Source: Burkholderia pyrrocinia (lineage in GTDB: Bacteria; Pseudomonadota; Gammaproteobacteria; Burkholderiales; Burkholderiaceae). From it: 64,000 bases of DNA. Within the stretch, counting starts at the first letter, position 1; each line of letters begins with the position of its first letter. The translations under genes were made by a program, and so were the position numbers. The DNA lies in assembly GCF_003330765.1 (NCBI RefSeq), contig NZ_CP024902.1, forward strand, positions 1,922,001 through 1,986,000, given 5' to 3'. Positions 1 through 64,000 of this stretch are shown here, in pieces. The notes below the pieces were generated by a model that saw nothing but the letters and a program-made list of their open reading frames with translations, had not been told where the DNA came from and made no database searches.

Positions 1-2
1 TG

Positions 3-1778
3 ACGCGCGTCGACGCGTGGCTGTGCGAGTTGAAGGAAGCGCAGATTCGCGATGGGCTGCACGTGTTCGGTGTGTCGCCGGCCGATCGCCAGCGACGCGA
101 CACGCTGCTCGCGCTCGCGCGCTTTCCGGTCAGCGACGGCAAGGGCCCGCGCGCGGGGCTGATCGGTGCGCTCGCGCGCGATCTCGCGCTCGGCGACGGC
201 TTCGATCCGCTGTCGGCCGACTGGGCCGCGCCGTGGGCCGGCCCGCGTCCGGCGATCCTGCAGGCGCTCGACGCAGCGCCGTGGCGCCATGCGGGCGATA
301 CGCGCGAGCGGCTCGAACGGCTCGCGCAGCACTGGCTGGACGGGCTGTGCGCGGCCACCGGCGGCAACCACGACACCGACGCGACACCGCCCGGCGAATG
401 GCCGCAGACGCTCGCGGTGATCGAACGCGTCCGCTCGACGCTGATGCCAGCGCTCGACGCATGCGGCGGCGAGGAAATGCGCCAGTTGCTGCGCGGGCTC
501 GACGGCCGCTTCGTGCCGCCGGGGCCGAGCGGCTCGCCGTCGCGCGGCCGTCCCGACGTGCTGCCGACCGGCCGCAACTTCTACTCGGTCGACACGCGCG
601 CGGTGCCGACCCAGGCCGCGTGGACGCTCGGCCTGAAATCCGCGCAGCAACTGATCGAGCGCCATCTGCAGGATCACGGCGACTATCCGCGCGCGATCGG
701 CCTGTCCGTATGGGGCACGGCGACGATGCGCACCGGCGGCGACGACATCGCGCAAGCGTTCGCGCTGCTCGGCGTGCGGCCGAAATGGGCGCACGGCAGC
801 CATCGCGTGACCGACTTCGAGATCCTGCCGATCGAGATCTTCGACCGGCCGCGTATCGACGTGACGCTGCGCGTGTCGGGCTTCTTCCGCGACGCGTTCC
901 CGAACCTGATGCACCTGTTCGACGCAGCCGTGCAGGCCGTCGCCGCGCTCGACGAGCCCGAGGAACTGAACCCGATCCGCGCGCGCATCGAGCGCGAACG
1001 CGCGAAATGGATCGCTCAGGGCGTGCTGCCCGACGAAGCGCGGCGCCGTGCCGGCTGGCGCGTGTTCGGTTCGCGTCCGGGCAGCTACGGCGCGGGCCTG
1101 CAGGACCTGATCGACCAGCGCCGCTGGCAGACCGACGCCGATCTCGCGGAAGCCTACCGCCAGTGGGGCGGCCACGCGTACGCGCAGAACAGCGCGGGCG
1201 ACGCCGCGCCCGACGTGTTCGGCGAGCGGCTGGCCGCGATCGACGTCGTCGTGCAGAACCAGGACAGCCGCGAGCACGACATCCTCGATTCGAACGACTA
1301 CTACCAGTTCCAGGGCGGGATGACGGCGGCCGTGCGGCACCTGTCCGGGCAGCAGCCGAGCCTCTACCACGGCGACCATGCGAACCCGGCCGCGCCGAAG
1401 ATGCGCACGCTGCGCGAGGAGATCGCGCGCGTGATCCGCTCGCGCGTCGTCAACCCGAAATGGCTCGACGGCGTGAAGCGCCACGGCTACAAGGGCGCGG
1501 CCGAGATGGCCGCGACCGTCGACTACCTGTACGGCTATGACGCGACCGCGCGCGTGCTGTCCGACCACCAGTACGCGCTCGTCGCCGACGCCTACCTGTT
1601 CGACGACGACACGCGCGCGTTCCTCGAACGGCACAATCCGAAGGCGCTGCACGGCATCTGCGAACGCTTTGTCGAGGCGATGCAGCGCGGCCTGTGGCAG
1701 CAGCCGGGCGACTATCGCGAACGGATCGAATCGGTCTGGCTCGCGAGCGAACAACTCCAGGAAGGGGAACGGCGATGA
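3..1778 (+). CDS. cobN: Cobaltochelatase subunit CobN, C-terminal part (5' end outside window)
   Basis: This is the large subunit of the cobalt chelatase, which inserts Co2+ into the corrin ring (hydrogenobyrinate a,c-diamide in the aerobic route) in an ATP-dependent complex with an AAA+ ATPase and a VWA-domain partner. The frame is open from base 3, so the gene starts before the window; 591 codons are visible of a family that is usually about 1,200-1,400 residues. The CobN/BchH type is recognised from stretches such as WGTATMRTGGDDIAQAFALL, GSYGAGLQDLID and the RVVNPKWLDGVKRHGYKGA region near the end. Its TGA overlaps the ATG of the ATPase gene by 4 nt (ATGA), so the two chelatase genes are almost certainly co-translated. 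Confidence is high for the family; the N-terminus cannot be judged. Confidence 0.95.
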   Translation, partial: TRVDAWLCELKEAQIRDGLHVFGVSPADRQRRDTLLALARFPVSDGKGPRAGLIGALARDLALGDGFDPLSADWAAPWAGPRPAILQALDAAPWRHAGDTRERLERLAQHWLDGLCAATGGNHDTDATPPGEWPQTLAVIERVRSTLMPALDACGGEEMRQLLRGLDGRFVPPGPSGSPSRGRPDVLPTGRNFYSVDTRAVPTQAAWTLGLKSAQQLIERHLQDHGDYPRAIGLSVWGTATMRTGGDDIAQAFALLGVRPKWAHGSHRVTDFEILPIEIFDRPRIDVTLRVSGFFRDAFPNLMHLFDAAVQAVAALDEPEELNPIRARIERERAKWIAQGVLPDEARRRAGWRVFGSRPGSYGAGLQDLIDQRRWQTDADLAEAYRQWGGHAYAQNSAGDAAPDVFGERLAAIDVVVQNQDSREHDILDSNDYYQFQGGMTAAVRHLSGQQPSLYHGDHANPAAPKMRTLREEIARVIRSRVVNPKWLDGVKRHGYKGAAEMAATVDYLYGYDATARVLSDHQYALVADAYLFDDDTRAFLERHNPKALHGICERFVEAMQRGLWQQPGDYRERIESVWLASEQLQEGERR

Positions 1779-2851
1779 CCGATCCGACGATGCACCGCGC
1801 CCGCGCGGTTTTTCCGTTTGCGGCGCTCGTCGCGCAGGCTGCGTTGCAGCAGGCGCTGCTGCTCGCCGCGATCGACCCGTCGCTCGGCGGCGTGCTGGTG
1901 AGCGGGCCGCGCGGCACTGCGAAATCGACCGCCGCGCGCGGTCTCGCCGAGTTGCTGCCCGAAGGGCAGTTCGTCACGCTGCCGCTGTCGGCGAGCGACG
2001 AGCAGGTGACGGGCACGCTCGATCTCGCGCATGCGCTGGCCGAAAACGGCGTGCGCTTCCGGCCGGGCCTGCTCGCGCGTGCGCATCTCGGTGTGCTGTA
2101 TGTCGACGAAGTGAACCTGCTCGCCGACGGGCTCGTCGACACGCTGCTCGACGTCGCCGCGAGCGGCGTGAACATCGTCGAGCGCGATGGCGTGTCGCAC
2201 GCGCACGACGCGCGCTTCGTGCTGGTCGGCACGATGAACCCCGAGGAGGGCGAGCTGCGTCCGCAGTTGCTCGACCGCTTCGGGCTGATGGTCGAACTGG
2301 AGAACTGCTTCGATGCCGCGCAGCGCGAGCGGATCGTGAAGGCGCGCCTCGCGTTCGATCTCGATCCGGATGCATTCCGCGCACGCCATGCACCTGCGCA
2401 GCGCGAACTCGGCGACCGGATTCACGCGGCGCGCGCACGGCTGGCGACGCTGGATCTCGACGATGCGGTCCATGCGCGTGTCAGCGCGCTGTGCATCGAC
2501 GCGGCAGTCGACGGGCTGCGCGCCGATCTCGTGATGCTGCGCGCCGCGCGCGCACTCGCCGCGCTGGAACAGGCCGATGCGGTGACGGTCTCGCATGTGG
2601 CGCGGGTGGCCGAAGCGGTGCTGCGGCACCGGCGCCATGCGGGTGTGCCGCCGGCTTCCGGATCGTCGCAGCCAAGCGATGAACCCGACGATCGCCCGCC
2701 GCCGGAGGCGCACCGGCGGCCTGACGACCCACCGGGCGCGACCCGGAACGATGCCACGGCATCGCAGGGCGACTGGGGTTACCTGCCGCCCGAGCCGGCC
2801 GGGCTACGCGACGTGAAAAGCGTGGTGCCGCTGCCGCTAAAAAAACGCTGA
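1775..2851 (+). CDS. ChlI/BchI-like AAA+ ATPase of the cobalt chelatase (short product of chlD-type gene)
   Basis: The 358-residue product is a magnesium-chelatase-type AAA+ ATPase expected to power metal insertion by the adjacent CobN. Walker A is GPRGTAKST (residues 44-52) and Walker B is LYVDE (108-112), followed by the sensor region around GTMNPEEGELRPQLLDRFGL. The start ATG at 1775 overlaps the cobN stop, which fixes it better than any upstream codon. The C-terminus is Pro/Arg/Asp rich and ends PLPLKKR where a run of seven A (2839-2845) meets TGA at 2849. A VWA-domain frame continues immediately in the -1 register, so this is probably both a stand-alone small subunit and the N-terminal half of a ChlD-like medium subunit. 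No separate chlI or cobS is present in the window. Confidence 0.9.
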   Translation: MTDPTMHRARAVFPFAALVAQAALQQALLLAAIDPSLGGVLVSGPRGTAKSTAARGLAELLPEGQFVTLPLSASDEQVTGTLDLAHALAENGVRFRPGLLARAHLGVLYVDEVNLLADGLVDTLLDVAASGVNIVERDGVSHAHDARFVLVGTMNPEEGELRPQLLDRFGLMVELENCFDAAQRERIVKARLAFDLDPDAFRARHAPAQRELGDRIHAARARLATLDLDDAVHARVSALCIDAAVDGLRADLVMLRAARALAALEQADAVTVSHVARVAEAVLRHRRHAGVPPASGSSQPSDEPDDRPPPEAHRRPDDPPGATRNDATASQGDWGYLPPEPAGLRDVKSVVPLPLKKR

Positions 2852-2899
2852 GCCATCGAGCCGGCGCCGCCGCGAACACCGTTCGCGGTCCTCGATGGC
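2839..2899 (+). other. Programmed -1 frameshift signal: slippery A7, spacer, two-part stem-loop
   Basis: In the zero frame the site reads CTA AAA AAA CGC TGA, so bases 2839-2845 form the ideal X XXY YYZ heptamer A AAA AAA. A 6-nt spacer (2846-2851, containing the zero-frame TGA) precedes a 9-bp perfect stem, GCCATCGAG (2852-2860) with CTCGATGGC (2891-2899). Inside it sits a second perfect 8-bp stem, CCGCGAAC (2870-2877) with GTTCGCGG (2881-2888), closed by ACC. Slippage by -1 continues into the VWA frame with no stop. The A7 run could also cause transcriptional slippage. The geometry matches known -1 signals, and frameshifting in chlD genes has been described in B12-producing prokaryotes that lack a separate small-subunit gene. 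Confidence 0.82.
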
Positions 2900-3528
2900 A
2901 GTCAGGCGCAGCCGCGCGCGTGCCGGGCACGGCGCGCGCCGGCACGGCCGTCGCATGGCCGGCGACGCTCGCCGCGAAGCGCGGCGGCCCGCTGCATCAC
3001 GGCCATCTGCGCTTCCGTAAACAGTCTGGCGCGCCGCACGCGCTGCATTGCTTCGTGCTCGACTGCTCGGCGTCGATGCTGTCGCATGATCGGCTCGCGC
3101 TGGCGAAGGGGCTGATCGTCGCGTATTTCGATCGCGCCGCGCGCGATCGCGTCGAAACCGCGCTGATCTGCTTCGGCGGCAACGGCGCCGCGCGGCGCTT
3201 CGGCCCGGCCGTGCCGCGCTGGTGGAATGCGCGCTGGCTCGAACCGGTCGACGGCGGCGGCGGCACGCCGCTCGCGGACGGCATCGCGGCCGCCGCGCAC
3301 TTGCTCGCGCGCGATGCGCGGCGCGAGCCCGACAAGCAGCGCTGGCTGTGGGTGCTGTCCGACGGGCGCACGCGCGAGACGCCGGCGAAACCCGCGGCGG
3401 CCGATCACGTCGTGTTCGTCGACTTCGACGATGCGGCCGTGCGGATCGGGCAGGGCGCACGGCTCGCCGATGCGTGGGGCGCGCAGTGGGTGACCGCCGA
3501 CGCGCTTTGCACGGACGTCGCGGGCTGA
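2845..3528 (+). CDS. VWA-domain half of ChlD-like chelatase subunit, reached by -1 frameshift
   Basis: The -1 frame is open from the slippery A7 run through to TGA at 3526-3528. It encodes 227 residues that, joined to the ATPase half, make a 584-residue protein of normal ChlD/BchD length. A VWA domain is evident from the MIDAS motif DCSASM after HCFVL, the GGGTPLADGI segment and LWVLSDGRTRE. The ChlD medium subunit scaffolds the ATPase ring and contacts the large subunit, here CobN. The only start-like codons in this frame before the VWA domain (for example GTG 2920) have no convincing Shine-Dalgarno sequence, which favours frameshifting over independent initiation. A separately translated VWA protein remains possible. 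Confidence 0.85.
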   Translation, partial: TLSHRAGAAANTVRGPRWQSGAAARVPGTARAGTAVAWPATLAAKRGGPLHHGHLRFRKQSGAPHALHCFVLDCSASMLSHDRLALAKGLIVAYFDRAARDRVETALICFGGNGAARRFGPAVPRWWNARWLEPVDGGGGTPLADGIAAAAHLLARDARREPDKQRWLWVLSDGRTRETPAKPAAADHVVFVDFDDAAVRIGQGARLADAWGAQWVTADALCTDVAG

Positions 3529-3609
3529 TGGCCGGATTGCCGGCGCGCGACACGGGCCGGCGGTGCGATATGATCGCCGCTTCTGCTTCTGCCCACTGGA
3601 AAACCCGCC

Positions 3610-4062
3610 ATGCAAGTACTGGTCGATGCCGACGCGTGTCCCGCCGTCATCAAGGACATGCTGTTTCGCGCCGCGCGTCGTGCCGAAATCTGCGTGACGC
3701 TGGTCGCGAACCAGTTTCTGCGCACGCCACCGTCGCCGTTCATCAAGGCGCTGCAGGTGCCGGCAGGCTTCGACGTGGCCGATGCGCGCATCGTCGAGCT
3801 GGTCGAGACCGGCGACCTCGTGATCACCGCCGACATCCCGCTGGCCGCCGCCGTCCTGGACAAGGGCGCGCATGCACTCGACCCGCGCGGCAACTGGTTC
3901 AGCCGCGAGAACATCGAGGAACGCCTGTCGACGCGCGCGATGATGGATCAGTTGCGCAGCTCGGGCGTCGACACGGGCGGGCCGGCGCCGTTCAGCGCGC
4001 GCGACGGCAAGGCGTTTGCATCGCAGCTCGACCGGTTCCTGGCACGACACGGCAAGCCGTGA
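3610..4062 (+). CDS. YaiI/YqxD family protein (UPF0178)
   Basis: A cytoplasmic 150-residue protein that begins [11 protein letters not shown], the N-terminal signature of the YaiI/YqxD family, with a PIN-like pattern of conserved acids (DADACP, then [11 protein letters not shown]). The family is widespread and its molecular role is not firmly established; a nuclease-like fold is inferred from the motifs. Length matches the family norm of about 150. It lies 80 nt after the chelatase gene and is probably unrelated to B12 synthesis. The start is supported by homology of the first residues. Confidence 0.9.
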
Positions 4063-4234
4063 CGCGGCGTTCCGGCGGCCATGCGCCATCGATCGTCCCG
4101 CATGCGGGAACGCGCGCACGCGCCGCGCGACACGCCGCCGGGGCCGTATCGGATCGTGTGCGTCGACCAAGCCGGGATGCAGTTTTTCGCCGACGCTGAT
4201 ATCGTGGCGCGAACCACTACCCGGGAGTGCACGC

Positions 4235-4807
4235 GTGTCACCGACCCAACTTCTCGTTCCGACGTTGACCCAGATGCTGCGCGCGCAGTCCGCGTGGCTC
4301 GACAAGGCTGTCGCGCACCGGCAGGCCGCGGGCGACGAGCCCGATGCGGTGATGACGTTGAAGCTGGCGGCCGACATGTATCCGCTCGCCGCGCAGGTGC
4401 GCTTCTCGTGTTTCCAGGCGATGGAGCCGGTCTACCGGCTGCGCGGCGAGCCGTTGCCGGCTGCGCTGCTGGCATTGCGCGAGGCCGGATGGAACGCGGA
4501 TGCGCAGCCCGGCTCGCTGGGCGACGCGCAGGCGATCATCGCGGGCACGCTCGCCTTTCTCGGCGAACTCGCGCCGGATGCGCTCAATGGCGGTGCCGCG
4601 CTGCCGATCGCGCTCGAACTGCCGAACGGAATCGCGTTCGACATGACGGGCGAACAGTACGCACGCGACTGGGCGCTGCCGCAGTTCTACTTCCACGCGA
4701 TCGCCGCGTACGCGATCCTGCGCCATCACGGCGTCGAGCTCGGCAAGGCAGACTACGTGCCGCACATGCTCGCGTACGTGCGGCCGGGCACGATTCCGCA
4801 AGGGTGA
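4235..4807 (+). CDS. DUF1993 family protein
   Basis: A 190-residue cytoplasmic protein of the DUF1993 family, which has a DinB-like helical-bundle look. The GTG start at 4235 is chosen because GGGAG lies 7 nt upstream and the following SPTQLLVPTLTQMLRAQSAWLDKA matches the usual N-terminus; the longer upstream frame is non-conserved Arg-rich sequence. Helical segments and the C-terminal FYFHAIAAYAILRHHGVELGKADYV block are typical of the family. No catalytic function is known. It stands alone between yaiI and a convergent Nudix gene. Confidence 0.85.
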   Translation: MSPTQLLVPTLTQMLRAQSAWLDKAVAHRQAAGDEPDAVMTLKLAADMYPLAAQVRFSCFQAMEPVYRLRGEPLPAALLALREAGWNADAQPGSLGDAQAIIAGTLAFLGELAPDALNGGAALPIALELPNGIAFDMTGEQYARDWALPQFYFHAIAAYAILRHHGVELGKADYVPHMLAYVRPGTIPQG

Positions 4808-4817
4808 GCGGGCGGCA

Positions 4818-5240
4818 TCACCGCAGCGGGCCGTTCACGATCGCCGAAAAACAGTCGAGACGCAGCAGTTCGATGATCTTGCGCGTCGGCACGCTTGCAC
4901 GGAGCGTTTCGAGCCGGTCGGCAGTGAACCACTTGCAACGGGCGATCTCGTTGCTCGCGCGCGGCGAAAGGTGCGCCGGCACGTCGACCACGAACACGTG
5001 ATGCAGCTTCGTCAGCCCGCCGAACTGCACCGCATAGTCGAGCGCGAGCCCCTCCAGCCGCGTTTCCTCCGCGAGCTCCCGCTGCGCGGCTTCGAGCGGC
5101 GTCTCTCCGCGCCGGATCGTGCCGCCCGGCAGCGCCCAGCGCGACGCGCTGCGGGCGACCAGCAGCACGCTGCTGCGCTGGCGGCAAACGATCGTGGCGC
5201 GTTCCTTGATGACGGCGAGGGTGTCCGGCCCGGTACTCAT
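4818..5240 (-). CDS. Nudix hydrolase
   Basis: A 140-residue Nudix-fold hydrolase, expected to cleave a nucleoside diphosphate linked to another moiety in a Mg2+-dependent reaction. The Nudix box is complete except for the penultimate Gly: G40, five residues, E46, seven residues, then R54-E55-L-A-E58-E59. The substrate cannot be predicted. The C-terminal half ends with a KWFTADRLETLR segment common in MutT/NUDT-like proteins. It is convergent with the DUF1993 gene, with 10 nt between the stops. Confidence 0.9.
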   Translation of the reverse strand: MSTGPDTLAVIKERATIVCRQRSSVLLVARSASRWALPGGTIRRGETPLEAAQRELAEETRLEGLALDYAVQFGGLTKLHHVFVVDVPAHLSPRASNEIARCKWFTADRLETLRASVPTRKIIELLRLDCFSAIVNGPLR

Positions 5241-5389
5241 TTCGGCAAAACAGGTGCTGAATCGTGGAGAAAATGCGCGTCGTCGGCTCGCGATCCGGCA
5301 GCAGGCCGCGACGGCATGCAGGCAGCCGCAGCGATCTTACCGGCCGTTCGTGACAGTTCCGTGCACCGCGTCGCGCGACGAACGCCGTG

Positions 5390-5650
5390 TCACGCGTGCG
5401 TATAGATCCCGTTGCGCGTCGGCTTCACATGACGCGAATGGCGGCGTTTGTGAACGGCGCGCCGGTGATAGGGCGACGGCGCCGTCACGTGCCGGCGCGC
5501 GGGCGCTGGCCGTGCAGTCGGCGCGGCGGCCCGGGGCGCCGCGCCGGGCATTCCGGTCTGTCCTTCGCCGAAATGGAACGTCTGGGTTTGCGCGTGTCCG
5601 ACGCCCAGCGTCGACGCCAGCATGAAGGCCGCCAGCAGCATCCGTTTCAT
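5390..5650 (-). CDS. Small secreted Arg/His-rich protein, function unknown
   Basis: An 86-residue protein with a clear N-terminal signal peptide (MKRMLLAAFMLASTLGVGHA followed by Q). The mature part is rich in Ala, Pro, Arg and His, with an RRAVHKRRHSRH-like basic cluster, so it should be a small exported basic protein. The ATG at 5650 is preferred over upstream in-frame codons because it directly precedes the signal peptide and has an AAGG-type ribosome binding site. No domain is recognised. The low-complexity body makes homology-based naming unsafe. Confidence 0.65.
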   Translation of the reverse strand: MKRMLLAAFMLASTLGVGHAQTQTFHFGEGQTGMPGAAPRAAAPTARPAPARRHVTAPSPYHRRAVHKRRHSRHVKPTRNGIYTHA

Positions 5651-5794
5651 GAATATTTCGCCTTGTTTTTTCGAGATGAACATTGTCCGCCAGCTTAGCG
5701 AAGGGCGGGACGGTACCGCAACCGGCCCGGGTTCGGTGTCGTCCCCACTTGCGCCCGGCGGCATTATCCGCGCGACGGCCGGGTGCGCCCGGGC

Positions 5795-5831
5795 TTGACA
5801 TCATAATTCCCCAGTGTGAATATAAATTCAC
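5795..5831 (+). promoter_or_regulatory. Sigma70-like promoter overlapped by palindromic operator
   Basis: A consensus -35 hexamer TTGACA (5795-5800) is followed 18 nt later by an AATATA-like -10. An inverted repeat GTGAAT-ATAA-ATTCAC (5816-5831) covers the -10 region. This AT-rich island sits about 95 bp before the CoA-transferase start in otherwise GC-rich DNA. A repressor bound here would block transcription. The IclR-family gene at the end of the same gene run (9855) is the obvious candidate, but that link is inference. Confidence 0.6.
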
Positions 5832-5926
5832 GCACAAGAATTATTCGTCGAATCCGGAAGGTCGCGCCGCTGGCGCGTGGCCGCCGGAACCGGCAGTCCG
5901 ATCAACCGGAACCAGGAGCGGGACGC

Positions 5927-7086
5927 ATGGCAGAACACGAGCAGCAGGGCGCGCTGGCAGGATTGCGCATCATCGATCTGTCGCGGGTGCTGGGCGGCCC
6001 GTATGCGACGCAGATCCTCGCCGACCACGGCGCGGAGGTGATCAAGGTCGAACCGCCGTCCGGCGACGAGACGCGCACGTGGGGCCCGCCGTTCGACGGC
6101 GACACCGCGTCGTACTTCCTCGGCGTGAACCGCAACAAGCTCGGCATCGCGCTCGACCTGACGAAACCCGACGACCGCGAGCGGCTGCTCGGCCTGCTCG
6201 AACACGCCGACGCCGTCGTCGAGAACTTCAAGATCGGCACGATGGAGCGCTGGGGGCTCGGCTTCGACGCGCTGCATGCGCGGTTTCCGCGCCTCGTCCA
6301 TTGCCGCGTGTCGGGCTTCGGCGCGGACGGCCCGCTCGGCGGGCTGCCCGGCTACGACGCGGCCGTGCAGGCGCTCGCCGGGCTGATGAGCGTGAACGGC
6401 GAAGCGGGCGGTGCGCCGCTGCGCGTCGGCGTGCCGATCGTCGATCTCGTCACGGGGCTGAACGCGGCGCTCGGCGTGCTGATGGCGCTGCGCGAGCGCG
6501 ACGCGAGCGGTCGCGGCCAGTTCGTCGAATCGACGCTGTTCGACTGCGCGCTGTCGATCCTGCATCCGCATACGCCGAACTTCTTCCATTCGGGCAACGC
6601 GCCCGTGCGCACCGGCAACGCGCATCCGAACATCACGCCGTACGACAGCTTTCCGACGGCGAGCGTCGACATCTTCCTGGCGGTCGGCAACAACGGGCAA
6701 TTCGCGGCGCTGTGCGACGTGCTCGGCACGCGCGACTGGCTCGACGATCCGCGTTTCTCGGACAACCGCGTGCGCAGCGCGAATCGCACCGCACTGCGCG
6801 CGCTGCTCGAAACGGCACTGGCCGGACACGACGGCGCGGCGCTCGCCGAGCGGCTGATGCGCCGCGGCGTGCCGTGCGCGCCCGTGCTCGGGCTCGATGC
6901 GGCGCTCGATCATCCGCATGTCGCCCATCGCGAGATGAAGGTCGCGCTCGGCCGGCATCGCGGCATCGCGTCGCCGATCAAGCTCGGCCGCACGCCGGCC
7001 ACGTACCGGCTGCCACCGCCTGCGCTGAACGAACACGCGGCGCAGGTTTTTGCCGACGACCCCCCCCCGACCACCGCCGGGACTGA
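5927..7086 (+). CDS. Family III CoA-transferase (CaiB/BaiF type), frame disrupted at a C9 run
   Basis: A family III CoA-transferase of about 386 residues that would move CoA between carboxylic acids. Typical features are the N-terminal LRIIDLSRVLGGPYATQILADHGAEVIKVE, the VENFKIGTMERWGLG block, and PGYDAAVQALAGL, where the Asp is the expected catalytic nucleophile. The start at 5927 has AGGAG 8 nt upstream. Near the 3' end a run of nine C (7060-7068) places the literal frame into a long spurious ORF that runs to 8650 through the next gene in another register. With ten C, or a -1 slip, it ends at TGA 7084-7086 after a normal length. I treat this as one gene with a variable or misread tract. Confidence 0.8.
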
Positions 7087-7202
7087 CCGGCATCGCGGCC
7101 GCCGGCCGTGTCGCGGCGCACAGCCGCGCAGGCCGTACGACCCCATTCGGACACTACGCCGGCCCGCGCACAGGCGCACACCGGCTGAAGAGGAGACGCA
7201 TC

Positions 7203-8504
7203 ATGCTCGCATGGATCGGCGCGATCGCCATCGTCGCGCTGTTCGGCCTGATCATCACGAAGCGGCTGTCGCCGCTCGTCGCGCTGATCGTCGTGCCGGT
7301 GGCCGCGTCGCTCGCGGCCGGTTTCGGGCTCGCGACCGGCAAGTTCATCGTGCACGGCGTACAGAACATCGGCCCGATCGCCGGGATGTTCGTTTTTGCG
7401 ATTCTATTTTTCGGAATCCTCACCGATGCGGGCATGCTCGACCCGATCATCGCGGGCGTGCTGCGCGTGATCGGCTGCCATCCGCCGCGCATCGTGATGG
7501 GCTCGGCGCTGCTCGCGCTGCTGATCCATCTCGACGGCTCGGGCGCCGTCACGTTTCTCGTCACGCTGCCCGCGATGATGCCGCTCTATACGCGGCTCGG
7601 GATGGATCGTCGCATCCTCGCGTGCGTGGCGTCGATGGCGGCCGGCGTCAACTTCCTGCCGTGGGTCGGGCCGATGCTGCGCGCGTCGGCGGCGCTGCAC
7701 ATTCCCGGTTCGGCGATCTTCATGCCGATGATTCCGGTGCAGATCGTCGGGCTCGTGTTCGTGTTCGGCACCGCCTGGGTGCTGGGCGCGCGCGAGGCGA
7801 AACGGCTCGGGCTCGATCGCACCGGCGCGGCCTCGCTCGCGATCGCGCCGCGCGAGCTGACCGACGCCGAACGCGCGTTGCGCCGGCCGGACCGTTTCCG
7901 GATCAACCTTGCACTGACGCTCGTCGTGCTCGTCACGCTGGTGTCCGGCATCGTCGACCCGATGGTGATGTTCATGCTCGGCACGGTGGCCGCGCTCGTG
8001 ATCAACTACCCGGACGTGCAGGCCCAGCGCGAGCGGATCGACGCGCATGCGAAGGCCGCGCTGATGATGGCGAGCGTGCTGCTCGCGGCCGGCGCGTTCA
8101 CGGGCATCATGTCCGGCACGGGGATGCTGAAGGCGATGGCCGACGTCGTCGTCGCGCACGTGCCAGTCGAGCATGCGCGCCACATGCCGTTCGTGCTCGG
8201 CCTGCTGTCGATGCCGCTCAGCCTGCTGTTCGATCCCGATTCGTTCTACTTCGGCGTGCTGCCGGTGCTCGCGGAGAGCGGGAAGCTGCTCGGCGTGCCG
8301 CCGATCCAGATGGCCCAGGCCGCGCTGCTCGGCCAGATGACGACGGGCTTCCCGGTGAGCCCGCTCACGCCCGCGACGTTCCTGATCGTCGGCCTGACCG
8401 GCGTCGAGCTCGCCGAGCACCAGAAATTCACGATTCCGTTCCTGTTCGCCGCCACCTTGCTGATGGTGTTCGCCGCGGTCGCGACGGGCGTGTTTCCATT
8501 ATGA
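7203..8504 (+). CDS. CitMHS family citrate/tricarboxylate transporter
   Basis: A 433-residue inner-membrane permease with about 11-12 hydrophobic segments. It belongs to the CitMHS family (metal-citrate:H+ symporters), judged from the N-terminal TKRLSPLVALIVVP, the LLIHLDGSGAVTFLV segment and NFLPWVGPMLRASAALH. It probably imports the acid that the neighbouring CoA-transferase activates; which acid is unknown, and members other than citrate carriers exist. The ATG at 7203 has GAGGAGACG upstream. It is followed by a hairpin and then the acyl-CoA dehydrogenase gene. Confidence 0.88.
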   Translation: MLAWIGAIAIVALFGLIITKRLSPLVALIVVPVAASLAAGFGLATGKFIVHGVQNIGPIAGMFVFAILFFGILTDAGMLDPIIAGVLRVIGCHPPRIVMGSALLALLIHLDGSGAVTFLVTLPAMMPLYTRLGMDRRILACVASMAAGVNFLPWVGPMLRASAALHIPGSAIFMPMIPVQIVGLVFVFGTAWVLGAREAKRLGLDRTGAASLAIAPRELTDAERALRRPDRFRINLALTLVVLVTLVSGIVDPMVMFMLGTVAALVINYPDVQAQRERIDAHAKAALMMASVLLAAGAFTGIMSGTGMLKAMADVVVAHVPVEHARHMPFVLGLLSMPLSLLFDPDSFYFGVLPVLAESGKLLGVPPIQMAQAALLGQMTTGFPVSPLTPATFLIVGLTGVELAEHQKFTIPFLFAATLLMVFAAVATGVFPL

Positions 8505-8539
8505 GCGCCCCCAGACCTGTCGCTTCGCGCCAGGCCTCC

Positions 8540-8562
8540 CCCCGAGGGGACTTCCTTCGGGG
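8540..8562 (+). terminator. Hairpin between transporter and acyl-CoA dehydrogenase genes
   Basis: CCCCGAGGG (8540-8548) pairs with CCTTCGGGG (8554-8562) over 9 bp including one G-T pair, with a 5-nt loop. It lies 36 nt after the transporter stop and is followed by mixed GC sequence without a clear T run. It is therefore a possible attenuator or mRNA-stabilising hairpin rather than a textbook Rho-independent terminator. Confidence 0.4.
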
Positions 8563-8634
8563 CCGAAACCTTGGGGCGGCCCGGCGTTTTCTTGAGAACG
8601 GCGCGGCCGTTCACGTTTCCCTGGAGAGCAGTCC

Positions 8635-9801
8635 ATGCAGTTCGACCTGACCGACGACCAGCGCGCGATCGAAAGCGCGATCGAGAAAATCTGCGAGCGC
8701 TTCGGCGACGACTACTGGCTCGAACGCGATCGCGCGGGCGGGTTTCCGGCCGATTTCCACGCGGCACTCGCCGAGGCCGGCTGGCTCGGCATCGCAATGG
8801 ACCCGGCCCACGGCGGCGGCGGGCTCGGGATGACCGAGGCCGCACTGATGATGCGCACGATCAGCGCGTCGGGCGCCGGCCTGTCCGGCGCGTCGGCCGT
8901 CCACATGAACATCTTCGGGCTGAACCCGGTGCAGGTGTTCGGCAACGACGCGCAGAAGGCGCGCTTCCTGCCGCCGCTGATCGCCGGGCGCGACAAGGCG
9001 TGCTTTGCGGTAACCGAGCCCGACGCGGGCCTCGACACCACGCACCTGACCACGCAGGCGCGCCGCGACGGCGACCACTACGTGGTGAGCGGGCGCAAGA
9101 TCTGGATCTCGACTGCGCAGGTCGCGAACAAGATGCTGATCATCGCGCGCACGACGCCGCTCGACCAGGTCGCGAAGCCGACCGATGGGCTGAGCCTGTT
9201 CTATACCGACCTCGACCGCTCGTGCGTCGAGGTGCGTGAGATCGAGAAGATGGGCCGCAAGGCCGTCGATTCGAACATGCTGTTCATCGACAACCTGCGC
9301 GTGCCGTGCGACGACCTGATCGGCAACGAGGGCGACGGCTTCCGGTACCTGCTGCACGGGCTGAACCCCGAGCGGATCCTGATCGCCGCCGAGGCGATCG
9401 GGCTTGGGCAGGTCGCGCTGCGCCGCGCGACGCAGTATGCGAACGAGCGTGTCGTATTCGGTCGGCCGATCGGGCAGAACCAGTCGATCCAGCATCCGCT
9501 CGCGCAGGCCTGGATGCAGCTCGAGGCCGCGTGGCTGATGGTGATGAAGGCCGCGACCCGCTACGACGCGGGGCAGTCGTGCGGCGCGGAGGCGAACGCC
9601 GCGAAATACCTCGGCGCGGAAGCCGCGTTCCAGGCATGCCAGACGGCGATCGCGACGCACGGCGGGATGGGGTACGCGAAGGAATACCATGTCGAGCGCT
9701 ACCTGCGCGAGTGTATGATTCCGAGGCTCGCGCCCGTGAGTCCGCAACTGATCCTGTGCTACATCGCGGAGAAGGTGCTCGGGCTGCCGAAGTCGTACTG
9801 A
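8635..9801 (+). CDS. Acyl-CoA dehydrogenase
   Basis: A 388-residue FAD-dependent acyl-CoA dehydrogenase that introduces an alpha,beta double bond into an acyl-CoA and passes electrons to ETF. Family motifs are CFAVTEPDAGLDTT, YVVSGRKIWISTA, and the C-terminal HGGMGYAKEYHVERYLRE, which contains the expected catalytic Glu (in KEYH). Length is normal for short/medium-chain members. GGAGAG lies just before the ATG. With the CoA-transferase and permease upstream it suggests uptake, activation and oxidation of a short or branched acid. Confidence 0.95.
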   Translation: MQFDLTDDQRAIESAIEKICERFGDDYWLERDRAGGFPADFHAALAEAGWLGIAMDPAHGGGGLGMTEAALMMRTISASGAGLSGASAVHMNIFGLNPVQVFGNDAQKARFLPPLIAGRDKACFAVTEPDAGLDTTHLTTQARRDGDHYVVSGRKIWISTAQVANKMLIIARTTPLDQVAKPTDGLSLFYTDLDRSCVEVREIEKMGRKAVDSNMLFIDNLRVPCDDLIGNEGDGFRYLLHGLNPERILIAAEAIGLGQVALRRATQYANERVVFGRPIGQNQSIQHPLAQAWMQLEAAWLMVMKAATRYDAGQSCGAEANAAKYLGAEAAFQACQTAIATHGGMGYAKEYHVERYLRECMIPRLAPVSPQLILCYIAEKVLGLPKSY

Positions 9802-9854
9802 CGCGCGGCGGCCTGCCCGGCGCGCGGTTTCCCGTTTCGATTCAAACGCTCGCC

Positions 9855-10598
9855 ATGGACGTCAAACTCGTTGCCCGCACGCTCGACCTGTTCGAGCTGT
9901 TCGCCGCCGAACGGCGGCCGCTGCCGCTCACCGAACTCGCGCGCCTGCTCAATGTGCCGGCGTCGAGCTGCCTCGCGATGGCACGCACGCTCGTGAGCCG
10001 CGGTTACCTGTACGAAGTACGCAAGCGCGGCGGCTACTACCCGACGCGGCGCCTGCAGGCGATCGCCGCCGCGATCGACGCGACCGATCCCGTCGTCGAC
10101 ATCGTCCATCCGCATCTCGTCGCGCTGCGCGACGCGAGCCGCGAGACGGCCGTGCTCGGCAAGATCCAGGGCCTGTCGGTCACGTACCTCGACGTCGTCG
10201 AGTCCGAACAGGCGATCCGCTATACGCGCCAGCCGGGCGAACTGCGCCCGCTGCACGCGAACTCGATCGGCAAGGCGATCTTCGCGGAACTCGCCGGCGA
10301 TGCGCAGCAGGCGCTCGGCGCACAGTTGCCGTTCGAACGCTTCACCGACGCGACGGTGGTGGACCTGCCGGCGCTCGTCGTGCAAACCGCGCGGTTTCGC
10401 GAACTGGGCTGGGCCGAGAACTTCGGCGAGAGCGCGCCCGAGCTGTCGGCGCTCGCGGTCGCTCTGACGCTCGACGGCGACTGGTACGGGCTGTCGGTCG
10501 TCGGGCCGACCGAGCGGATTCGCCAGCATCGCGACACGCATGCGGCGCTGCTGGTCGACGCGAAGGCGCGGCTGCTGGCCGAGCACGCGCGCGGCTGA
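9855..10598 (+). CDS. IclR family transcriptional regulator
   Basis: A 247-residue regulator with an N-terminal winged helix (ELARLLNVPASSCLAMARTLVSRGYLYEV, residues about 22-52) and a C-terminal IclR ligand domain (RPLHANSIGKAIFAEL onwards). These proteins usually repress or activate neighbouring catabolic genes in response to a small acid. The ATG at 9855 matches the family N-terminus; the longer frame upstream is a shadow of the dehydrogenase gene. Its last codons lie in the first copy of a 7-bp tandem repeat. The palindrome at 5816-5831 is a candidate binding site. Confidence 0.93.
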   Translation: MDVKLVARTLDLFELFAAERRPLPLTELARLLNVPASSCLAMARTLVSRGYLYEVRKRGGYYPTRRLQAIAAAIDATDPVVDIVHPHLVALRDASRETAVLGKIQGLSVTYLDVVESEQAIRYTRQPGELRPLHANSIGKAIFAELAGDAQQALGAQLPFERFTDATVVDLPALVVQTARFRELGWAENFGESAPELSALAVALTLDGDWYGLSVVGPTERIRQHRDTHAALLVDAKARLLAEHARG

Positions 10599-10661
10599 CG
10601 GCTGACGGCTCACGGCTGACGGCTCACGGCTCACGGCTCACGGCTCACGGCTCACGGCTCA
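10592..10661. repeat. Ten-copy heptamer tandem repeat (CGGCTCA/CGGCTGA)
   Basis: Ten uninterrupted 7-bp units run from 10592 to 10661: copies 1, 2 and 4 are CGGCTGA and the others CGGCTCA. The array then ends in CGTCC. The first copy contains the Gly codon and TGA stop of the IclR gene, so copy-number change would not alter the protein. It is a likely VNTR, useful for strain typing. Confidence 0.95.
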
Positions 10662-10781
10662 CGTCCGCACGACATGCGTGGCCGGGCAGGGTTCAGCCGC
10701 CTTGGCGGGCCGTTCGCCGGCATCCTGTCATGCCGCGCCGGGAACGGCCCGCCGCCCGTCACGCGCGGGCGTACCTCTGCA

Positions 10782-12137
10782 TCACGACTTCACCCACACA
10801 CCACCGGCGCTGGGGTTGTCGCCCTGCGTCCACCATTTCGCGCAATACTTCGCACCCTGGTACATCACGCACGTGCCGCCCTGGTACGCGGTCGTGGCCG
10901 ACCACACGGGCGAGCCGCCGCCGACCGGCTTCCACACGGCGGCCTGGCCGGGCACGTCGCCCTGCGTCCACCATTGCGCCTGATAGGTCGTGCCCTGATA
11001 CGTCACCGTCGCGCCGGCCGTATAGACCTGGCCGGCCGCCCAGGGCGCGCCCGGCTGCGGCGTGCCGCCGTTCGAGCCGCCGCCGTAGTTCGGATCCTGC
11101 GTGACGCCGGTGCCCCACTTGCCGTCGAGGGTCTTGAAGATCGACGCGAACGCATACGGCTGCTGCACGATGCCCGAGCAGGTCGGCGACGCATACGCGC
11201 CGTTGTTCGGGCACGGCTGGTCGCGGCCGACCGACCAGTTGCCGAAGAACCCATAGCCGTTGTTGACCGCCGCGTTCAGCACGCTTTGCGCGTTCGCGAG
11301 CGTGAAGGTCTCGCCCTGCACGTCGTTCACGCCGATCATCGGCGTGACGCCCACCATCTGCCAGAGCTGGGAATTGGTCTTCGGCTGGCCCGCCGACTTG
11401 AAGGCCGTGTCGAGCTGCGCATACAGCGCCTGCGCGGCGCTGATCGCGGCCGCGCCCATATCGATGTTCGCCGGGCCGTAGTCCATCGTCATCAGGTTCA
11501 CCGCATCGAACGCCGCGTGGTTCGCGATCGCCGCGTTGACGACGTTCGCGCCGTCCTGCGTGAGCCCGGTCGGCATCGTCGGCAGCGTCAGCGTGACGTG
11601 CAGCGGCTTGCCCTTCGCTGCATAGTCGGACTGCAGTTGCGCGATGGCCTGGAAGTTGCGCGCGACCGCGGCCGTGTCCTGCTGCGACGCGCCCTCGATG
11701 TCGAAGTCGACATGCGTGACGCCGTACGTGTCGATCACGGTCTGGTAGGCCGCCTTCAGCGCCGGAACCGTCGAGCATGCCTGCATCAGCGGCGTGCCGT
11801 TCGCGCCGCCGAACGATACGGCGACTTCGCCGCCTTTCGCGCGGTAGCTCGCGATCGACGTCGACAGCGTGGTGAGCAGGCCGCCGCTCGCGCCGTTGCC
11901 GATCGGCTGCACGCCGCCCCACGACGGCGCGCAGCCGCTGCCCGCGACCACGAACGCGAGCGTGAACTGCTGGATGCCTTGACGGACGCCGATCTGGTCG
12001 ACGAGCGGCGTCGGATAGAGCGTCACGTCGACATAGGGCGCATAGACGCCGGCGCCCTGGGACACACTCGCCATCGCGAGCAGACAACCCGCGGCAAGCG
12101 CACGCGGAATGAATCGCGGCAACACGTTGTTGTTCAT
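10782..12137 (-). CDS. Secreted GH18 chitinase with two C-terminal chitin-binding modules
   Basis: A 451-residue exported chitinase hydrolysing beta-1,4-GlcNAc polymers. A signal peptide (PRALAAGCLLAMASVSQGAG region, residues 11-30) precedes a GH18 barrel with the SFGG motif (108-111) and the catalytic DFDIE (D144, D146, E148). Two CBM5/12-like modules follow at about 356-400 and 405-451, each with an AWW/KWWTQGD-type core. The ATG at 12137 has GGAG upstream; longer in-frame sequence is non-conserved. It is monocistronic, with about 250 nt of 5' region in which no operator was recognised. Confidence 0.93.
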   Translation of the reverse strand: MNNNVLPRFIPRALAAGCLLAMASVSQGAGVYAPYVDVTLYPTPLVDQIGVRQGIQQFTLAFVVAGSGCAPSWGGVQPIGNGASGGLLTTLSTSIASYRAKGGEVAVSFGGANGTPLMQACSTVPALKAAYQTVIDTYGVTHVDFDIEGASQQDTAAVARNFQAIAQLQSDYAAKGKPLHVTLTLPTMPTGLTQDGANVVNAAIANHAAFDAVNLMTMDYGPANIDMGAAAISAAQALYAQLDTAFKSAGQPKTNSQLWQMVGVTPMIGVNDVQGETFTLANAQSVLNAAVNNGYGFFGNWSVGRDQPCPNNGAYASPTCSGIVQQPYAFASIFKTLDGKWGTGVTQDPNYGGGSNGGTPQPGAPWAAGQVYTAGATVTYQGTTYQAQWWTQGDVPGQAAVWKPVGGGSPVWSATTAYQGGTCVMYQGAKYCAKWWTQGDNPSAGGVWVKS

Positions 12138-12386
12138 TGCGTTCTCCAAGTGGAAGAGGGATACGCTGGCCCGCGTATCGCCACCGGGCGGACGACCGGG
12201 CATGTCCGGCCGGCGGCGTGCCCATCTTGGAGGATTCGCATCGAATAGTGAATGCTTAGGTGTTCTTTTCGTTATTTGATTCTCGATACGTAACGATCTT
12301 GCCGATTCGACACCGTTCCGCAACGCGTCGCGCGGGCGATTTTCCCGATCGACCGTGCGAAGCCCGATGTGCGTCGCTGACGTCAA

Positions 12387-13289
12387 TTACGCCGATGCAG
12401 GCTGCACCAGCGAGCGCGCGAGCGCGACAAAACGTTCGACGCACGCCGACGCAAACGGCTCGTTCCACGACACGATCTGCTCGACCGCACGCGTGCCGGC
12501 GAGCGGCACGTAGACGACGCCCGGACGCTGCAGCGTCGCCGTGAAACCCGGCACGATCGCGATGCCGCGTTCGGCGGCCACCAGCGACACGAGCGTCGTG
12601 ATCTGCGACGCGGTCGGTCCGACCCGCGGCGCGAATCCGGCTTGCGCGCACAGGTCGTCCAGCGCCGCGGTCAACGCCGAACCGTAACCGGGCGGAAAGG
12701 TCACGAAGGTTTCGTCCGCGAGTGCCGCGACGTCGACGCTCGCTCGGCCCGCGAGCGGATTCCCGGCCGGCACGGCCGCGACGAGCGGCTCACGCGACAC
12801 GACGAGCGACGCAACCGGTACGCCGGGTGCGCCGTCCCACGCCCAGCCGAAGCCGATGTCCATCGTGCCGTCCGCGATCTGCTGACGCTGACTGGCGGTC
12901 GCCGCTTCGCGGAACGCGAGTTCGACGTCGGGCATCGTGCGGCTCGCGACGCGGATGACGTCCGGGAACGTGTCGGACATCGGAATCGAGCTCGCATAGC
13001 CGATCACGATGCGTCCGGCGATGCCTTGCGCCATCTTGCGCGCGCTCGCCTCGGCCTCGGCGGCCGCGCTGACGACGTTGCGCGCATGCGCGAGGAACAG
13101 CGCGCCTTCCGGCGTCAGCCGCACGGCGCGCGTCGAACGCTCGAACAGCCGCACGCCGAGCTCGCTTTCCAGCGCGGCGATATGGCGCGTCAGCGGCGGC
13201 TGCGCGACGCGCAGGCGCAATGCCGCGCGGCCGAAGTGCAGTTCGTCGGCGACGACCACGAAATAGCGGAGGCGGCGCAAGTCGAGCAT
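12387..13289 (-). CDS. LysR family transcriptional regulator
   Basis: A 300-residue LysR regulator: N-terminal winged HTH (LRRLRYFVVVADELHFGRAALRLRVAQPPLTRHIAALESELGVRLFERS) and a periplasmic-binding-like effector domain. It is divergent from an MFS transporter gene with a 95-nt shared promoter region, the standard arrangement in which the LysR protein controls the divergent gene. The effector is not predictable. It lies upstream of the chitinase gene on the same strand, but the 250-nt gap argues against an operon. Confidence 0.94.
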   Translation of the reverse strand: MLDLRRLRYFVVVADELHFGRAALRLRVAQPPLTRHIAALESELGVRLFERSTRAVRLTPEGALFLAHARNVVSAAAEAEASARKMAQGIAGRIVIGYASSIPMSDTFPDVIRVASRTMPDVELAFREAATASQRQQIADGTMDIGFGWAWDGAPGVPVASLVVSREPLVAAVPAGNPLAGRASVDVAALADETFVTFPPGYGSALTAALDDLCAQAGFAPRVGPTASQITTLVSLVAAERGIAIVPGFTATLQRPGVVYVPLAGTRAVEQIVSWNEPFASACVERFVALARSLVQPASA

Positions 13290-13384
13290 TGTTGTCGTTC
13301 CGGTATCAATTTCGGTGAAAACGGTATTGGCGTGCGCGCGGCGCGCTCGTCAGACTGTCGACATCGTTGAACAAGGCAGCTCCG

Positions 13385-14587
13385 ATGAACGACAGGACCA
13401 CGCGCATCGCGTTCTTTCTCTGCGGCTTCGCCGCGTTTCTCAATCTCTATTCGACGCAGGGCATCCTGCACGAACTCGCGGCGGCCTTCGGCGTCAGCGC
13501 GGAGCGCGCGGGGCAGGGCGTGAGCGCGACCACGACGGCCGTCGCCATTATCGCGCCGTTCGTCGGCGTGCTGGCCGCGCGCATCGAGCGGCGCGCCGCG
13601 ATCGCGTGTGCGGCGGTGGCCGTCGCGCTGCCGGTCGTGTGGTCCGCGCATGCGGCCAGTTTCGCGTCGTTTCTCGGCGCGCGCTTTGCCGCCGGCCTGC
13701 TGATGCCGTTCGTCTTCGCGCTGTCGATCGCAACTATCGGCGAACGCTTCGATCGCGGCACGTCGGCCGAGATCAGCGCGCTGTTCGTCGCCGGCACGAC
13801 GCTCGGCGGTTTCGCGGGCCGCTTCGTGACCAACCTGCTGACGTCGATGTGGGGCTGGCGGCACGCGCTCGACGTCGTCGCGGCGCTGTGTCTCGTCACG
13901 GGTGTAGCGATTTACGCGAGCCTGCCGGCGTCCCGCGCGATCGTGCGGCGCACCGGCCACGATGCGGATGCGGGGCCGTCATGGCGAATCGTCACGCGCG
14001 GCCCGCTGCTGGCGTCGTTCGCGATCGGCGCGTGCGTGCTCGCGTCGCAGGTCGCGACGTTCACGTTCGTCGGCCTGCGGCTCGCGCGCGCGCCGTTCGG
14101 CTTCGGTACGGTCGAGATCGGCGCGATCTATGCGGTGTTTCTGGTGGCGGTCGTCGTCACGCCGCTCGCGGGGCGCGTCGCGCGGCATCGCGGCCCGCGC
14201 GCACCGGGGCTCGCCGCGGCCGCGCTCGCGATCGGCGGGGCGCTGCTGACGCTGTCGAACAGCGTGCCGGCGATTCTGGCCGGCCTCGCGCTCAGCTCGA
14301 CTGCCGTGTTCGTCGAACAGGCGTCGGCCAACACGTTCATCTCGCAGGCGGCATCGACGGCGCGCTCGACGGCGATCGGCATCTACCTGTCCTGCTATTA
14401 CTTCGGCGGCAGTCTCGGCTCGATCCTGCCGGTGCCCGGCTGGCATCGGTGGGGATGGGCCGGCTGCGTCGCGTTCGTGGTCGTTGCGCAGGCAATCGTC
14501 GGCGTGCTCGTGTACCGGTTCTGGCGAACCGGCAGCGCGGCCGGCACGGAGCCTACCGACGCGCGCGGCGTCAGGCTCACGCGGTAA
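13385..14587 (+). CDS. MFS transporter (YnfM/YnhG-like)
   Basis: A 400-residue inner-membrane major facilitator with 12 predicted hydrophobic segments, starting FFLCGFAAFLNLYSTQGILHELAAAFGVS, a pattern of the YnfM-type subfamily of putative drug or metabolite exporters. The ATG at 13385 is taken; an in-frame ATG six codons upstream is equally possible. It is divergent from the LysR gene, probably its regulator. The stop is 7 nt from the convergent cbiG-cobJ stop. Confidence 0.9.
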   Translation: MNDRTTRIAFFLCGFAAFLNLYSTQGILHELAAAFGVSAERAGQGVSATTTAVAIIAPFVGVLAARIERRAAIACAAVAVALPVVWSAHAASFASFLGARFAAGLLMPFVFALSIATIGERFDRGTSAEISALFVAGTTLGGFAGRFVTNLLTSMWGWRHALDVVAALCLVTGVAIYASLPASRAIVRRTGHDADAGPSWRIVTRGPLLASFAIGACVLASQVATFTFVGLRLARAPFGFGTVEIGAIYAVFLVAVVVTPLAGRVARHRGPRAPGLAAAALAIGGALLTLSNSVPAILAGLALSSTAVFVEQASANTFISQAASTARSTAIGIYLSCYYFGGSLGSILPVPGWHRWGWAGCVAFVVVAQAIVGVLVYRFWRTGSAAGTEPTDARGVRLTR

Positions 14588-14593
14588 CCGGAT

Positions 14594-16303
14594 TCAGCGA
14601 TACCAGCGCGGCGTGTAGACCCACTCGCGCCCGTTGCCGATCGCGAAGCGCCGTGTCGTCGACGAGCCGACGATCACCATCGTGCGCATGTCGACCTGAT
14701 CGCTGCGCAGCGCGCCGAGCGTCGTCGTCGCGAGCGTCGCGCCCGGCCGGCCGATGTCGCGGCCGAGCACGACCACCGTATCGGCCGCGCGGTGCGCGCG
14801 CACGACATCGAGCGCACGGTCGAGTTGCCACGGCCGCGCGCGCGAGATCGGGTTGTAGAACGCCATCACGAGATCGGCTTGCGCCGCATGCCGCAGGCGC
14901 GTCTCGATCACGTCCCACGGCTTCAGGTTGTCCGACAGCGAGATCGCGCAGAAGTCATGGCCGAGCGGCGCGCCAGCCTGCGCGGCCGTCGCGAGCGACG
15001 CCGATACGCCGGGCTCCACGCGCAGGTCGACCGAGGCCCATTGCGGGTCGCGAGATTCGTCGAGCGCTTCGAGCACGGCCGCGGCCATCGCGAACACGCC
15101 CGGGTCGCCCGACGAGACGACCGCGACTCGCCGGCCCTCGGCCGCGAGTTCGAACGCATGGCGCGCGCGCTGCATCTCCTCGCGATTGTCGGTGCCGTGC
15201 ACGCGCTGGTTGTCGCGGAACGGGCCGGCCATGTTCACGTAGGTCGTGTAGCCGAGGATGTCGGTGGCTTCCGCGAGCGCGGCGCGCGCGGCCGGCGTGA
15301 GCCACGTGGCGGCGCCCGGGCCGAGGCCGAGCACCGTCAGGCGGCCGCGCGCACGGCCGAGCGTGGCAGGATCGACCGGATGCGACGCGACCGCGCACGC
15401 GAGGCCGTTCGACGCAGCGCGCAGCGTGTGCGCGACGCGCAACGCGCGGCCGAGCAGCGTGGCCGCATCGGTGTGCGCGTGGCTGTCGACATCGACGAAG
15501 CGCAGCGGCACGTCGAGCGTTTGCGCCGCTTCCTCCAGCGCGGTTTCGCCGATCGCCGATGCCGGCGCGACGATGGCCGCGAGCGCCAGCCGCGCGAGAC
15601 CTTGCGCGTCGAGCGCTGCGTCGATGCGCGCGGCAAGCGCTTCGTGCGCGTGCACGACCTGCGCGTCGACGCCGACCACCACGCAGCGCGGATGGATCAC
15701 CAGTTCGTCGCGCGTACCGCGCCACGCATCGGGGGTTACGCGGATCGCATGCGCGGCCGCATCGTCGCGCGGCAGCGCGACATCGTCGAGCCATGGCGCC
15801 GCGCCGTCGACGCGGGTCGACGCGCCCGCGAGCAGGTCGGACACGAAGCGCTTGCCCTGCGCGAGATCGGCGAGCGCATAACCTTCGGGCGGATTGAGCA
15901 CGCATGCGCCGAAGCGCAGTTCACCGCTCGTCGTGATCGCCGGCGCAACGCCGAGCCATTCGGCAAGCTCGCGCGCGATCGCATTGACGCCCGTCAGCCC
16001 GCCAAGCAGCGGCACGACGGCCGAGCCGTCTTCCGCGACCGCAAGCACCGGCGGCTCGACGCCCTTGTCGGCCAGCGCGGGCGCGATGCAACGGATCACG
16101 ATGCCGGCCGCGCACAGCGCGACGATCGGCAGGCCGCGCGCGTAGAGTTCGCGCAGGTGCGTGCCGAGTTCGTCGAACGGCACGTCGGCATCGACGCGCG
16201 ACGCGAGCCCGTGCACGCGGGCGCCCGGATAGCGCGCCTGGATGCGCCGCGCGGTGTCGAGCGCGCCCGCGCCGAGAATCACGATCGCGGGCGGAGTCGT
16301 CAT
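14594..16303 (-). CDS. cobJ: CbiG-CobJ fusion: cobalt-precorrin-5A hydrolase / precorrin-3B C17-methyltransferase
   Basis: A 569-residue fusion. Residues about 1-250 match CbiG ([23 protein letters not shown], then the conserved [15 protein letters not shown], and a CobE/CbiG C-domain around [16 protein letters not shown]). Residues about 330-569 form a CobJ SAM methyltransferase ([61 protein letters not shown]). CobJ methylates C17 with ring contraction; CbiG opens the resulting lactone in the cobalt-first route. The ATG at 16303 overlaps the cobI stop (ATGA) and is preferred over the ATG three codons upstream. Confidence 0.93.
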
Positions 16304-17034
16304 CCTTGCCATTTTTCCCCCGGCACGACGAGCAGCGAGAAATACGGCGACGCCATCGGGTCGACTTCGTCGAGCGGCACGATGCGCTGGCTCGCCATCG
16401 TCGCGCGCTCGACGTACAGCGCGCGCTTGGCGAGCCCCAGTTCGTCGAGCACGCGCCGCACCTTGTCAAAGTTGCGGCCGAGCTTCATCACGACGGCCGC
16501 GTCGGCCTGCGCGAGCCGCGCGCGCAGTTCGTGCTCGGGCAGCACGCCCGACAGCACCGACAGGCTCTGGTTGCGATAGACCAGCGGCTGGCCGAGCACG
16601 GCCGTGCCGCCGAGCATCGCGCACACGCCCGGCACGACCTCGGTGTCGTAGCGCGGCGCGAGGCGGTCGTGCAGGTACATGTACGAGCCGTAGAAGAACG
16701 GGTCGCCTTCGCAGATCACCGCGACGTCGCGCCCCGCATCGAGGTGCGCCGCGACGATGTCGGCGGCCGTATCGTAGAAGTCGGCGATCACCGTCTCGTA
16801 GCAAAGCGGCGGCGGCAGTGCCTCGGTCGTCACCGGATAAACGAGCGGCAGTTGCGTCTGCCCGTCGAGCAGGTGCGCTTCGACGATGCCATACGCATTG
16901 CCTTTCTTGCCCTTCGCGACGAAATACGCGACCACGGGCGCGGCCTGCAGCACGCGCAGCGCCTTGATCGTCATCAGCTCAGGGTCGCCGGGGCCGACGC
17001 CGACCCCGAACAGGCGTCCGCGCGCGGTCGTCAT
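16300..17034 (-). CDS. cobI: Precorrin-2 C20-methyltransferase CobI
   Basis: A 244-residue SAM-dependent tetrapyrrole methylase converting precorrin-2 to precorrin-3A. Signatures are [22 protein letters not shown] at the N-terminus, [20 protein letters not shown] in the middle and [20 protein letters not shown]. The ATG at 17034 overlaps the cobH stop by 4 nt, and its own stop overlaps the cobJ start, so translation is coupled throughout the operon. Confidence 0.96.
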
Positions 17035-17657
17035 TCGACCTCCGTCGCGAGTGCGTTGACCGCGGCGGCCGCCATCGCGCTGCCGCCGCGCCGGCCGAGC
17101 AGCGCGACGTACGGCACGCCGCGGCTGTCGGCATCGAGCATCGCCTTCGATTCGGCCGCGCCGATGAAGCCGACCGGGAACCCGAGGATCAGCGCGGGGC
17201 GCGGCGCGCCGGCGTCGATCATGTCGAGCAGATGGAACAGCGCGGTGGGCGCATTGCCGATCACGACGACGCTGCCCGCGAGATGCGGGCGCCACAGTTC
17301 GAGCGCGGCGGCCGAGCGCGTGTTGCCGAGATGCCGCGCGAGATCGGGCACCTCCGGCTCGCCGAGCGTGCAGATCACGCGGTTGGCCGCAGGCAGCCGC
17401 GCGCGCGTGATGCCTTCGGCGACCATCTTCGCGTCGCACAGGATCGGCGCACCGGCCGCGAGCGCCGTGCGGCCCGCCGCGCCGGCGCCGGCCGAGAAGC
17501 GCAGATCGTAGACGACGTCGACCATCCCGCATGCATGGATCACGCGCACCGCGAGTTTCTCGAGATCGGACGGAACCTGCGACAGGTCGGCCTCGGCGCG
17601 GATCGTCGCGAACGACTGGCGGTAGATTTCCTGCCCGTCGCGAATGTAGTCAAGCAT
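17031..17657 (-). CDS. cobH: Precorrin-8X methylmutase CobH
   Basis: A 208-residue methylmutase that moves the C11 methyl group to C12 to form hydrogenobyrinate. The motif [30 protein letters not shown] contains the catalytic His of the family, and [17 protein letters not shown] is characteristic. The ATG at 17657 overlaps the end of cobG by 8 nt. The family length is about 210, so the gene is complete. Confidence 0.96.
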
Positions 17658-19113
17658 CGGTGGTGTCCTGGCTGTGCCGCGCGTCCGTGAGTCGGGCCGC
17701 GGCCTGGTCAATCGTCAGATGGCGCGCGAGCGGGGCGCCGAGGCCCGCGGCGGCGTCGCGCCGGTAAAGGTCGTAGTGCGCGGGCGCAACCGCGACGAGC
17801 GTGTGCGTCGCGGGATGCGGCAGCGCGCAGTGGCGCTCGCAGCCGGTCAGGTGCACGTCGACCGGATGGCCGATGCGCGCGGCGAGGACGAGCGCGTCGT
17901 GTTTCGTGTCGGCGCGCGCTTTCGCGCAGCCCGCGCTGCCGCTGCACGCGACGAGCATCGCAAGCGGGTCGGACGACGCGCATACGAGGCCGAACGACGC
18001 GAGCGCATCGAGCATGGCCGGCGCGCGTTCGTGCAACACGCCGTGCATGAACATGCCTTGCCATGGCGTCATCGACAGCGTGCCGTTGCCGTCGGCGTCG
18101 GCCAGCGCGGCGAGCCGTTCCAGTTGCGTCGCGTCGAGCCGCCCGAGCGCGAATTGCGCGCCGACGCTGCAGCGCGCCGTGTCGAGCGACGGGCGCGCGC
18201 CGAAACGCAGCGCCGGGTCGGCGCGCATGCGCCGCCAGCCGGCCAGCGCCGGATCGGCCGCGAGCGGGAAGGGCAGGTAATGTTGCGCGCGTTCGAGCAA
18301 CGCGCATTCTCCGCAGGTGGCAAGCAATACCCGCATCCGCGTGACGTCGGCAGGCGCAAGATCGAGGAACGCGAGCAGCAGCGCGCGGACGAGCGCGACG
18401 CCCTGGTCGGGCGCCACATCGACCGACGCAGGCCGGTCGCCGTGCGCGACCGGCGGGCAGCCGGCCAGCCCGGCCGCGATGCGTACCGTGCCGTCGTCGC
18501 GACGCCAGGCAGCCAGCCAGATGTCGTGCGGATGATCGAGTGCCGCAACCGATTCGCCGCCGTCGAACTGGATAGAGAATTTCGGCGACAACTCGCCGCG
18601 GCGCGGCTCGCACGCCAGCATGTCGAGCAGCGGCATCGCGATCGCGCGGCTGTCGATGAGCGCGGCGGGGTCGTGGCCGACGAGCGGGCTGAGCATCACA
18701 TTGCGGACGTCGTCGCTCGCGGCGAGCGCGGCTGCGTCGGCGGTGGCGTCGATGCGTGGGCCGAGACCCGCGTCGAGCAACGCGCGCGTCAGCGCGTCGG
18801 CCGCGCCGTCGCGAATGCCGCGCAACTGGAGATTCGCGCGATTGGTCGCGTCGATCGCACCGGAACCGTAGGCCCGCGCGGCGGCGGCGATCGCGCGCGC
18901 CTGGCGCGCGTCGAGCCGGCCGCCCGGCAGCTTGACCCGGCACAGCCCGCCGTCGGCGGCCGCGACCACGCGCACGAGCCCCGGGCAGGCCGACGGGCGC
19001 ACGAAGGGCGACGCAGGAATCGAAACGGGGGCGGAACTCAACGGGATACCGGGACAGTGTCGGGCCGCGGCCAACGCATCGGTACACCCCGCCCGAAGCC
19101 GACTGGCACGCAC
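17650..19113 (-). CDS. cobG: Precorrin-3B synthase CobG
   Basis: The first gene of the riboswitch-controlled minus-strand operon, encoding an oxygen-using precorrin-3B synthase of the nitrite/sulfite-reductase fold. The late Cys pattern ACSGSAGC ... TGCERHC is the siroheme/[4Fe-4S] binding type of this fold, and the two half-repeats each have a ferredoxin-like domain. Length to the GTG at 19113 is 487. The first 30-40 residues are weakly supported, because this GTG lies right after the riboswitch without a clear Shine-Dalgarno; a start near 19043 is an alternative. CobG marks the aerobic B12 route. Confidence 0.88.
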
Positions 19114-19121
19114 GCACTTTC

Positions 19122-19283
19122 TGGCCGGCAGGTCTCCTGGCTGACAGGTCGGCGCCGGCTCCCGGCCTTCCCGGTCGAACCAGTGGCATGAGGGGGGAGA
19201 TCGGCTCGCTGTCTACAGTTGCGGGGGCAGCCACAGCGGCGCGCGGCGCGCCCTGTGTTCCCTCTTCGGCCCCGAAGGGCACC
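19122..19283 (-). promoter_or_regulatory. Cobalamin (adenosylcobalamin) riboswitch
   Basis: Read on the minus strand the conserved elements appear in order: GGTGCC near 19283, GAAGAGGGAACACAGG, the core GCTGCCCCCGCAACTGTA, GCCACTGG (the B12-box side), CCGGGAAGGCC, and finally CAGCCAGGAGACCTGCC at 19132-19148 (minus strand). This is a typical B12 riboswitch about 160 nt long. It ends roughly 10 nt before the first cobG start codon, so it can repress the cobGHI-cbiG/cobJ operon when cobalamin is abundant. It is not oriented to control cobL on the plus strand. Confidence 0.95.
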
Positions 19284-19503
19284 GGCGAACGAACGGCCGT
19301 AGGATACCCGATTTCGACCGCGGTTCGCGACCGGAAGGCCGTTCGCGACGGACGAAGCGGAGGAGGGTCCGGCGCCGGCGGGCCGGCAGATGAAACGCGG
19401 GATGGAACACGGTACCATGCCGTTTTTCGCAATGCGGACGGCTGCGCCGGCACTTTCACGGCCGCGCGGCGACACGATGGAATCGAACGATGGGGAAGGG
19501 TGC

Positions 19504-20760
19504 ATGACGGCGTGGCTGACGGTAGTGGGCATCGGCGACGACGGTTACGCGGGGCTTGGACGCAGCGCGCGCCGCGCGCTGCTCGACGCGACGCTGGTCG
19601 TCGGCGCGAAGCGGCATCTCGACATGCTGCCCGCGCGGCTGCCGGCCGCGCGCGAAGCATGGCCGTCGCCGTTCGATCTCGCGGGCGTGCTCGCGCGGCG
19701 CCGGTCGCCCGTCTGCGTGCTCGCGAGCGGCGACCCGATGCTGTTCGGCGTCGGCGCCACGCTCGCTCGCGCGCTTTCCCCCGACGAATGGCGCGTGCTG
19801 CCCGCGCCGTCGTCGCTGTCGCTGGCGGCCGCACGCCTCGGCTGGGCGCTGCAGGATATCGGCGCGGTATCGCTCGTCGGCCGCCCGCTCGCGACGCTGG
19901 CGCGCCACCTGCTGCCGGGCCGGCGCCTGTTCGTGCTGAGCGCCGACGGCCGCACGCCGGCCGCCGTCGCGGCCGAACTCGTCGCACGCGGCTTCGGACC
20001 GACGCGCATCAGTGTCTTCGAACATCTGGGAGGCCCGCTCGAGCGGCGTCTCGACGGCCTCGCGCAGGACTGGAACGTCGACGAAACGGCCGCGCTCAAT
20101 CTCGTCGCGCTCGATTGCCAGGCCGGCCCCGACGCGCCGCGCCGCGCGCTCACGCCCGGCCTGCCCGACGACGCTTACCGCCACGACGGCCAGCTCACCA
20201 AGCGCGACCTGCGTGCGATGACGCTCGGGCGTCTCGCGCCCGCGCCGGGCGAGCTGCTGTGGGACGTCGGCGCCGGCAGCGGCTCGATCGGCATCGAATG
20301 GATGCGCGCGCATCCGTCATGCCAGGCGATCGCGATCGAAGCGCATGCGGAACGGCAGCGCTTCATCGAGCACAACCGCGACGCGCTCGGCGTACCGGGC
20401 CTGCAGCTCGTCGCCGGGCGCGCACCCGATGCGCTCGCGGGGCTTGCCGCGCCCGACGCAATCTTCATCGGCGGGGGCGCCACGGCGCCCGGCGTGCTCG
20501 ACGCATGCTGGTCGTCGCTGAAGCCCGGCGGCCGGCTCGTCGCGAACGCGGTCACGCTGCAGGGCGAGATGGCGCTCGCCGCATGGCGCGATGCGCACGG
20601 CGGCACGCTCACGCGCGTGTCGCTCGCGCATGCCGAGCCGCTCGGCCGCTTCGACACGTGGCGGCAGCCGTTGCCCGTGACGCTGTACGACGTGCGCAAG
20701 CCCGACGCGGCGGCTTCAACGAACGCGACCGGCGCGACGGACGCAACCGGCCCGACGTGA
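19504..20760 (+). CDS. cobL: Precorrin-6B C5,15-methyltransferase (decarboxylating) CobL
   Basis: A 418-residue two-domain enzyme. The N-terminal CbiE part ([13 protein letters not shown], then [17 protein letters not shown]) methylates C5 or C15. The C-terminal CbiT part carries the SAM motif [16 protein letters not shown] and performs the other methylation with decarboxylation of the ring-C acetate. The ATG at 19504 follows GGAAGG and begins [11 protein letters not shown], as in the family. The A of its TGA is the A of the next ATG. The promoter lies in the 19284-19503 stretch shared with the divergent riboswitch operon. Confidence 0.96.
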
Positions 20761-21848
20761 TGCGCGACGAAACCCACGAACACCCCGCGCCGCTACGCTT
20801 CGGCTATACGACCGGCAGCTGCGCGACCGCGACGTCGCTCGCGGCCGCGCGCCTGCTGCTCGCGGGCCGCGCGGACGACGCGGTCGAGATCGTGCTGCCG
20901 AAGGGCCAGCGCGTGGTGATGCGTCTCGAGTTCTGCCGGATCACGGCCGACGGCGCCGAAGCCGGCACGATCAAGGATGCCGGCGACGACCCCGACGTCA
21001 CGCACGGCGCGCTGATCTTCGCGCGCGTCGCGCTCGCGGCGACGCCCGGCGTGCGCTTTCACGCGGGGCCGGGCGTCGGCACGGTCACGCGCGCGGGGCT
21101 GACGCTGCCGGTCGGCGAACCGGCGATCAACCCGGTGCCGCGCCAGATGATGACGGCGCACCTCGATGCACTCGCGGCCGAGCATGGCTATGCGAGCGGC
21201 TTCGACGTGACGATCGGCGTCGACGGCGGCGAGGCGCTCGCGCTGAAGACGATGAACCCGCGCCTCGGCATCGTCGGCGGGCTGTCGATCCTCGGCACGA
21301 CCGGCATCGTGCGGCCGTTCTCGTGCTCGGCCTATATCGCGTCGATCCACCAGGGCATCGACGTCGCGCGCGCGAACGGCATCACGCATATCGCCGCGTG
21401 TACCGGCAACGCGAGCGAGGACGCGATGCGTGCGCACTACCACCTGCCCGACATGGCGCTGGTCGAGATGGGCGATTTCGCGGGCGCGGTGCTCAAGCAC
21501 CTGCGGCGCGCGCCGGTCGCGCGCCTGTCGATGTGCGGCGGCTTCGGCAAGCTGAGCAAGCTCGCGGCCGGCCACCTCGATCTGCACAGCCGACATTCGA
21601 ACATCGACCTGCCGCTGCTCGCGCAATGGGCGGCCGAGGCCGGCGCGAGCGATGCGCTGCAGGCCGCGATGCGCGCCGCGAACACGAGCCAGGAAGCGCT
21701 GAAGCTCGCGCACGCCGAAGGCGTGCCGCTCGGCGATCTCGTCTGCGCGCATGCGCTGCGCGTCGCGCGCGACATCGTGCCGCCATCGGTCGCCGTCGAG
21801 ATGTTCGCGATCGACCGGCAGGGCCGCTTCGTCGGGGAGGCGCGATGA
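20760..21848 (+). CDS. cbiD: Cobalt-precorrin-5B C1-methyltransferase CbiD
   Basis: A 362-residue C1-methyltransferase. [20 protein letters not shown] at the N-terminus, [26 protein letters not shown] in the middle and [20 protein letters not shown] are CbiD signatures. It substitutes for CobF, absent here, and is usually listed with the anaerobic route. The start overlaps the cobL stop by 1 nt (TGATG) and the stop overlaps the cobK start (ATGA), so the three genes are tightly coupled. Confidence 0.95.
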
Positions 21849-22576
21849 GCGCGCGCATCCTGCTGCTCGGCGGCACCGGCGACGCGCTGAAAATCGCGCG
21901 TGCGCTTGGGTCCCATCACGTCTATAGCCTGGCCGGCCTCGGCAAGGTGCCCGACGACCTGCGCTGCGACGTGCGCGTCGGCGGTTTCGGTGGCGCCGCC
22001 GGATTGGCCGCGTATCTTCGCAGCGCCGGCATCGGCCTCGTGATCGACGCGACCCATCCGTATGCCGCACAAATCAGCGCGAATGCCGCTGCCGCGACGC
22101 GCGACGCGGGCGTGCCGCTGTGGGCGCTGCGTCGCGCGCCGTGGGCGCCGCAACCCGGCGACGACTGGCGAATGGTCGACGACTGGGCCGGCATCGAGGC
22201 CGCGCTCGCGCCGTTCAGGCGGCCGTTGTTCACGCTCGGTCGCGAACCGCTCGCGCATCTCGACGCGATCCCGCCGCACCAGTTCTGGCTTGTGCGCTGC
22301 CTCGACGCGCATCCCGGCAACGCGCGCGCGCAGATCGTCGCCGCGCGCGGGCCGTTCACGCTCGACGGCGAGCGCGCGCTGTTCGCGCTCATGGGCGTCG
22401 ACGTCGTCGTCAGCAAGAACAGCGGTGGCGCGGCCACCGAGGCCAAGCTCGACGTCGCACGCGAACGCAGGCTGCCGGTCGTGATGCTGCGCCGGCCGCC
22501 GCTGCCCGACGCCGACCGCGCGTTCGACTCGGCCACGGCGCTGCTCGACGCGCTCGATCCGGCCGCACGCGCGTGA
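21845..22576 (+). CDS. cobK: Precorrin-6A reductase CobK/CbiJ
   Basis: A 243-residue NAD(P)H-dependent reductase that saturates a bond in precorrin-6A. The N-terminal [17 protein letters not shown] is a dinucleotide-binding turn, [16 protein letters not shown] is diagnostic, and [20 protein letters not shown] is the conserved C-terminal block. Length is normal. ATGA overlap with cbiD; 43 nt then separate it from cobM. Confidence 0.95.
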
Positions 22577-22619
22577 CGCTGCGCGGCCGGTCAACCAACG
22601 AATTGACGGAGATTTTTCG

Positions 22620-23348
22620 ATGACGGTGTATTTCATCGGCGCGGGCCCCGGCGACCCGGAGCTGATCACGGTGAAGGGCCAGCGCCTGGTGCGCACCTGC
22701 CCGGTGATCCTGTATGCGGGCTCGCTGGTGCCGGCGGCCGTGCTCGACGGCCATCGCGCGGAGCAGGTCGTCAATACGGCCGAGCTCGACCTCGACGAAA
22801 TCGTCGCGCTGCTCGCCGGCGCGCATACGAAAGGGCAGGACGTCGCGCGCGTGCATTCGGGCGACCCGTCGCTGTACGGCGCGATCGGCGAGCAGATCCG
22901 CCGCCTGAAAGCGCTCTGGATTCCCTACGAAATCGTGCCGGGCGTGACGGCCACGGCCGCGTGCGCGGCGACGCTCGGTGTCGAGCTGACGCTGCCCGGC
23001 GTCGCACAGACGGTGATCCTCACGCGCTTCGCGGGCAAGACGACGATGCCGGAAGGCGAAGCGCTCGGCTCGCTTGCCGCGCACCGCGCGACGCTCGCGA
23101 TCCATCTCGGCGTGCGTCATCTCGCCCGCATCGTCGACGAAGTGCTGCCGCATTACGGCGCCGCTTGCCCGGTCGCGGTGATCTATCGCGCGAGCTGGCC
23201 CGACGAAGCGCGCGTGACCGGCACGCTCGCCGACATCGTCGGCAAGGTGCAGGGCACGCCGATCGAGCGCACGGCGCTGATCCTGATCGGACGCGTGCTC
23301 GACGCCGAAGGGTTCGCGGATTCAACGCTGTACGCGAGCGCAGGCTGA
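22620..23348 (+). CDS. cobM: Precorrin-4 C11-methyltransferase CobM
   Basis: A 242-residue SAM-dependent methyltransferase adding the C11 methyl group to precorrin-4. YFIGAGPGDPELITVKGQRLV, VARVHSGDPSLYGAIGEQIRRL and PYEIVPGVTATAACAATLG are the class motifs. GGAG sits 9 nt before the ATG. It is the last gene of the plus-strand cob operon. An orphan protein-like reading frame follows its stop in the same register. Confidence 0.96.
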   Translation: MTVYFIGAGPGDPELITVKGQRLVRTCPVILYAGSLVPAAVLDGHRAEQVVNTAELDLDEIVALLAGAHTKGQDVARVHSGDPSLYGAIGEQIRRLKALWIPYEIVPGVTATAACAATLGVELTLPGVAQTVILTRFAGKTTMPEGEALGSLAAHRATLAIHLGVRHLARIVDEVLPHYGAACPVAVIYRASWPDEARVTGTLADIVGKVQGTPIERTALILIGRVLDAEGFADSTLYASAG

Positions 23349-23552
23349 TCAAGCGCGCGCCGGCCGGCGTTCGGCGCGCCGTTCGCGGATGTCTGGATCG
23401 CAACCTGGAAAGAAACGCATTGGCCGGGGCTGAAGCCGAAAAACACGACCGAGCACACATCGGTTTCCGTGACCTTGCCGGCAGGGCAGGATCCTGTTGC
23501 CGCCGGCAAGGCGCTGCGCGACAAGGTGTCTTTCTGCGAGCCGGTCAACTGA
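23349..23552 (+). pseudogene. Orphan 3' coding fragment after cobM
   Basis: Between the cobM stop and 23552 the same frame is open for 67 codons and reads like real protein near its end (DVWIATWKETHWPGLKPKN, later GKALRDKVSFCEPVN) with normal GC-rich codon choice. There is no ATG, GTG or convincing TTG start at its 5' end, so it cannot be an intact gene. It looks like the C-terminal remnant of a deleted gene. The family is not recognised. A minus-strand ORF over the same bases has less protein-like composition. Confidence 0.45.
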
Positions 23553-23631
23553 GCGGCGACCGAAGCAGAATGGCAGTTGCGTATTCACCAACCTGCCATT
23601 CCGTTCGACGCTGAACGGATGACCGCCCGCG

Positions 23632-24810
23632 CTAGGCCCGCGCAACACGCCGCGCCAATCTCGGCGCAAAACCCGCCGCCAGCGCGAACAGCGCGACACA
23701 CAGGCACTCCATCGCCACCCACGCGGGCGTCAGATCCGCGAGATGCTGGCGCACGACGCCAGCCGCGAACGGAAACAACCCTGCGATCAGGTAACCGACA
23801 CCCTGCACGAACCCCGTCAGCGACGCGGCATCGGCCGGCGTCGCCGCATGGTCGACCGTGACGATCAGCGACAGCGGAAACAGCGCGCCGATCCCCGCAC
23901 CGAGCAGCAGCGCGGCCGGCAACGCAAGCGTTTCGGGTGCGGCCAGCATCACCAGCAATCCGGTGAAGAGCGACGCGATCGCCGCATGCAACGCGGGCCG
24001 GCGATCGGGCAGGCGGTCGATCGTCGCCGAGATCGTCAGCCCCGCGACGACTTCCGCGAGCGTCACGCCGCCGAGCAGGCTGCCGGCCGCCGTCGGCGAC
24101 CAGCCGAGCCGCATGTAGTACGGCGGCAGCCAGGCGAGCACGAGCGTGTACGCGCCCGTCGCGATGCCGAAGAACAGCGCGAGCCGCCATGCGCGCGGCG
24201 AGCGCGACGGCTGCGCATGCGACGCCGAAGCCGGCCCGGTGGCGAGCGCATCGCTGCCGCGACTGGCCAGCGGCCACGCGAGCGCGGCCACCGCGGCCGG
24301 CAGCGCCCAGCCCGCGAGTGCGGCGAGCCAGCCCCAGCGGGCCGCGGCGAACGGCGCGACGACGCTCGCGAGCACCGCGCCGCCCATGATCGACGTCGAA
24401 TAGACGCCCATCGCGCCGCCGATCCGCGTCGCGAAATGCGCCTTCACGAAGCCGGGCAGCAGCGCCTGCACCATCGCGATCCCGACGCCCGCGCAGCAGG
24501 CGCTCGCGAGCAGCAGCCACGCGTGCTGCGCGCCGACGCGCGACACGCAGGCCAGCCCGATCAGCGCGACGCCGAGCCCTACGCCGCCCGCGATGCCTGT
24601 CAAACGCTGCAGGCGCCGCGCACTCAGCGCACCGAGCCCCATCAGCAGGATCGGGATCGTCGTCAGCAGGCTGGCCGCGCCGTCGCCGATGCCGGTCGCG
24701 CGCTGGATCATGTCGAGCAGCGGGCCGACCGCGGCGAGCGCCGGCCGCAGGTTCAGCCCGACGAGCACGATGGCGGCAAGCCGCCATCCGGGGGAAGTGA
24801 AGCGATTCAT
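23632..24810 (-). CDS. CynX/NimT-type MFS transporter
   Basis: A 392-residue inner-membrane transporter with 12 hydrophobic segments. The start LAAIVLVGLNLRPALAAVGPLL is typical of the CynX/NimT subfamily (cyanate or 2-nitroimidazole transporter relatives), though the substrate here is unknown. The ATG at 24810 matches the family N-terminus. It is divergent from a MarR gene, and two MarR-type palindromes lie between them, so its expression is probably ligand-inducible. Confidence 0.9.
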   Translation of the reverse strand: MNRFTSPGWRLAAIVLVGLNLRPALAAVGPLLDMIQRATGIGDGAASLLTTIPILLMGLGALSARRLQRLTGIAGGVGLGVALIGLACVSRVGAQHAWLLLASACCAGVGIAMVQALLPGFVKAHFATRIGGAMGVYSTSIMGGAVLASVVAPFAAARWGWLAALAGWALPAAVAALAWPLASRGSDALATGPASASHAQPSRSPRAWRLALFFGIATGAYTLVLAWLPPYYMRLGWSPTAAGSLLGGVTLAEVVAGLTISATIDRLPDRRPALHAAIASLFTGLLVMLAAPETLALPAALLLGAGIGALFPLSLIVTVDHAATPADAASLTGFVQGVGYLIAGLFPFAAGVVRQHLADLTPAWVAMECLCVALFALAAGFAPRLARRVARA

Positions 24811-24871
24811 CGATAGGCCCTCGGTGTCGGTGCACGGCATCCGTCCGGGTGTCGTGCGTTTTCATGTAAAG

Positions 24872-24917
24872 TGTCTCGACATCAAGATAAATGCCAATTT
24901 ATCTCGACGTCAAGATA
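24872..24917. promoter_or_regulatory. Two MarR-type operators in the divergent promoter
   Basis: Two nearly identical 18-bp sites lie 28 bp apart centre to centre. One is TGTCTCGACATCAAGATA (24872-24889) and the other is TATCTCGACGTCAAGATA (24900-24917). The second is a near-perfect palindrome (TATCTCGA/TCAAGATA, 7 of 8 pairs). They sit between the CynX-like gene and the MarR gene, 23 nt before the latter, and resemble the TATCTTGA-type half-sites of several MarR proteins. Confidence 0.7.
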
Positions 24918-24939
24918 ACTGGTGGGCCGAGGAGGGTTA

Positions 24940-25455
24940 ATGGATCGAGCCGCGCATGCGCTCGCGCAATGGCGCGCCGAGCGTCCGGATCTCGACGCGT
25001 CGTCGATGGTCGTGATGGGACGGCTGCAGGAAGCCGCGCTCGTGATCGCGCGCGACCGTCTCAATCCGCTGTTTGCGCGCTACGGGATGCAGCCGGGCGA
25101 ATTCGACGTGCTCGCGACCTTGCGGCGCGGCGGTGCGCCGTTCGCGCTGACGCCGACGGCGCTGTACGACGCGCTGATGATGTCGTCGGGCGGGATGACC
25201 GCGCGCATCGACCGGCTGCAGAAGGCCGGCTGGGTCGAGCGCCGGCCGAACCCGGCCGACGGGCGCGGCACGCTTGTCGCACTGACGGAAACCGGCCGTG
25301 CGCTGATCGACGCCGCGGTCGTCGCGCACATCGACAACCAGCGCGCGATGCTGGCGGCGCTGTCGGACGCGGAACAGGCGCAGTTGTCGAAACTGCTGGA
25401 AAAGCTGCTGGCGGGGCTGGCCGACGGTGCGCCGGAAGGGCCGGGCGGAACGTAG
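24940..25455 (+). CDS. MarR family transcriptional regulator
   Basis: A 171-residue winged-helix dimer of the MarR family: LNPLFARYGMQPGEFDVLATLRR in helix 1-2, recognition segment ALYDALMMSSGGMTARIDRLQKAGWVER, wing NPADGRGTLVALTETGR. The ATG at 24940 has GGAGGG 4 nt upstream and is preferred to one six codons earlier. It probably represses itself and the divergent transporter through the twin operators just upstream. Confidence 0.93.
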   Translation: MDRAAHALAQWRAERPDLDASSMVVMGRLQEAALVIARDRLNPLFARYGMQPGEFDVLATLRRGGAPFALTPTALYDALMMSSGGMTARIDRLQKAGWVERRPNPADGRGTLVALTETGRALIDAAVVAHIDNQRAMLAALSDAEQAQLSKLLEKLLAGLADGAPEGPGGT

Positions 25456-25565
25456 CGTCAGCGAAGGTTGGCGCGTATGCGCCGGGCGGAAGGAAGCCGC
25501 GCCCGCCGCGCAAGGCGGCGGGCCAGGCAAATCGTGGGCCGCACGCCGTACGCCCGCGCGGCCGG

Positions 25566-26270
25566 TCAGTCGCGTGCCGGGATGTTGAGCCCGCGCGCGA
25601 CGGCCGGACGCGCGACGAACGCGTCGAGTGCCCGCGCAACGTGCCGGAATTCGCTGAAGCCGACGAGATCGCCCGCTTCGTAGAAGCCGACGAGGTTGCG
25701 CACCCACGGGAAGATCGCGATGTCGGCGATCGTGTACGTGTCGCCCATCACCCACTGGCGGTTAGCAAGATGCGCATCGAGCACGCCGAGCAGGCGCTTC
25801 GATTCGTCGACGTAGCGGTCGAGCGGGCGCTTGTCCTCGTAGTCGCGGCCGGCAAACTTGTGGAAGAAGCCGACCTGGCCGAACATCGGCCCGATGCCGC
25901 CCATCTGGAACATCACCCACTGGATCGTTTCGTAGCGGCCCGCGAGATCCTTCGGGATCAGCTGGCCCGTCTTGTCCGCGAGATAGATCAGGATCGCACC
26001 CGATTCGAACAGCGCCAGCGGCTTGCCGTCGGGGCCGTTCGGATCGATGATCGCCGGGATCTTGTTGTTCGGGTTCAGCGACAGGAACGCGGGCGACAAC
26101 TGGTCGTTCGTGTCGAAGCGCACGAGGTGCGGCTCGTACGGCAGGCCGGTTTCCTCGAGCATGATCGACACCTTGACGCCGTTCGGCGTCGGCAGCGAAT
26201 AGAGCTGGAGACGGTCGGGATGCTGGGCCGGCCACTTTTGCGTGATCGGGAAGGCGGACAGGTCGGGCAT
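25566..26270 (-). CDS. Glutathione S-transferase, YfcG/YghU (Nu-class) type
   Basis: A 234-residue cytoplasmic glutathione transferase-like protein. The thioredoxin-fold N-terminus contains LYSLPTPNGVKVSIMLEETGLPYEPHLV and PNNKIPAIIDPNGPDGKPLALFESGAIL, matching the YfcG/YghU class that acts as a disulfide-bond oxidoreductase with glutathione. The C-terminal helical domain includes RQWVMGDTYTIADIAIFPW. The ATG at 26270 is chosen by family alignment; upstream in-frame sequence is non-conserved. Confidence 0.92.
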   Translation of the reverse strand: MPDLSAFPITQKWPAQHPDRLQLYSLPTPNGVKVSIMLEETGLPYEPHLVRFDTNDQLSPAFLSLNPNNKIPAIIDPNGPDGKPLALFESGAILIYLADKTGQLIPKDLAGRYETIQWVMFQMGGIGPMFGQVGFFHKFAGRDYEDKRPLDRYVDESKRLLGVLDAHLANRQWVMGDTYTIADIAIFPWVRNLVGFYEAGDLVGFSEFRHVARALDAFVARPAVARGLNIPARD

Positions 26271-26431
26271 GAAGGTTCGCTCGTCGAAGTGGATGATCCG
26301 CGCTCCGCCGTGCCGCCGCGCTCGCGCACTCCGCAGCGCAACGGCGGGGCCGGAGCGCGCCGAAAACGCCCACTGTAGCCGATCCCCGGAATCGATGCAG
26401 GCGCCGGCCGCGCGCGCCCGGCGCCACACCG

Positions 26432-27556
26432 TCAGAAGTTATGCCGCAGCCCGACCATCGCGGCCGTCGTCCCGACGCCGGGCGCGACCGGCTGCCCGTA
26501 CGCGAGCATCTGGTCCATCGTGCCGCGGTTGTTCACGTGGCCGACCTGCGCATAGACCATCGTCCGCTTCGACAGGCTGTAGTCGGCCGCGAGCACGACC
26601 GCCGTCGACCGGTTCGCGGAACGGTTGCGGTCCTTCAGGTAGTACACGGCGGAGGTCACCTGCAGCGCGGGCGTGAAGCGATAGCCGACGCCGGCCGACA
26701 GCATGTCGAGGTTCACCTGGTCCGCATGCGCGGGATTCCTGCCGTTGCCGTACGACGCCGACACCGAAAAATCGCGGATCGTGTATTTCGCGCCGACGTA
26801 GATGAAGCGGTTGTTGTCGACGCCGGTCGGCGCCACGCCCGGCGCCGGATTCGTGTCGTGGCCGTTGTAGTAGACGGCCGACGCGTTCAGCCCGTAGTTC
26901 GCATACCTGAGCACGACGGATTCGCGCGTGCCGCCCTGGAACTGCCCGGCGACGCCGCCCGGCGCGTACTCGAGCGCGAGCGACGCGCCCGCAAACGTCG
27001 GCGACTGGTAGACAAGCGCATTGCTGTCGTACAGCGCGCCGATCGAGCCGTTGGTGCTCGTCCCCGGCCAGCCGGCCGCGGTGTTCAGGCCGAGCCACGC
27101 GGTCAGCACGCTGCCGAAGAACTGCGCGTTGCGCACGTCGGTGTCGGCCATCGCGTAGATCATCGGCACGATCTGGCGGCCGGCCGTGAACGTGCCGAAC
27201 GGGCCCGATACGCCGAGCGACGCGACCTGGTTGAAGATCGCGACGGCGCCCGGCGTGTCGCTCAGTTGCAACTTGCCGGTGCCGCTGTCGAACGATCCCT
27301 GCAGCTTGAAGTTGACCTTGTAGCCGCCGCCGAGATCCTCGCTGCCCTTGATGCCCCAGAAGCTCGAATAGATGCCGCCGTCCTTCATGCGGAACACCTT
27401 GCCGGTATTCGGCGCGGTCGGGCTGAACGACGCGGCCGACGTGCTCTGGTACAGCAGGCCCGTGTCGACCACGCCGTAGAGCGTGACGGAGGATTGCGCA
27501 TGCGCGAGCGCCGAACAGCCGGCAAACGCCGCGAGCGCGGCCAGTTTCATCTTCAT
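26432..27556 (-). CDS. Outer-membrane porin (Gram-negative OmpC/F-like)
   Basis: A 374-residue trimeric 16-strand porin. A signal peptide (MKMKLAALAAFAGCSALAHA) is followed by QSSVTLYGVVDTGLLY, the standard N-terminus of Burkholderia porins, and the SSFWGIKGSEDLGGGYKVNFKLQ and FGTFTAGRQ blocks. The protein ends in RHNF, the C-terminal Phe needed for outer-membrane insertion. It is monocistronic; permeant solutes are not predictable. Confidence 0.94.
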   Translation of the reverse strand: MKMKLAALAAFAGCSALAHAQSSVTLYGVVDTGLLYQSTSAASFSPTAPNTGKVFRMKDGGIYSSFWGIKGSEDLGGGYKVNFKLQGSFDSGTGKLQLSDTPGAVAIFNQVASLGVSGPFGTFTAGRQIVPMIYAMADTDVRNAQFFGSVLTAWLGLNTAAGWPGTSTNGSIGALYDSNALVYQSPTFAGASLALEYAPGGVAGQFQGGTRESVVLRYANYGLNASAVYYNGHDTNPAPGVAPTGVDNNRFIYVGAKYTIRDFSVSASYGNGRNPAHADQVNLDMLSAGVGYRFTPALQVTSAVYYLKDRNRSANRSTAVVLAADYSLSKRTMVYAQVGHVNNRGTMDQMLAYGQPVAPGVGTTAAMVGLRHNF

Positions 27557-27804
27557 CGAAGTCTCCAGATCGTCATGGACCGGACGGGATCGAGCCCGTC
27601 CGGGTAAAGCGGGGAACCATCGAGGCAGGCGGGACGGCGTGACATGCGACGCCGGTGCGAGCCGTGCGGAAAGACTACGCAACGTCGCGCGGCCGCTCCC
27701 CCCCATGCGCGGGGGGCAGGGTTGCGGAGAGTCGAAGGGGAGGTTGGGGAGGCGCCGCTGCGACGGGCTGCCGGCGGCCGGCTCAGGCAGGTGTCAAGGG
27801 GGTG

Positions 27805-30507
27805 TCAGGGCGCGCTTTCGAGCAGGCCGAGCACCAGCGCGCGGCGCACCACATGTTTGCGCGAGCTGGCGTCGAGCTTGCCGAACAGGTTCTTCAGGTG
27901 CCACTTCACGGTTTCCTCGCCGACGGCGAGCGCGACCGCGATCTCCTTGTTCGACAGGTTGCGCGCGAGCAGCTCGAGAATCGCGCGCTCCTTCGGCGTC
28001 AGCACGACGCTCGGCACTGCGCGCGGGCTGGCCGCAACGCGCGGCGCGGGCGGCACGATGCGCGGCTGCGGCAGCGCGTGCCGCGCGGGACCGTCGCCGG
28101 CGGCCGCCTCGTCGCCGACGCGGCGCGCCCAGTCGGCGACGGCCGGATGCGCGTCGGCGAGCGTGCGCGTCAACCCGAACATGTCCGCGAGGTTCATCGC
28201 CTCGTCGAGCAGCGCGCGGCCGCTGCGCCCCGACTGTTCGAGCGCAAACGCGCTGAGCGCCATGATCTCGATGCGCGCGCGCCCCATGCTCATTTCGCGG
28301 GCCAGCACGACCGCTTCGTCGAGCGCCGCGCACGCGTCGTCCCAGCGGCGTGCGGCGAGCGCCGCGCCCGCATGCGCGGTCGCCTGCAGCAGCACGACGG
28401 GGCGCCGCCACAGCGGCCCGTGCGCCGGAAACTCGGCCGCGGCGATCGCGTCGATCCGCTCGACGAGCGCATGGCAGGTCGCTTCGCGATAGCGCGCCGC
28501 GTGAATGCGCACCTGTTCGGCGAGACTCGCGACCGACAGGCGCGGCAGCCGGCGCGCGACGCCCATCGCATCGAGCGCCTCGAGCAAGTCGATCGCGCGG
28601 TGCTCGACGCCGCGCAGCAGCGCGATGCGCGCGGCGGTGCGATAGCCGAGCAGTACGGTGTCGGGCGTGCCCGCGTGTTCGAGCACGTCGAGCCGGTTCG
28701 CGAGCAACGCGGCGGCCTGGTCGACGCGGTCGGCCTCGTACGCGATCGCCGCGCACATCGCCGCGAGCATGCAGGTCAGCGGATGGCGGCGCCCGAGATC
28801 GGCTTCCGCGCGCGCCAGCGCCGGCGACAGCGCATCGTCGGCGAGCCGGATCTGGCCTTCTTCGAAGTAGCTCAGGCCCGTGATCAGCTCGCCCCAGCGC
28901 GCGACGTAGCCGAACCCGGCCGCTGTCTCGCCGCGCGGCGCGGCCTGCTGGAACCGACGCGCCTGGGCCGGTTCGCCGACGATGATCGCGCGCGCCGACA
29001 GCCGGTTCGCGTGCATCTGCGCCAGCCACGTCGTCGCCGGCGGCGTGAAGTCGGCCCACGGTTCGAACAGTTCGACGAAGCGGTCGATTTCGTCGGCGTA
29101 ATACGCGGCCGCGCTGAGAATCAGCGCGCATTCGTAGCGCATTGCCGCAGGCGTGCCGGTATCCGCGAGGATGCCCGCGATCTGGCGCTGCGCCTCGACA
29201 TGGCGCTCGCCGAGCGCCAGCGCCCAGGCGACCGCGATCCGCAGCGTCGGACGCTTGTCGAGCTCCGCGTCGGGCAACAGCGCGAGCCAGTCGAGCACGT
29301 CGTTGATGTGGCCCTGCTTGATCGCATCCTCGAGACAGCGCTGCGCGAGCGCATACGCGGCCTCGAACTGGCCGGCCGCATACGCGTGGCGCGCGGCTTC
29401 CCCGGTCATCCCGTGCGCATCGAGCCACGCGGCCGCGCGCGCATGCAGCACGCTGCGCTCGACATCCGGGCCCGCGGCCAGGCGGTCGCGCAGCGTGTCG
29501 CGCACGAGCGGATGCAGCCGGCACCAGTCCGAATCGTCCGACGCGATGAACAGCGGCGTGTCGCGCGCAAGCCGCGCGAGACGGTCGGGCGCGTCCGCAT
29601 CGTCGAGCAGCGCGGCGCACAGCGACGGATGCAGGCGATCGGCGACGCTCGTGCGGGTCAGGAACGCGGTGTCGTCGGCCGACAGGTTCGCGAGCAGCAG
29701 CTCGACAAGCCGGTCGCGCGTGCCGTCCACGCGGGCGGCGAGCGCGTCGACCGCCTGGCGCGGATCGGGCGAGCGCGCCATCGCGGCCATCGCGAGCTGC
29801 AGCCCGAGCGGCCAGCCGTCGACGCGTTCGAACAGCCGCGCGCACGCGTCGGCGTCGACGCGCTGCGCAAAGCGCGCGCCGACCAGCGCGATCGTCTCGT
29901 CTAGCGTGAAGCGCAGCCAGTCGGGGCCCGCGAGCGTGCATTGCCCGCCGGCGAGCAGATCGCCGGCCGCGTGATCCAGCCCGCGCCGCGCCGCGACGAC
30001 GACACGCAGGTTTTGCGGCGCGTTGTGCAGCACGTAGGTCAGCGCGTCGAGGCCGGCGGCCGGCAGCCGCTCCGCGTCGTCGACGATCAGGAGCGCGTCG
30101 ATCGACAGTTGCGCAACCTCGGCCAGCCACGCGGTCAGGCCCTCCAGCGCGCGGGCCGGGTCGGCCGCGCCGCCCGGGATCAGGCGCCCGAAGCCCGGCC
30201 GCGCGCAGCCGGTCCGCACTGCCTGCACGAGCCCCTGCAGCAACCGCGGCGCGTCGTCGCGCTCGTCGGCCGACAGCCATACGACCGCGCGGCCGAGCGC
30301 AAGGTATTCGCGGCGCCATTGCGCGAGCAGCGACGTCTTGCCGTAACCGGCCGGCGCCTGCACGAGCGTGACCGGACGGCCGTCGAAAGCCGGCGCGGCG
30401 AGGCTCAGCCGCGCGCGGGCGAGCAACTGCGCCGGCACGCGCGGCGCGGTTGTCTTCAGGACCAGTTCGGTGGGGGGCGCGTCGGCGCGATCGGGTGGGT
30501 GGGCCAT
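27805..30507 (-). CDS. MalT-like LuxR-family ATP-dependent transcriptional regulator
   Basis: A 900-residue regulator of the STAND/MalT (LAL) class. An N-terminal NTPase has Walker A APAGYGKTSLL (about residues 50-60) and a Walker B-like ALLIVDDAERL. A long TPR-like helical repeat region follows, and a C-terminal LuxR HTH (TPKERAILELLARNLSNKEIAVALAVGEETVKWHLKNLFGKL) ends the protein. Such proteins oligomerise on ATP and an inducer and activate nearby genes. The ATG at 30507 is chosen because ELVLKTTAPRVPAQLLARARL, the family N-terminus, follows; the longer frame is non-conserved. It is divergent from the Usp/hemerythrin-like gene. Confidence 0.92.
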   Translation of the reverse strand: MAHPPDRADAPPTELVLKTTAPRVPAQLLARARLSLAAPAFDGRPVTLVQAPAGYGKTSLLAQWRREYLALGRAVVWLSADERDDAPRLLQGLVQAVRTGCARPGFGRLIPGGAADPARALEGLTAWLAEVAQLSIDALLIVDDAERLPAAGLDALTYVLHNAPQNLRVVVAARRGLDHAAGDLLAGGQCTLAGPDWLRFTLDETIALVGARFAQRVDADACARLFERVDGWPLGLQLAMAAMARSPDPRQAVDALAARVDGTRDRLVELLLANLSADDTAFLTRTSVADRLHPSLCAALLDDADAPDRLARLARDTPLFIASDDSDWCRLHPLVRDTLRDRLAAGPDVERSVLHARAAAWLDAHGMTGEAARHAYAAGQFEAAYALAQRCLEDAIKQGHINDVLDWLALLPDAELDKRPTLRIAVAWALALGERHVEAQRQIAGILADTGTPAAMRYECALILSAAAYYADEIDRFVELFEPWADFTPPATTWLAQMHANRLSARAIIVGEPAQARRFQQAAPRGETAAGFGYVARWGELITGLSYFEEGQIRLADDALSPALARAEADLGRRHPLTCMLAAMCAAIAYEADRVDQAAALLANRLDVLEHAGTPDTVLLGYRTAARIALLRGVEHRAIDLLEALDAMGVARRLPRLSVASLAEQVRIHAARYREATCHALVERIDAIAAAEFPAHGPLWRRPVVLLQATAHAGAALAARRWDDACAALDEAVVLAREMSMGRARIEIMALSAFALEQSGRSGRALLDEAMNLADMFGLTRTLADAHPAVADWARRVGDEAAAGDGPARHALPQPRIVPPAPRVAASPRAVPSVVLTPKERAILELLARNLSNKEIAVALAVGEETVKWHLKNLFGKLDASSRKHVVRRALVLGLLESAP

Positions 30508-30685
30508 CGAGGCAGCAGTCGGAATCAGGCGGTGCCGTACGGGCCAGCGTCCGGGGTGGGCGTGGGGGGAAGGATCGGCCGAACCACCTTCGCGCGTCAA
30601 TCCCCCCCGCGACGAGTGGGGCCGCGCCGGCGCCGCGCCGATAGCATGGGTTTCATGCATGACGAACGCAACGAGGAGGGATGCC

Positions 30686-30736
30686 ATGGACATCGTATCG
30701 ACCGGCGCGCGGCGCAGCGCGCCGACCGCCCGATAA
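30686..30736 (+). CDS. Putative 16-residue leader peptide upstream of Usp gene
   Basis: An ATG at 30686 lies 6 nt after a strong GAGGAGG ribosome binding site and opens a 16-codon ORF (MDIVSTGARRSAPTAR) ending in TAA 13 nt before the next gene's start. The binding site is better than that of the following gene, which suggests the short ORF is translated and may couple or attenuate downstream expression. No known leader-peptide family is recognised and no attenuator hairpin was established. Confidence 0.4.
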   Translation: MDIVSTGARRSAPTAR

Positions 30737-30749
30737 GCGGAGCGGCGCG

Positions 30750-31652
30750 ATGTACCGCCATCTGCTCGTGACGGTCGACGGCGCGCCCGGCGGCATCGAC
30801 GCGATCGGCCATGCGCTCGAACTGGCGCGCGCGGTCGGCGCACGGGTCACGTTCGCGCTGCCCGGCGCCGCACCGGACTCGCGTTTATCCGGAGCGCGGC
30901 AGCCGGAACACGGTGCGAAAGTGGAAGCGGCCGCGCGGGCGCAGGGCCTGTCCCATGCGATTGCCGCAGCAGGCGACGCGTCGCCCGGCGCGCTCGCCGC
31001 CGAGCTCGGCTGCGACCTGATCGGCGTCGCGGCGCTGCCGCACGATGCCGATGCGACGGCCTGCGCACAGCGGCAGCACCTGCTCGCGACGAGCGGCGTA
31101 CCGGTGCTCGTGTGCACGTTGCAACGTTCGCCGGCCGAGGCACGCGCGATGGCCCGCTGCCTCGATGCGCATCGCGCGGTCGGCGTGCTGCTGCAAGCGC
31201 TGATGACTTCCGGCGAAGCCGCGAACGGACCGCAGCGGCAAGCAGTCGACGCGCAGGATGCGCTGGCGTCACTCGCCGCGCTGCAGAACGCGCGTTTCGG
31301 CACGGCCGCCGAAGCGCGGCTCTTCGCGGCATTGCGCGTCCGTGCGGAGTGCGTCGCGGCCGAACTGGACGAACTCGACCGCCAGCGGCAGCGTGACGCG
31401 CAAGCACTAGACGCGCTCGCGCGGATCGCCGAAGACGGGCTGCCGTCGACCGCGTTCGATGCGGCGCTGGCCCGCTATACGCACAGCGCGTTCGAGCAGA
31501 TGGGACGGATGGAAGGCGTGATTTTCCCGGCCGCGCGGCGCTACCTGGGCGACGCCGACTGGATCGAACTGGACGAATTGCTGGCGGGCGACGCAACTGC
31601 GACGCCGCCCGGCGCGAACGAACCCGACGATGCGCGACGCGCATCCGACTGA
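30750..31652 (+). CDS. Universal-stress domain fused to degenerate hemerythrin-like domain
   Basis: A 300-residue two-domain protein. Residues 1 to about 125 resemble a universal stress (UspA) fold: MYRHLLVTVDG, alternating strands and helices, and a SGVPVLVC closing strand. Residues about 130-285 fit the four-helix HHE/hemerythrin layout (CLDAHRAVGVLLQALM; YTHSAFEQMGRMEGVIFPAARRYL; DADWIELDELL), but several usual iron-binding His are missing. A role in stress sensing is inferred only. GGAG lies 7 nt before the ATG. Divergent from the MalT-like regulator, which may control it. Confidence 0.72.
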   Translation: MYRHLLVTVDGAPGGIDAIGHALELARAVGARVTFALPGAAPDSRLSGARQPEHGAKVEAAARAQGLSHAIAAAGDASPGALAAELGCDLIGVAALPHDADATACAQRQHLLATSGVPVLVCTLQRSPAEARAMARCLDAHRAVGVLLQALMTSGEAANGPQRQAVDAQDALASLAALQNARFGTAAEARLFAALRVRAECVAAELDELDRQRQRDAQALDALARIAEDGLPSTAFDAALARYTHSAFEQMGRMEGVIFPAARRYLGDADWIELDELLAGDATATPPGANEPDDARRASD

Positions 31653-31671
31653 CACCATTACGGAGAACAAG

Positions 31672-32652
31672 ATGGCACATGCAGTGCGATTCCATGAAAC
31701 CGGCGGCCCCGACGTGCTGCGCTGGGAAGCAGTCGACGTCGGCGACCCGGGCCCCGGCCAGGTTCGCCTGCGGCACGACGCGGTCGGCCTGAATTTCGCC
31801 GACACGTATTTCCGCAGCGGCCTGTATCCGGTTCCGCTGCCGTCCGGCATCGGCGTCGAGGCGGCCGGCGTGGTCGAGGCCGTCGGCCCCGGCGTGACGA
31901 ACGTCACCGCCGGCGATCGCGTGACCTACACGGGCTTCCTGAACACGCTCGGCGCATACAGCACCGAACGGCTGATTGCGGCCGCGCCACTCGTCAAGCT
32001 GCCGGCCGGCATCGCGTGCGAAACCGCCGCGGCGATGACGATGCGCGGCCTGACTTCAGCTTACCTGCTGCGCCGCATCCACGCGTTCGCGCCGGGCGAC
32101 ACGCTGCTGCTGCATGCGGCCGCCGGCGGCGTCGGGCTGATCGTGTCGCAATGGGCGAAGCTGCTCGGGCTCACGGTGATCGGCACCGTGTCCAGCGAGC
32201 ACAAGGCCGACGTCGCCCGCGCGCACGGCTGCGACCACACGATCGACTACAGCCGCGAGGATGTCGCGAAACGCGTGCGCGAACTGACAGGCGGCGCCGG
32301 CGTCGACGTCGTGTTCGACAGCGTCGGCAAGGACACCTTCGAAGGCTCGCTCGATTCGCTGAAGCGGCGCGGGCTGATGGTGTGCGTCGGCACCGCGTCG
32401 GGCCCGATCCCGCCGTTCGACCCGCAGCGCCTCGCGATGAAGGGCTCGTTGTACCTGACGCGCCCGGCGCTGGCCGACTACATCGCCGATCCGGCCGAGA
32501 AGAACGACCTGGCCGGCGAACTGTTCGCGCACGTCGCCGCCGGCCGCATCCGGATCGAGATCAACCAGCGCTATGCGCTGCAGGACGCCGCGCAGGCACA
32601 CCGCGATCTCGAATCGCGCAAGACGACCGGTTCGTCGGTGTTCATCGTCTGA
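31672..32652 (+). CDS. NADPH:quinone oxidoreductase (zeta-crystallin type)
   Basis: A 326-residue medium-chain reductase of the Qor family without zinc ligands. The N-terminal HETGGPDVLRWEAVDV and NFADTYFRSGLYPVPLPSGIGVEAAG match Qor, and AAAGGVGLIVSQWAKLLG is the NADPH-binding Rossmann turn. It reduces quinones, by one- or two-electron transfer depending on the member. It follows the Usp gene after 19 nt and precedes a dioxygenase gene by 10 nt, probably one transcript. Confidence 0.95.
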   Translation: MAHAVRFHETGGPDVLRWEAVDVGDPGPGQVRLRHDAVGLNFADTYFRSGLYPVPLPSGIGVEAAGVVEAVGPGVTNVTAGDRVTYTGFLNTLGAYSTERLIAAAPLVKLPAGIACETAAAMTMRGLTSAYLLRRIHAFAPGDTLLLHAAAGGVGLIVSQWAKLLGLTVIGTVSSEHKADVARAHGCDHTIDYSREDVAKRVRELTGGAGVDVVFDSVGKDTFEGSLDSLKRRGLMVCVGTASGPIPPFDPQRLAMKGSLYLTRPALADYIADPAEKNDLAGELFAHVAAGRIRIEINQRYALQDAAQAHRDLESRKTTGSSVFIV

Positions 32653-32662
32653 GGAGGCGCGC

Positions 32663-33511
32663 ATGCGAGTCGAACCCCTGACCTGCGCGATCGGCGCGGA
32701 ACTGCTGGATGTGAGCCTCGCCGACGCCGTGCACGACGACGGCCTGTTCGCCGAGATCCGCGCGCAGTTGCTCCGGCATCGCGTGCTGTTCCTGCGCGAT
32801 CAGGACATCACGCGCGCCGAGCACGTCGCGTTCGCGCGGCGCTTCGGCGAACTCGAGGATCATCCGGTCGCCGGCAGCGACCCCGAGCACCCGGGGCTCG
32901 TGCGGATCTACAAGTCGCCCGACCAGCCGAACGACCGCTACGAGAATGCGTGGCACAGCGATGCGAGCTGGCGCGTGGCGCCGCCGTTCGGCTGTGTGCT
33001 GCGCTGCGTCGAAGGTCCGCCGGTTGGCGGCGACACGATGTGGGCGAACATGGTGCTCGCGTACGAGAACCTGCCCGCGCACGTGAAGCAGCAGATCGAC
33101 GGGTTGCGCGCGCGCCACAGCATCGAGGCGAGCTTCGGCGCGGCGATGCCGATCGACAAGCGCCTGGCGCTGAAAGCGCAGTATCCGGACGCCGAGCATC
33201 CGGTCGTGCGCACGCATCCCGAAACGGGCGAGAAAGTGCTGTACGTGAATGCGTTCGCGACGCACTTCACGAACTTCCACACGCCCGAGCGCGTGCGTTT
33301 CGGGCAGGACGCGAACCCCGGCGCGGGGCAATTGCTGCAATACCTGATCAGCCAGGCCTATATCCCCGAATACCAGGTGCGCTGGCGCTGGAAGAAGAAC
33401 AGCGTCGCGATCTGGGACAACCGCAGCACCCAGCATTACGCGGTGATGGACTACCCGCCGTGCGTCCGCAGGATGGAGCGCGCGGGCATCGTCGGCGACG
33501 TGCCGTTCTGA
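32663..33511 (+). CDS. TauD/TfdA family Fe(II)/2-oxoglutarate dioxygenase
   Basis: A 282-residue non-haem iron dioxygenase of the TauD/TfdA family, coupling oxidation of a substrate to decarboxylation of 2-oxoglutarate. The metal triad is visible: H98 and D100 in AWHSDASW and H258 in WDNRSTQH; R269/R270 are candidates for binding the 2-oxoglutarate carboxylate. The substrate cannot be assigned and need not be taurine, as no sulfonate transporter is adjacent. GGAGG precedes the ATG at 32663. Confidence 0.93.
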   Translation: MRVEPLTCAIGAELLDVSLADAVHDDGLFAEIRAQLLRHRVLFLRDQDITRAEHVAFARRFGELEDHPVAGSDPEHPGLVRIYKSPDQPNDRYENAWHSDASWRVAPPFGCVLRCVEGPPVGGDTMWANMVLAYENLPAHVKQQIDGLRARHSIEASFGAAMPIDKRLALKAQYPDAEHPVVRTHPETGEKVLYVNAFATHFTNFHTPERVRFGQDANPGAGQLLQYLISQAYIPEYQVRWRWKKNSVAIWDNRSTQHYAVMDYPPCVRRMERAGIVGDVPF

Positions 33512-33628
33512 GCGAGCCCGCCCCGTAACCGATCCGCAACCCCTTGCAACGCGCCGGACATGCCATCCGGCGTGGCGGGATACGCACGCCCGTACGCCCG
33601 AACACAACGATTTCCTCTGGAGGAAGAC

Positions 33629-33994
33629 ATGCAATTTCTCGACGATTCGCCGCACCCGGAAAACCAGGACAAGGTAGTCATCACGGTCGCGCCGTACGGC
33701 CCCGAATGGATGCCCGCCGATTTTCCGGAAGACAGTCCGGTGACGATGGACGAGCACGTGCAGAAGGCCGTCGACTGCTACAACGCGGACGCGACGGTGC
33801 TGCACATGCATGTGCGCGAGCTCGACGGCGCGTGCATCACGCTCGAATCGCCGATGAAGAACGTGCTGCCGATCAACACGATCGCGAACCGGATCGGCGT
33901 GCAGTACGACGACGTCGACGAAACGCTCGCGCAGCTCGGGATGGTGCCGAACCGCCGGCCGGGCCAGGTGAGCGTGCCGCTGCGGGCAGCCTGA
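33629..33994 (+). CDS. Truncated DUF849/BKACE-like protein with internal deletions
   Basis: A 121-residue ORF whose start (QFLDDSPHPENQDKVVITV, then PEWMPADFPEDSPVTMDEHVQKAVDCYN) is that of the beta-keto acid cleavage enzyme (BKACE, DUF849) family. The family is normally about 300-350 residues. After HMHVRELDG, which keeps the metal-binding HxH, the sequence jumps to a C-terminal-like LESPMKNVLPINTIANRIG, and again to DETLAQLGMVPNRRPGQ, the usual end. The catalytic barrel middle is missing, yet the frame is intact. GGAGG precedes the ATG. It is either a decaying gene or a small derived protein. Confidence 0.75.
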   Translation: MQFLDDSPHPENQDKVVITVAPYGPEWMPADFPEDSPVTMDEHVQKAVDCYNADATVLHMHVRELDGACITLESPMKNVLPINTIANRIGVQYDDVDETLAQLGMVPNRRPGQVSVPLRAA

Positions 33995-34150
33995 CGCGCC
34001 GCGCATCCGGGCGGCCCGCAAACGCCGCCCGCCGATCGATGAGGTGCGGCACCCATCCTCGCGCAGCGCGCGAGGCAAGCTCCGCCGAACGGGGCGGGGC
34101 CGCGCAAGCCGCGCCGGTGCGTTGCCGCACCGGTGCCGGAGGAGACACGC

Positions 34151-35479
34151 ATGTTGATTCATCACGCCGAGCCGTCGTTGCAGGACCTGGCCGCCACCGA
34201 GCAGCGCGCGCCGGCGTACGCCTGGCTCGTGTTCGGGCTGACCGTCGGCCTGCTGCTGTCGGACTACATGTCGCGGCAGGTGCTCAATGCCGTGTTTCCG
34301 CTGCTCAAGCACGCGTGGGGGCTGTCGGACACGCAGCTCGGTTCGCTGAGCGGCGTCGTCGCGCTGCTGGTCGGCCTGCTGACGTTCCCGCTGTCGGTGC
34401 TCGCAGACCGCTTCGGGCGCGTGCGCAGCATCGTGCTGATGGCCGCGTTGTGGAGCGTCGCGACGCTCGGCTGCGCGCTGTCGACCAACTACGTCGAAAT
34501 GCTCGTGTCGCGTGGCCTCGTCGGGCTCGGCGAAGCCGCGTACGGCAGCGTCGGCGTCGCGCTGATCCTCAGCATCTTTCCGGCGCGCCTGCGCGCGACG
34601 CTGACCGGCGCGTTCATGGCCGGCGGCGCGTTCGGCTCGGTGTTCGGGATGGCGCTCGGCGGCCTGGTCGGCGCGCATCTCGGCTGGCGCTGGTCGTTCG
34701 GCGTGATGGCCGCGCTCGGCATCGTGCTGCTCGTCGCGTATCGCTGCGCGGTCACCGAGCGGCGGCTCGCGGCGTGCCGCGTCGAACCGTGCCGGCGCGA
34801 CGGCGACGCGCCGCGCGACCTGCGCGGCAGCGTGCGCGCGCTGATGTCGGGGTTGTTCGCGTCGCGTTCGGTGGTCTGCGCCTATATCGGCAGCGGGCTG
34901 CACCTGTTCGTGCCGGGCGCGCTGTTCGCGTGGCTGCCGAGCTATCTGAACCGCTACTACGCGATGGCGCCCGATCGCGCCGCGGTGCTCGCGGCCGGCT
35001 TCGTGCTGATCGCGGGCGTCGGAATGGTCGGCTGCGGCATCGTCACCGACCGCGTCGGTCGGGCCGACGGCTCGCGCAAATGGCTGACCGCAATCGCGTA
35101 TTGCGTGCTGACGGGCGTCTGCCTCGCGGTCGCGTTCCGGCTGCCGCCCGGGCCGCTGCAGCTCGCGCTGATCTGCGTGGGCATGCTGGTCGGCGCGGGC
35201 GCATCCGGCGCATCGGGCGCGATGGTCGCGAACCTGACGCCGGCCGCGATCCATGCGTCGGCGTTCGCGACGCTCACGCTCGCCAACAACCTGCTCGGCA
35301 TGGCGCCGGGTCCGCTGCTGACGGGGTGGGTCGCCGATCGCGCCGGGCTCGTCGGCGCACTGCAATGGATTCCCGCCGTGCCGCTCGCGGCCGCCGTGCT
35401 GTTCGCGATCGGACGCGCAAGCTACGTGGCCGATCTCGCGCGCGTCGAACGCGAACGGCGCGCGACACAACTTTCCTGA
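34151..35479 (+). CDS. MFS transporter
   Basis: A 442-residue inner-membrane major facilitator with 12 hydrophobic segments. The loop 2-3 motif LADRFGRVRSIVLMAALW is the classical MFS signature, and GLVGLGEAAYGSVGVALI fits the anion/aromatic-acid symporter-like groups. GGAGGAG lies 7 nt before the ATG at 34151. It follows the dioxygenase and DUF849-like genes and precedes a hydrolase gene by 17 nt, suggesting uptake of the substrate of this small module. Confidence 0.92.
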   Translation: MLIHHAEPSLQDLAATEQRAPAYAWLVFGLTVGLLLSDYMSRQVLNAVFPLLKHAWGLSDTQLGSLSGVVALLVGLLTFPLSVLADRFGRVRSIVLMAALWSVATLGCALSTNYVEMLVSRGLVGLGEAAYGSVGVALILSIFPARLRATLTGAFMAGGAFGSVFGMALGGLVGAHLGWRWSFGVMAALGIVLLVAYRCAVTERRLAACRVEPCRRDGDAPRDLRGSVRALMSGLFASRSVVCAYIGSGLHLFVPGALFAWLPSYLNRYYAMAPDRAAVLAAGFVLIAGVGMVGCGIVTDRVGRADGSRKWLTAIAYCVLTGVCLAVAFRLPPGPLQLALICVGMLVGAGASGASGAMVANLTPAAIHASAFATLTLANNLLGMAPGPLLTGWVADRAGLVGALQWIPAVPLAAAVLFAIGRASYVADLARVERERRATQLS

Positions 35480-35496
35480 ACCCTCCCGGAGGCTGC

Positions 35497-36072
35497 ATGA
35501 CCCTGGCGACCGCGCCTACCATCCTGATCGTGCCCGGCTTGCGCGATCACGTCGAAGACCACTGGCAGACGCACCTCGAACGGCGCTTGCCGAACGCGCG
35601 CTCGGTCGCGCCGCTCGAAGCCGACAAGCTGAGCCGCGCCGCACGCGTCGCGGCGCTCGATGCGGCGCTGGCCGCGATCGACGGCCCCGTGATCCTCGTC
35701 GCGCACAGCGCGGGCGTGATGATCACCGTGCACTGGGCGCGGCAGGCCACGCGCGCGATCCATGGCGCGCTGCTCGCGGCGCCGGCCGATCTCGATGCGC
35801 CGATGCCCGCCGGCTATCCTTCGCCCGATGCGATCGACGCGCACGGCTGGACGCCGGTGCCGACCGCACGTCTGCCGTTCCCGAGCATCGTCGCCGCGAG
35901 CCGCAACGATCCGCTCGCGCGCTTCGAACGCGTCGAGGCGCTGGCGGCCGGGTGGGGCAGCCGGCTCGTCGATCTCGGCGAGGTCGGGCACCTGAACCCG
36001 GCGTCCGGGTATGGCGAGTGGCACGATGCAGAGCGGCTGGTCGGGGAAGTGGCGGCGCTCGGCGCGTCCTGA
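35497..36072 (+). CDS. RBBP9/YdeN family serine hydrolase
   Basis: A 191-residue alpha/beta hydrolase of the RBBP9/YdeN group. The oxyanion region ILIVPGLRDHVEDHWQTHLE at the start, the nucleophile S71 in VAHSAGV and the late His in GEVGHLNPASGYGEW form the expected triad with an Asp in ASRNDPLA. Substrates of bacterial members are poorly known. GGAGG sits just before the ATG. Last gene of the run starting at the MFS gene; a GC-rich 7-bp hairpin lies 60 nt downstream. Confidence 0.92.
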   Translation: MTLATAPTILIVPGLRDHVEDHWQTHLERRLPNARSVAPLEADKLSRAARVAALDAALAAIDGPVILVAHSAGVMITVHWARQATRAIHGALLAAPADLDAPMPAGYPSPDAIDAHGWTPVPTARLPFPSIVAASRNDPLARFERVEALAAGWGSRLVDLGEVGHLNPASGYGEWHDAERLVGEVAALGAS

Positions 36073-36378
36073 GTCTCCATCTGCAACGCGCCGGGCCCGA
36101 TCCGGTTTCGGCGCGAACATCCATCACCGTCGGGCCGCCCCGCGGCCCTGAACCGATTCCATTTCGTCGCCCGCTGAGATATGACGTCCTAACACGCCGT
36201 GCAATCGATGCCGCGCCGCCCCACAAAATCGGTCAGCACGCCAATCGTCAACGAAAGGAAGGTTTTTGTCAGGGAAAGTCCCGCCCCGCGCGTCACGGTT
36301 TTTTGTTGACCGACATCGTATAACGCCGTCATGATTTCCCGAAAGAAAGGTCCCATCCACCGACCGAAGTGAGGAGAC
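36073..36378. other. Intergenic region before the ABC importer operon
   Basis: No gene seen. It contains a perfect hairpin GGGCCGC-CCC-GCGGCCC (36132-36148) without a T run, two short T-rich patches (about 36265 and 36300) and a TATAAC hexamer near 36319 that may belong to the promoter of the importer; no matching -35 was identified. GAGGAG directly precedes the ATG of the binding-protein gene. Confidence 0.5.
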
Positions 36379-37545
36379 ATGAACACAACCACGATCGCTC
36401 GCCGTGTCCGCCGGATCGCACTCGCGCTGGGCTTCACGCTGTCGGCCGCGACAGCCGTTGCGGCGCCCGTGTCGCTGAACATCGTCGACGTTGCGGGCAA
36501 CCTGCAGCTCACGCAGAAGGCCATCGAGGCATTCAAGGACAAGAACCCGAACCTCGTGTCGAACGTCACGTTCACGAATGCGCCCGCGCCGCAGTTGCCG
36601 GGCAAGATCAAGGCGATGCAGGCGGCCGGGCGCTCCGACATCGACCTCGTGCTGACGGGCACCGACGCGCTGGCCGCCGGCATCGAACAGAACCTGTGGC
36701 TGAAGCTCCTGCCCGACGACGCGGCCGCGTTCCCCGGCGTGCTCGACAAATACGCGCCCGGCCCGCGCAAGATGCAGGATCTTGCGCAGGGCTTCGGCCT
36801 GGAAGTCACCTACATGCCGGCCGGCCCGCTGCTCGAATACAACCCGGCGAAGGTCAGCAACCCGCCGAAGACCCCCGACCAGCTGCTCGCGTGGTGCAAG
36901 GCGCACCCGAACAAGCTGATCTACGCGCGCCCGGCGAACTCGGGCCCCGGCCGCACGTTCCTGATGGGGCTGCCGTACGTGCTCGGCGACAAGAATCCGC
37001 AGGATCCGATCAACGGCTGGGACAAGACCTGGGCATTCCTCAAGGCGCTGAACGACTGCGTCCCGTACTACCCGGGCGGCACGTCGGCGGTGATGAAGGA
37101 ACTCGGCGAGGGCACGCGCGACATGACCGTGACCGTCACGGGCTGGGACCTCAACCCGCGCGCGCTCGGCATCGTGCCGGCCGAGTTCCGGATCCAGGCG
37201 TTCGACAACATGACGTGGGTCAACGACGCACACTACATGGTGATCCCGAAGGGCGTGCCCAAGGAAAAGCTCGACGTGCTGTTCAAGCTGATGAACTTCC
37301 TGCTCGAACCGGCGCAGCAGGCGATGACCTACGACGACGGCTACTTCTATCCGGGCCCGGCGGTGAAGGGCGTGACGCTCGAGATGGCGCCCGCGCACAG
37401 CCAGGAGGTGGTCCGCAAGTTCGGCCGCCCCGAGTACGCGAAGCTGCTCGCGGATCGCCCGCACGTGCAGCCGCTCAGCGCGCAGGCGATGGTCGCCGCG
37501 TTCCAGAAGTGGGATCGCGAGATCGGTTCGCAGAAGTCGAAATGA
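36379..37545 (+). CDS. ABC transporter periplasmic substrate-binding protein
   Basis: A 388-residue periplasmic binding protein (PotD/ferric-type, type 2 fold) with a signal peptide (RRIALALGFTLSAATAVAAP). Segments such as LVLTGTDALAAGI, QGFGLEVTYMPAGPLLEYNPAKV and GWDKTWAFLKALNDC follow the fold of polyamine, thiamine or phosphonate binders. The ligand is not certain. It is the first gene of a complete importer: ATPase 49 nt downstream, then two permeases. GAGGAG precedes the ATG. Confidence 0.92.
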   Translation: MNTTTIARRVRRIALALGFTLSAATAVAAPVSLNIVDVAGNLQLTQKAIEAFKDKNPNLVSNVTFTNAPAPQLPGKIKAMQAAGRSDIDLVLTGTDALAAGIEQNLWLKLLPDDAAAFPGVLDKYAPGPRKMQDLAQGFGLEVTYMPAGPLLEYNPAKVSNPPKTPDQLLAWCKAHPNKLIYARPANSGPGRTFLMGLPYVLGDKNPQDPINGWDKTWAFLKALNDCVPYYPGGTSAVMKELGEGTRDMTVTVTGWDLNPRALGIVPAEFRIQAFDNMTWVNDAHYMVIPKGVPKEKLDVLFKLMNFLLEPAQQAMTYDDGYFYPGPAVKGVTLEMAPAHSQEVVRKFGRPEYAKLLADRPHVQPLSAQAMVAAFQKWDREIGSQKSK

Positions 37546-37594
37546 CGCATGAACCGGCGGGCGCCGCGGCGCCCGCGTCGATGGAGTTCGCGTA

Positions 37595-38674
37595 ATGAAG
37601 CACAGTTTCGAACGGTTGCGGCTCGACGGCGTGTGCCGCAGCTTCACCAATGCGGAGGGCGCGCAGGTCGCCGCGCTGAACGGGCTCGACCTCGAGATCC
37701 GGCGTGGCGAGTTCATCGCGCTGCTCGGCCCGTCGGGCTGCGGCAAGTCGACCGCGCTCAACTGCATCGCGGGGCTGCAGCCGCTCACGAGCGGCGGCAT
37801 CTGGCTCGACGACACGCGCATCGACGTGCTGCCGCCCGAGCGCCGCGGCTTCGGGATGGTGTTCCAGAACTACGCGCTGTTTCCGCACATGTCGGTACTC
37901 GACAACGTCGGCTTCGGCCTCAAGATGCGCGGCGTCCCGAAACAGGAAACGCGGCGGCGCGCGCAGCAGGCGCTCGAACTCGTGCAGCTCGTCGGCCACG
38001 AGGGCAAGCTGCCGGGGCAATTGTCGGGCGGGCAGCAGCAACGCGTCGCGATCGCGCGCGCGATCGTCATCGAGCCGCCGCTCGTGCTGATGGACGAGCC
38101 GCTGTCGAACCTCGACACCAAGCTGCGCATCGAGATGCGCGCCGAGATCCGCCGCATCCACACGCAGCTCGAACGCGCGACCATCTACGTGACGCACGAC
38201 CAGGACGAGGCACTGTCGATGGCCGATCGCATCGTCGTGATGAAGGAAGGCGTCGTGCAGCAGGTCGCATCGCCGAAGGACGTCTACACGCGCCCGCACA
38301 ACCTGCATGTCGCGCGCTTCATGGGTTATCGCAACGTGCTGCCGTTCACGCTCGAAGGGATGGCCGGCGATTACGCGAGCATCGCGGCGGGCGGCGTGCG
38401 CCTCGCGGGCGTGCCGATGGCCGGCTTCGACGCAAAGGACGTCGTGGTCGCGCTGCGCCCCGACGACATCGAGCGCGCGGACGATGCCGGCGACAACACG
38501 TTCGACGCGACGGTCGAAACGGTCGAGTACGGCGGCCGCGATTCGCTGATCCGCGCGATCGCGCCGTTCGGCTCGATCTGGGCACGCGTGGCCGGCGAAT
38601 TCACGGAAGGCGAGCGGCTGCGGCTGCGCGTCGCGCCATCGCGCACGCTCGTCTATGCGGGAGTGCCGAAATGA
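37595..38674 (+). CDS. ABC transporter ATP-binding protein (PotA-like)
   Basis: A 359-residue ABC ATPase. Walker A GPSGCGKST (45-53), signature LSGGQQQR (143-150), Walker B VLMDEP (164-169), H-loop THD downstream, and a C-terminal TOBE-like regulatory domain (residues about 240-359) as in PotA/FbpC/MalK. It energises import through the two permeases. The stop overlaps the ATG of a 14-codon mini-ORF that bridges to the first permease gene. Confidence 0.95.
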   Translation: MKHSFERLRLDGVCRSFTNAEGAQVAALNGLDLEIRRGEFIALLGPSGCGKSTALNCIAGLQPLTSGGIWLDDTRIDVLPPERRGFGMVFQNYALFPHMSVLDNVGFGLKMRGVPKQETRRRAQQALELVQLVGHEGKLPGQLSGGQQQRVAIARAIVIEPPLVLMDEPLSNLDTKLRIEMRAEIRRIHTQLERATIYVTHDQDEALSMADRIVVMKEGVVQQVASPKDVYTRPHNLHVARFMGYRNVLPFTLEGMAGDYASIAAGGVRLAGVPMAGFDAKDVVVALRPDDIERADDAGDNTFDATVETVEYGGRDSLIRAIAPFGSIWARVAGEFTEGERLRLRVAPSRTLVYAGVPK

Positions 38675-38715
38675 GCGGCCCGATCGCAGCGCCGTCGCGC
38701 CGGGAGGCCGCATGA
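38671..38715 (+). CDS. 14-codon coupling mini-ORF between ATPase and permease genes
   Basis: The ATG at 38671 overlaps the ATPase stop (ATGA), the ORF encodes MSGPIAAPSRREAA, and its TGA (38713-38715) overlaps the permease ATG at 38712 (ATGA again). The permease also has its own GGAGG at 38703-38707. The double overlap would let ribosomes pass from one gene to the next. It could be chance in a dense operon; the peptide itself is unlikely to have a separate function. Confidence 0.35.
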   Translation: MSGPIAAPSRREAA

Positions 38716-39581
38716 ACGCGCTCGCGGCCGGCACGCCGCGCGACGCGAAGGCATGGCTTGTCACGCCCGCGCTCGGGTTCATCGTTGCGCTGTTCATCTA
38801 TCCGTTCGCATACGGCCTCGTGCTGTCGTTCCAGCCGATGAACGGCGGCGGCGCGCTCGCGAACTACGTGCAGTTCTTCACCGATACCGCGATGTGGCCG
38901 ACCGTGCTCGTCACACTGAAGCTCGCGGTGCCGGCGACGCTGCTCAACGTCGGCATCTCGGTGCCGGTCGCGTTCGCGCTGCGCCGCAATTCGCCGTACC
39001 AGAAGTTCGTCACGACGCTGCTCGTGATTCCCGTCACGCTCGGCACGGTGCTTGTCGCCGACGGGATGCTCACGTACTTCGGGCCGAACGGCTGGTTCCC
39101 GCAGGCGCTGCAGGGGCTGCACCTGTACACCGATGAAGTGCGCCTCACGCACAACTACTGGGGCGTGCTGTTGTCGCTGATCGTATCGGGCTTTCCGTTC
39201 GCGTTCCTGCTGATGCTGTCGTACATCAGCGGGATCGACCCGACGCTCGCGCGTGCGGCGGCAACGCTCGGCGCGAACCCGTGGCAGCAGTTCCGGCAGA
39301 TCTACCTGCCGCTGCTCGTGCCGGGGCTCACCATGGCTGCGTGCCTGTCGTTCGTGCAGGCGTTCTCGGTGTTCCCGTCGGCCGTGCTGCTCGGCGCGCC
39401 GGCCGGGCCGACGCGCGTGATCTCGATCGCGGCGGCCGAGGCCGCGTTCGAGAGCTACGACTATTCGCTCGCATCGGCGATCGCGATCGTGATGGGCTTC
39501 GTGCAGTTGCTGGTGGTCGCATCGATGCTCGGCGCACGCCGCTTCTTCTATACGGGCGCGGTGACGGGAGGCAAGGGCTGA
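38712..39581 (+). CDS. ABC transporter permease (PotB-like)
   Basis: A 289-residue inner-membrane permease with six hydrophobic segments. The EAA cytoplasmic loop reads DPTLARAAATLGANPWQQFRQIYLPLL, the contact site for the ATPase. The ATG at 38712 has GGAGG 5 nt upstream; longer in-frame sequence is non-conserved. Its stop shares one base with the next permease start, so the two are translationally coupled. Confidence 0.93.
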   Translation: MNALAAGTPRDAKAWLVTPALGFIVALFIYPFAYGLVLSFQPMNGGGALANYVQFFTDTAMWPTVLVTLKLAVPATLLNVGISVPVAFALRRNSPYQKFVTTLLVIPVTLGTVLVADGMLTYFGPNGWFPQALQGLHLYTDEVRLTHNYWGVLLSLIVSGFPFAFLLMLSYISGIDPTLARAAATLGANPWQQFRQIYLPLLVPGLTMAACLSFVQAFSVFPSAVLLGAPAGPTRVISIAAAEAAFESYDYSLASAIAIVMGFVQLLVVASMLGARRFFYTGAVTGGKG

Positions 39582-40504
39582 TGGCGACCGACAATCATGC
39601 CGATCAAGCCTGGCCGCCGAAGCACGACTCGCCCGATGCGCAGCCCGTCAACGCGATGAAGCCGCAGAAAATGCGCGGCAATCTCGCCGGCCGCGCGTGG
39701 AAGGCGCTCGTCTGGGGGCTGATGGCGTTCTTCCTGCTGAACGTGATGCTGCTGATCGCGACCGTCGCGGTGAACTCGATCGCGACGCGCTGGTTCGGCA
39801 CGCCGCTGCCGCAGGGCTTCACGCTGCGCTGGTATGCGAAGGCGTGGGAGGATTTCCAGCTCGCGAGCGTGCTGTGGGTGACCGTCGAAGTCGTCGGCGC
39901 GGTCGTGCTGCTGTCGATCGCGCTCGGCGTGCCGGCCGCCTACGCGCTTGCACGCGTGCAGTTTCGCGGCAAGCGCTTCGCGCTGCTGGTGTTCCTGCTG
40001 CCGTTGATGGTGCCGCCCGTCACGTACGGGATTCCGATGGCGACCGTGATGTACAAGATCGGGCTCGCGGGCACGCTGCCGGGCGTGATCCTCGCGAACC
40101 TCGTCCCGGCGCTGCCGTTCGTGATCCTGGTGATGACGCCGTTCATCGAGCAGATCGATCCGAATCTCGAAGCCGCCGCACGCATCTTCGGTGCGAACAC
40201 GTGGCGCTATTTCCGCTACGTGCTGCTGCCGCTGCTCGTGCCCGGCATGCTCGCGGCGGGGCTCCTCGTGCTGGTGCGCACGATCGGGATGTTCGAGCTG
40301 ACGTTCTTCACCGCGGGCCCGAGCACGCAGACGCTCGTCGTCGCGCTGTATTACGCGGTATTCTCGACCGGCGTGCGCGCGCCGCAGTCGATCGACGCGA
40401 TGGCGATGATCTACATGGCCATCACGCTCGTGTGGGTCGTGATCGCGCTGCAGTTCGTGAGCCCGACGCAGCTGGTCAGCCGCGTGAAGCAGGAGCGGCA
40501 GTAG
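39581..40504 (+). CDS. ABC transporter permease (PotC-like)
   Basis: A 307-residue inner-membrane permease, second half of the transmembrane pair. After a 35-residue hydrophilic N-terminus come six hydrophobic segments and the EAA loop DPNLEAAARIFGANTWRYFRYVLLPLL. TGATG overlap with the preceding permease gene. It closes the importer operon; a lipoprotein gene follows after 192 nt. Confidence 0.93.
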   Translation: MATDNHADQAWPPKHDSPDAQPVNAMKPQKMRGNLAGRAWKALVWGLMAFFLLNVMLLIATVAVNSIATRWFGTPLPQGFTLRWYAKAWEDFQLASVLWVTVEVVGAVVLLSIALGVPAAYALARVQFRGKRFALLVFLLPLMVPPVTYGIPMATVMYKIGLAGTLPGVILANLVPALPFVILVMTPFIEQIDPNLEAAARIFGANTWRYFRYVLLPLLVPGMLAAGLLVLVRTIGMFELTFFTAGPSTQTLVVALYYAVFSTGVRAPQSIDAMAMIYMAITLVWVVIALQFVSPTQLVSRVKQERQ

Positions 40505-40696
40505 GCGCACGCGAAGCGCGTGATGGCACGGTCGCGCGGTACCGCCCGCTTGCCGTCACGCGTCCGTGCAATTGGTTACAAATGGATACCGCGAACGACA
40601 CGCGGACGTTGCAGACTACGCGGCATACCGGCCCGGCCGACGCGTTCATGCGCATCGCCGTGCGCCACCCGCCGTTCAACCGATTCACGGATATCC

Positions 40697-41134
40697 ATGA
40701 AGTTTCAAACGCTGCTGACACTCGGCTGTGCCTCGACGCTGCTGGCCGCCTGCAACCTGCTCCACGACGGCCCCGGATCGAACGACGTCGACGCCGCCGT
40801 GCGCCGCGCGCTCGAAGCGGAAAACCACGGCGGCCTGAACGCGCTGTTCGGCCAGCCGCTGCCGGTATCGGCCGATGTCGTGTCGGCGAAGCCCGACGGC
40901 GACTGCAAGAAGCTCGGCGATCGCACGTACTCGTGCGACGTCGTGGTCACGTGGCGCAATGCCGATTACACGCCGTCGCGCGCGAACCTGACCTTCGTGA
41001 AGGCCGCCGACGGCTCGTGGCAGACGTCGGGCGTCGACGCGGCGATCGCGACGGGCACCGCGAAATCGCTGATCGACCAGATCGGCAAGGCGTGGCACGG
41101 CAATGCGGCGAGCGGCGCGTCGGCGCCGCAGTGA
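40697..41134 (+). CDS. Small lipoprotein, function unknown
   Basis: A 145-residue exported lipoprotein. The signal peptide MKFQTLLTLGCASTLLAAC ends in a good lipobox (LLAAC) with the lipidated Cys at position 19. The mature part has a two-Cys loop (CKKLGDRTYSC) and no recognised domain. The ATG at 40697 is fixed by the signal peptide. No operon partner is apparent. Confidence 0.8.
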   Translation: MKFQTLLTLGCASTLLAACNLLHDGPGSNDVDAAVRRALEAENHGGLNALFGQPLPVSADVVSAKPDGDCKKLGDRTYSCDVVVTWRNADYTPSRANLTFVKAADGSWQTSGVDAAIATGTAKSLIDQIGKAWHGNAASGASAPQ

Positions 41135-41262
41135 CGCGCCGGCGACGGGCTTTTCTCTTTCTTCCTGCGGTGCACGGTCTCTCGTTCGTGAAGGCCGCGC
41201 CGTCCCGTTCCTGCCGCTGACGGCAAACCCTCGATGACGGTCGCCGCACGGGCATGCGCCGG

Positions 41263-41556
41263 TCAGCGCCCGCGATCGGCCGTGCCGGACACGGTTGCCG
41301 GTAGCGCCGGGCGGCCGGACGCGGTCGACGCATCGGCATCCGGGCCGATACCCGACGATTGCGCGACGCGCGCTTCGGCCGCCTGGATATCGTCCGGATA
41401 CTGGCCTTTCAGCGGCTTGTAGCCAGCTTGTTCGAGCTGGCGCAACTGTGCGACGACTTCGGCGTGCGTGACGGGGCCGTTGGCCGTCTGCGCAAACGAC
41501 ACGGCCGGCGCCGCGATCGCGGCGGCGAGGACGAGCAGGGAAAAGGTGGTTTTCAT
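41263..41556 (-). CDS. DUF4148 domain secreted protein
   Basis: A 97-residue exported protein with a signal peptide (MKTTFSLLVLAAAIAAPAVSFA) followed by the DUF4148 pattern (THAEVVAQLRQLEQAGYKPLKGQYPDDIQAAEARV). The family is common and often multi-copy in Burkholderia; its role is unknown. Two further copies lie at 55171-55904. The 41557-41774 region is the shared divergent promoter with the small membrane-protein gene. Confidence 0.88.
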   Translation of the reverse strand: MKTTFSLLVLAAAIAAPAVSFAQTANGPVTHAEVVAQLRQLEQAGYKPLKGQYPDDIQAAEARVAQSSGIGPDADASTASGRPALPATVSGTADRGR

Positions 41557-41743
41557 CTTCAGGATCTCCGAAAAGGACAGGGCGGCCGGCGCGGCATGGA
41601 CGCCGCAACCGGTCGAGCCATCTTGTTCGACCGACGCTTAAGCGCGGATTAACGGACAAAAAGGGCGCGAGCACTGGCCCGCCATCGATTGAAGGCATCC
41701 TCGGTATGCGGGCCAGCTTATAGGGAAAACCCTTATCATGAGG

Positions 41744-41749
41744 TATAAT
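41744..41749 (+). promoter_or_regulatory. Consensus -10 hexamer TATAAT
   Basis: A perfect TATAAT lies 26 nt before the small membrane-protein ATG at 41775, in an AT-rich patch that also holds the short repeat AGGG-AAAA-CCCT (41722-41733). No good -35 is seen at the normal spacing. Transcription would start near 41756. Confidence 0.5.
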
Positions 41750-41774
41750 CGCGGCCTAAGAGAAAGGTCGAACC

Positions 41775-41987
41775 ATGCCTGAACGTTTCCAAACCCTTGA
41801 AAAATTTGTGTTTTCCCTCATCGTGATGTCCGCGGTCGTGTGCTCGGCATTCCTTGCGTACGAGCGTCACCCCGAGATCAAGATCGCGCTGCACGAAGGC
41901 GAAGCGCTGATGCGCGAGAGCGCCAAGTATTCGGCCATCTGCTCGCCGTCCAAGGTCGATCCTTGCGTCGAGATGTCCGCTTACTGA
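41775..41987 (+). CDS. Small single-span membrane protein, function unknown
   Basis: A 70-residue protein with one hydrophobic segment (FSLIVMSAVVCSAFLAY, residues about 13-29) and a short hydrophilic tail containing two Cys (CSPSKVDPC). AAGG precedes the ATG and a consensus -10 lies upstream, so it is probably expressed on its own. Not recognised as any named family. The tail Cys pair may form a disulfide if the C-terminus is periplasmic. Confidence 0.7.
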   Translation: MPERFQTLEKFVFSLIVMSAVVCSAFLAYERHPEIKIALHEGEALMRESAKYSAICSPSKVDPCVEMSAY

Positions 41988-42207
41988 AATTCGCGTCGAG
42001 ATCAGCGCGCCGAGCGGTGCGCTGCGACCGAAACGGACTTTTTTTACGATCCGTCCCATTCAGTTTCAGACTCGCCCTACAGCGTTGGCGATCTGAATTC
42101 CTTAAAGTAGCGTCCATCAGGAATTCAGAAACCGACCGCAAGATAGGGCGGATGCACGAACCCGTCACGTGCCGAGTCGCTGGCGTAAGCAGCCCCCGAA
42201 TTCAGTC

Positions 42208-42236
42208 GGCCCCGCTTCGAGCAATCGAGCGGGGCC
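42208..42236 (+). terminator. Rho-independent terminator candidate
   Basis: GGCCCCGCT (42208-42216) pairs with AGCGGGGCC (42228-42236) over 9 bp with an 11-nt loop, followed by GTTCTGTTT. It faces the plus strand. The 41988-42207 stretch before it contains several GAATTC-containing repeats but no gene I can support; a small RNA ending here is possible but unproven. Confidence 0.6.
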
Positions 42237-42279
42237 GTTCTGTTTGCGCGGTCGCAACGATCTTCCGCCGCAGCACGCG

Positions 42280-43245
42280 TCACACCATATGCCGCGGCGC
42301 ACCGCCAGCAAACGCGGCGACGTTGTCGACGAGCTGATCGGCCAGCGCCTGCATGGCCTCGTCGCTCGCCCATGCGACGTGCGGCGTGAGGATGAACGCC
42401 GGATGCGACAGGATCGCGTGGAACGGATGCTCGGCCGGCAGCGGCTCCTGCGTGACCACGTCGAATCCCGCGCCCGCGATCTGCCCCGACTGCAGCGCGT
42501 CGACCAGCGCGCTTTCGTCCACGAGCCCGCCGCGTGCGGTATTGATCAGCAGCGGCCGGCGCGCCATCCGCGCGAACGCGGCCGCGTCGATCAGATGCCG
42601 CGTCGCGGGCGTGAGCGGGCAATGCAGCGTAATCACGTCGCTGTCGCGCAGCAGCGTGTCGAGCGGCGCGTAGTGGGCACCTTCGGCATTGCCGTGCGCC
42701 GCGAACCGCACGCGCATGTCGAGCGCGCGTGCGATGCCGGCCACCGCGCGCCCGAGCACACCGTCGCCGACGATCCCGAGGGCCGAACCGGCCAGGTCGC
42801 GGATCGGATGGTCGAAGAAGCAGAACTGCCCGCTGTCGAGCCAGCGCCCCGCGCGCACCGCGTCACGGTAGGCAACGAGGCTGCGGCGCAACGCAAAGAT
42901 CAGCGCGAACGTGTGCTCGGGCACCGTGCGGACCGCATACCCGCGAATGTTGCTCACGGCGATCCCGCGCGCCGCGCACGCGTCGAGATCGACGATGTCC
43001 GTGCCCGTGGCGGCGATCGCGATCATCCGCAGCCGTCGCGTATCGGCGAGTGCCGCCGCGTCGAGCCGCACCTTGTTGGTCACGACGATGTCCGCGTCGC
43101 CGATACGCGCGGCGACTTCGTGCGCGGCCGTCCGGTCGAACATCTGCAATTCGTGCGGAAACGGAAACGGCTTCAGCAGGGTCTGCGGCGACAGCGTCGC
43201 GCGGTCGAGAAACACGATCTTCGCGGGAGAGGAAACTGAAAACAT
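42280..43245 (-). CDS. D-2-hydroxyacid dehydrogenase (HprA-like)
   Basis: A 321-residue NAD(P)H-dependent D-isomer-specific 2-hydroxyacid dehydrogenase. The nucleotide-binding turn is GIVGDGVLG. The catalytic Arg is in NTARGGLVDE, the Glu in FDVVTQEPLP and the His in LTPHVAW. It resembles hydroxypyruvate/glycerate dehydrogenases. The ATG at 43245 is chosen by family N-terminus. It is divergent from a CoA-transferase operon, and two copies of an inverted repeat lie in the shared promoter, so the two units are probably co-regulated. Confidence 0.93.
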   Translation of the reverse strand: MFSVSSPAKIVFLDRATLSPQTLLKPFPFPHELQMFDRTAAHEVAARIGDADIVVTNKVRLDAAALADTRRLRMIAIAATGTDIVDLDACAARGIAVSNIRGYAVRTVPEHTFALIFALRRSLVAYRDAVRAGRWLDSGQFCFFDHPIRDLAGSALGIVGDGVLGRAVAGIARALDMRVRFAAHGNAEGAHYAPLDTLLRDSDVITLHCPLTPATRHLIDAAAFARMARRPLLINTARGGLVDESALVDALQSGQIAGAGFDVVTQEPLPAEHPFHAILSHPAFILTPHVAWASDEAMQALADQLVDNVAAFAGGAPRHMV

Positions 43246-43338
43246 GGCGGGTCTCGCTGACAGGCGCCCGGCGGGCGCGGAACGGGTTCGATTCTGCCGG
43301 CGGCACGCGTGCCGTCGTTTGACCGTTAAGCGAGCGCG

Positions 43339-43422
43339 CTTTCCCATATGGAAAGGCTGACGCACACCGCACGAGAGCGGATGCCGCGATCGCGCCAACG
43401 CGCGCCTTTCCGTTTCGGAAAG
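43339..43422. promoter_or_regulatory. Pair of CTTTCC-N5-GGAAAG operators
   Basis: Two perfect inverted repeats, CTTTCC-CATAT-GGAAAG (43339-43355) and CTTTCC-GTTTC-GGAAAG (43406-43422), lie 67 bp apart centre to centre between the divergent dehydrogenase and CoA-transferase genes; both are followed by GCTG. The inner TTCC-N5-GGAA satisfies the LysR T-N11-A rule. A third, one-mismatch copy is at 49883-49899, before the MFS gene. Confidence 0.75.
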
Positions 43423-43508
43423 GCTGGTTGAGCATCGATCGATTTTCGCCGTGCGCGAACGCCGTCATGATCGCCGTCATCGACAACACGATTTCATCGG
43501 AGACAGTC

Positions 43509-44699
43509 ATGAAACGACCCCTGGACGGCATCCGCGTGCTGGAACTCGGCCAACTGATCGCCGGGCCGTTCGCGGGCCGGATGCTCGCCGAATTCGGCGC
43601 GGACGTGATCAAGGTCGAGCCGCCCGGCGTCGGCGACCCGCTGCGCAAATGGCGGCTGCTGCACGACGGCACGTCGGTCTGGTGGGCCGCGCAGTCGCGC
43701 AACAAGACCTCGCTCACGCTCGACCTGCGCACGCCCGAAGGGCAGGACGTCGTGCGTCGCCTCGTCGCCGAGACCGACGTGCTGATCGAGAACTTCCGGC
43801 CCGGCACGCTCGAGGGCTGGGGGCTCGGCTGGGACGCGCTGTCCGCGATCAATCCCGGGCTCGTGATGCTGCGCGTGTCGGGCTTCGGACAGACGGGCCC
43901 GTACCGCGACCGTCCCGGCTTCGGCGTGATCGCCGAGGCCATGGGCGGCCTGCGGCACCTGACGGGCGAGCCCGGCCGCACACCGGTGCGCGTCGGCATC
44001 TCGCTCGGCGATTCGCTGTCGGCACTGCACGGCGTGATCGGCGTGCTGCTCGCGTTGCGGCATCGCGAGCAGCAGGGCGGCAAAGGGCAGGTCGTCGACG
44101 TCGCGCTGTACGAATCGGTGTTCAACATGATGGAAAGCCTGCTGCCCGAATACTCGGCGTTCGGCGCGGTGCGCGAGGCGGCCGGCAGCAGCCTGCCCGG
44201 CATCGCGCCGACCAACGCGTACCGCTGCCGGGACGGCAAGTACGCGCTGATCGCCGGCAATGGCGACAGCATCTTCCGGCGCCTGATGGAACTGATCGGC
44301 CGGCCCGATCTCGGCAACGATCCCGCGCTCGCGCACAACGACGGGCGTGTCGCGCAGGTCGAGCGCATCGACGCGGCGATCGGCGCGTGGAGTGCGCGCC
44401 ACGATCTCGACGACGTGCTCGCCGCGCTGAACGAAGCGCGCATCCCGTCCGGGCGCATCTACGATGTCGCCGACATCGCGGCCGATCCGCATTACCGCGC
44501 GCGCGACATGATCGTCGATGCCGCGCTGCCCGACGGCACGCCCGTGCTGGTGCCGGGCATCGTGCCGAAACTCGGCGCAACGCCCGGGCGCATCGAGCGC
44601 CCGGCGCCCGCGCTCGGCGCGGATACCGATGCGGTGCTCGAATCGATCGGCATCGATGCCGCGACGCGCGGCGACTGGCGCACGCGCGGCGTGATCTGA
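43509..44699 (+). CDS. Family III CoA-transferase
   Basis: A 396-residue CaiB/BaiF-type CoA-transferase. LDGIRVLELGQLIAGPFAGRMLAEFGADVIKVEPP is the N-terminal signature and IENFRPGTLEGWGLGWD the second block. The expected catalytic Asp position in RDRPGFGVIAEAMGGL reads Gly-Phe-Gly instead of the common GYD/GFD, which deserves checking. It is followed after 21 nt by an HMG-CoA-lyase-like gene, an association that suggests activation and cleavage of a branched hydroxy-dicarboxylate such as 3-hydroxy-3-methylglutarate. The ATG at 43509 begins MKRPLDG. Confidence 0.92.
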   Translation: MKRPLDGIRVLELGQLIAGPFAGRMLAEFGADVIKVEPPGVGDPLRKWRLLHDGTSVWWAAQSRNKTSLTLDLRTPEGQDVVRRLVAETDVLIENFRPGTLEGWGLGWDALSAINPGLVMLRVSGFGQTGPYRDRPGFGVIAEAMGGLRHLTGEPGRTPVRVGISLGDSLSALHGVIGVLLALRHREQQGGKGQVVDVALYESVFNMMESLLPEYSAFGAVREAAGSSLPGIAPTNAYRCRDGKYALIAGNGDSIFRRLMELIGRPDLGNDPALAHNDGRVAQVERIDAAIGAWSARHDLDDVLAALNEARIPSGRIYDVADIAADPHYRARDMIVDAALPDGTPVLVPGIVPKLGATPGRIERPAPALGADTDAVLESIGIDAATRGDWRTRGVI

Positions 44700-44720
44700 A
44701 CCGGAACCAGGAGACGCCCC

Positions 44721-45683
44721 ATGAACACGCAACGCAAACGGCTCTACATCCACGAAGTCGCGACGCGCGACGGTTTCCAGAACGAAGCGGCATTCGTCGA
44801 CACCGACGACAAGATCGCGCTCGTCGACGCGCTGAGCGCATGCGGCTACGCGAAGATCGAGGTCACGTCGTTCACGTCGCCGAAGGCGATCCCCGCACTG
44901 CGCGACGCCGAGGCCGTGATGCACGGCATCGCGCGCGCGCCGGGCGTCGTCTACACGGTGCTCGTGCCGAACGTGCGCGGCGCCGAGCGCGCGCTGTCGT
45001 GCGGCGTCGACGAGGTGAACCTCGTGATGTCGATGAGCGAGAGCCACAACCGCGCGAACCTGCGGATGACGCGCGAGCAGTCGTTCGCGCAACTGCGCGA
45101 CGTGATCGACGCGGTGCGCGGCACGGGTGTCGCGATCAACGTGTCGCTGTCGACCGCGATGGGCTGCCCAATGGAAGGCGACGTACCGACCGAGGCCGTG
45201 CTCGCATGGATGCAGCGGTTCGCGGATCTCGGCGTGCACGGCTTCACGCTGTGCGACACGACGGGCATGGCGTTTCCGTCGCAGGTACACGCGCTGGGCG
45301 CACACGCGCGCGAGCGCTTCGGCGCGTTGCAGCTCACGCTGCATTTTCACAATACGCGCGGGATGGCGCTCGCGAACACGCTCGCGGCGCTCGACGCCGG
45401 CATCGACCGCTTCGATGCGTCGCTCGGCGGGCTCGGCGGCTGCCCGTACGCGCCGGGCGCGACCGGCAACGCATGCACCGAGGAACTCGTGCACATGCTC
45501 GAACTGGACGGTTACGATACCGGCGTCGACCTCGCGGCCGTCCTCGCTGCGTCGGCACGGCTGCCCATGCTGATCGGGCATGACGTACCCAGCCAGATCC
45601 TCAAGGCCGGGCGCCGCTCGGACCTTCATCCGCCACCGCGCGCCGACGCCGGCGACATGCCCGCGCAACGCGCTTTCTCTTGA
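44721..45683 (+). CDS. HMG-CoA-lyase-like enzyme
   Basis: A 320-residue DRE-TIM metallolyase. The start KRLYIHEVATRDGFQNE holds the catalytic Arg and metal Asp. LSTAMGCPMEGDV, FTLCDTTGMAFP, HFHNTRGMALAN (two metal His) and the terminal GLGGCPYAPGATGN (catalytic Cys) are all intact. HMG-CoA lyase splits HMG-CoA into acetyl-CoA and acetoacetate; relatives split citramalyl- or other 3-hydroxyacyl-CoAs. With the adjacent CoA-transferase it makes a two-step acid catabolic route. Confidence 0.94.
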   Translation: MNTQRKRLYIHEVATRDGFQNEAAFVDTDDKIALVDALSACGYAKIEVTSFTSPKAIPALRDAEAVMHGIARAPGVVYTVLVPNVRGAERALSCGVDEVNLVMSMSESHNRANLRMTREQSFAQLRDVIDAVRGTGVAINVSLSTAMGCPMEGDVPTEAVLAWMQRFADLGVHGFTLCDTTGMAFPSQVHALGAHARERFGALQLTLHFHNTRGMALANTLAALDAGIDRFDASLGGLGGCPYAPGATGNACTEELVHMLELDGYDTGVDLAAVLAASARLPMLIGHDVPSQILKAGRRSDLHPPPRADAGDMPAQRAFS

Positions 45684-45698
45684 ACAGGAGCGAATTCC

Positions 45699-46082
45699 AT
45701 GGCACTGATCGACCACCTCGACCATCTCGTGCTGACCTGCGTCGATCCCGACAGGACGAAGCAGTTCTACACCGAGGTGCTGCAAATGCAGCTTGAAACC
45801 TTTGGCGCCGGCCGGCTTGCGTTCCGCTTCGGCAACCAGAAGATCAACCTGCACGTGCGCGGCGCGGAGTTCGAACCGAAAGCGCATGTGCCGGTGCCCG
45901 GCGCGCTCGACCTGTGCTTCATCGCATCGGCGCCGCTCGACGACGTGATCGCGCACCTGAAGCGCGTCGACTGGCCGATCGTCGAAGGGCCCGTCGAACG
46001 CACGGGCGCGACGCAGAAGATCCGGTCGGTGTACGTGCGCGATCCCGACCTGAACCTGATCGAGATCTCCGAGTTGATCTGA
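45699..46082 (+). CDS. VOC family protein (glyoxalase/dioxygenase fold)
   Basis: A 127-residue single-unit vicinal-oxygen-chelate protein. [27 protein letters not shown] at the start and [15 protein letters not shown] at the end carry the metal-ligand His and Glu of the fold. It resembles the widespread YaeR-like VOC proteins of unknown reaction. It is 15 nt downstream of the lyase gene and is probably in that operon. Confidence 0.92.
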
Positions 46083-46348
46083 CCGGCGGCGCGGGCCTGT
46101 CGCGTAACCGGCCGCGCCGCGTCAACGGATGGGACCGCCCGCTCGCGCGAGCACCGGCACGACGCCCCCACGGCGTCGCAATCCTTCGCCGAAAGCGGAC
46201 AGGCGGGCGCCACGCCCGCCGATTCCGGATAGCCGGACCCGGCCGCGCTGCGGATAATGGCGCCACGGCGTCGGCCCGGCCGCCGCCTTCGCAGCGGGCA
46301 CGGCGAACCTGCCCCGCGCATCCGCAACCCGACCCAGGCGCTCCCCGA

Positions 46349-47176
46349 ATGACGATCCTCTATCGCGGCATGGACCGTGCGGCGCTCGACGCCGCCTACC
46401 TGAACACGAAGGCCATTCCCGATTTCCCGGCCGTGCTCGCGTCGTGCCAGGCGCGCAGCGCGGCACTTTACGACGCGACACCCGGCCGGCGCGACCTGCG
46501 TTACGGCACACGTCCCGCGCAGCGCTTCGACTGGCTGCCGTGCGGGCAACCTGACGCGCCGCTGTTCGTGTTCATTCACGGCGGCTACTGGCAACACTGC
46601 ACAAAAGAGGATTTCGCGTACGCGGCGAGCGGGCCGCTCGCGCGCGGTTTCGACGTCGTGCTCGCCGAATACACGCTTGCGCCGGCCGCGACGATGACCG
46701 ACATCGCCGGCGAGATCGGCGCGCTGCTCGACCATCTCGCCGCCGACCCAGACCACCTCGGCACCGCGCGACGGCCGATCCACCTGAGCGGCCATTCGGC
46801 GGGCGGCCACCTGACGGCCATGCATCGCGCGCATCCGGCCGTCGTATCGGCGCTCGCGATCAGCCCGCTCGTCGATCTCGAACCGATCTCGCTGTGCTGC
46901 CTGAACGACAAGCTGCAACTCACCGCGCACGAAATCGATGCATGCAGCCCGCTGCGCCACATCGGCCGCGGCGCGCCGACCGTCGTTGCGGTCGGCGACG
47001 CCGAACTGCCCGAACTCGTGCGGCAAGCACATGAATACGCAGCGGCGTGCGAAGCGGCCGGCGAACGGATCGCGCGCGCGTGGCTGCGCGGCATGCGGCA
47101 CTTCACGGTGCTCGACGACCTCGCAAAGCCGGACGGCGCGATGCTCGCCGCATTGCAGGCGATCGCGCCACGCTAG
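46349..47176 (+). CDS. Alpha/beta hydrolase (kynurenine-formamidase-like esterase)
   Basis: A 275-residue esterase-fold hydrolase. The oxyanion motif is HGGYW (77-81), the nucleophile S150 is in LSGHSAGGH, and the catalytic His is in [16 protein letters not shown] plus GHSAGGH is the pattern of kynurenine-formamidase-like and carbamoyl-ester hydrolases, but no kynurenine-pathway gene is nearby. The ATG at 46349 is chosen because [18 protein letters not shown] matches the family start; 266 nt of non-coding sequence precede it. Confidence 0.9.
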
Positions 47177-47272
47177 CCACGCCATATCGCGCGCACACGC
47201 GCCGGGCGTATGATCGGCGTCAGGCCGGCGCGATGACGGCTCGCGCCGTACGGCCTTCCCAGGACCCACGAC

Positions 47273-48166
47273 ATGGTGAACCCGCTTCATTTCGATCTGC
47301 AGTCGCTGCGCGTCTTCGCGCTCGTCGCCGAGCACGGCAGCCTGACGAAGGCGGCCGAACACGGCCAGCTCACGCTGTCCGCGGTCAGCAAGCGCATCGC
47401 CGAGCTCGAGAGCGTGACGGGCAGCGCGCTGTTCGTCCGGCATGCGCGCGGCGTCGAGCTGACGCCCGCGGGCCTCGCGCTGCTCGACCATGCGGCGAAG
47501 GTGATCGAGCAGGTCAACCGGATGGCGCACGAGATGAGCGACTACGTCGCCGGCGTGCGCGGCCACATCCACGTGTGGACCAACACGTCCGCGATCGTCC
47601 AGTTCCTGCCCGCCGATCTCGCCGCGTTCCTCACCGACAACCCGGGCATCAAGGTGAGTCTCGAGGAGCGGCTGAGCCACGAGATCGTCGACGCGCTCGC
47701 GTCGGGCAAGGCCGATCTCGGCGTGTTCGCCGACAACGTGCCGGCACCCGGCATCGAACGCCGGCTGTACCGGCGCGACGAGCTCGTGCTGCTCGTGCCG
47801 CGTGCGCATCGATTCGCCGCGCGCGACAGCATCCGCTTCGCGGATACGCTCGACGAGGATTACGTCGGCCTCAGCGACGGCAGTTCGCTGCTCGCGCGGA
47901 TGACCGACGCCGCATTCGCGGCCGAGCGCTCGCTGAAGCTGCGGATCCAGGTATCGAATTTCGACGGCGTGAGCCGGATGATCGAGGCCGGGCTCGGCAT
48001 CGGCGTGCTGCCGCGCGATGCGGTGACCGGCGAGCGCGCCGCGCGGCTCGGCGTCGTGAGGCTCGACGATGCGTGGGCGACGCGCACGCTGTGGGTCGGC
48101 GTGAAGGCCGGCACCGTGCTGACGACCGACATCGCGAAGCTGTTCGATTTCATGTCGGCGCGCTGA
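47273..48166 (+). CDS. LysR family transcriptional regulator
   Basis: A 297-residue LysR protein: HTH LQSLRVFALVAEHGSLTKAAEHGQLTLSAVSKRIAELESVTGSALFVRH and a C-terminal effector domain. It lies between the CoA-transferase/lyase operon and the convergent MFS gene, both of which carry CTTTCC-N5-GGAAAG-like palindromes with LysR T-N11-A spacing, so it is the best local candidate for the regulator of this block. That link is inference. A 9-bp terminator hairpin follows. Confidence 0.94.
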   Translation: MVNPLHFDLQSLRVFALVAEHGSLTKAAEHGQLTLSAVSKRIAELESVTGSALFVRHARGVELTPAGLALLDHAAKVIEQVNRMAHEMSDYVAGVRGHIHVWTNTSAIVQFLPADLAAFLTDNPGIKVSLEERLSHEIVDALASGKADLGVFADNVPAPGIERRLYRRDELVLLVPRAHRFAARDSIRFADTLDEDYVGLSDGSSLLARMTDAAFAAERSLKLRIQVSNFDGVSRMIEAGLGIGVLPRDAVTGERAARLGVVRLDDAWATRTLWVGVKAGTVLTTDIAKLFDFMSAR

Positions 48167-48184
48167 GGGCGCCGAAACGGCGAC

Positions 48185-48214
48185 GCACGGGGCACGCATC
48201 CGTGCGCCCCGTGC
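48185..48214. terminator. Bidirectional terminator between convergent lysR and MFS genes
   Basis: GCACGGGGC (48185-48193) pairs perfectly with GCCCCGTGC (48206-48214) around a 12-nt loop. It lies in the 60-nt gap between the two stop codons. There is no strong T run on either side, so its efficiency is uncertain. Confidence 0.55.
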
Positions 48215-48225
48215 CGATCGCCGCA

Positions 48226-49689
48226 TTACACCGGATTGATTTCGTCCTGGCTGCGCCGCGTGGTCAGCGGACCGAGCACGCGCAGCGTGACGGCGACGAT
48301 GCCGAGCGCGATCGAGATCACGCCGAACATTGCGCCCGCGCCGTAGCTGCCGAGCACCGGCAGCAAGACGAACGGCAGCGCGCCGCTGACGATGCGCGAC
48401 AGCGAGTATGTGCTGCCGATCGCCGTCGAGCGCACGCGCGCCGGAAAGATCTCGGCCTGGTACACGTGATACGCGTTGCTGAACACGTTCGACGCGCAGG
48501 TCGTCAGCAATCCGAAGCCGACGATCAGCACCGTATTGCCCGAATACGCGAAGCAGAGCCCGAATACCGCGATCGACAGGATCGACCCGATCACGAGCGT
48601 GCGGCGCTCGATCCAGTTGAGCAGCGGGATCGACAGCAGCGAGCCGATCGGATAGCCGACGAACGACAGTGCGATGAACAGCGTGCTGTCCGTCACGTCG
48701 AAGCCGCGGCTCTTCACGACCGTGCCGGCCAGCGTGCCGAAACCGTAGTAGCCGAAGCCCTGGAACAGGTGAAAGATCGCGAGCATCAGGTAGCGCGCGC
48801 CGTAGGGTTCGCGGCGCAGCAGCGCGATGCGCTCGCCGAGTCCGAGCGGCCGCTGCGGCTCGGCCGGTTCCGCGAATTGCTCGGGCACGCGCACCCCGGC
48901 GCCATCCGCGAAACGCCGCAGCGCCGCGTGCGCTTCGGCGGTGCGGCCCTGCGCGAGCAGCCAGCGCGGGCTCTCCGGCAGCCGGCGCTGGACGAGCAGC
49001 ACGTACACGGCGCCGAGGCTGCCGATCGCGAGGATGATGCGCCAGCCTGCCACGCCGGCCACCTGCAGCGGGTTCAGCCACAGCGCGAGGAAGCCGACGA
49101 GCGGCACCGCGACATAGGAAGTCGTATAGGCCCACGCGGCGAGCCGCCCGCGCTTTTCCTTCGGCAGGATTTCGGACAGGAAGCTGTCGGCGACCGGATA
49201 GATCGCGCCGACGCCGATGCCCGTCAGGAACCGGCACGCGACGAGCATGTCGGCGTTCACCGAAAACGCGCCGACCAGCGAAAACGCGCTGTACCACACG
49301 AGCGTCAGCAGGAACGCCTTGCGCCGGCCGATGCGGTCGGCAAGGCTGCCGAGGCACATCGCGCCGACGAACATCCCGATGAACGCCGATGCAAGCAGCA
49401 GCTTGAAATCGGCGCTTTGCCGGCTCAGCCCGTATTCGTTCTGCAACGCGGAACCGATCGTGCTGACGAGGAAGATCTCGTACATGTCGAAGAACAGCCC
49501 GATGCCGATCACCCAGACGACGAACCGGTGCAATGCACCGACCGGCAGGTCGTCCATGAAATCGCCGAGCGTGACGCGGCGGGCGGGGAGGGCCGCCGCA
49601 TCGGCGCCGACGCCGGCGGAAGCGGACGGCGGTCGGGCAGAGGCGGGGCCGCCCGCGTTGCCGCCGAGATCGAGGGATTGGCTGTTCAT
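48226..49689 (-). CDS. MFS transporter, sugar-porter/aromatic-acid symporter type
   Basis: A 487-residue inner-membrane transporter with 12 hydrophobic segments and a long central loop. The motif GSLADRIGRRKAFLL after segment 2 and RFLTGIGVGAIYPVADSFLSEILPKEKRGRLAAW are typical of the sugar porter and related metabolite:H+ symporter group. Its promoter region carries a CTTTC-N7-GAAAG palindrome shared with the upstream acid catabolic operon, so it may import that operon's substrate. The ATG at 49689 has GGAG just upstream. Confidence 0.92.
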   Translation of the reverse strand: MNSQSLDLGGNAGGPASARPPSASAGVGADAAALPARRVTLGDFMDDLPVGALHRFVVWVIGIGLFFDMYEIFLVSTIGSALQNEYGLSRQSADFKLLLASAFIGMFVGAMCLGSLADRIGRRKAFLLTLVWYSAFSLVGAFSVNADMLVACRFLTGIGVGAIYPVADSFLSEILPKEKRGRLAAWAYTTSYVAVPLVGFLALWLNPLQVAGVAGWRIILAIGSLGAVYVLLVQRRLPESPRWLLAQGRTAEAHAALRRFADGAGVRVPEQFAEPAEPQRPLGLGERIALLRREPYGARYLMLAIFHLFQGFGYYGFGTLAGTVVKSRGFDVTDSTLFIALSFVGYPIGSLLSIPLLNWIERRTLVIGSILSIAVFGLCFAYSGNTVLIVGFGLLTTCASNVFSNAYHVYQAEIFPARVRSTAIGSTYSLSRIVSGALPFVLLPVLGSYGAGAMFGVISIALGIVAVTLRVLGPLTTRRSQDEINPV

Positions 49690-49882
49690 TGTGTCTCCTG
49701 ATTATCGGTATGCCGTGGCACGAGGCCCGGCCGTTCGCGGCCGGCATGATGCGTCCGGTCGCACGACTCGACGGCAGGCACCGCGACGCCCGTGAAAGGG
49801 CTGGATATGCGGGCTGCGCCGATCGTCCGACACATGGTGGGCGAATCTGCGGCACGCGATAATTGCGGATGTTTCAAGCGTC

Positions 49883-49899
49883 CTTTCCTGCGCAGAAAG
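49883..49899. promoter_or_regulatory. Third copy of CTTTCC-N5-GGAAAG-type operator
   Basis: CTTTCC-TGCGC-AGAAAG differs from the two sites at 43339-43422 by one base in the right arm. It lies 194 nt before the MFS start, consistent with control by the same regulator. Confidence 0.6.
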
Positions 49900-50212
49900 G
49901 GTACGGAACGCGCGGCGGCCCGCATTCGCGCGGCAGGCAGGCGCAGCCTGCGCTGCGCGCCGTTGCTCACCGGATCCGGTTGCACTCCCGCGCAACCCGG
50001 CGGGCCGGGAAAACCATGAGAGCCATTGCGTAGCCGCCGGCGCAATCGCCGCCGACGGCCAGGCTATCGTGCTCAATCAGCCGGCCCGAACGCCACCCCA
50101 TGAAACACGCACAAGGGATAACCGCGCTCCAGCGCAAATGCTGAATCCGCCGCTTCCGCCTGACGCGCATACGGTGCGGTACGAAGTCGGATGCGGCAAC
50201 ACCGTTGCCCGA

Positions 50213-50247
50213 GCCGGTACGCCAAATTTCACTGGCGGCGTACCGGC
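50213..50247 (-). terminator. Strong hairpin after the 50253 gene
   Basis: GCCGGTACGCC (50213-50223) pairs perfectly with GGCGTACCGGC (50237-50247) over 11 bp with a 13-nt loop. It begins 5 nt beyond the stop of the minus-strand gene ending at 50253. No T run follows on that strand, so it may protect the 3' end rather than terminate. Confidence 0.5.
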
Positions 50248-50252
50248 CCGCT

Positions 50253-50936
50253 TCACTTCAGTTCCGGATTCTGCTGCGTCGCGCATGCGCGTAGCGCGGC
50301 GACGAGGTCGGTCTTGCCCAGTTTCTCGAACAGATCGGCCATCTCCATCTGCGCGACGGGGTCGCCTTCGCGCGCCGCGCGCCAGCGCAGCGACGCGATC
50401 ATCCCGCGCATGCGCTCGCCGGGCGTTTCGCCGTCGTAGCCCGACATCGCCTGCAGCACGTCCGCGAGCTTGTTGTATCCGGCCGGCACGTGACGAACGA
50501 GCAGCCACGCGATGACCGGCTGCGCACCTTCCCAATCCTCGTCGTCGAGTGAACTGTTCACCAGACGCGCGGCCGCGCGCCACGACCCGAGCGAGGCGGC
50601 CTTCGCATAGGCCTTGTCGGCGTCGCGACCACGTGGCGCCGGTGCCGCATCGAACGCGGCCTGCGCATCGGCCGACGGCGGCGGCAGCACGAGCTTGGTG
50701 CAGCGGAAGTCGCCCGCATCGGGCGCGTTGCCGGGCAGGTCGGCCCAGCGCGCCTGGTCCTTCAGTGCGCGATCGAGCGTCGGCCGCACGTCGCTTTCCT
50801 TCATCGACGCGAACACCCAGTCGGTACGGACATGACGCGCGGCGTCCCAGTCGCTTTCGGCGACGGCGTGTTGCGCGAATGCCAGGCAACCAGCCAGGCA
50901 GACGATCCGGAACAGATTTCCGGCAGGAGATTTCAT
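50253..50936 (-). CDS. Secreted protein with Sel1/TPR-like C-terminal region, function unknown
   Basis: A 227-residue exported protein with a signal peptide (NLFRIVCLAGCLAFAQHAVA). The C-terminal half has helical repeats of Sel1/TPR character (KAYAKAASLGSWRAAARLVN; REGDPVAQMEMADLFEKLGK), and a Cys pair may form a disulfide. The family looks like DUF6396-type proteins, but this is a tentative call. The start at 50936 is preferred because the signal peptide follows. It lies 15 nt after the lipoprotein gene on the same strand, so the two form an operon. Confidence 0.75.
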   Translation of the reverse strand: MKSPAGNLFRIVCLAGCLAFAQHAVAESDWDAARHVRTDWVFASMKESDVRPTLDRALKDQARWADLPGNAPDAGDFRCTKLVLPPPSADAQAAFDAAPAPRGRDADKAYAKAASLGSWRAAARLVNSSLDDEDWEGAQPVIAWLLVRHVPAGYNKLADVLQAMSGYDGETPGERMRGMIASLRWRAAREGDPVAQMEMADLFEKLGKTDLVAALRACATQQNPELK

Positions 50937-50950
50937 CGTGGATTCCGGTC

Positions 50951-51583
50951 TCAATGCGCCATGATGATGAATGCCGTGAGCGCGATCGGGAACAGTGCGA
51001 CGCCGAGCAGACCCACCGCACCATCGGCCGCCATCGTAATCGGCGACAGTGCAAGCTTTACGCCCTGGCCCAGCACCGACGGACGCTCGGTCACCTTGAC
51101 GTTGTATGCGTGATTGAACGCCTGAGGAATCGACGAGGGTGTGACGTCGTTCGGCTGGTAGCGCTTGCCGCTGATTGTGCCGCCTTCCGTCAGCTGGAAG
51201 CGCTGGTCCTTGAAACCGTCTGCGAGCGCGCGCTCGCGCAACTCGGAGCCGGGCGGCGCATCGTCACGCGAAAGCTGCAACGAGTAACGCCCGGTGATCT
51301 TGTCGCCGTGCGTCTCGAAATCGTCGAAATCGGTATACAGCTTGGGGCGATAGGGCGCCGTGAGGTTGACTGCGAGGGCCGGTGGCACATCGAAAATGTA
51401 GTGATACCGCTCACCGAGCACGACGAGCTTCTTCCCGTCCGCGCTGATCAGAAACGCCGAGAGCGTTTCCCGATATTCCGGGTCCTTCATCGCGCGCTTG
51501 GTGATGGGGCCGAAGTCGGTGCAGCCGGCGAGCATGCCGGACGCCGCCACGGCGGGCAGCGCGAGAAATGTTCTTCTTTTCAT
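50951..51583 (-). CDS. Lipoprotein with C-terminal membrane segment, function unknown
   Basis: A 210-residue protein with a lipoprotein signal ([21 protein letters not shown], lipobox LAGC) and a hydrophobic C-terminus ([21 protein letters not shown]). The central part is hydrophilic without recognised motifs. It precedes the Sel1-like gene, and such pairs may form exported complexes, but no function is known. AAAAG-type ribosome binding site upstream. Confidence is high that it is a real gene, low for role. Confidence 0.78.
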
Positions 51584-51776
51584 GAGTGTTGTGTTCGTGT
51601 TGTTCGTTATACAGCGGAACCGCGCGAATGTCGGGCGAAGCGTTCGGGGAACGCAGCGCGCTGACGGCCTTGGATACGCTTTTCCGGTCCGCTATTCTAG
51701 GTGGGAAACCGGAAATGCGATATGCGCCACCGCCGCGGCATGTTCGCGTTTCGGCCACCAACAGGAGGCAACCAAC

Positions 51777-52877
51777 ATGAATCCATCGACCGATAACCGT
51801 CCACTGTTGCGCACGCTCGGCATCCGCGCGCCGATCATCCAGGCGCCGATGGCCGGCGTCAGCACGCCGGCGCTGGCGGCGGCCGTGTCGAACGCGGGCG
51901 GGCTCGGCTCGCTCGGCGTCGGCGCGACGAACGCCGACGGCGCACGCAAGATGATCCGCGACACACGCGCGCTCACCGACCGGCCGTTCAACATCAACGT
52001 GTTCTGCCACCGTCCGGCCCGGGCCGACGCGGCCGTCGAACGCGCGTGGCTCGACTGGCTCGCGCCGGTTTTCCGTGAATACGGCGCGACGCCGCCCGCA
52101 TCGCTGTCGGAGATCTATACGAGTTTCGTCGCGGACGACGCGATGCAGGCGATGCTCGCCGAGGAAAAGCCGGCCGTCGTCAGCTTCCATTTCGGGCTGC
52201 CGTCCGCGGACGTGATCGCCACGCTGAAGCGCGCGGGCATCACGCTGTTCGCGGCTGCGACGAATCTCGACGAGGCCCGGCAGATCGCCGCCGCCGGCAT
52301 CGACGCGATCGTCGCGCAGGGCATCGAAGCCGGCGGGCACCGCGGCGTGTTCGATTCGACAGCCTGCGACGATCGCCTCGGCACGTTCGCGCTGACGCGC
52401 CTGCTCGTGCGCGAATGCGCGCTGCCGGTGATCGCCGCCGGCGGCATCATGGACGGCGAAGGCATCGCCGCCGCGCTCGCGCTCGGCGCGCAAGCCGCGC
52501 AGCTCGGCACGGCGTTCGTCGCCTGCCCGGAGACGTCGATCGACGACGGCTATCGCCGTGCGATCCTCGGCGACACGGCGCGCCGCACGACGTTCACGAC
52601 CGCGATCTCGGGCCGGCTCGCGCGCGGCATCGCGAACCGGCTGACCGCGCTCGGCGACGACCCGCATGCGCCGGCCACGCCCGCGTATCCGATCGCGTAC
52701 GACGCGGGCAAGGCACTGCATGCGGCCGCGAAGGCGAAAGGCGAATTCGGCTACGGCGCGCAGTGGGCCGGGCAGGCGGCGCCGCTCGTCCGCGCGTTGC
52801 CGGCCGCGGAACTGTTCGCCACGCTCGAACGCGAGACACGGGCCGCGATCGAGCGGTTGCAGCACGCGCTGGACTGA
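51777..52877 (+). CDS. Nitronate monooxygenase (2-nitropropane dioxygenase family)
   Basis: A 366-residue FMN-dependent TIM-barrel enzyme that oxidises alkyl nitronates. [29 protein letters not shown] is the N-terminal signature, [10 protein letters not shown] contains the expected catalytic His, and [31 protein letters not shown] binds the FMN phosphate. AGGAGG sits before the ATG at 51777. Members are often annotated only as flavin oxidoreductases, so the physiological substrate is uncertain. Confidence 0.94.
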
Positions 52878-53068
52878 TCGTTCCTGGCCCGCAGGCTGCA
52901 GGCACGCGCAGGCGATCAGCGAGCACACCACCGATCGCCGCGCCGAACGTGCGCCGCCAGCCGCCGATTTGCAATGTTCTGTATCTGCGCGGACCGTGGA
53001 TACAGCGCGATACAACGCATGTGCGCGCGTCCGCTATAAAGCAGGCATGACCTCTTCCGGAGTCCATC

Positions 53069-53440
53069 ATGTCTGCAACCTGGTTCAAAGGGTCCTGCCA
53101 TTGCGGGGCCGTCAAGTTCGAAGTCAGAACGGCCATTGCGCCGGCGGTCCGCTGCAACTGCAGCCTGTGCCGCTGCCGCGGCGCGCTGATGAGCCCGATG
53201 TTCGCCGGTGACGACCTGAAGATCGTCGAAGGCGAGGGCACGCTGACGTGCTACCGCTTCAACACGCGCACGGCCCGTCACTATTTCTGCAGCCATTGCG
53301 GCGTCTATCCGTTCCATCAGACGCGCAAGGACCCGGCATGCTGGCGCGTCAATCTCGGCTGCCTCGACGGCATCGATCCGTATGCGCTCGACGCGACGGT
53401 CGCCGACGGCGCAAGCCTCTCCGTCGTGGAGGATGCATGA
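53069..53440 (+). CDS. GFA-family (glutathione-dependent formaldehyde-activating) protein
   Basis: A 123-residue Zn-binding protein of the Gfa/CENP-V fold. The metal-binding Cys pattern is CHCGAVKF, CNCSLCR and FCSHCG. The family includes glutathione-dependent formaldehyde-activating enzymes, but most bacterial members are uncharacterised. The stop overlaps the start of a 47-codon ORF (ATGA). Confidence 0.92.
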   Translation: MSATWFKGSCHCGAVKFEVRTAIAPAVRCNCSLCRCRGALMSPMFAGDDLKIVEGEGTLTCYRFNTRTARHYFCSHCGVYPFHQTRKDPACWRVNLGCLDGIDPYALDATVADGASLSVVEDA

Positions 53441-53580
53441 AACGCTGGCTGATGATCCTGCTGTTTGCCGCAGGCGGGCTCGCGACCGAAATCGCGCATC
53501 CGGTGCAATGCTCGCTGCGGTCGGAAAGCGGTCTGCAGACCGGCAAGCGTCGCAGGCAGCACGACGGCCGGCAAGACTGA
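53437..53580 (+). CDS. Small protein coupled to GFA gene, function unknown
   Basis: A 47-residue ORF starting MKRWLMILLFAAGGLATE, a hydrophobic N-terminus that could be a signal or anchor, followed by a basic tail. The ATGA overlap with the GFA gene means it would be translated with it. No family is recognised and it may not be functional. Confidence 0.4.
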   Translation: MKRWLMILLFAAGGLATEIAHPVQCSLRSESGLQTGKRRRQHDGRQD

Positions 53581-53646
53581 CGGCGATCCGGCCGCGTTGC
53601 GCCGTCACGCCGGTTCATCGAGAACGATTATCATGCTTCCGATAAG

Positions 53647-53657
53647 ATCGCACGCGA
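53647..53657. promoter_or_regulatory. Putative OhrR-linked site ATCGCACGCGA in ohrR promoter
   Basis: The 11-mer ATCGCACGCGA lies in an AT-rich patch (GATATATAAT follows) 48 nt before the ohrR start. The same 11-mer occurs upstream of ohr at 56490-56500. It may be part of the OhrR operator or a shared promoter element. Confidence 0.45.
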
Positions 53658-53704
53658 TATATAATGCGCTTATCTGCGACCGTCCGCGTCGCTGGAGGAA
53701 GTCC

Positions 53705-54160
53705 ATGAAACCGACCGAAGCACCATTGCCCGCCGCGCCGAAGTTGTCCGAGTTCCTGTGCTTTGCGATCTACTCGGCGAACCTCGCGTTCGGCAAGGCA
53801 TACAAGCCGATCCTCGAAGAGCTCGGCCTCACGTATACGCAATACATCACGATCATTGCGCTGTGGGAGCAGGACAACCAGACGGTCAGCCAGCTCGGCG
53901 AGAAGCTGTTCCTCGAATCCAATACGCTGACGCCGATCCTGAAGAAGCTCGAGGCGATGGGCTACCTGGAGCGGCACCGCGATCCGTCGGACGAACGCCA
54001 GGTGCTCGTCAGCCTGACGAAGAGCGGGCGCCGTGTGCGCGAGAAGGGGCTCGACATGAATCTGGTCGAAGCCACCGGGTTGAAGCCGGATGAATTCGCG
54101 AAGATGCAGAAAGCGATCGTCACGCTGCGCGGCAACCTGATCGAGTCGACCGAAGAATAA
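53705..54160 (+). CDS. ohrR: Organic hydroperoxide resistance regulator OhrR (MarR family)
   Basis: A 151-residue MarR-family redox sensor. FLCFAIYSANLAFGKAYKPILEELGLTYTQYITI is the OhrR N-terminal signature with the reactive Cys at position 19; there is no second Cys, so it fits the one-Cys OhrR type that pairs with a small thiol. Organic hydroperoxides oxidise it and release the ohr promoter. The ATG at 53705 has GGAGG upstream. The ohr gene lies 1.8 kb downstream on the other strand, an unusual separation. Confidence 0.93.
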   Translation: MKPTEAPLPAAPKLSEFLCFAIYSANLAFGKAYKPILEELGLTYTQYITIIALWEQDNQTVSQLGEKLFLESNTLTPILKKLEAMGYLERHRDPSDERQVLVSLTKSGRRVREKGLDMNLVEATGLKPDEFAKMQKAIVTLRGNLIESTEE

Positions 54161-54177
54161 ACGCATGGGCAACGAGC

Positions 54178-54202
54178 GGCCGACGCCCGTATGGTGTCGG
54201 CC
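54178..54202. terminator. Bidirectional terminator between ohrR and GNAT gene
   Basis: GGCCGACGCC (54178-54187) pairs with GGTGTCGGCC (54193-54202) over 10 bp with one G-T pair and a 5-nt loop, in the 47-nt gap between the two convergent stops. Confidence 0.65.
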
Positions 54203-54207
54203 ACTTG

Positions 54208-54924
54208 TCACGTGTGCGCTTCCCCAAGCACCAGCAGCTGCATCTCCCGACGGACGGCAAAACCGAGTGCGAGGTAGCGCTCGATCGCGACCTGGTTCGA
54301 CGTGAGAACGTGCAGAAAAGGCGTTTCCGCGCGCGCACCGATGGCTGCAATCAACGACCGAATCAAGCGCGCCGCAAGACCTTGCCGCCGAAACGCGGCA
54401 TCCACGCAGACAGCGCTGATCTCGGTATAACCGTCGACCTGCATCCGCTCGCCGGCCATCGCGGCCAGCCGGCCTTCGTTGCGTACACCGATATAGTCGC
54501 CGAGTTCGATCGTGCGCGGGCCGAACGGCCCGGGCTGCGCGGCCGTGGTCAGCGCGAGCATTTCCGGCACGTCGGCTTCGGCGAGCGTGACATGCTCCGA
54601 TGCATACGACGGGTCGAGCGTCCCTTGCCAAACCATTTGAAGCAACGTCGCGCGCCGGATCACCGACCATCCCGACGGCGGCCGAATCTCGTCCGGCGTG
54701 ACCAGCGCCGCCGGCCCGTGCGCGGCGATCAGCTCGCGCAACGCGGCGAACGATGCCGCGCTCGCATCGGCGATCGCGGCGAACGGCGCAATGGCCGCCG
54801 GAAACCGCAACGCGCGGTCATTGCCGAGCGCAAAGTGGTTCTGCTTGCCCGTCAGCGCATTCCAGACGACACGGTCGAGCGGGTGCGCATCGCCTGTCGC
54901 GTTTACCGTCGTGGCATCCGGCAT
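54208..54924 (-). CDS. GNAT family N-acetyltransferase
   Basis: A 238-residue acetyltransferase of the FR47/GNAT type. The N-terminal half is a separate alpha/beta region (VVWNALTGKQNHFALGNDRALRF). The acetyl-CoA site is in the C-terminal half: ISAVCVDAAFRRQGLAARLIRSLI, followed by FLHVLTSNQVAIERYLALGFAVRRE. The acceptor is unknown. It is convergent with ohrR across a hairpin. Confidence 0.92.
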   Translation of the reverse strand: MPDATTVNATGDAHPLDRVVWNALTGKQNHFALGNDRALRFPAAIAPFAAIADASAASFAALRELIAAHGPAALVTPDEIRPPSGWSVIRRATLLQMVWQGTLDPSYASEHVTLAEADVPEMLALTTAAQPGPFGPRTIELGDYIGVRNEGRLAAMAGERMQVDGYTEISAVCVDAAFRRQGLAARLIRSLIAAIGARAETPFLHVLTSNQVAIERYLALGFAVRREMQLLVLGEAHT

Positions 54925-55170
54925 CGGCTACTCCTCGATTGAAGATTTCGTGTCGCACAGGATAGACCGGGATCGGCCGGGCAGGTAGCACCGTAGCGAC
55001 ACGGGTCGCGTCATTTGCGCAGCGCACCTGGCTGGGCTTCTTCGTCTTCGACGATCCGTGCCCGGAAACCGTCGATGCAAATCCGGTCGCCCCAAATAGA
55101 AAAGCGCACGCGATTACATCGCGTGCGCTGTATATGCCGGAAATTGGCGACCGGTTTCGTCGCGCAACGC

Positions 55171-55500
55171 TCAATGACCAAAATAGATCGAGCGCTCGGC
55201 CGTACGAATCGTGCCGCGGCTGCCGGACTGCGTCGCGCCGTCGGCGTCGCTGCCGTAACCGGACGCCTGCGTATCGACCGCGACGGCACCGTTGTCGCGA
55301 ATCCGGCTCAGCGCCGCCTTGAGATTGTCCGGGTAATTCGGGTCGTTGGGGCGGTTCGGCAGGTAACCGGCCTTCTGCAGCGCGGCCAGTTCCGCACGCA
55401 CCTGCGCACGCGTCACGGTGCTTTCGCCGGCGAACGCCGGTGCGGCAACGGAGGCCGACACGGCAACAAGGAGGGCAGCGATCAATTGGGTTTTCATCAT
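55171..55500 (-). CDS. DUF4148 secreted protein, copy A
   Basis: A 109-residue exported protein: signal peptide MMKTQLIAALLVAVSASVAA, then the DUF4148 core (RAQVRAELAALQKAGYLPNRPNDPNYPDNLKAALSRI) and a Gly/Ser-rich tail ending ERSIYFGH. The second Met may be the true start. It is a close tandem paralogue of the gene 74 nt upstream. The role is unknown; the family is expanded in Burkholderia. Confidence 0.9.
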   Translation of the reverse strand: MMKTQLIAALLVAVSASVAAPAFAGESTVTRAQVRAELAALQKAGYLPNRPNDPNYPDNLKAALSRIRDNGAVAVDTQASGYGSDADGATQSGSRGTIRTAERSIYFGH

Positions 55501-55574
55501 TTACCTCGACAGGAAAACAGGAATTCAGGTGTTGCGCACCGCACGCCGGCAATCGGCGCCGTTCGCGGTTTCGT

Positions 55575-55904
55575 TCAATGACCGAAGTAGATCGAGCGCT
55601 CGGCGATGCGCGTCGCGGGCCGGCTGCCCGACTGCGTGGCGGCAACGGCATCGTTGCCGTAACCGGATGCCGACGGAGCAGCCGCCACGGCGTCGTTCGC
55701 GTGAATGCGCGTCAATGCGGCCTGCAGGTCGTCAGGGTAGTGCGGATCGTTCGCGCGGCCCGGCCGATAACCGGCTTGTGCGAGCAGGACGAGCTCGGCA
55801 CGGACTTGGGCGCGGGACACGACGGCTTCGTCGGCAAACGCCGGTGCGGCAGCAGAAGCCGAAACGGCGACGAGAAGGGCAGCGATCAATTGGGTTTTCA
55901 TCAT
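55575..55904 (-). CDS. DUF4148 secreted protein, copy B
   Basis: A 109-residue paralogue of copy A with the same length, an almost identical signal peptide and the same final ERSIYFGH, but a diverged central region (VLLAQAGYRPGRANDPHYPDDLQAALTRIHAN). The 5' untranslated bases before both copies are also nearly identical, pointing to a tandem duplication that included the promoter-proximal region. Confidence 0.9.
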   Translation of the reverse strand: MMKTQLIAALLVAVSASAAAPAFADEAVVSRAQVRAELVLLAQAGYRPGRANDPHYPDDLQAALTRIHANDAVAAAPSASGYGNDAVAATQSGSRPATRIAERSIYFGH

Positions 55905-55966
55905 TTACCTCGATAGGAAAGAAGTCTGGAATTTGGCGGGCGGCGAGCGGCCGCCCGATGCAACGT

Positions 55967-56386
55967 TCACGCGATACGGATTTCGACGTCGATGTTGCCG
56001 CGCGTCGCCTTCGAATACGGGCAGGTCTGATGCGCGGCATCGACGATGCGTTGCGCGACGTCGCGATCGAGCCCCGGCACGCTCACGTTCAGCCGGGCCT
56101 GCAGGAAGTAAGCGTTGTCGGCCGTACCAAGATCCACTTCGGCGTCGACAGCGAGATCGGCCGGCAGCGTCACCTTCGCTGCGCGCGCCGCAAGCTGCAT
56201 CGCGCCGATGAAGCAGGCCGACCAGCCGGCCGCGAACAGCTGTTCCGGGTTGGTGCCGTTACCGGCGCTGCCCGGCGACGACAACTGGATGTCGAGGCGG
56301 CCGTCGGAACTGCGAGCCGAGCCATCGCGGCCACCCGAAGTCGTATGCGTCTTGCCCGTGTACAGCACTTTTTCGATCTTGCTCAT
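55967..56386 (-). CDS. ohr: Organic hydroperoxide resistance protein Ohr
   Basis: A 139-residue thiol peroxidase of the Ohr/OsmC family that reduces organic hydroperoxides, usually with lipoylated proteins as donor. The two catalytic Cys are C58 (GWSACFIGAM) and C122 (HQTCPYSKATRG). Of the two adjacent ATGs, the second (56386) lies 6 nt after GGAG and is taken. Probably controlled by OhrR; palindromic sites lie upstream. Confidence 0.95.
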   Translation of the reverse strand: MSKIEKVLYTGKTHTTSGGRDGSARSSDGRLDIQLSSPGSAGNGTNPEQLFAAGWSACFIGAMQLAARAAKVTLPADLAVDAEVDLGTADNAYFLQARLNVSVPGLDRDVAQRIVDAAHQTCPYSKATRGNIDVEIRIA

Positions 56387-56422
56387 CATTTGCTCCGTCA
56401 TCAGTTGGCAGGTTTTTCTCAG

Positions 56423-56500
56423 ATGCGATTCGATCGCATGCGATGCAGTTTGGTCGAGGCGACCAATCGAGTCAAGCGTATTCGATTAAATCGCACGCGA
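56423..56500. promoter_or_regulatory. Palindromic sites upstream of ohr
   Basis: An inverted repeat ATGCGAT-TCG-ATCGCAT (56423-56439) overlaps the palindrome TCGCATGCGA (56434-56443). At 56490-56500 the 11-mer ATCGCACGCGA matches the one before ohrR. TCGCAYGCGA is the shared core. These are the natural candidates for OhrR binding, although they differ from the AT-rich OhrR sites known from other bacteria. Confidence 0.5.
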
Positions 56501-56665
56501 CATTTTGTATTTCAATGTATCCGAAACGTGTCCGGCTTTGCCGGACAAGGCTTCCAGGCGATCGAGCCCTGATATTCAGGATGTCGTCGCCCGCGACGAA
56601 CTCCTGGCAGGGCGGGTGGAAACGCCCGCGGGGATGGACTGCCATCCCGCGGGACGGGCGATACA

Positions 56666-57130
56666 TCACGCCGGGTCGATCTCGGCGATCACGACGAGGA
56701 TGACGGCCGCGTCGGCCGGCAACTGGCGCTGGGAGAACGCCGAGCGCGCGTGTCCTGCCTTGCCGCCCAGCACGGCGGCGAACAGGTCCGACGCGCCGTC
56801 GATCACGGCCGGCTGCCCGTAAAAACCGTCGGCCGAGCTCACGTGCCCCTCGACACGCACGATCTTGCGCAGGCGGTCGAACCCGCCCAGATGCTTGCGG
56901 ATCTGCGCGAGCACGTTCAGCGCCGCGAGCCGGGCGGCGTGCCGGCCTTCGTCGACGCTCAACTGCTCGCCAACGCGGCCGGTACAGACGATCCTGCCGT
57001 CGACGAGCGGCAGTTGTCCCGAAATGAACAGCAGGTTGCCGGCTTCGCTGACGGCCGTATAGCTGCCGAGCGGGTTCGGCGGTTCTGGTAACGCGAGGCC
57101 GAGTTCGGCCAGCTTCTGTTCGACGATCAT
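56666..57130 (-). CDS. RidA family protein (YjgF/UK114)
   Basis: A 154-residue RidA-superfamily protein. LGSYTAVSEAGNLLFISGQLPLVDG and the long ARLAALNVLAQIRKHLGGFDRLRKIVRVEGHVSSADGFYGQPAVIDGAS segments define it. It is longer than classical RidA (about 128) and belongs to a related subgroup, so enamine/imine deaminase activity is probable but unproven. The ATG at 57130 has GGAG upstream. Divergent from a LysR gene with a perfect LysR-box palindrome between them. Confidence 0.9.
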   Translation of the reverse strand: MIVEQKLAELGLALPEPPNPLGSYTAVSEAGNLLFISGQLPLVDGRIVCTGRVGEQLSVDEGRHAARLAALNVLAQIRKHLGGFDRLRKIVRVEGHVSSADGFYGQPAVIDGASDLFAAVLGGKAGHARSAFSQRQLPADAAVILVVIAEIDPA

Positions 57131-57170
57131 GTCGTTCTCCAGGCGGGAAAAGGGATCGGGCGATCGGTAT

Positions 57171-57183
57171 TGACTGTCAGTCA
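57171..57183. promoter_or_regulatory. LysR-type operator TGACTG-T-CAGTCA
   Basis: A perfect 13-bp palindrome with exact T-N11-A spacing, 41 nt before the RidA-like start and 199 nt before the divergent LysR start. It overlaps the sequence TTGACT and is the probable site of the LysR protein encoded at 57382. Confidence 0.6.
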
Positions 57184-57381
57184 CTCTAGTCATGCGGCCG
57201 AAGCCGGTAAATGTCAGCGGCGCAATTGATTCAGGACGCGGTGTAACGAATGACGCAACGCGCGCAACGGCCCGATGCGGGCCGCGTCCGCCCACGTACG
57301 CTCGCTGGTTTCCTGCGCGATACTCATGCACACTCGTTGGTTCATCGTGTGCCACACACCCGAGACGGCAGGAGCCGCCCC

Positions 57382-58344
57382 ATGCAACGAAAATTCGACG
57401 ATCTGCTGCTGGGCAGCATCGAGCTGTTCTGTCTCGCCGCCGAGCTCGGCAGCTTCACGCTTGCGGCAACCGCGGCGAGCGTCACGCCGGCCGCGGTCAG
57501 CCGGTCGGTGGCGCGGCTCGAGGAGCGTCTCGGCGTGCGGCTGTTCGTGCGCACGACACGACAGATCCGCCTGACCGATTCCGGCCGGCGCTATTTCGAG
57601 CAATGCCGCGATGCGCTGTCGCAGCTCGTCGACGCGGAACGCGAAGCGACCGGCCAGCAGGCGACGCCCGCCGGCGTACTCCGGATCAGCATGCCGACGC
57701 CGTACGGGCACTATCGCGTGCTGCCGCTGCTGCCCGCGTTTCGCGAGCAATATCCGGACGTGCGCGTCGAAACCCACCTGAGCAACCGCAACATCGACTT
57801 CGCCGAGGAAGGCTTCGATCTCGCGATCCGCGGGCGCGCGCCGGCCGATTCGAACCTGGTCGCGCGCAAGCTGGAGGACGCCGAACTCGTGATCGTCGCG
57901 ACGCCCAGCTACCTGAAGCGCGCGGGCATGCCGGCCGCCATCGACGATCTGCATGCGCACGAATGTATCCAGTTCGAGCTGCCGAGCAGCGGGCGGCCGA
58001 TTCCCTGGCTGTTCGACGACGGATCGGACGAAATCGACGTCGCGACAACCGGCAGCTACGGCACGTCGGGCGACGTCCTCGCCGGCGTGACGCTCGCGCG
58101 CGGCGGCGCAGGCCTGTTCCAGACCTACCGCTTCATCGTCGAGCAGGATCTGCACGTCGGCACGCTCGTGGAGGTGCTGCCCAGCCTGGGCGGCCGGTCG
58201 CGGCCGTTCATGCTGCTGTACCCGCATGCGCGCTATCTGTCATCGCGCGTGCGCGTGTTTGTCGACTTTCTCGTCGAGCACCTGGCGCGCGCGCCCGGCA
58301 AGCAGCAGGGCCGTACGCGCGCCAAACGAGCCGGCGCATCATGA
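57382..58344 (+). CDS. LysR family transcriptional regulator
   Basis: A 320-residue LysR regulator of the large DsdC/AaeR-like group: HTH GSIELFCLAAELGSFTLAATAASVTPAAVSRSVARLEERLGVRLFVRT, then LRISMPTPYGHYRVLPLLPAF. The ATG at 57382 has GGAG upstream and avoids the non-conserved extension. It probably regulates the divergent RidA-like gene. A 10-bp terminator stem overlaps its 3' end. Confidence 0.93.
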   Translation: MQRKFDDLLLGSIELFCLAAELGSFTLAATAASVTPAAVSRSVARLEERLGVRLFVRTTRQIRLTDSGRRYFEQCRDALSQLVDAEREATGQQATPAGVLRISMPTPYGHYRVLPLLPAFREQYPDVRVETHLSNRNIDFAEEGFDLAIRGRAPADSNLVARKLEDAELVIVATPSYLKRAGMPAAIDDLHAHECIQFELPSSGRPIPWLFDDGSDEIDVATTGSYGTSGDVLAGVTLARGGAGLFQTYRFIVEQDLHVGTLVEVLPSLGGRSRPFMLLYPHARYLSSRVRVFVDFLVEHLARAPGKQQGRTRAKRAGAS

Positions 58345-58360
58345 TAAGCACGCCGGCTCG
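58327..58360. terminator. Bidirectional terminator overlapping lysR 3' end
   Basis: CGAGCCGGCG (58327-58336) pairs perfectly with CGCCGGCTCG (58351-58360) around a 14-nt loop that contains the lysR TGA. TTCTTTC follows on the plus strand, making it a plausible Rho-independent terminator for the LysR gene and, in reverse, for the convergent SDR gene. Confidence 0.75.
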
Positions 58361-58378
58361 TTCTTTCGATGCCGATAC

Positions 58379-59086
58379 TCAATGCCCGGCGCTCTGGCCG
58401 CCGTCGACGTGCAGGATCTCGCCCGTGACGAACGGCGCCGAGTCGAGATAAAGGATCGCGCCGACGATGTCGCTCATCTCGCCCATGCGGCCGACCGGGT
58501 GCAGCGACGCGAGCGTCGCATGCGTTTCGGGTGCATGCATCGGCGACTTGATGATGCCGGGCGACACCGCATTGACGCGAATACCGGCCTTCGCATACTC
58601 GATCGCGAGCGACTTCGTCGCCGCATTCAGGCCGCCTTTCGTCAGCGATGCGAGCACCGACGGCACGTTGCTGTTCGCGTGATCGACGAGGCTCGTCGTG
58701 ATGCTGACCACGTGACCGCCGCCATGCTTTTGCATTGCGTCGACCGCGCGCTGCGTGACGTGGAAGAAGCCGTTCAGGTTGACGCTCGTGATCTGCGCGT
58801 AGTCATCCGCGGTGTACTGCGTGAACGGCTTCGCGACGAACACGCCGGCGTTGTTGACGAGCGTGTCGACGCGGCCGAAGCGTTCGATCGCCGCATCGAC
58901 CACGCGTCGCGCGACGGCCGGATCGCCGATGTCGCCCGCGACGGTGACGAGATCGGGGGCGTTCGACGGGCCGATCGAACGGGATGTCGCGACGACGCGA
59001 TGGCCGCGTGCGCGGAATGCATTGACCGTTTCCGCGCCGATGCCTTGCGATGCGCCGGTGACGATGATGACTTTGGATGTGCTCAT
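58379..59086 (-). CDS. SDR family oxidoreductase lacking the catalytic Tyr
   Basis: A 235-residue short-chain dehydrogenase-fold protein. The NAD(P) site VTGASQGIGAET (10-20), NNAG (78-81) and PGIIKSPM are present. However, at the YxxxK position the sequence is VPSVLASLTKGG: Lys150 is kept, but residue 146, where the catalytic Tyr is expected, is Ala. It is therefore probably not an ordinary oxidoreductase, or uses another residue. The ATG at 59086 is fixed by family N-terminus. It is convergent with the lysR gene at 57382 and divergent from the one at 59569. Confidence 0.88.
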   Translation of the reverse strand: MSTSKVIIVTGASQGIGAETVNAFRARGHRVVATSRSIGPSNAPDLVTVAGDIGDPAVARRVVDAAIERFGRVDTLVNNAGVFVAKPFTQYTADDYAQITSVNLNGFFHVTQRAVDAMQKHGGGHVVSITTSLVDHANSNVPSVLASLTKGGLNAATKSLAIEYAKAGIRVNAVSPGIIKSPMHAPETHATLASLHPVGRMGEMSDIVGAILYLDSAPFVTGEILHVDGGQSAGH

Positions 59087-59568
59087 GATATGCCTCGATG
59101 GGTGAATGGCTTTCGGCCTCAGTGCCGACCGGATCGATGAGTCCGATGGGCAGACTGTAGGCGCGCCGATCACGATTTCGAACACCCACCGTGGAGCAAC
59201 AGTCTTGCGTCGCGGGAACAAATACGGGGAGGGTCGGTTGTCTCCTATTTGTCCGCTACGGAACAGGTAGTTGGATAAATTGATGCATCTATCCGGATAA
59301 CTTTTCTTATCACAATAGTGTGATTGAAAATCCAAACTCACCGTTTCAGAAACGCGCCTGACGTCGCCGTCCAGCCATTCCCACGTGTGACTCGCCATCG
59401 ATTCGAGGGTAGGGAAGCGGTCGTAAGGGCGAAGCAGCCCCCGGCCGACACCGATCCTGAAGCGAGCGCACGTACCGTCGCGTTGCGTCGGTCTGGCTTG
59501 CCGGTTTTGTTATATTTCTGCGGACAAGCCGCCAGGCGCTCCACCAAACCCGTTCTCGAGATGCCGCC
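59087..59568. promoter_or_regulatory. 482-bp divergent promoter region with LysR-like palindrome
   Basis: An unusually AT-rich stretch (about 59250-59340) between the SDR gene and the LysR gene. It contains the inverted repeat ATCACA-ATAG-TGTGAT (59309-59324), a good LysR/Crp-like symmetric site, and a run of A/T suited to promoter melting. No gene is supported within it. Confidence 0.5.
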
Positions 59569-60474
59569 ATGGATTACATCGAAAGCATGCGTATTTTTCG
59601 GACGGTCGTCGAACTGAAGAGCTTCGCCCGCGCGGCGGATCATCACGGCATGGCGCCGCCGGCGGTTTCGCGAGCGATCGCGGCGCTCGAACAGCGGATG
59701 GGATGCCGGCTGCTGAACCGGACGACCCGCCGGCTTTCGCTGACGGAAGCCGCGGAGCGGTTCTACGAAAGCTGCGTGCGTATTCTCGAAGAGGTGGATA
59801 CGGTCGAGGCGGAAGTCGCGAACCAGACGCGAGAGGCCCGGGGCGTGTTGCGCCTGGTCGCGCATGCGACCGCGACGATACAGCGGCTCGTCCCGCTGAT
59901 TGCAGGATTCAAACGAGCGCATCCGAAAGTCACGCTGGACGTCACGCTGACGGAGCGGCCGGTCGACCTGGTCGGCGAAGGGTACGACCTGGGCATCGTC
60001 GTACCCTTCATGCTGATGAGCGAGACGACGGTCATCCGCGTGCTCGACCGGATTCCGGTGGTCATCGTTGCAACGCCCGACTACCTGAAGGCCGCATCGA
60101 CACCCGTGCATCCGTCGGATCTGGCCGCACACCAATTCGTACCGCTGTCGCCGTCGATCCGCCGCCCCGACCTCCGCTTCCGGATCGACGGGCAGGAACT
60201 CGCCATGGCGCTGAGCTTCGACGTTTCGTCCAACAGCCCCGCGTTCAACCGCGAGATGGTGCTGCAGGGTCTGGGTATCGGCATCACGCCGCTGGCGCTG
60301 GTCGAAAACGACCTGGCGTCCGGAAAGCTGCGGCGGCTTCTCGCCGATTTCCCGCTGGTCGACGACAGCATCGAGCTTCAGCTCGCTTACAGCAACCGGA
60401 CGCTGCTGCCCGCCAAGGTGCGCGCATTCATCGACCACGCGGTCGATTTCTTCGAAACCTCGAGAACGCCGTAA
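59569..60474 (+). CDS. LysR family transcriptional regulator
   Basis: A 301-residue LysR regulator: DYIESMRIFRTVVELKSFARAADHHGMAPPAVSRAIAALEQRMGCRLLNRTTRRLSLTEAAERF, then a standard effector domain. The gene and its upstream region are less GC-rich than most of the window. It is divergent from the SDR gene, which it probably controls through the 59309-59324 site. Confidence 0.94.
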   Translation: MDYIESMRIFRTVVELKSFARAADHHGMAPPAVSRAIAALEQRMGCRLLNRTTRRLSLTEAAERFYESCVRILEEVDTVEAEVANQTREARGVLRLVAHATATIQRLVPLIAGFKRAHPKVTLDVTLTERPVDLVGEGYDLGIVVPFMLMSETTVIRVLDRIPVVIVATPDYLKAASTPVHPSDLAAHQFVPLSPSIRRPDLRFRIDGQELAMALSFDVSSNSPAFNREMVLQGLGIGITPLALVENDLASGKLRRLLADFPLVDDSIELQLAYSNRTLLPAKVRAFIDHAVDFFETSRTP

Positions 60475-60568
60475 GCCTCAGGCCGCGCGCCATTCCTGCA
60501 CGAAGCGACAACAATCTGATAACCCGCCCGCCATCGTTCTCCGGCGGGCAGGGTACTAACCTGTGCGC

Positions 60569-61003
60569 ATGCACTCAATCGACCTCCTTGACGACGACTG
60601 TTTCGCGCTTCGCCAGGCTTCGCGGCATATCTCGAAACTCTACGAGCACCATCTGTCCGCCGTCGACATCACGCCCACGCAGTTCAGCATCCTGGGTACG
60701 CTCGCCGTCGGGGCGGGCCTGACCATGGCCGAACTCGCGAAAGCGATGGTGATGGACCGAACGACGCTGGTGCGGGCACTCCAGCCGTTGCTGCGGCGCG
60801 GCCTGGTTGCGACGCCCGCCGAAGGGAAGCGCCATCGTCGGCTCCAGGTCGTATTGACCGCGCACGGATCGAAGAAGCTCGATGAAGCCGCCGTTCACTG
60901 GGCGGCGGCGCAGGCCCGCTTCGAACGCGATTTCGGATCGCAGCAGGCGGCTCATCTGCGCCGCGAACTGTTTCGCATGACGCTCGACACGTCAGACAGT
61001 TAG
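60569..61003 (+). CDS. MarR family regulator of the efflux operon
   Basis: A 144-residue MarR protein: CFALRQASRHISKLYEHHLSAVDITPTQFSILGTLA, recognition helix TMAELAKAMVMDRTTLVRALQPLLRRGLV and wing RHRRLQVVLTAHG. An in-frame GTG two codons upstream (60563) is an alternative start. It lies 113 nt before the efflux lipoprotein gene on the same strand, the usual place for the local repressor of an EmrAB-type pump. Confidence 0.92.
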   Translation: MHSIDLLDDDCFALRQASRHISKLYEHHLSAVDITPTQFSILGTLAVGAGLTMAELAKAMVMDRTTLVRALQPLLRRGLVATPAEGKRHRRLQVVLTAHGSKKLDEAAVHWAAAQARFERDFGSQQAAHLRRELFRMTLDTSDS

Positions 61004-61115
61004 CCGCCCCGACAACTCATTCATGCAATTCCAGACATTGATGCGCGACTGCCCGATAGCTAACGTGTGCATATGCACCAATCAATCGTTCGATGACTTG
61101 ATGACTCAAGGAAAA

Positions 61116-62642
61116 ATGGAAATGGAAACGACGACGTATCACTCGCTCCCCCGGCCGCGGTCGGGCATTCGTAAGGGATGGATCGCCGCAGCGGCCCTGG
61201 CGTTCAGCCTGGCCGGCTGCGTGAACTATGCAGGCATCCACAGCGACAAGCAGATGGCGGCCCCGACGAAGTTCGAGTCGACCGAGAGCCTGCCGGCCGA
61301 GGGCGGCAAGTGGCCCGCGATGAACTGGGCAAGCCAGTTCGGCGATCCGCAGTTGTCGGCGCTGATCGACGAAGCGTTGCGCGGCAATCCGACGATCGAC
61401 CAGGCGCGCGCCCGGATCGAGAAGGCGTCGGCGTACATCGGCACCGCCAGATCCGCGCTTTATCCGAATGCGAACGGCAGCTATACGTGGACGCGTCAGC
61501 GCTACACCGAAAACGGCATCGTGCCGCCGCCGTACGGCGGCTCGTGGCAGAGCGAGAACAGCCTGCTGGCGAGCGTGTCGTGGGATCTCGACCTGTGGGG
61601 CAAGAACCGCGAGCGGCTGCGTCAGGCCGTCTCCGGGGAAAAGGTGGCGGACGCGGAAGCCGAGGAGGTGCGCATCACGCTCGCCGCGTCGGTGGCGAGC
61701 ACCTACAACCAGCTGGCGCTGCTGTATGCGCTGCGCGACATCCAGGTTCGGGAAGTATCGAACCGCGAGACGATTGCGCGCATCACGGACGGGCGCGTCA
61801 GCGCGGGGCTCGACAGTAATGTGGAGCGGCAGACCGCCTACGGCGAAACCGCGACGAGCCGTTCGAGCGTCAGCGATCTCGACGGCCAGATCAAGACGGT
61901 GCGCTACCAGTTGGCCGCGCTGCTTGGCGCGGGCCCGGATCGCGGCCTCAAGATCGCCAACCCGTCGCTGCGCGGCGGCGACATCGTCGCGCTCCCCGAC
62001 AACCTGCCTGCCGACCTGCTGTCGCGCCGGCCCGACATCGTCGCGGCCTACTGGAAGGTGGACGCCGCCGTTCATGACGTGAAGGAAGCCAAGGCCGAGT
62101 TCTACCCCGACGTCAATCTGTCGCTGGCGGCCGGGCTCGACGCATTCGGCTGGGGGCGCTTCCTGACGGCGGGCAGCGGGCAATTCCAGGCGGCCCCGGC
62201 CATTCACCTGCCGATCTTCGACGCCGGCGCACTGCGCTCGCAATTGAAGGGGCGTTATGCGGACTTCGACTACGACGTCGCGACCTACAACCAGACGCTG
62301 ATCGGCGCACTGTCCGACGTCGCCACGCAAGTCACGCAGATCCGCTCGACCGATCTCCAGCTGGTCGATGCGCGCAAGGCGCTGGATGCGCAAACGACTG
62401 CCTATCAACTGGCGGTCGTCCGGTACCGGTCGGGGCTCAACCCGCAACTGCAGGTGCTGAACGCGGACGACAACCGGCTGGCGGCCGAGACGGCCGTGGT
62501 CAATCTCGAGATGGGCCGTCGCAGCCAGCAGATCGGGCTGATCAAGGCGCTCGGCGGCGGTTTCGATGCATCGCACGCCGGTCTCGCGGCGACCGCCGAA
62601 ACGCCGATTCCTGCGCGATCCCAACCCGCAGCGTCGAACTGA
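61116..62642 (+). CDS. NodT-type outer-membrane efflux lipoprotein
   Basis: A 508-residue TolC-superfamily lipoprotein forming the outer-membrane duct of the pump. Signal ending in FSLAGC with lipobox, followed by two homologous helical-hairpin repeats (for example NPTIDQARARIEKASAYIGTARSALYPNANG and RRPDIVAAYWKVDAAVHDVKEAKAEFYPDVNL). The ATG at 61116 has AAGGA upstream; the ATG two codons later is also possible. Followed after 69 nt by the EmrA-like gene. Confidence 0.94.
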   Translation: MEMETTTYHSLPRPRSGIRKGWIAAAALAFSLAGCVNYAGIHSDKQMAAPTKFESTESLPAEGGKWPAMNWASQFGDPQLSALIDEALRGNPTIDQARARIEKASAYIGTARSALYPNANGSYTWTRQRYTENGIVPPPYGGSWQSENSLLASVSWDLDLWGKNRERLRQAVSGEKVADAEAEEVRITLAASVASTYNQLALLYALRDIQVREVSNRETIARITDGRVSAGLDSNVERQTAYGETATSRSSVSDLDGQIKTVRYQLAALLGAGPDRGLKIANPSLRGGDIVALPDNLPADLLSRRPDIVAAYWKVDAAVHDVKEAKAEFYPDVNLSLAAGLDAFGWGRFLTAGSGQFQAAPAIHLPIFDAGALRSQLKGRYADFDYDVATYNQTLIGALSDVATQVTQIRSTDLQLVDARKALDAQTTAYQLAVVRYRSGLNPQLQVLNADDNRLAAETAVVNLEMGRRSQQIGLIKALGGGFDASHAGLAATAETPIPARSQPAASN

Positions 62643-62711
62643 TTGATTGCTTCGGCGGGCGCATCCCGTCGAACGGAAAACCTTGAACCTCAACCTTGAC
62701 TGGAGCCATCC

Positions 62712-63872
62712 ATGAACACCCCCGATTCACAGCCGACCGACGAAGCACCGAAGAACCCGGGCAAGCGCAAGGCGCTGCTCGCACTGGTGGCCGCGTCCCT
62801 CGGGATCGCCGGCGCCGCCTACGGCGCCTACTACTTCCTCGACGCGCGCTATCACGTCGAAACCGATGACGCGTACGTCAACGGCAACGTCGTGCAGATC
62901 ACGCCGCAGGTATCGGGCACGGTCATCGCGGTGAACGCGGACAACACGCAGATCGTGAAGGCCGGCGAGTCGCTCGTGCAGATCGATCCCGCGGACGCGA
63001 AGATCGCGCTGCAGCAGGCCGAAGCGAACCTCGGCCAGACCGTCCGCAAGGTTCACGGGCTCTATGTCGACGACGACAAGTACCGCGCGAACATCGCGGA
63101 GCGGCAGTCCGATCTCACGAAGGCGCAGGACGACCTGCGGCGGCGCCAGTCGACCGGCATGACGGGCGCCGTGTCGGAGGAAGACATCTCTCATGCGCGG
63201 GACGCCGTCCGGTCGGCGCAGGCTGCGCTCGATGCCGCGAAGCAGCAACTCGGCTCGAATCGGGCACTGACGTCGAACACGACCGTCGACCAGCATCCGG
63301 ACGTGATGGCCAGCGCCGCGCGCGTTCGCGACGCGTACCTGGCTTATTCCCGCACGACGCTGCCGGCGCCCGTCACCGGCTACGTCGCGCAGCGATCGGT
63401 TCAGGTCGGGCAGCGCGTGTCGCCGGGAGCCGCACTGATGTCGGTCGTGCCGCTGAACCAGGTGTGGGTCGACGCGAACTTCAAGGAGTGGCAGTTGCGC
63501 CACATTCGCATCGGCCAGCCGGTCGAGCTGACTGCCGACGTCTACGGTTCGTCGGCCGTCTATCACGGCAAGGTGGTGGGCTTCACGCCGGGCACCGGAT
63601 CGGCGCTCGCGCTGCTGCCGGCGCAGAACGCGACGGGCAACTGGATCAAGGTCGTGCAGCGGCTGCCGGTGCGGATAGAGATTCCGCCCGCGGAACTGGA
63701 CAAGCATCCGTTGCGCGTGGGGCTGTCGATGACGGTCGACGTCAACGTGAAGGATCAGCGCAGTGCCGGTCTCGAAGCCGATCCGCCGTCGATCTACAAG
63801 ACCGACGTGTTCGCGAAATACGGCGACAAGGCCGATGCCGCGATCGCCGACATCATCGCCGCCAACAAATGA
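62712..63872 (+). CDS. EmrA/HlyD-type periplasmic adaptor
   Basis: A 386-residue membrane-fusion protein. A single N-terminal membrane segment (LLALVAASLGIAGAAYGAYYFL) is followed by the biotinyl-lipoyl-like YHVETDDAYVNGNVVQITPQVSG, a coiled-coil hairpin (residues about 90-190) and the beta-barrel domain (VPLNQVWVDANFKEWQLRHIRIGQPVEL). It links the inner-membrane exporter to the outer-membrane duct. Its stop overlaps a 26-codon ORF. Confidence 0.94.
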   Translation: MNTPDSQPTDEAPKNPGKRKALLALVAASLGIAGAAYGAYYFLDARYHVETDDAYVNGNVVQITPQVSGTVIAVNADNTQIVKAGESLVQIDPADAKIALQQAEANLGQTVRKVHGLYVDDDKYRANIAERQSDLTKAQDDLRRRQSTGMTGAVSEEDISHARDAVRSAQAALDAAKQQLGSNRALTSNTTVDQHPDVMASAARVRDAYLAYSRTTLPAPVTGYVAQRSVQVGQRVSPGAALMSVVPLNQVWVDANFKEWQLRHIRIGQPVELTADVYGSSAVYHGKVVGFTPGTGSALALLPAQNATGNWIKVVQRLPVRIEIPPAELDKHPLRVGLSMTVDVNVKDQRSAGLEADPPSIYKTDVFAKYGDKADAAIADIIAANK

Positions 63873-63949
63873 CCTTCCGTCGCCCGGCGAACGCGCGTGC
63901 GAAGCAGCCTGCGCCCGCGTCGCCGGACCAACCGCAACCGGATGATTAA
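63869..63949 (+). CDS. 26-codon coupling ORF between emrA- and emrB-like genes
   Basis: The ATG at 63869 overlaps the adaptor stop (ATGA). The ORF encodes 26 Pro/Arg/Ala-rich residues ending QPDD and stops one base before the next ATG (63951). That ATG has no good Shine-Dalgarno of its own, so reading this ORF may deliver ribosomes to the exporter start. The peptide sequence looks non-conserved. Confidence 0.35.
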   Translation: MTFRRPANARAKQPAPASPDQPQPDD

Positions 63950-63950
63950 C

Positions 63951-64000
63951 ATGACCGCCAACCAATCGAATCCTCCCCCGCTGACGGGGATGACACTCGC
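63951..64000 (+). CDS. Start of probable EmrB-type (DHA2) MFS exporter, cut by window end
   Basis: Only 16 codons are present (MTANQSNPPPLTGMTL). The position one base after the coupling ORF and directly downstream of the adaptor, with a NodT duct in the same operon, makes a 14-segment DHA2 exporter by far the most likely product. The assignment is from context, as no membrane segment is visible yet. Confidence 0.6.
   Translation, partial: MTANQSNPPPLTGMTL

Follow-up and report, generated by a model that had tools for sequence, protein, structure and literature searches.

A cobN-coupled chelatase gene of Burkholderia pyrrocinia with a conserved, probable -1 ribosomal frameshift signal of the fs-chlD type

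We examined a gene for a ChlI-like ATPase that directly follows cobN within a 64,000-nt stretch of Burkholderia pyrrocinia DNA (the window), and conclude that it very probably undergoes programmed -1 ribosomal frameshifting of the fs-chlD type. In 113/113 Burkholderiales loci examined (63 from Burkholderia and 50 from other genera), an in-phase A_AAA_AAR heptamer precedes the stop by one codon and the VWA part that follows is encoded in the -1 frame; the stem beyond the stop pairs and covaries among them. The kind of gene is already known: it belongs to the published fs-chlD family, and a 2013 paper on that family names Burkholderia. What this analysis adds, within the literature searched, is a genus-wide count, a covariation test of the stem, and the observation that fused relatives linked to cobN carry no second ChlI-type gene.

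Layout of the gene and parts of the signal

The host genome (8.0 Mb, 3 contigs) was searched with profiles and holds a single CobN match, the gene beside the one studied, with no second cobN. The stop of cobN overlaps the ATG at 1775 as ATGA (1775-1778), bearing out the coupling to cobN proposed in an earlier, sequence-only reading of this DNA. That reading had also proposed an in-phase A7 heptamer, a 6-nt spacer holding the zero-frame stop, a 9-bp stem enclosing one of 8 bp, both perfectly paired, and a -1 frame running without a stop into a VWA domain; each of these parts was recovered from the sequence at the positions collected in Table 1.

Table 1. Features of the studied gene, its signal and its surroundings (unprefixed positions are those of the window)
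Feature	Position	Strand	Basis or remark
cobN, 3' part (large chelatase subunit), entering from outside the window	1-1778	+	CobN-Mg_chel, E 6.3e-217; cobalto_cobN, 804 bits
Zero-frame ORF, 358 aa, ChlI/BchI-like AAA+ ATPase (predicted short product)	1775-2851	+	domain matches
Slippery heptamer A_AAA_AAA, in phase with the zero frame	2839-2845	+	codons CTA AAA AAA CGC TGA
6-nt spacer CGC TGA, ending in the zero-frame stop (2849-2851)	2846-2851	+	read directly
Outer 9-bp stem, 5' arm	2852-2860	+	fold; pairing and covariation tests
Nested 8-bp stem, 5' arm	2870-2877	+	fold; covariation test
Nested 8-bp stem, 3' arm	2881-2888	+	fold; covariation test
Outer 9-bp stem, 3' arm	2891-2899	+	fold; pairing and covariation tests
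-1 frame past the slip site (C-terminal part of predicted long product)	2839-3528	+	TIGR02442, 64.5 bits, profile 457-589
VWA domain in the -1 frame	3052-3366	+	VWA_2, E 1.6e-6, residues 72-176 of the -1 piece
Cobalamin riboswitch ahead of NicO, cobW, cobN and the studied gene	L036:15346-15610	+	
Second cobalamin riboswitch, facing away	L036:14983-15220	-	toward methylase, CbiG_C, CobO-like and CobB-like genes
Cobalamin riboswitch elsewhere in the window	19110-19301	-	RF00174, 100 bits
CobS-like gene	L071:12442-13482	-	contig C2 of the host genome (G000), pair near 1,910,700-1,913,500
CobT-like gene, beside the CobS-like gene	L071:10727-12400	-	as above

The zero-frame and -1 pieces were searched separately against profiles. 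The first matched TIGR02442 (378 bits at profile 88-348), TIGR02030 (317 bits), AAA_lid_2 and Mg_chelatase, and TIGR02442, named "putative cobaltochelatase", was matched by both pieces in their order along the gene. Within the AAA+ part, G44-P-R-G-T-A-K50 and D111-E112, which we take to be the Walker A and B motifs, were invariant among 15 aligned relatives. The -1 frame has a stop at 2722, is then open to 3525 and ends at TGA 3526-3528. A long product of 584 residues, as predicted earlier, is reached by arithmetic only (357 + 227 codons), and the joined protein is a prediction. The gene thus has the fs-chlD arrangement of a ChlI-like AAA+ ORF followed by a -1-frame VWA part, with a single-copy cobN directly upstream. 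Rfam gave no match up to E 1 between window positions 1700 and 3700, and a search for plasmid copies of the gene found none, with one Halolamina match over 10% of the query.

Conservation of the slip site and covariation of the stem

Neither the A7 run nor the fold is telling when taken singly. Two A7 runs were seen in the window against 0.57 expected, a number reached in 14/100 shuffles (the sole other run lies at 42039-42045 on the minus strand), and the single-sequence fold of 2836-2910 (-33.6 kcal/mol, z -2.57) was equalled in 1/200 shuffles; A7 count alone and fold z-score alone are weak evidence. The excess over chance comes from conservation. The gene was found at E <= 1e-40 in 63/65 Burkholderia genomes, and neither of the remaining two (G016 and G057, the latter 82% complete) had a CobN match. 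At all 63 loci the A-run begins 10 nt ahead of a TGA and it is the -1 frame that encodes the VWA part; the heptamer is A7 in 61 and A6G in 2.

The same layout was present in 47/47 loci examined from other Burkholderiales (7 order-level matches above 59% identity, and 40 non-Burkholderia loci chosen from a family-level listing in which 208/398 genomes had a match), and in 3/3 more reached through cobN (L144-L146). The stop stood at equal distance in 113/113 loci, as TGA in 112 and TAA in one (L121). Order-level loci at 43-50% identity (L081-L101, 21 loci) were rejected as frameshift genes: near their stops there is no run of 5 or more A, and none has a -1 VWA part adjoining. In three of them (L082, L085, L088) a VWA match lies about 1.2 kb further along, and three (L087, L091, L092) are long single ORFs; the set probably comprises fused genes or ChlI/BchI genes of the photosynthetic type.

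At class level, 15 loci were read in addition to the window's own. Five are frameshifted (L148-L152), with A_AAA_AAR in the corresponding position, 9 are continuous (L153-L161) and 1 has no VWA match (L162). In the distant loci L151 and L152, A_AAA_AAG is drawn from a seven-A run in another phase and is still one codon before the stop, a pattern by which the position of the stop seems to be constrained. Among the best 80 of 575 named relatives, 71 had the frameshifted layout, 8 were continuous and 1 was truncated (L199); in the 70 of these that were tallied, the heptamer was A7 (36) or A_AAA_AAG (34), with TGA in 43 and TAG in 27. The named loci overlap the other genome sets, and counts of the sets are not additive. 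The closest ChlI part among the named matches listed was that of Burkholderia arboris (93% identity), records nearest the window's own genome perhaps being excluded.

The linker that holds the signal is variable, but the signal itself ranks with the most conserved DNA in the gene. Of 1742 22-nt segments scored over 62 Burkholderia loci, the twelve highest-ranking all started at 2828-2839, and among the 52 closest loci the segment at 2839 ranked first. One locus with Ns in the stem (L062) was omitted from the 62-locus count and was scored as a miss in the pairing count given next.

The 9-nt arm after the stop paired at 9/9 positions in 94 of the 113 Burkholderiales loci, at 8/9 in 17 and at 7/9 in one, with the Ns of L062 making up the last. 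Since the partner arm was chosen as the best-matching segment of the sequence that follows, decoy and swap controls were needed; 9/9 pairing arose at 524/20085 decoy positions of the same genes and in 222/2034 swapped arms. The arm starts were 39 nt apart in 80/94 loci and 30 to 57 nt apart in the others. Covariation was assessed in an alignment (A2) of 74 distinct gap-free rows from 92 of the 113 loci, with arms 39 nt apart and at least 6/9 pairs; 91.1% of its cells pair, a figure to be read with a filter that favours paired rows. Two-sided changes occupied 116 cells against 42.8 (sd 5.8) in shuffles, and the covariation score was 0.276 against 0.130, each unmatched in 500 shuffles (0/500). 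Sliding the partner by 1-3 columns lowered pairing to 25.6-45.1%. The outer helix paired in 98.0% of cells, with two-sided changes at 4/9 pairs, and the nested helix is weaker (83.3% of cells; two-sided changes at 5/8 pairs). Two measures stood out less clearly from the shuffles: the number of pairs showing a two-sided change (9 against 7.0, reached in 33/500 shuffles) and that of further pair types (28 against 23.9, 7/500). RNAalifold, given the A2 rows, returned much the same two helices, with 14 pairs of which 8 had two-sided changes. The covariation shows that the stem is under selection, and the gene shares with fs-chlD genes a downstream RNA structure, here paired and covarying, with a putative stimulatory role. 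The conservation of the slip site and stems across Burkholderiales, with compensatory changes, which the earlier reading had named as its check, was thus borne out (the slip site as A_AAA_AAR, the outer stem mostly in full).

Ribosomal slippage and the competing explanations

We infer from these observations that ribosomes slip at this site. A ribosome with lysyl-tRNAs on AAA AAA would meet the stem 6 nt ahead, and some share of ribosomes, at whatever rate, would slip back one base and read on into the VWA part, giving a 584-aa ChlD-like medium subunit. Those that do not slip would stop one codon on, giving the 358-aa ChlI-like small subunit anticipated earlier. Both proteins, if made, would share the AAA+ domain, and would assemble with CobN to serve it as the ATPase subunits of an aerobic cobaltochelatase.

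The principal competitor is transcriptional slippage, by which RNA polymerase would add an A within the run so that some mRNAs encode the long protein directly. A seven-A run within a GC-rich gene would suit it, as would the longer runs of a few relatives (A8 in L103, A10 in L149). Against this, the run is six A followed by G in 2/63 Burkholderia loci and in 34/70 of the named loci described above, and a covarying stem at a fixed 6-nt distance suits slippage by the ribosome; ribosomal slippage needs a downstream stem, and polymerase slippage is not known to. Because of the A_AAA_AAG versions and the covarying stem, we consider slippage by the polymerase improbable. It is still less probable that the VWA part is a separate gene started independently past the stop. 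The window does offer a GTG at 2920 in its -1 frame, and a GTG matching it is present in 37/113 loci; an ATG was found in 29 and no start codon at all in 14, and the VWA frame is -1 in 113/113. As a start codon with a Shine-Dalgarno-like motif precedes the VWA part in just 3/113 loci and 14 lack a start codon, a separate VWA start is disfavoured; the conserved start and ribosome-binding site that the earlier reading held would speak against frameshifting were not found in these loci. Sequencing error or gene decay is scarcely credible, since the identical break falls at the same place in 113/113 loci of separate genomes with both domains kept, even though continuous relatives exist (19 loci).

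With programmed ribosomal frameshifting thus preferred, comparison can be made to described systems. PMC3711429 (2013) describes a cluster of 23 fs-chlD-type genes from six genera including Burkholderia; three cassettes tested in E. coli gave frameshifting of 63, 40 and 10%, the 10% cassette having seven A, and fused homologues are mentioned. Other papers on the family are PMC9227772 (2022), which builds on fs-chlD, and PMC5009743, which has a section on it. The present gene resembles these in its two parts, the -1 shift at a poly-A site, the downstream structure and the cobN link, in keeping with the earlier suggestion that it fits reported chlD frameshifting, and no distinguishing feature was found among those tested; its host genome also has a CobS/CobT-like pair. 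The dnaX frameshift, as described in PMC3711429, likewise has an A-rich slip site (A_AAA_AAG in many relatives here), a downstream hairpin and two subunits from one gene; unlike dnaX, an AGGAG-like (Shine-Dalgarno-like) element is absent from the 20 nt upstream of the window's slip site. Continuous ChlI-VWA proteins (the TIGR02442 type) have the same domain order and are matched by both pieces, and differ in having a single frame without a break, as in L142 (760 bits) and L143 (774 bits). In the literature searched, no paper turned up that treats chlD frameshifting and cobalamin jointly in Burkholderia. A further paper, in Mol Biol Evol in 2020, is said to deal also with fs-chlD, or "magnesium chelatase", -1 frameshift genes.

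Cobalamin context and fused relatives

The studied gene is preceded on its strand by a cobalamin riboswitch, a NicO transporter, cobW and cobN, and from their order and strand these probably form one operon with it. This context points to a cobaltochelatase. A CobN match was present in 24/24 frameshifted genomes against 2/21 others (45 tested), and the two others (G468 and G473) have a continuous ChlI-VWA gene adjoining cobN. Of the non-fused loci among the best 80 of 575 named relatives, 71/72 had a cobN match in the flanks fetched.

The earlier reading had seen no separate small-subunit gene. This holds for the window and for the ChlI-type genes of the genome (one TIGR02030 match, E <= 1e-20); candidates of another type, a CobS-like and a CobT-like gene, lie side by side on contig C2, where no cobN accompanies them. 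The first scored 535 bits, below the cut-off of 558.55; the CobT-like gene, sought in the window's genome, passed the PF06213 cut-off and reached 278 of the 759 bits set for TIGR01651. This pair was considered as the true partner of CobN and rejected, as the occurrence of CobS-like genes is not tied to that of CobN: strong CobS-like matches (E < 1e-150) were found in 8/24 frameshifted genomes and 4/21 others. Because those four have no CobN match, the pair may have another job; some role beside CobN is conceivable as well.

Nineteen continuous (fused) loci were examined, and in 17/19 an in-phase A_AAA_AAR is absent from the whole ORF. Single-frame orthologues, which the earlier reading had offered as a possible sign of sequencing error, thus exist, mostly without the slip site. 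A TIGR02030 search (E <= 1e-20) of 46 genomes gave one match each (including 19/19 of the fused genomes), except for a frameshifted genome, G1107, with two. Four fused genes adjoin cobN (L196, L142, L143, L161), and for most other fused loci no cobN match was seen within the flank of about 1.5-3 kb that was read. L196 (also L267) is from Acidovorax sp. SUPP3334, where the continuous ChlI-VWA gene stands beside cobN. Among 17 genomes of its genus group the gene occurs in 5, of which four are frameshifted with A7 and one (L196) is continuous with no A-run there; the alignment, for this one draft genome, suggests that the signal was lost by deletion. In a quick tree of 66 ChlI parts, in which many forks are weak, the frameshifted or fused state requires at least 2 changes, and L196 was placed inside the frameshifted group.

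Since fused, cobN-linked relatives have no second ChlI-type gene, two products are perhaps not required, and these relatives weaken the presumed need for two subunits. By likeness to them and to the signal-less Acidovorax gene, we raise as a tentative and rather doubtful proposal that the short protein is not obligatory and the long ChlI-VWA protein alone serves CobN; the frameshift would then set the amount of VWA-bearing subunits or their share of the ring, the stop one codon on would be part of the signal, and B12 synthesis could be regulated at this step. The gene is a clearly readable example of a metal chelatase with two predicted subunits from one gene, and because frameshifted and fused cobN-linked versions coexist as natural variation, even in one genus, the need for the short product can be tested with natural sequences.

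Two placements in the 66-part tree disagreed with the source labels. The ChlI part of a "Paucimonas" metagenome bin (L232) grouped with Pseudomonas, and that of Pseudomonas benzenivorans (L195) grouped with Denitromonas. This may represent a mislabelled bin, or it could be real and represent gene transfer.
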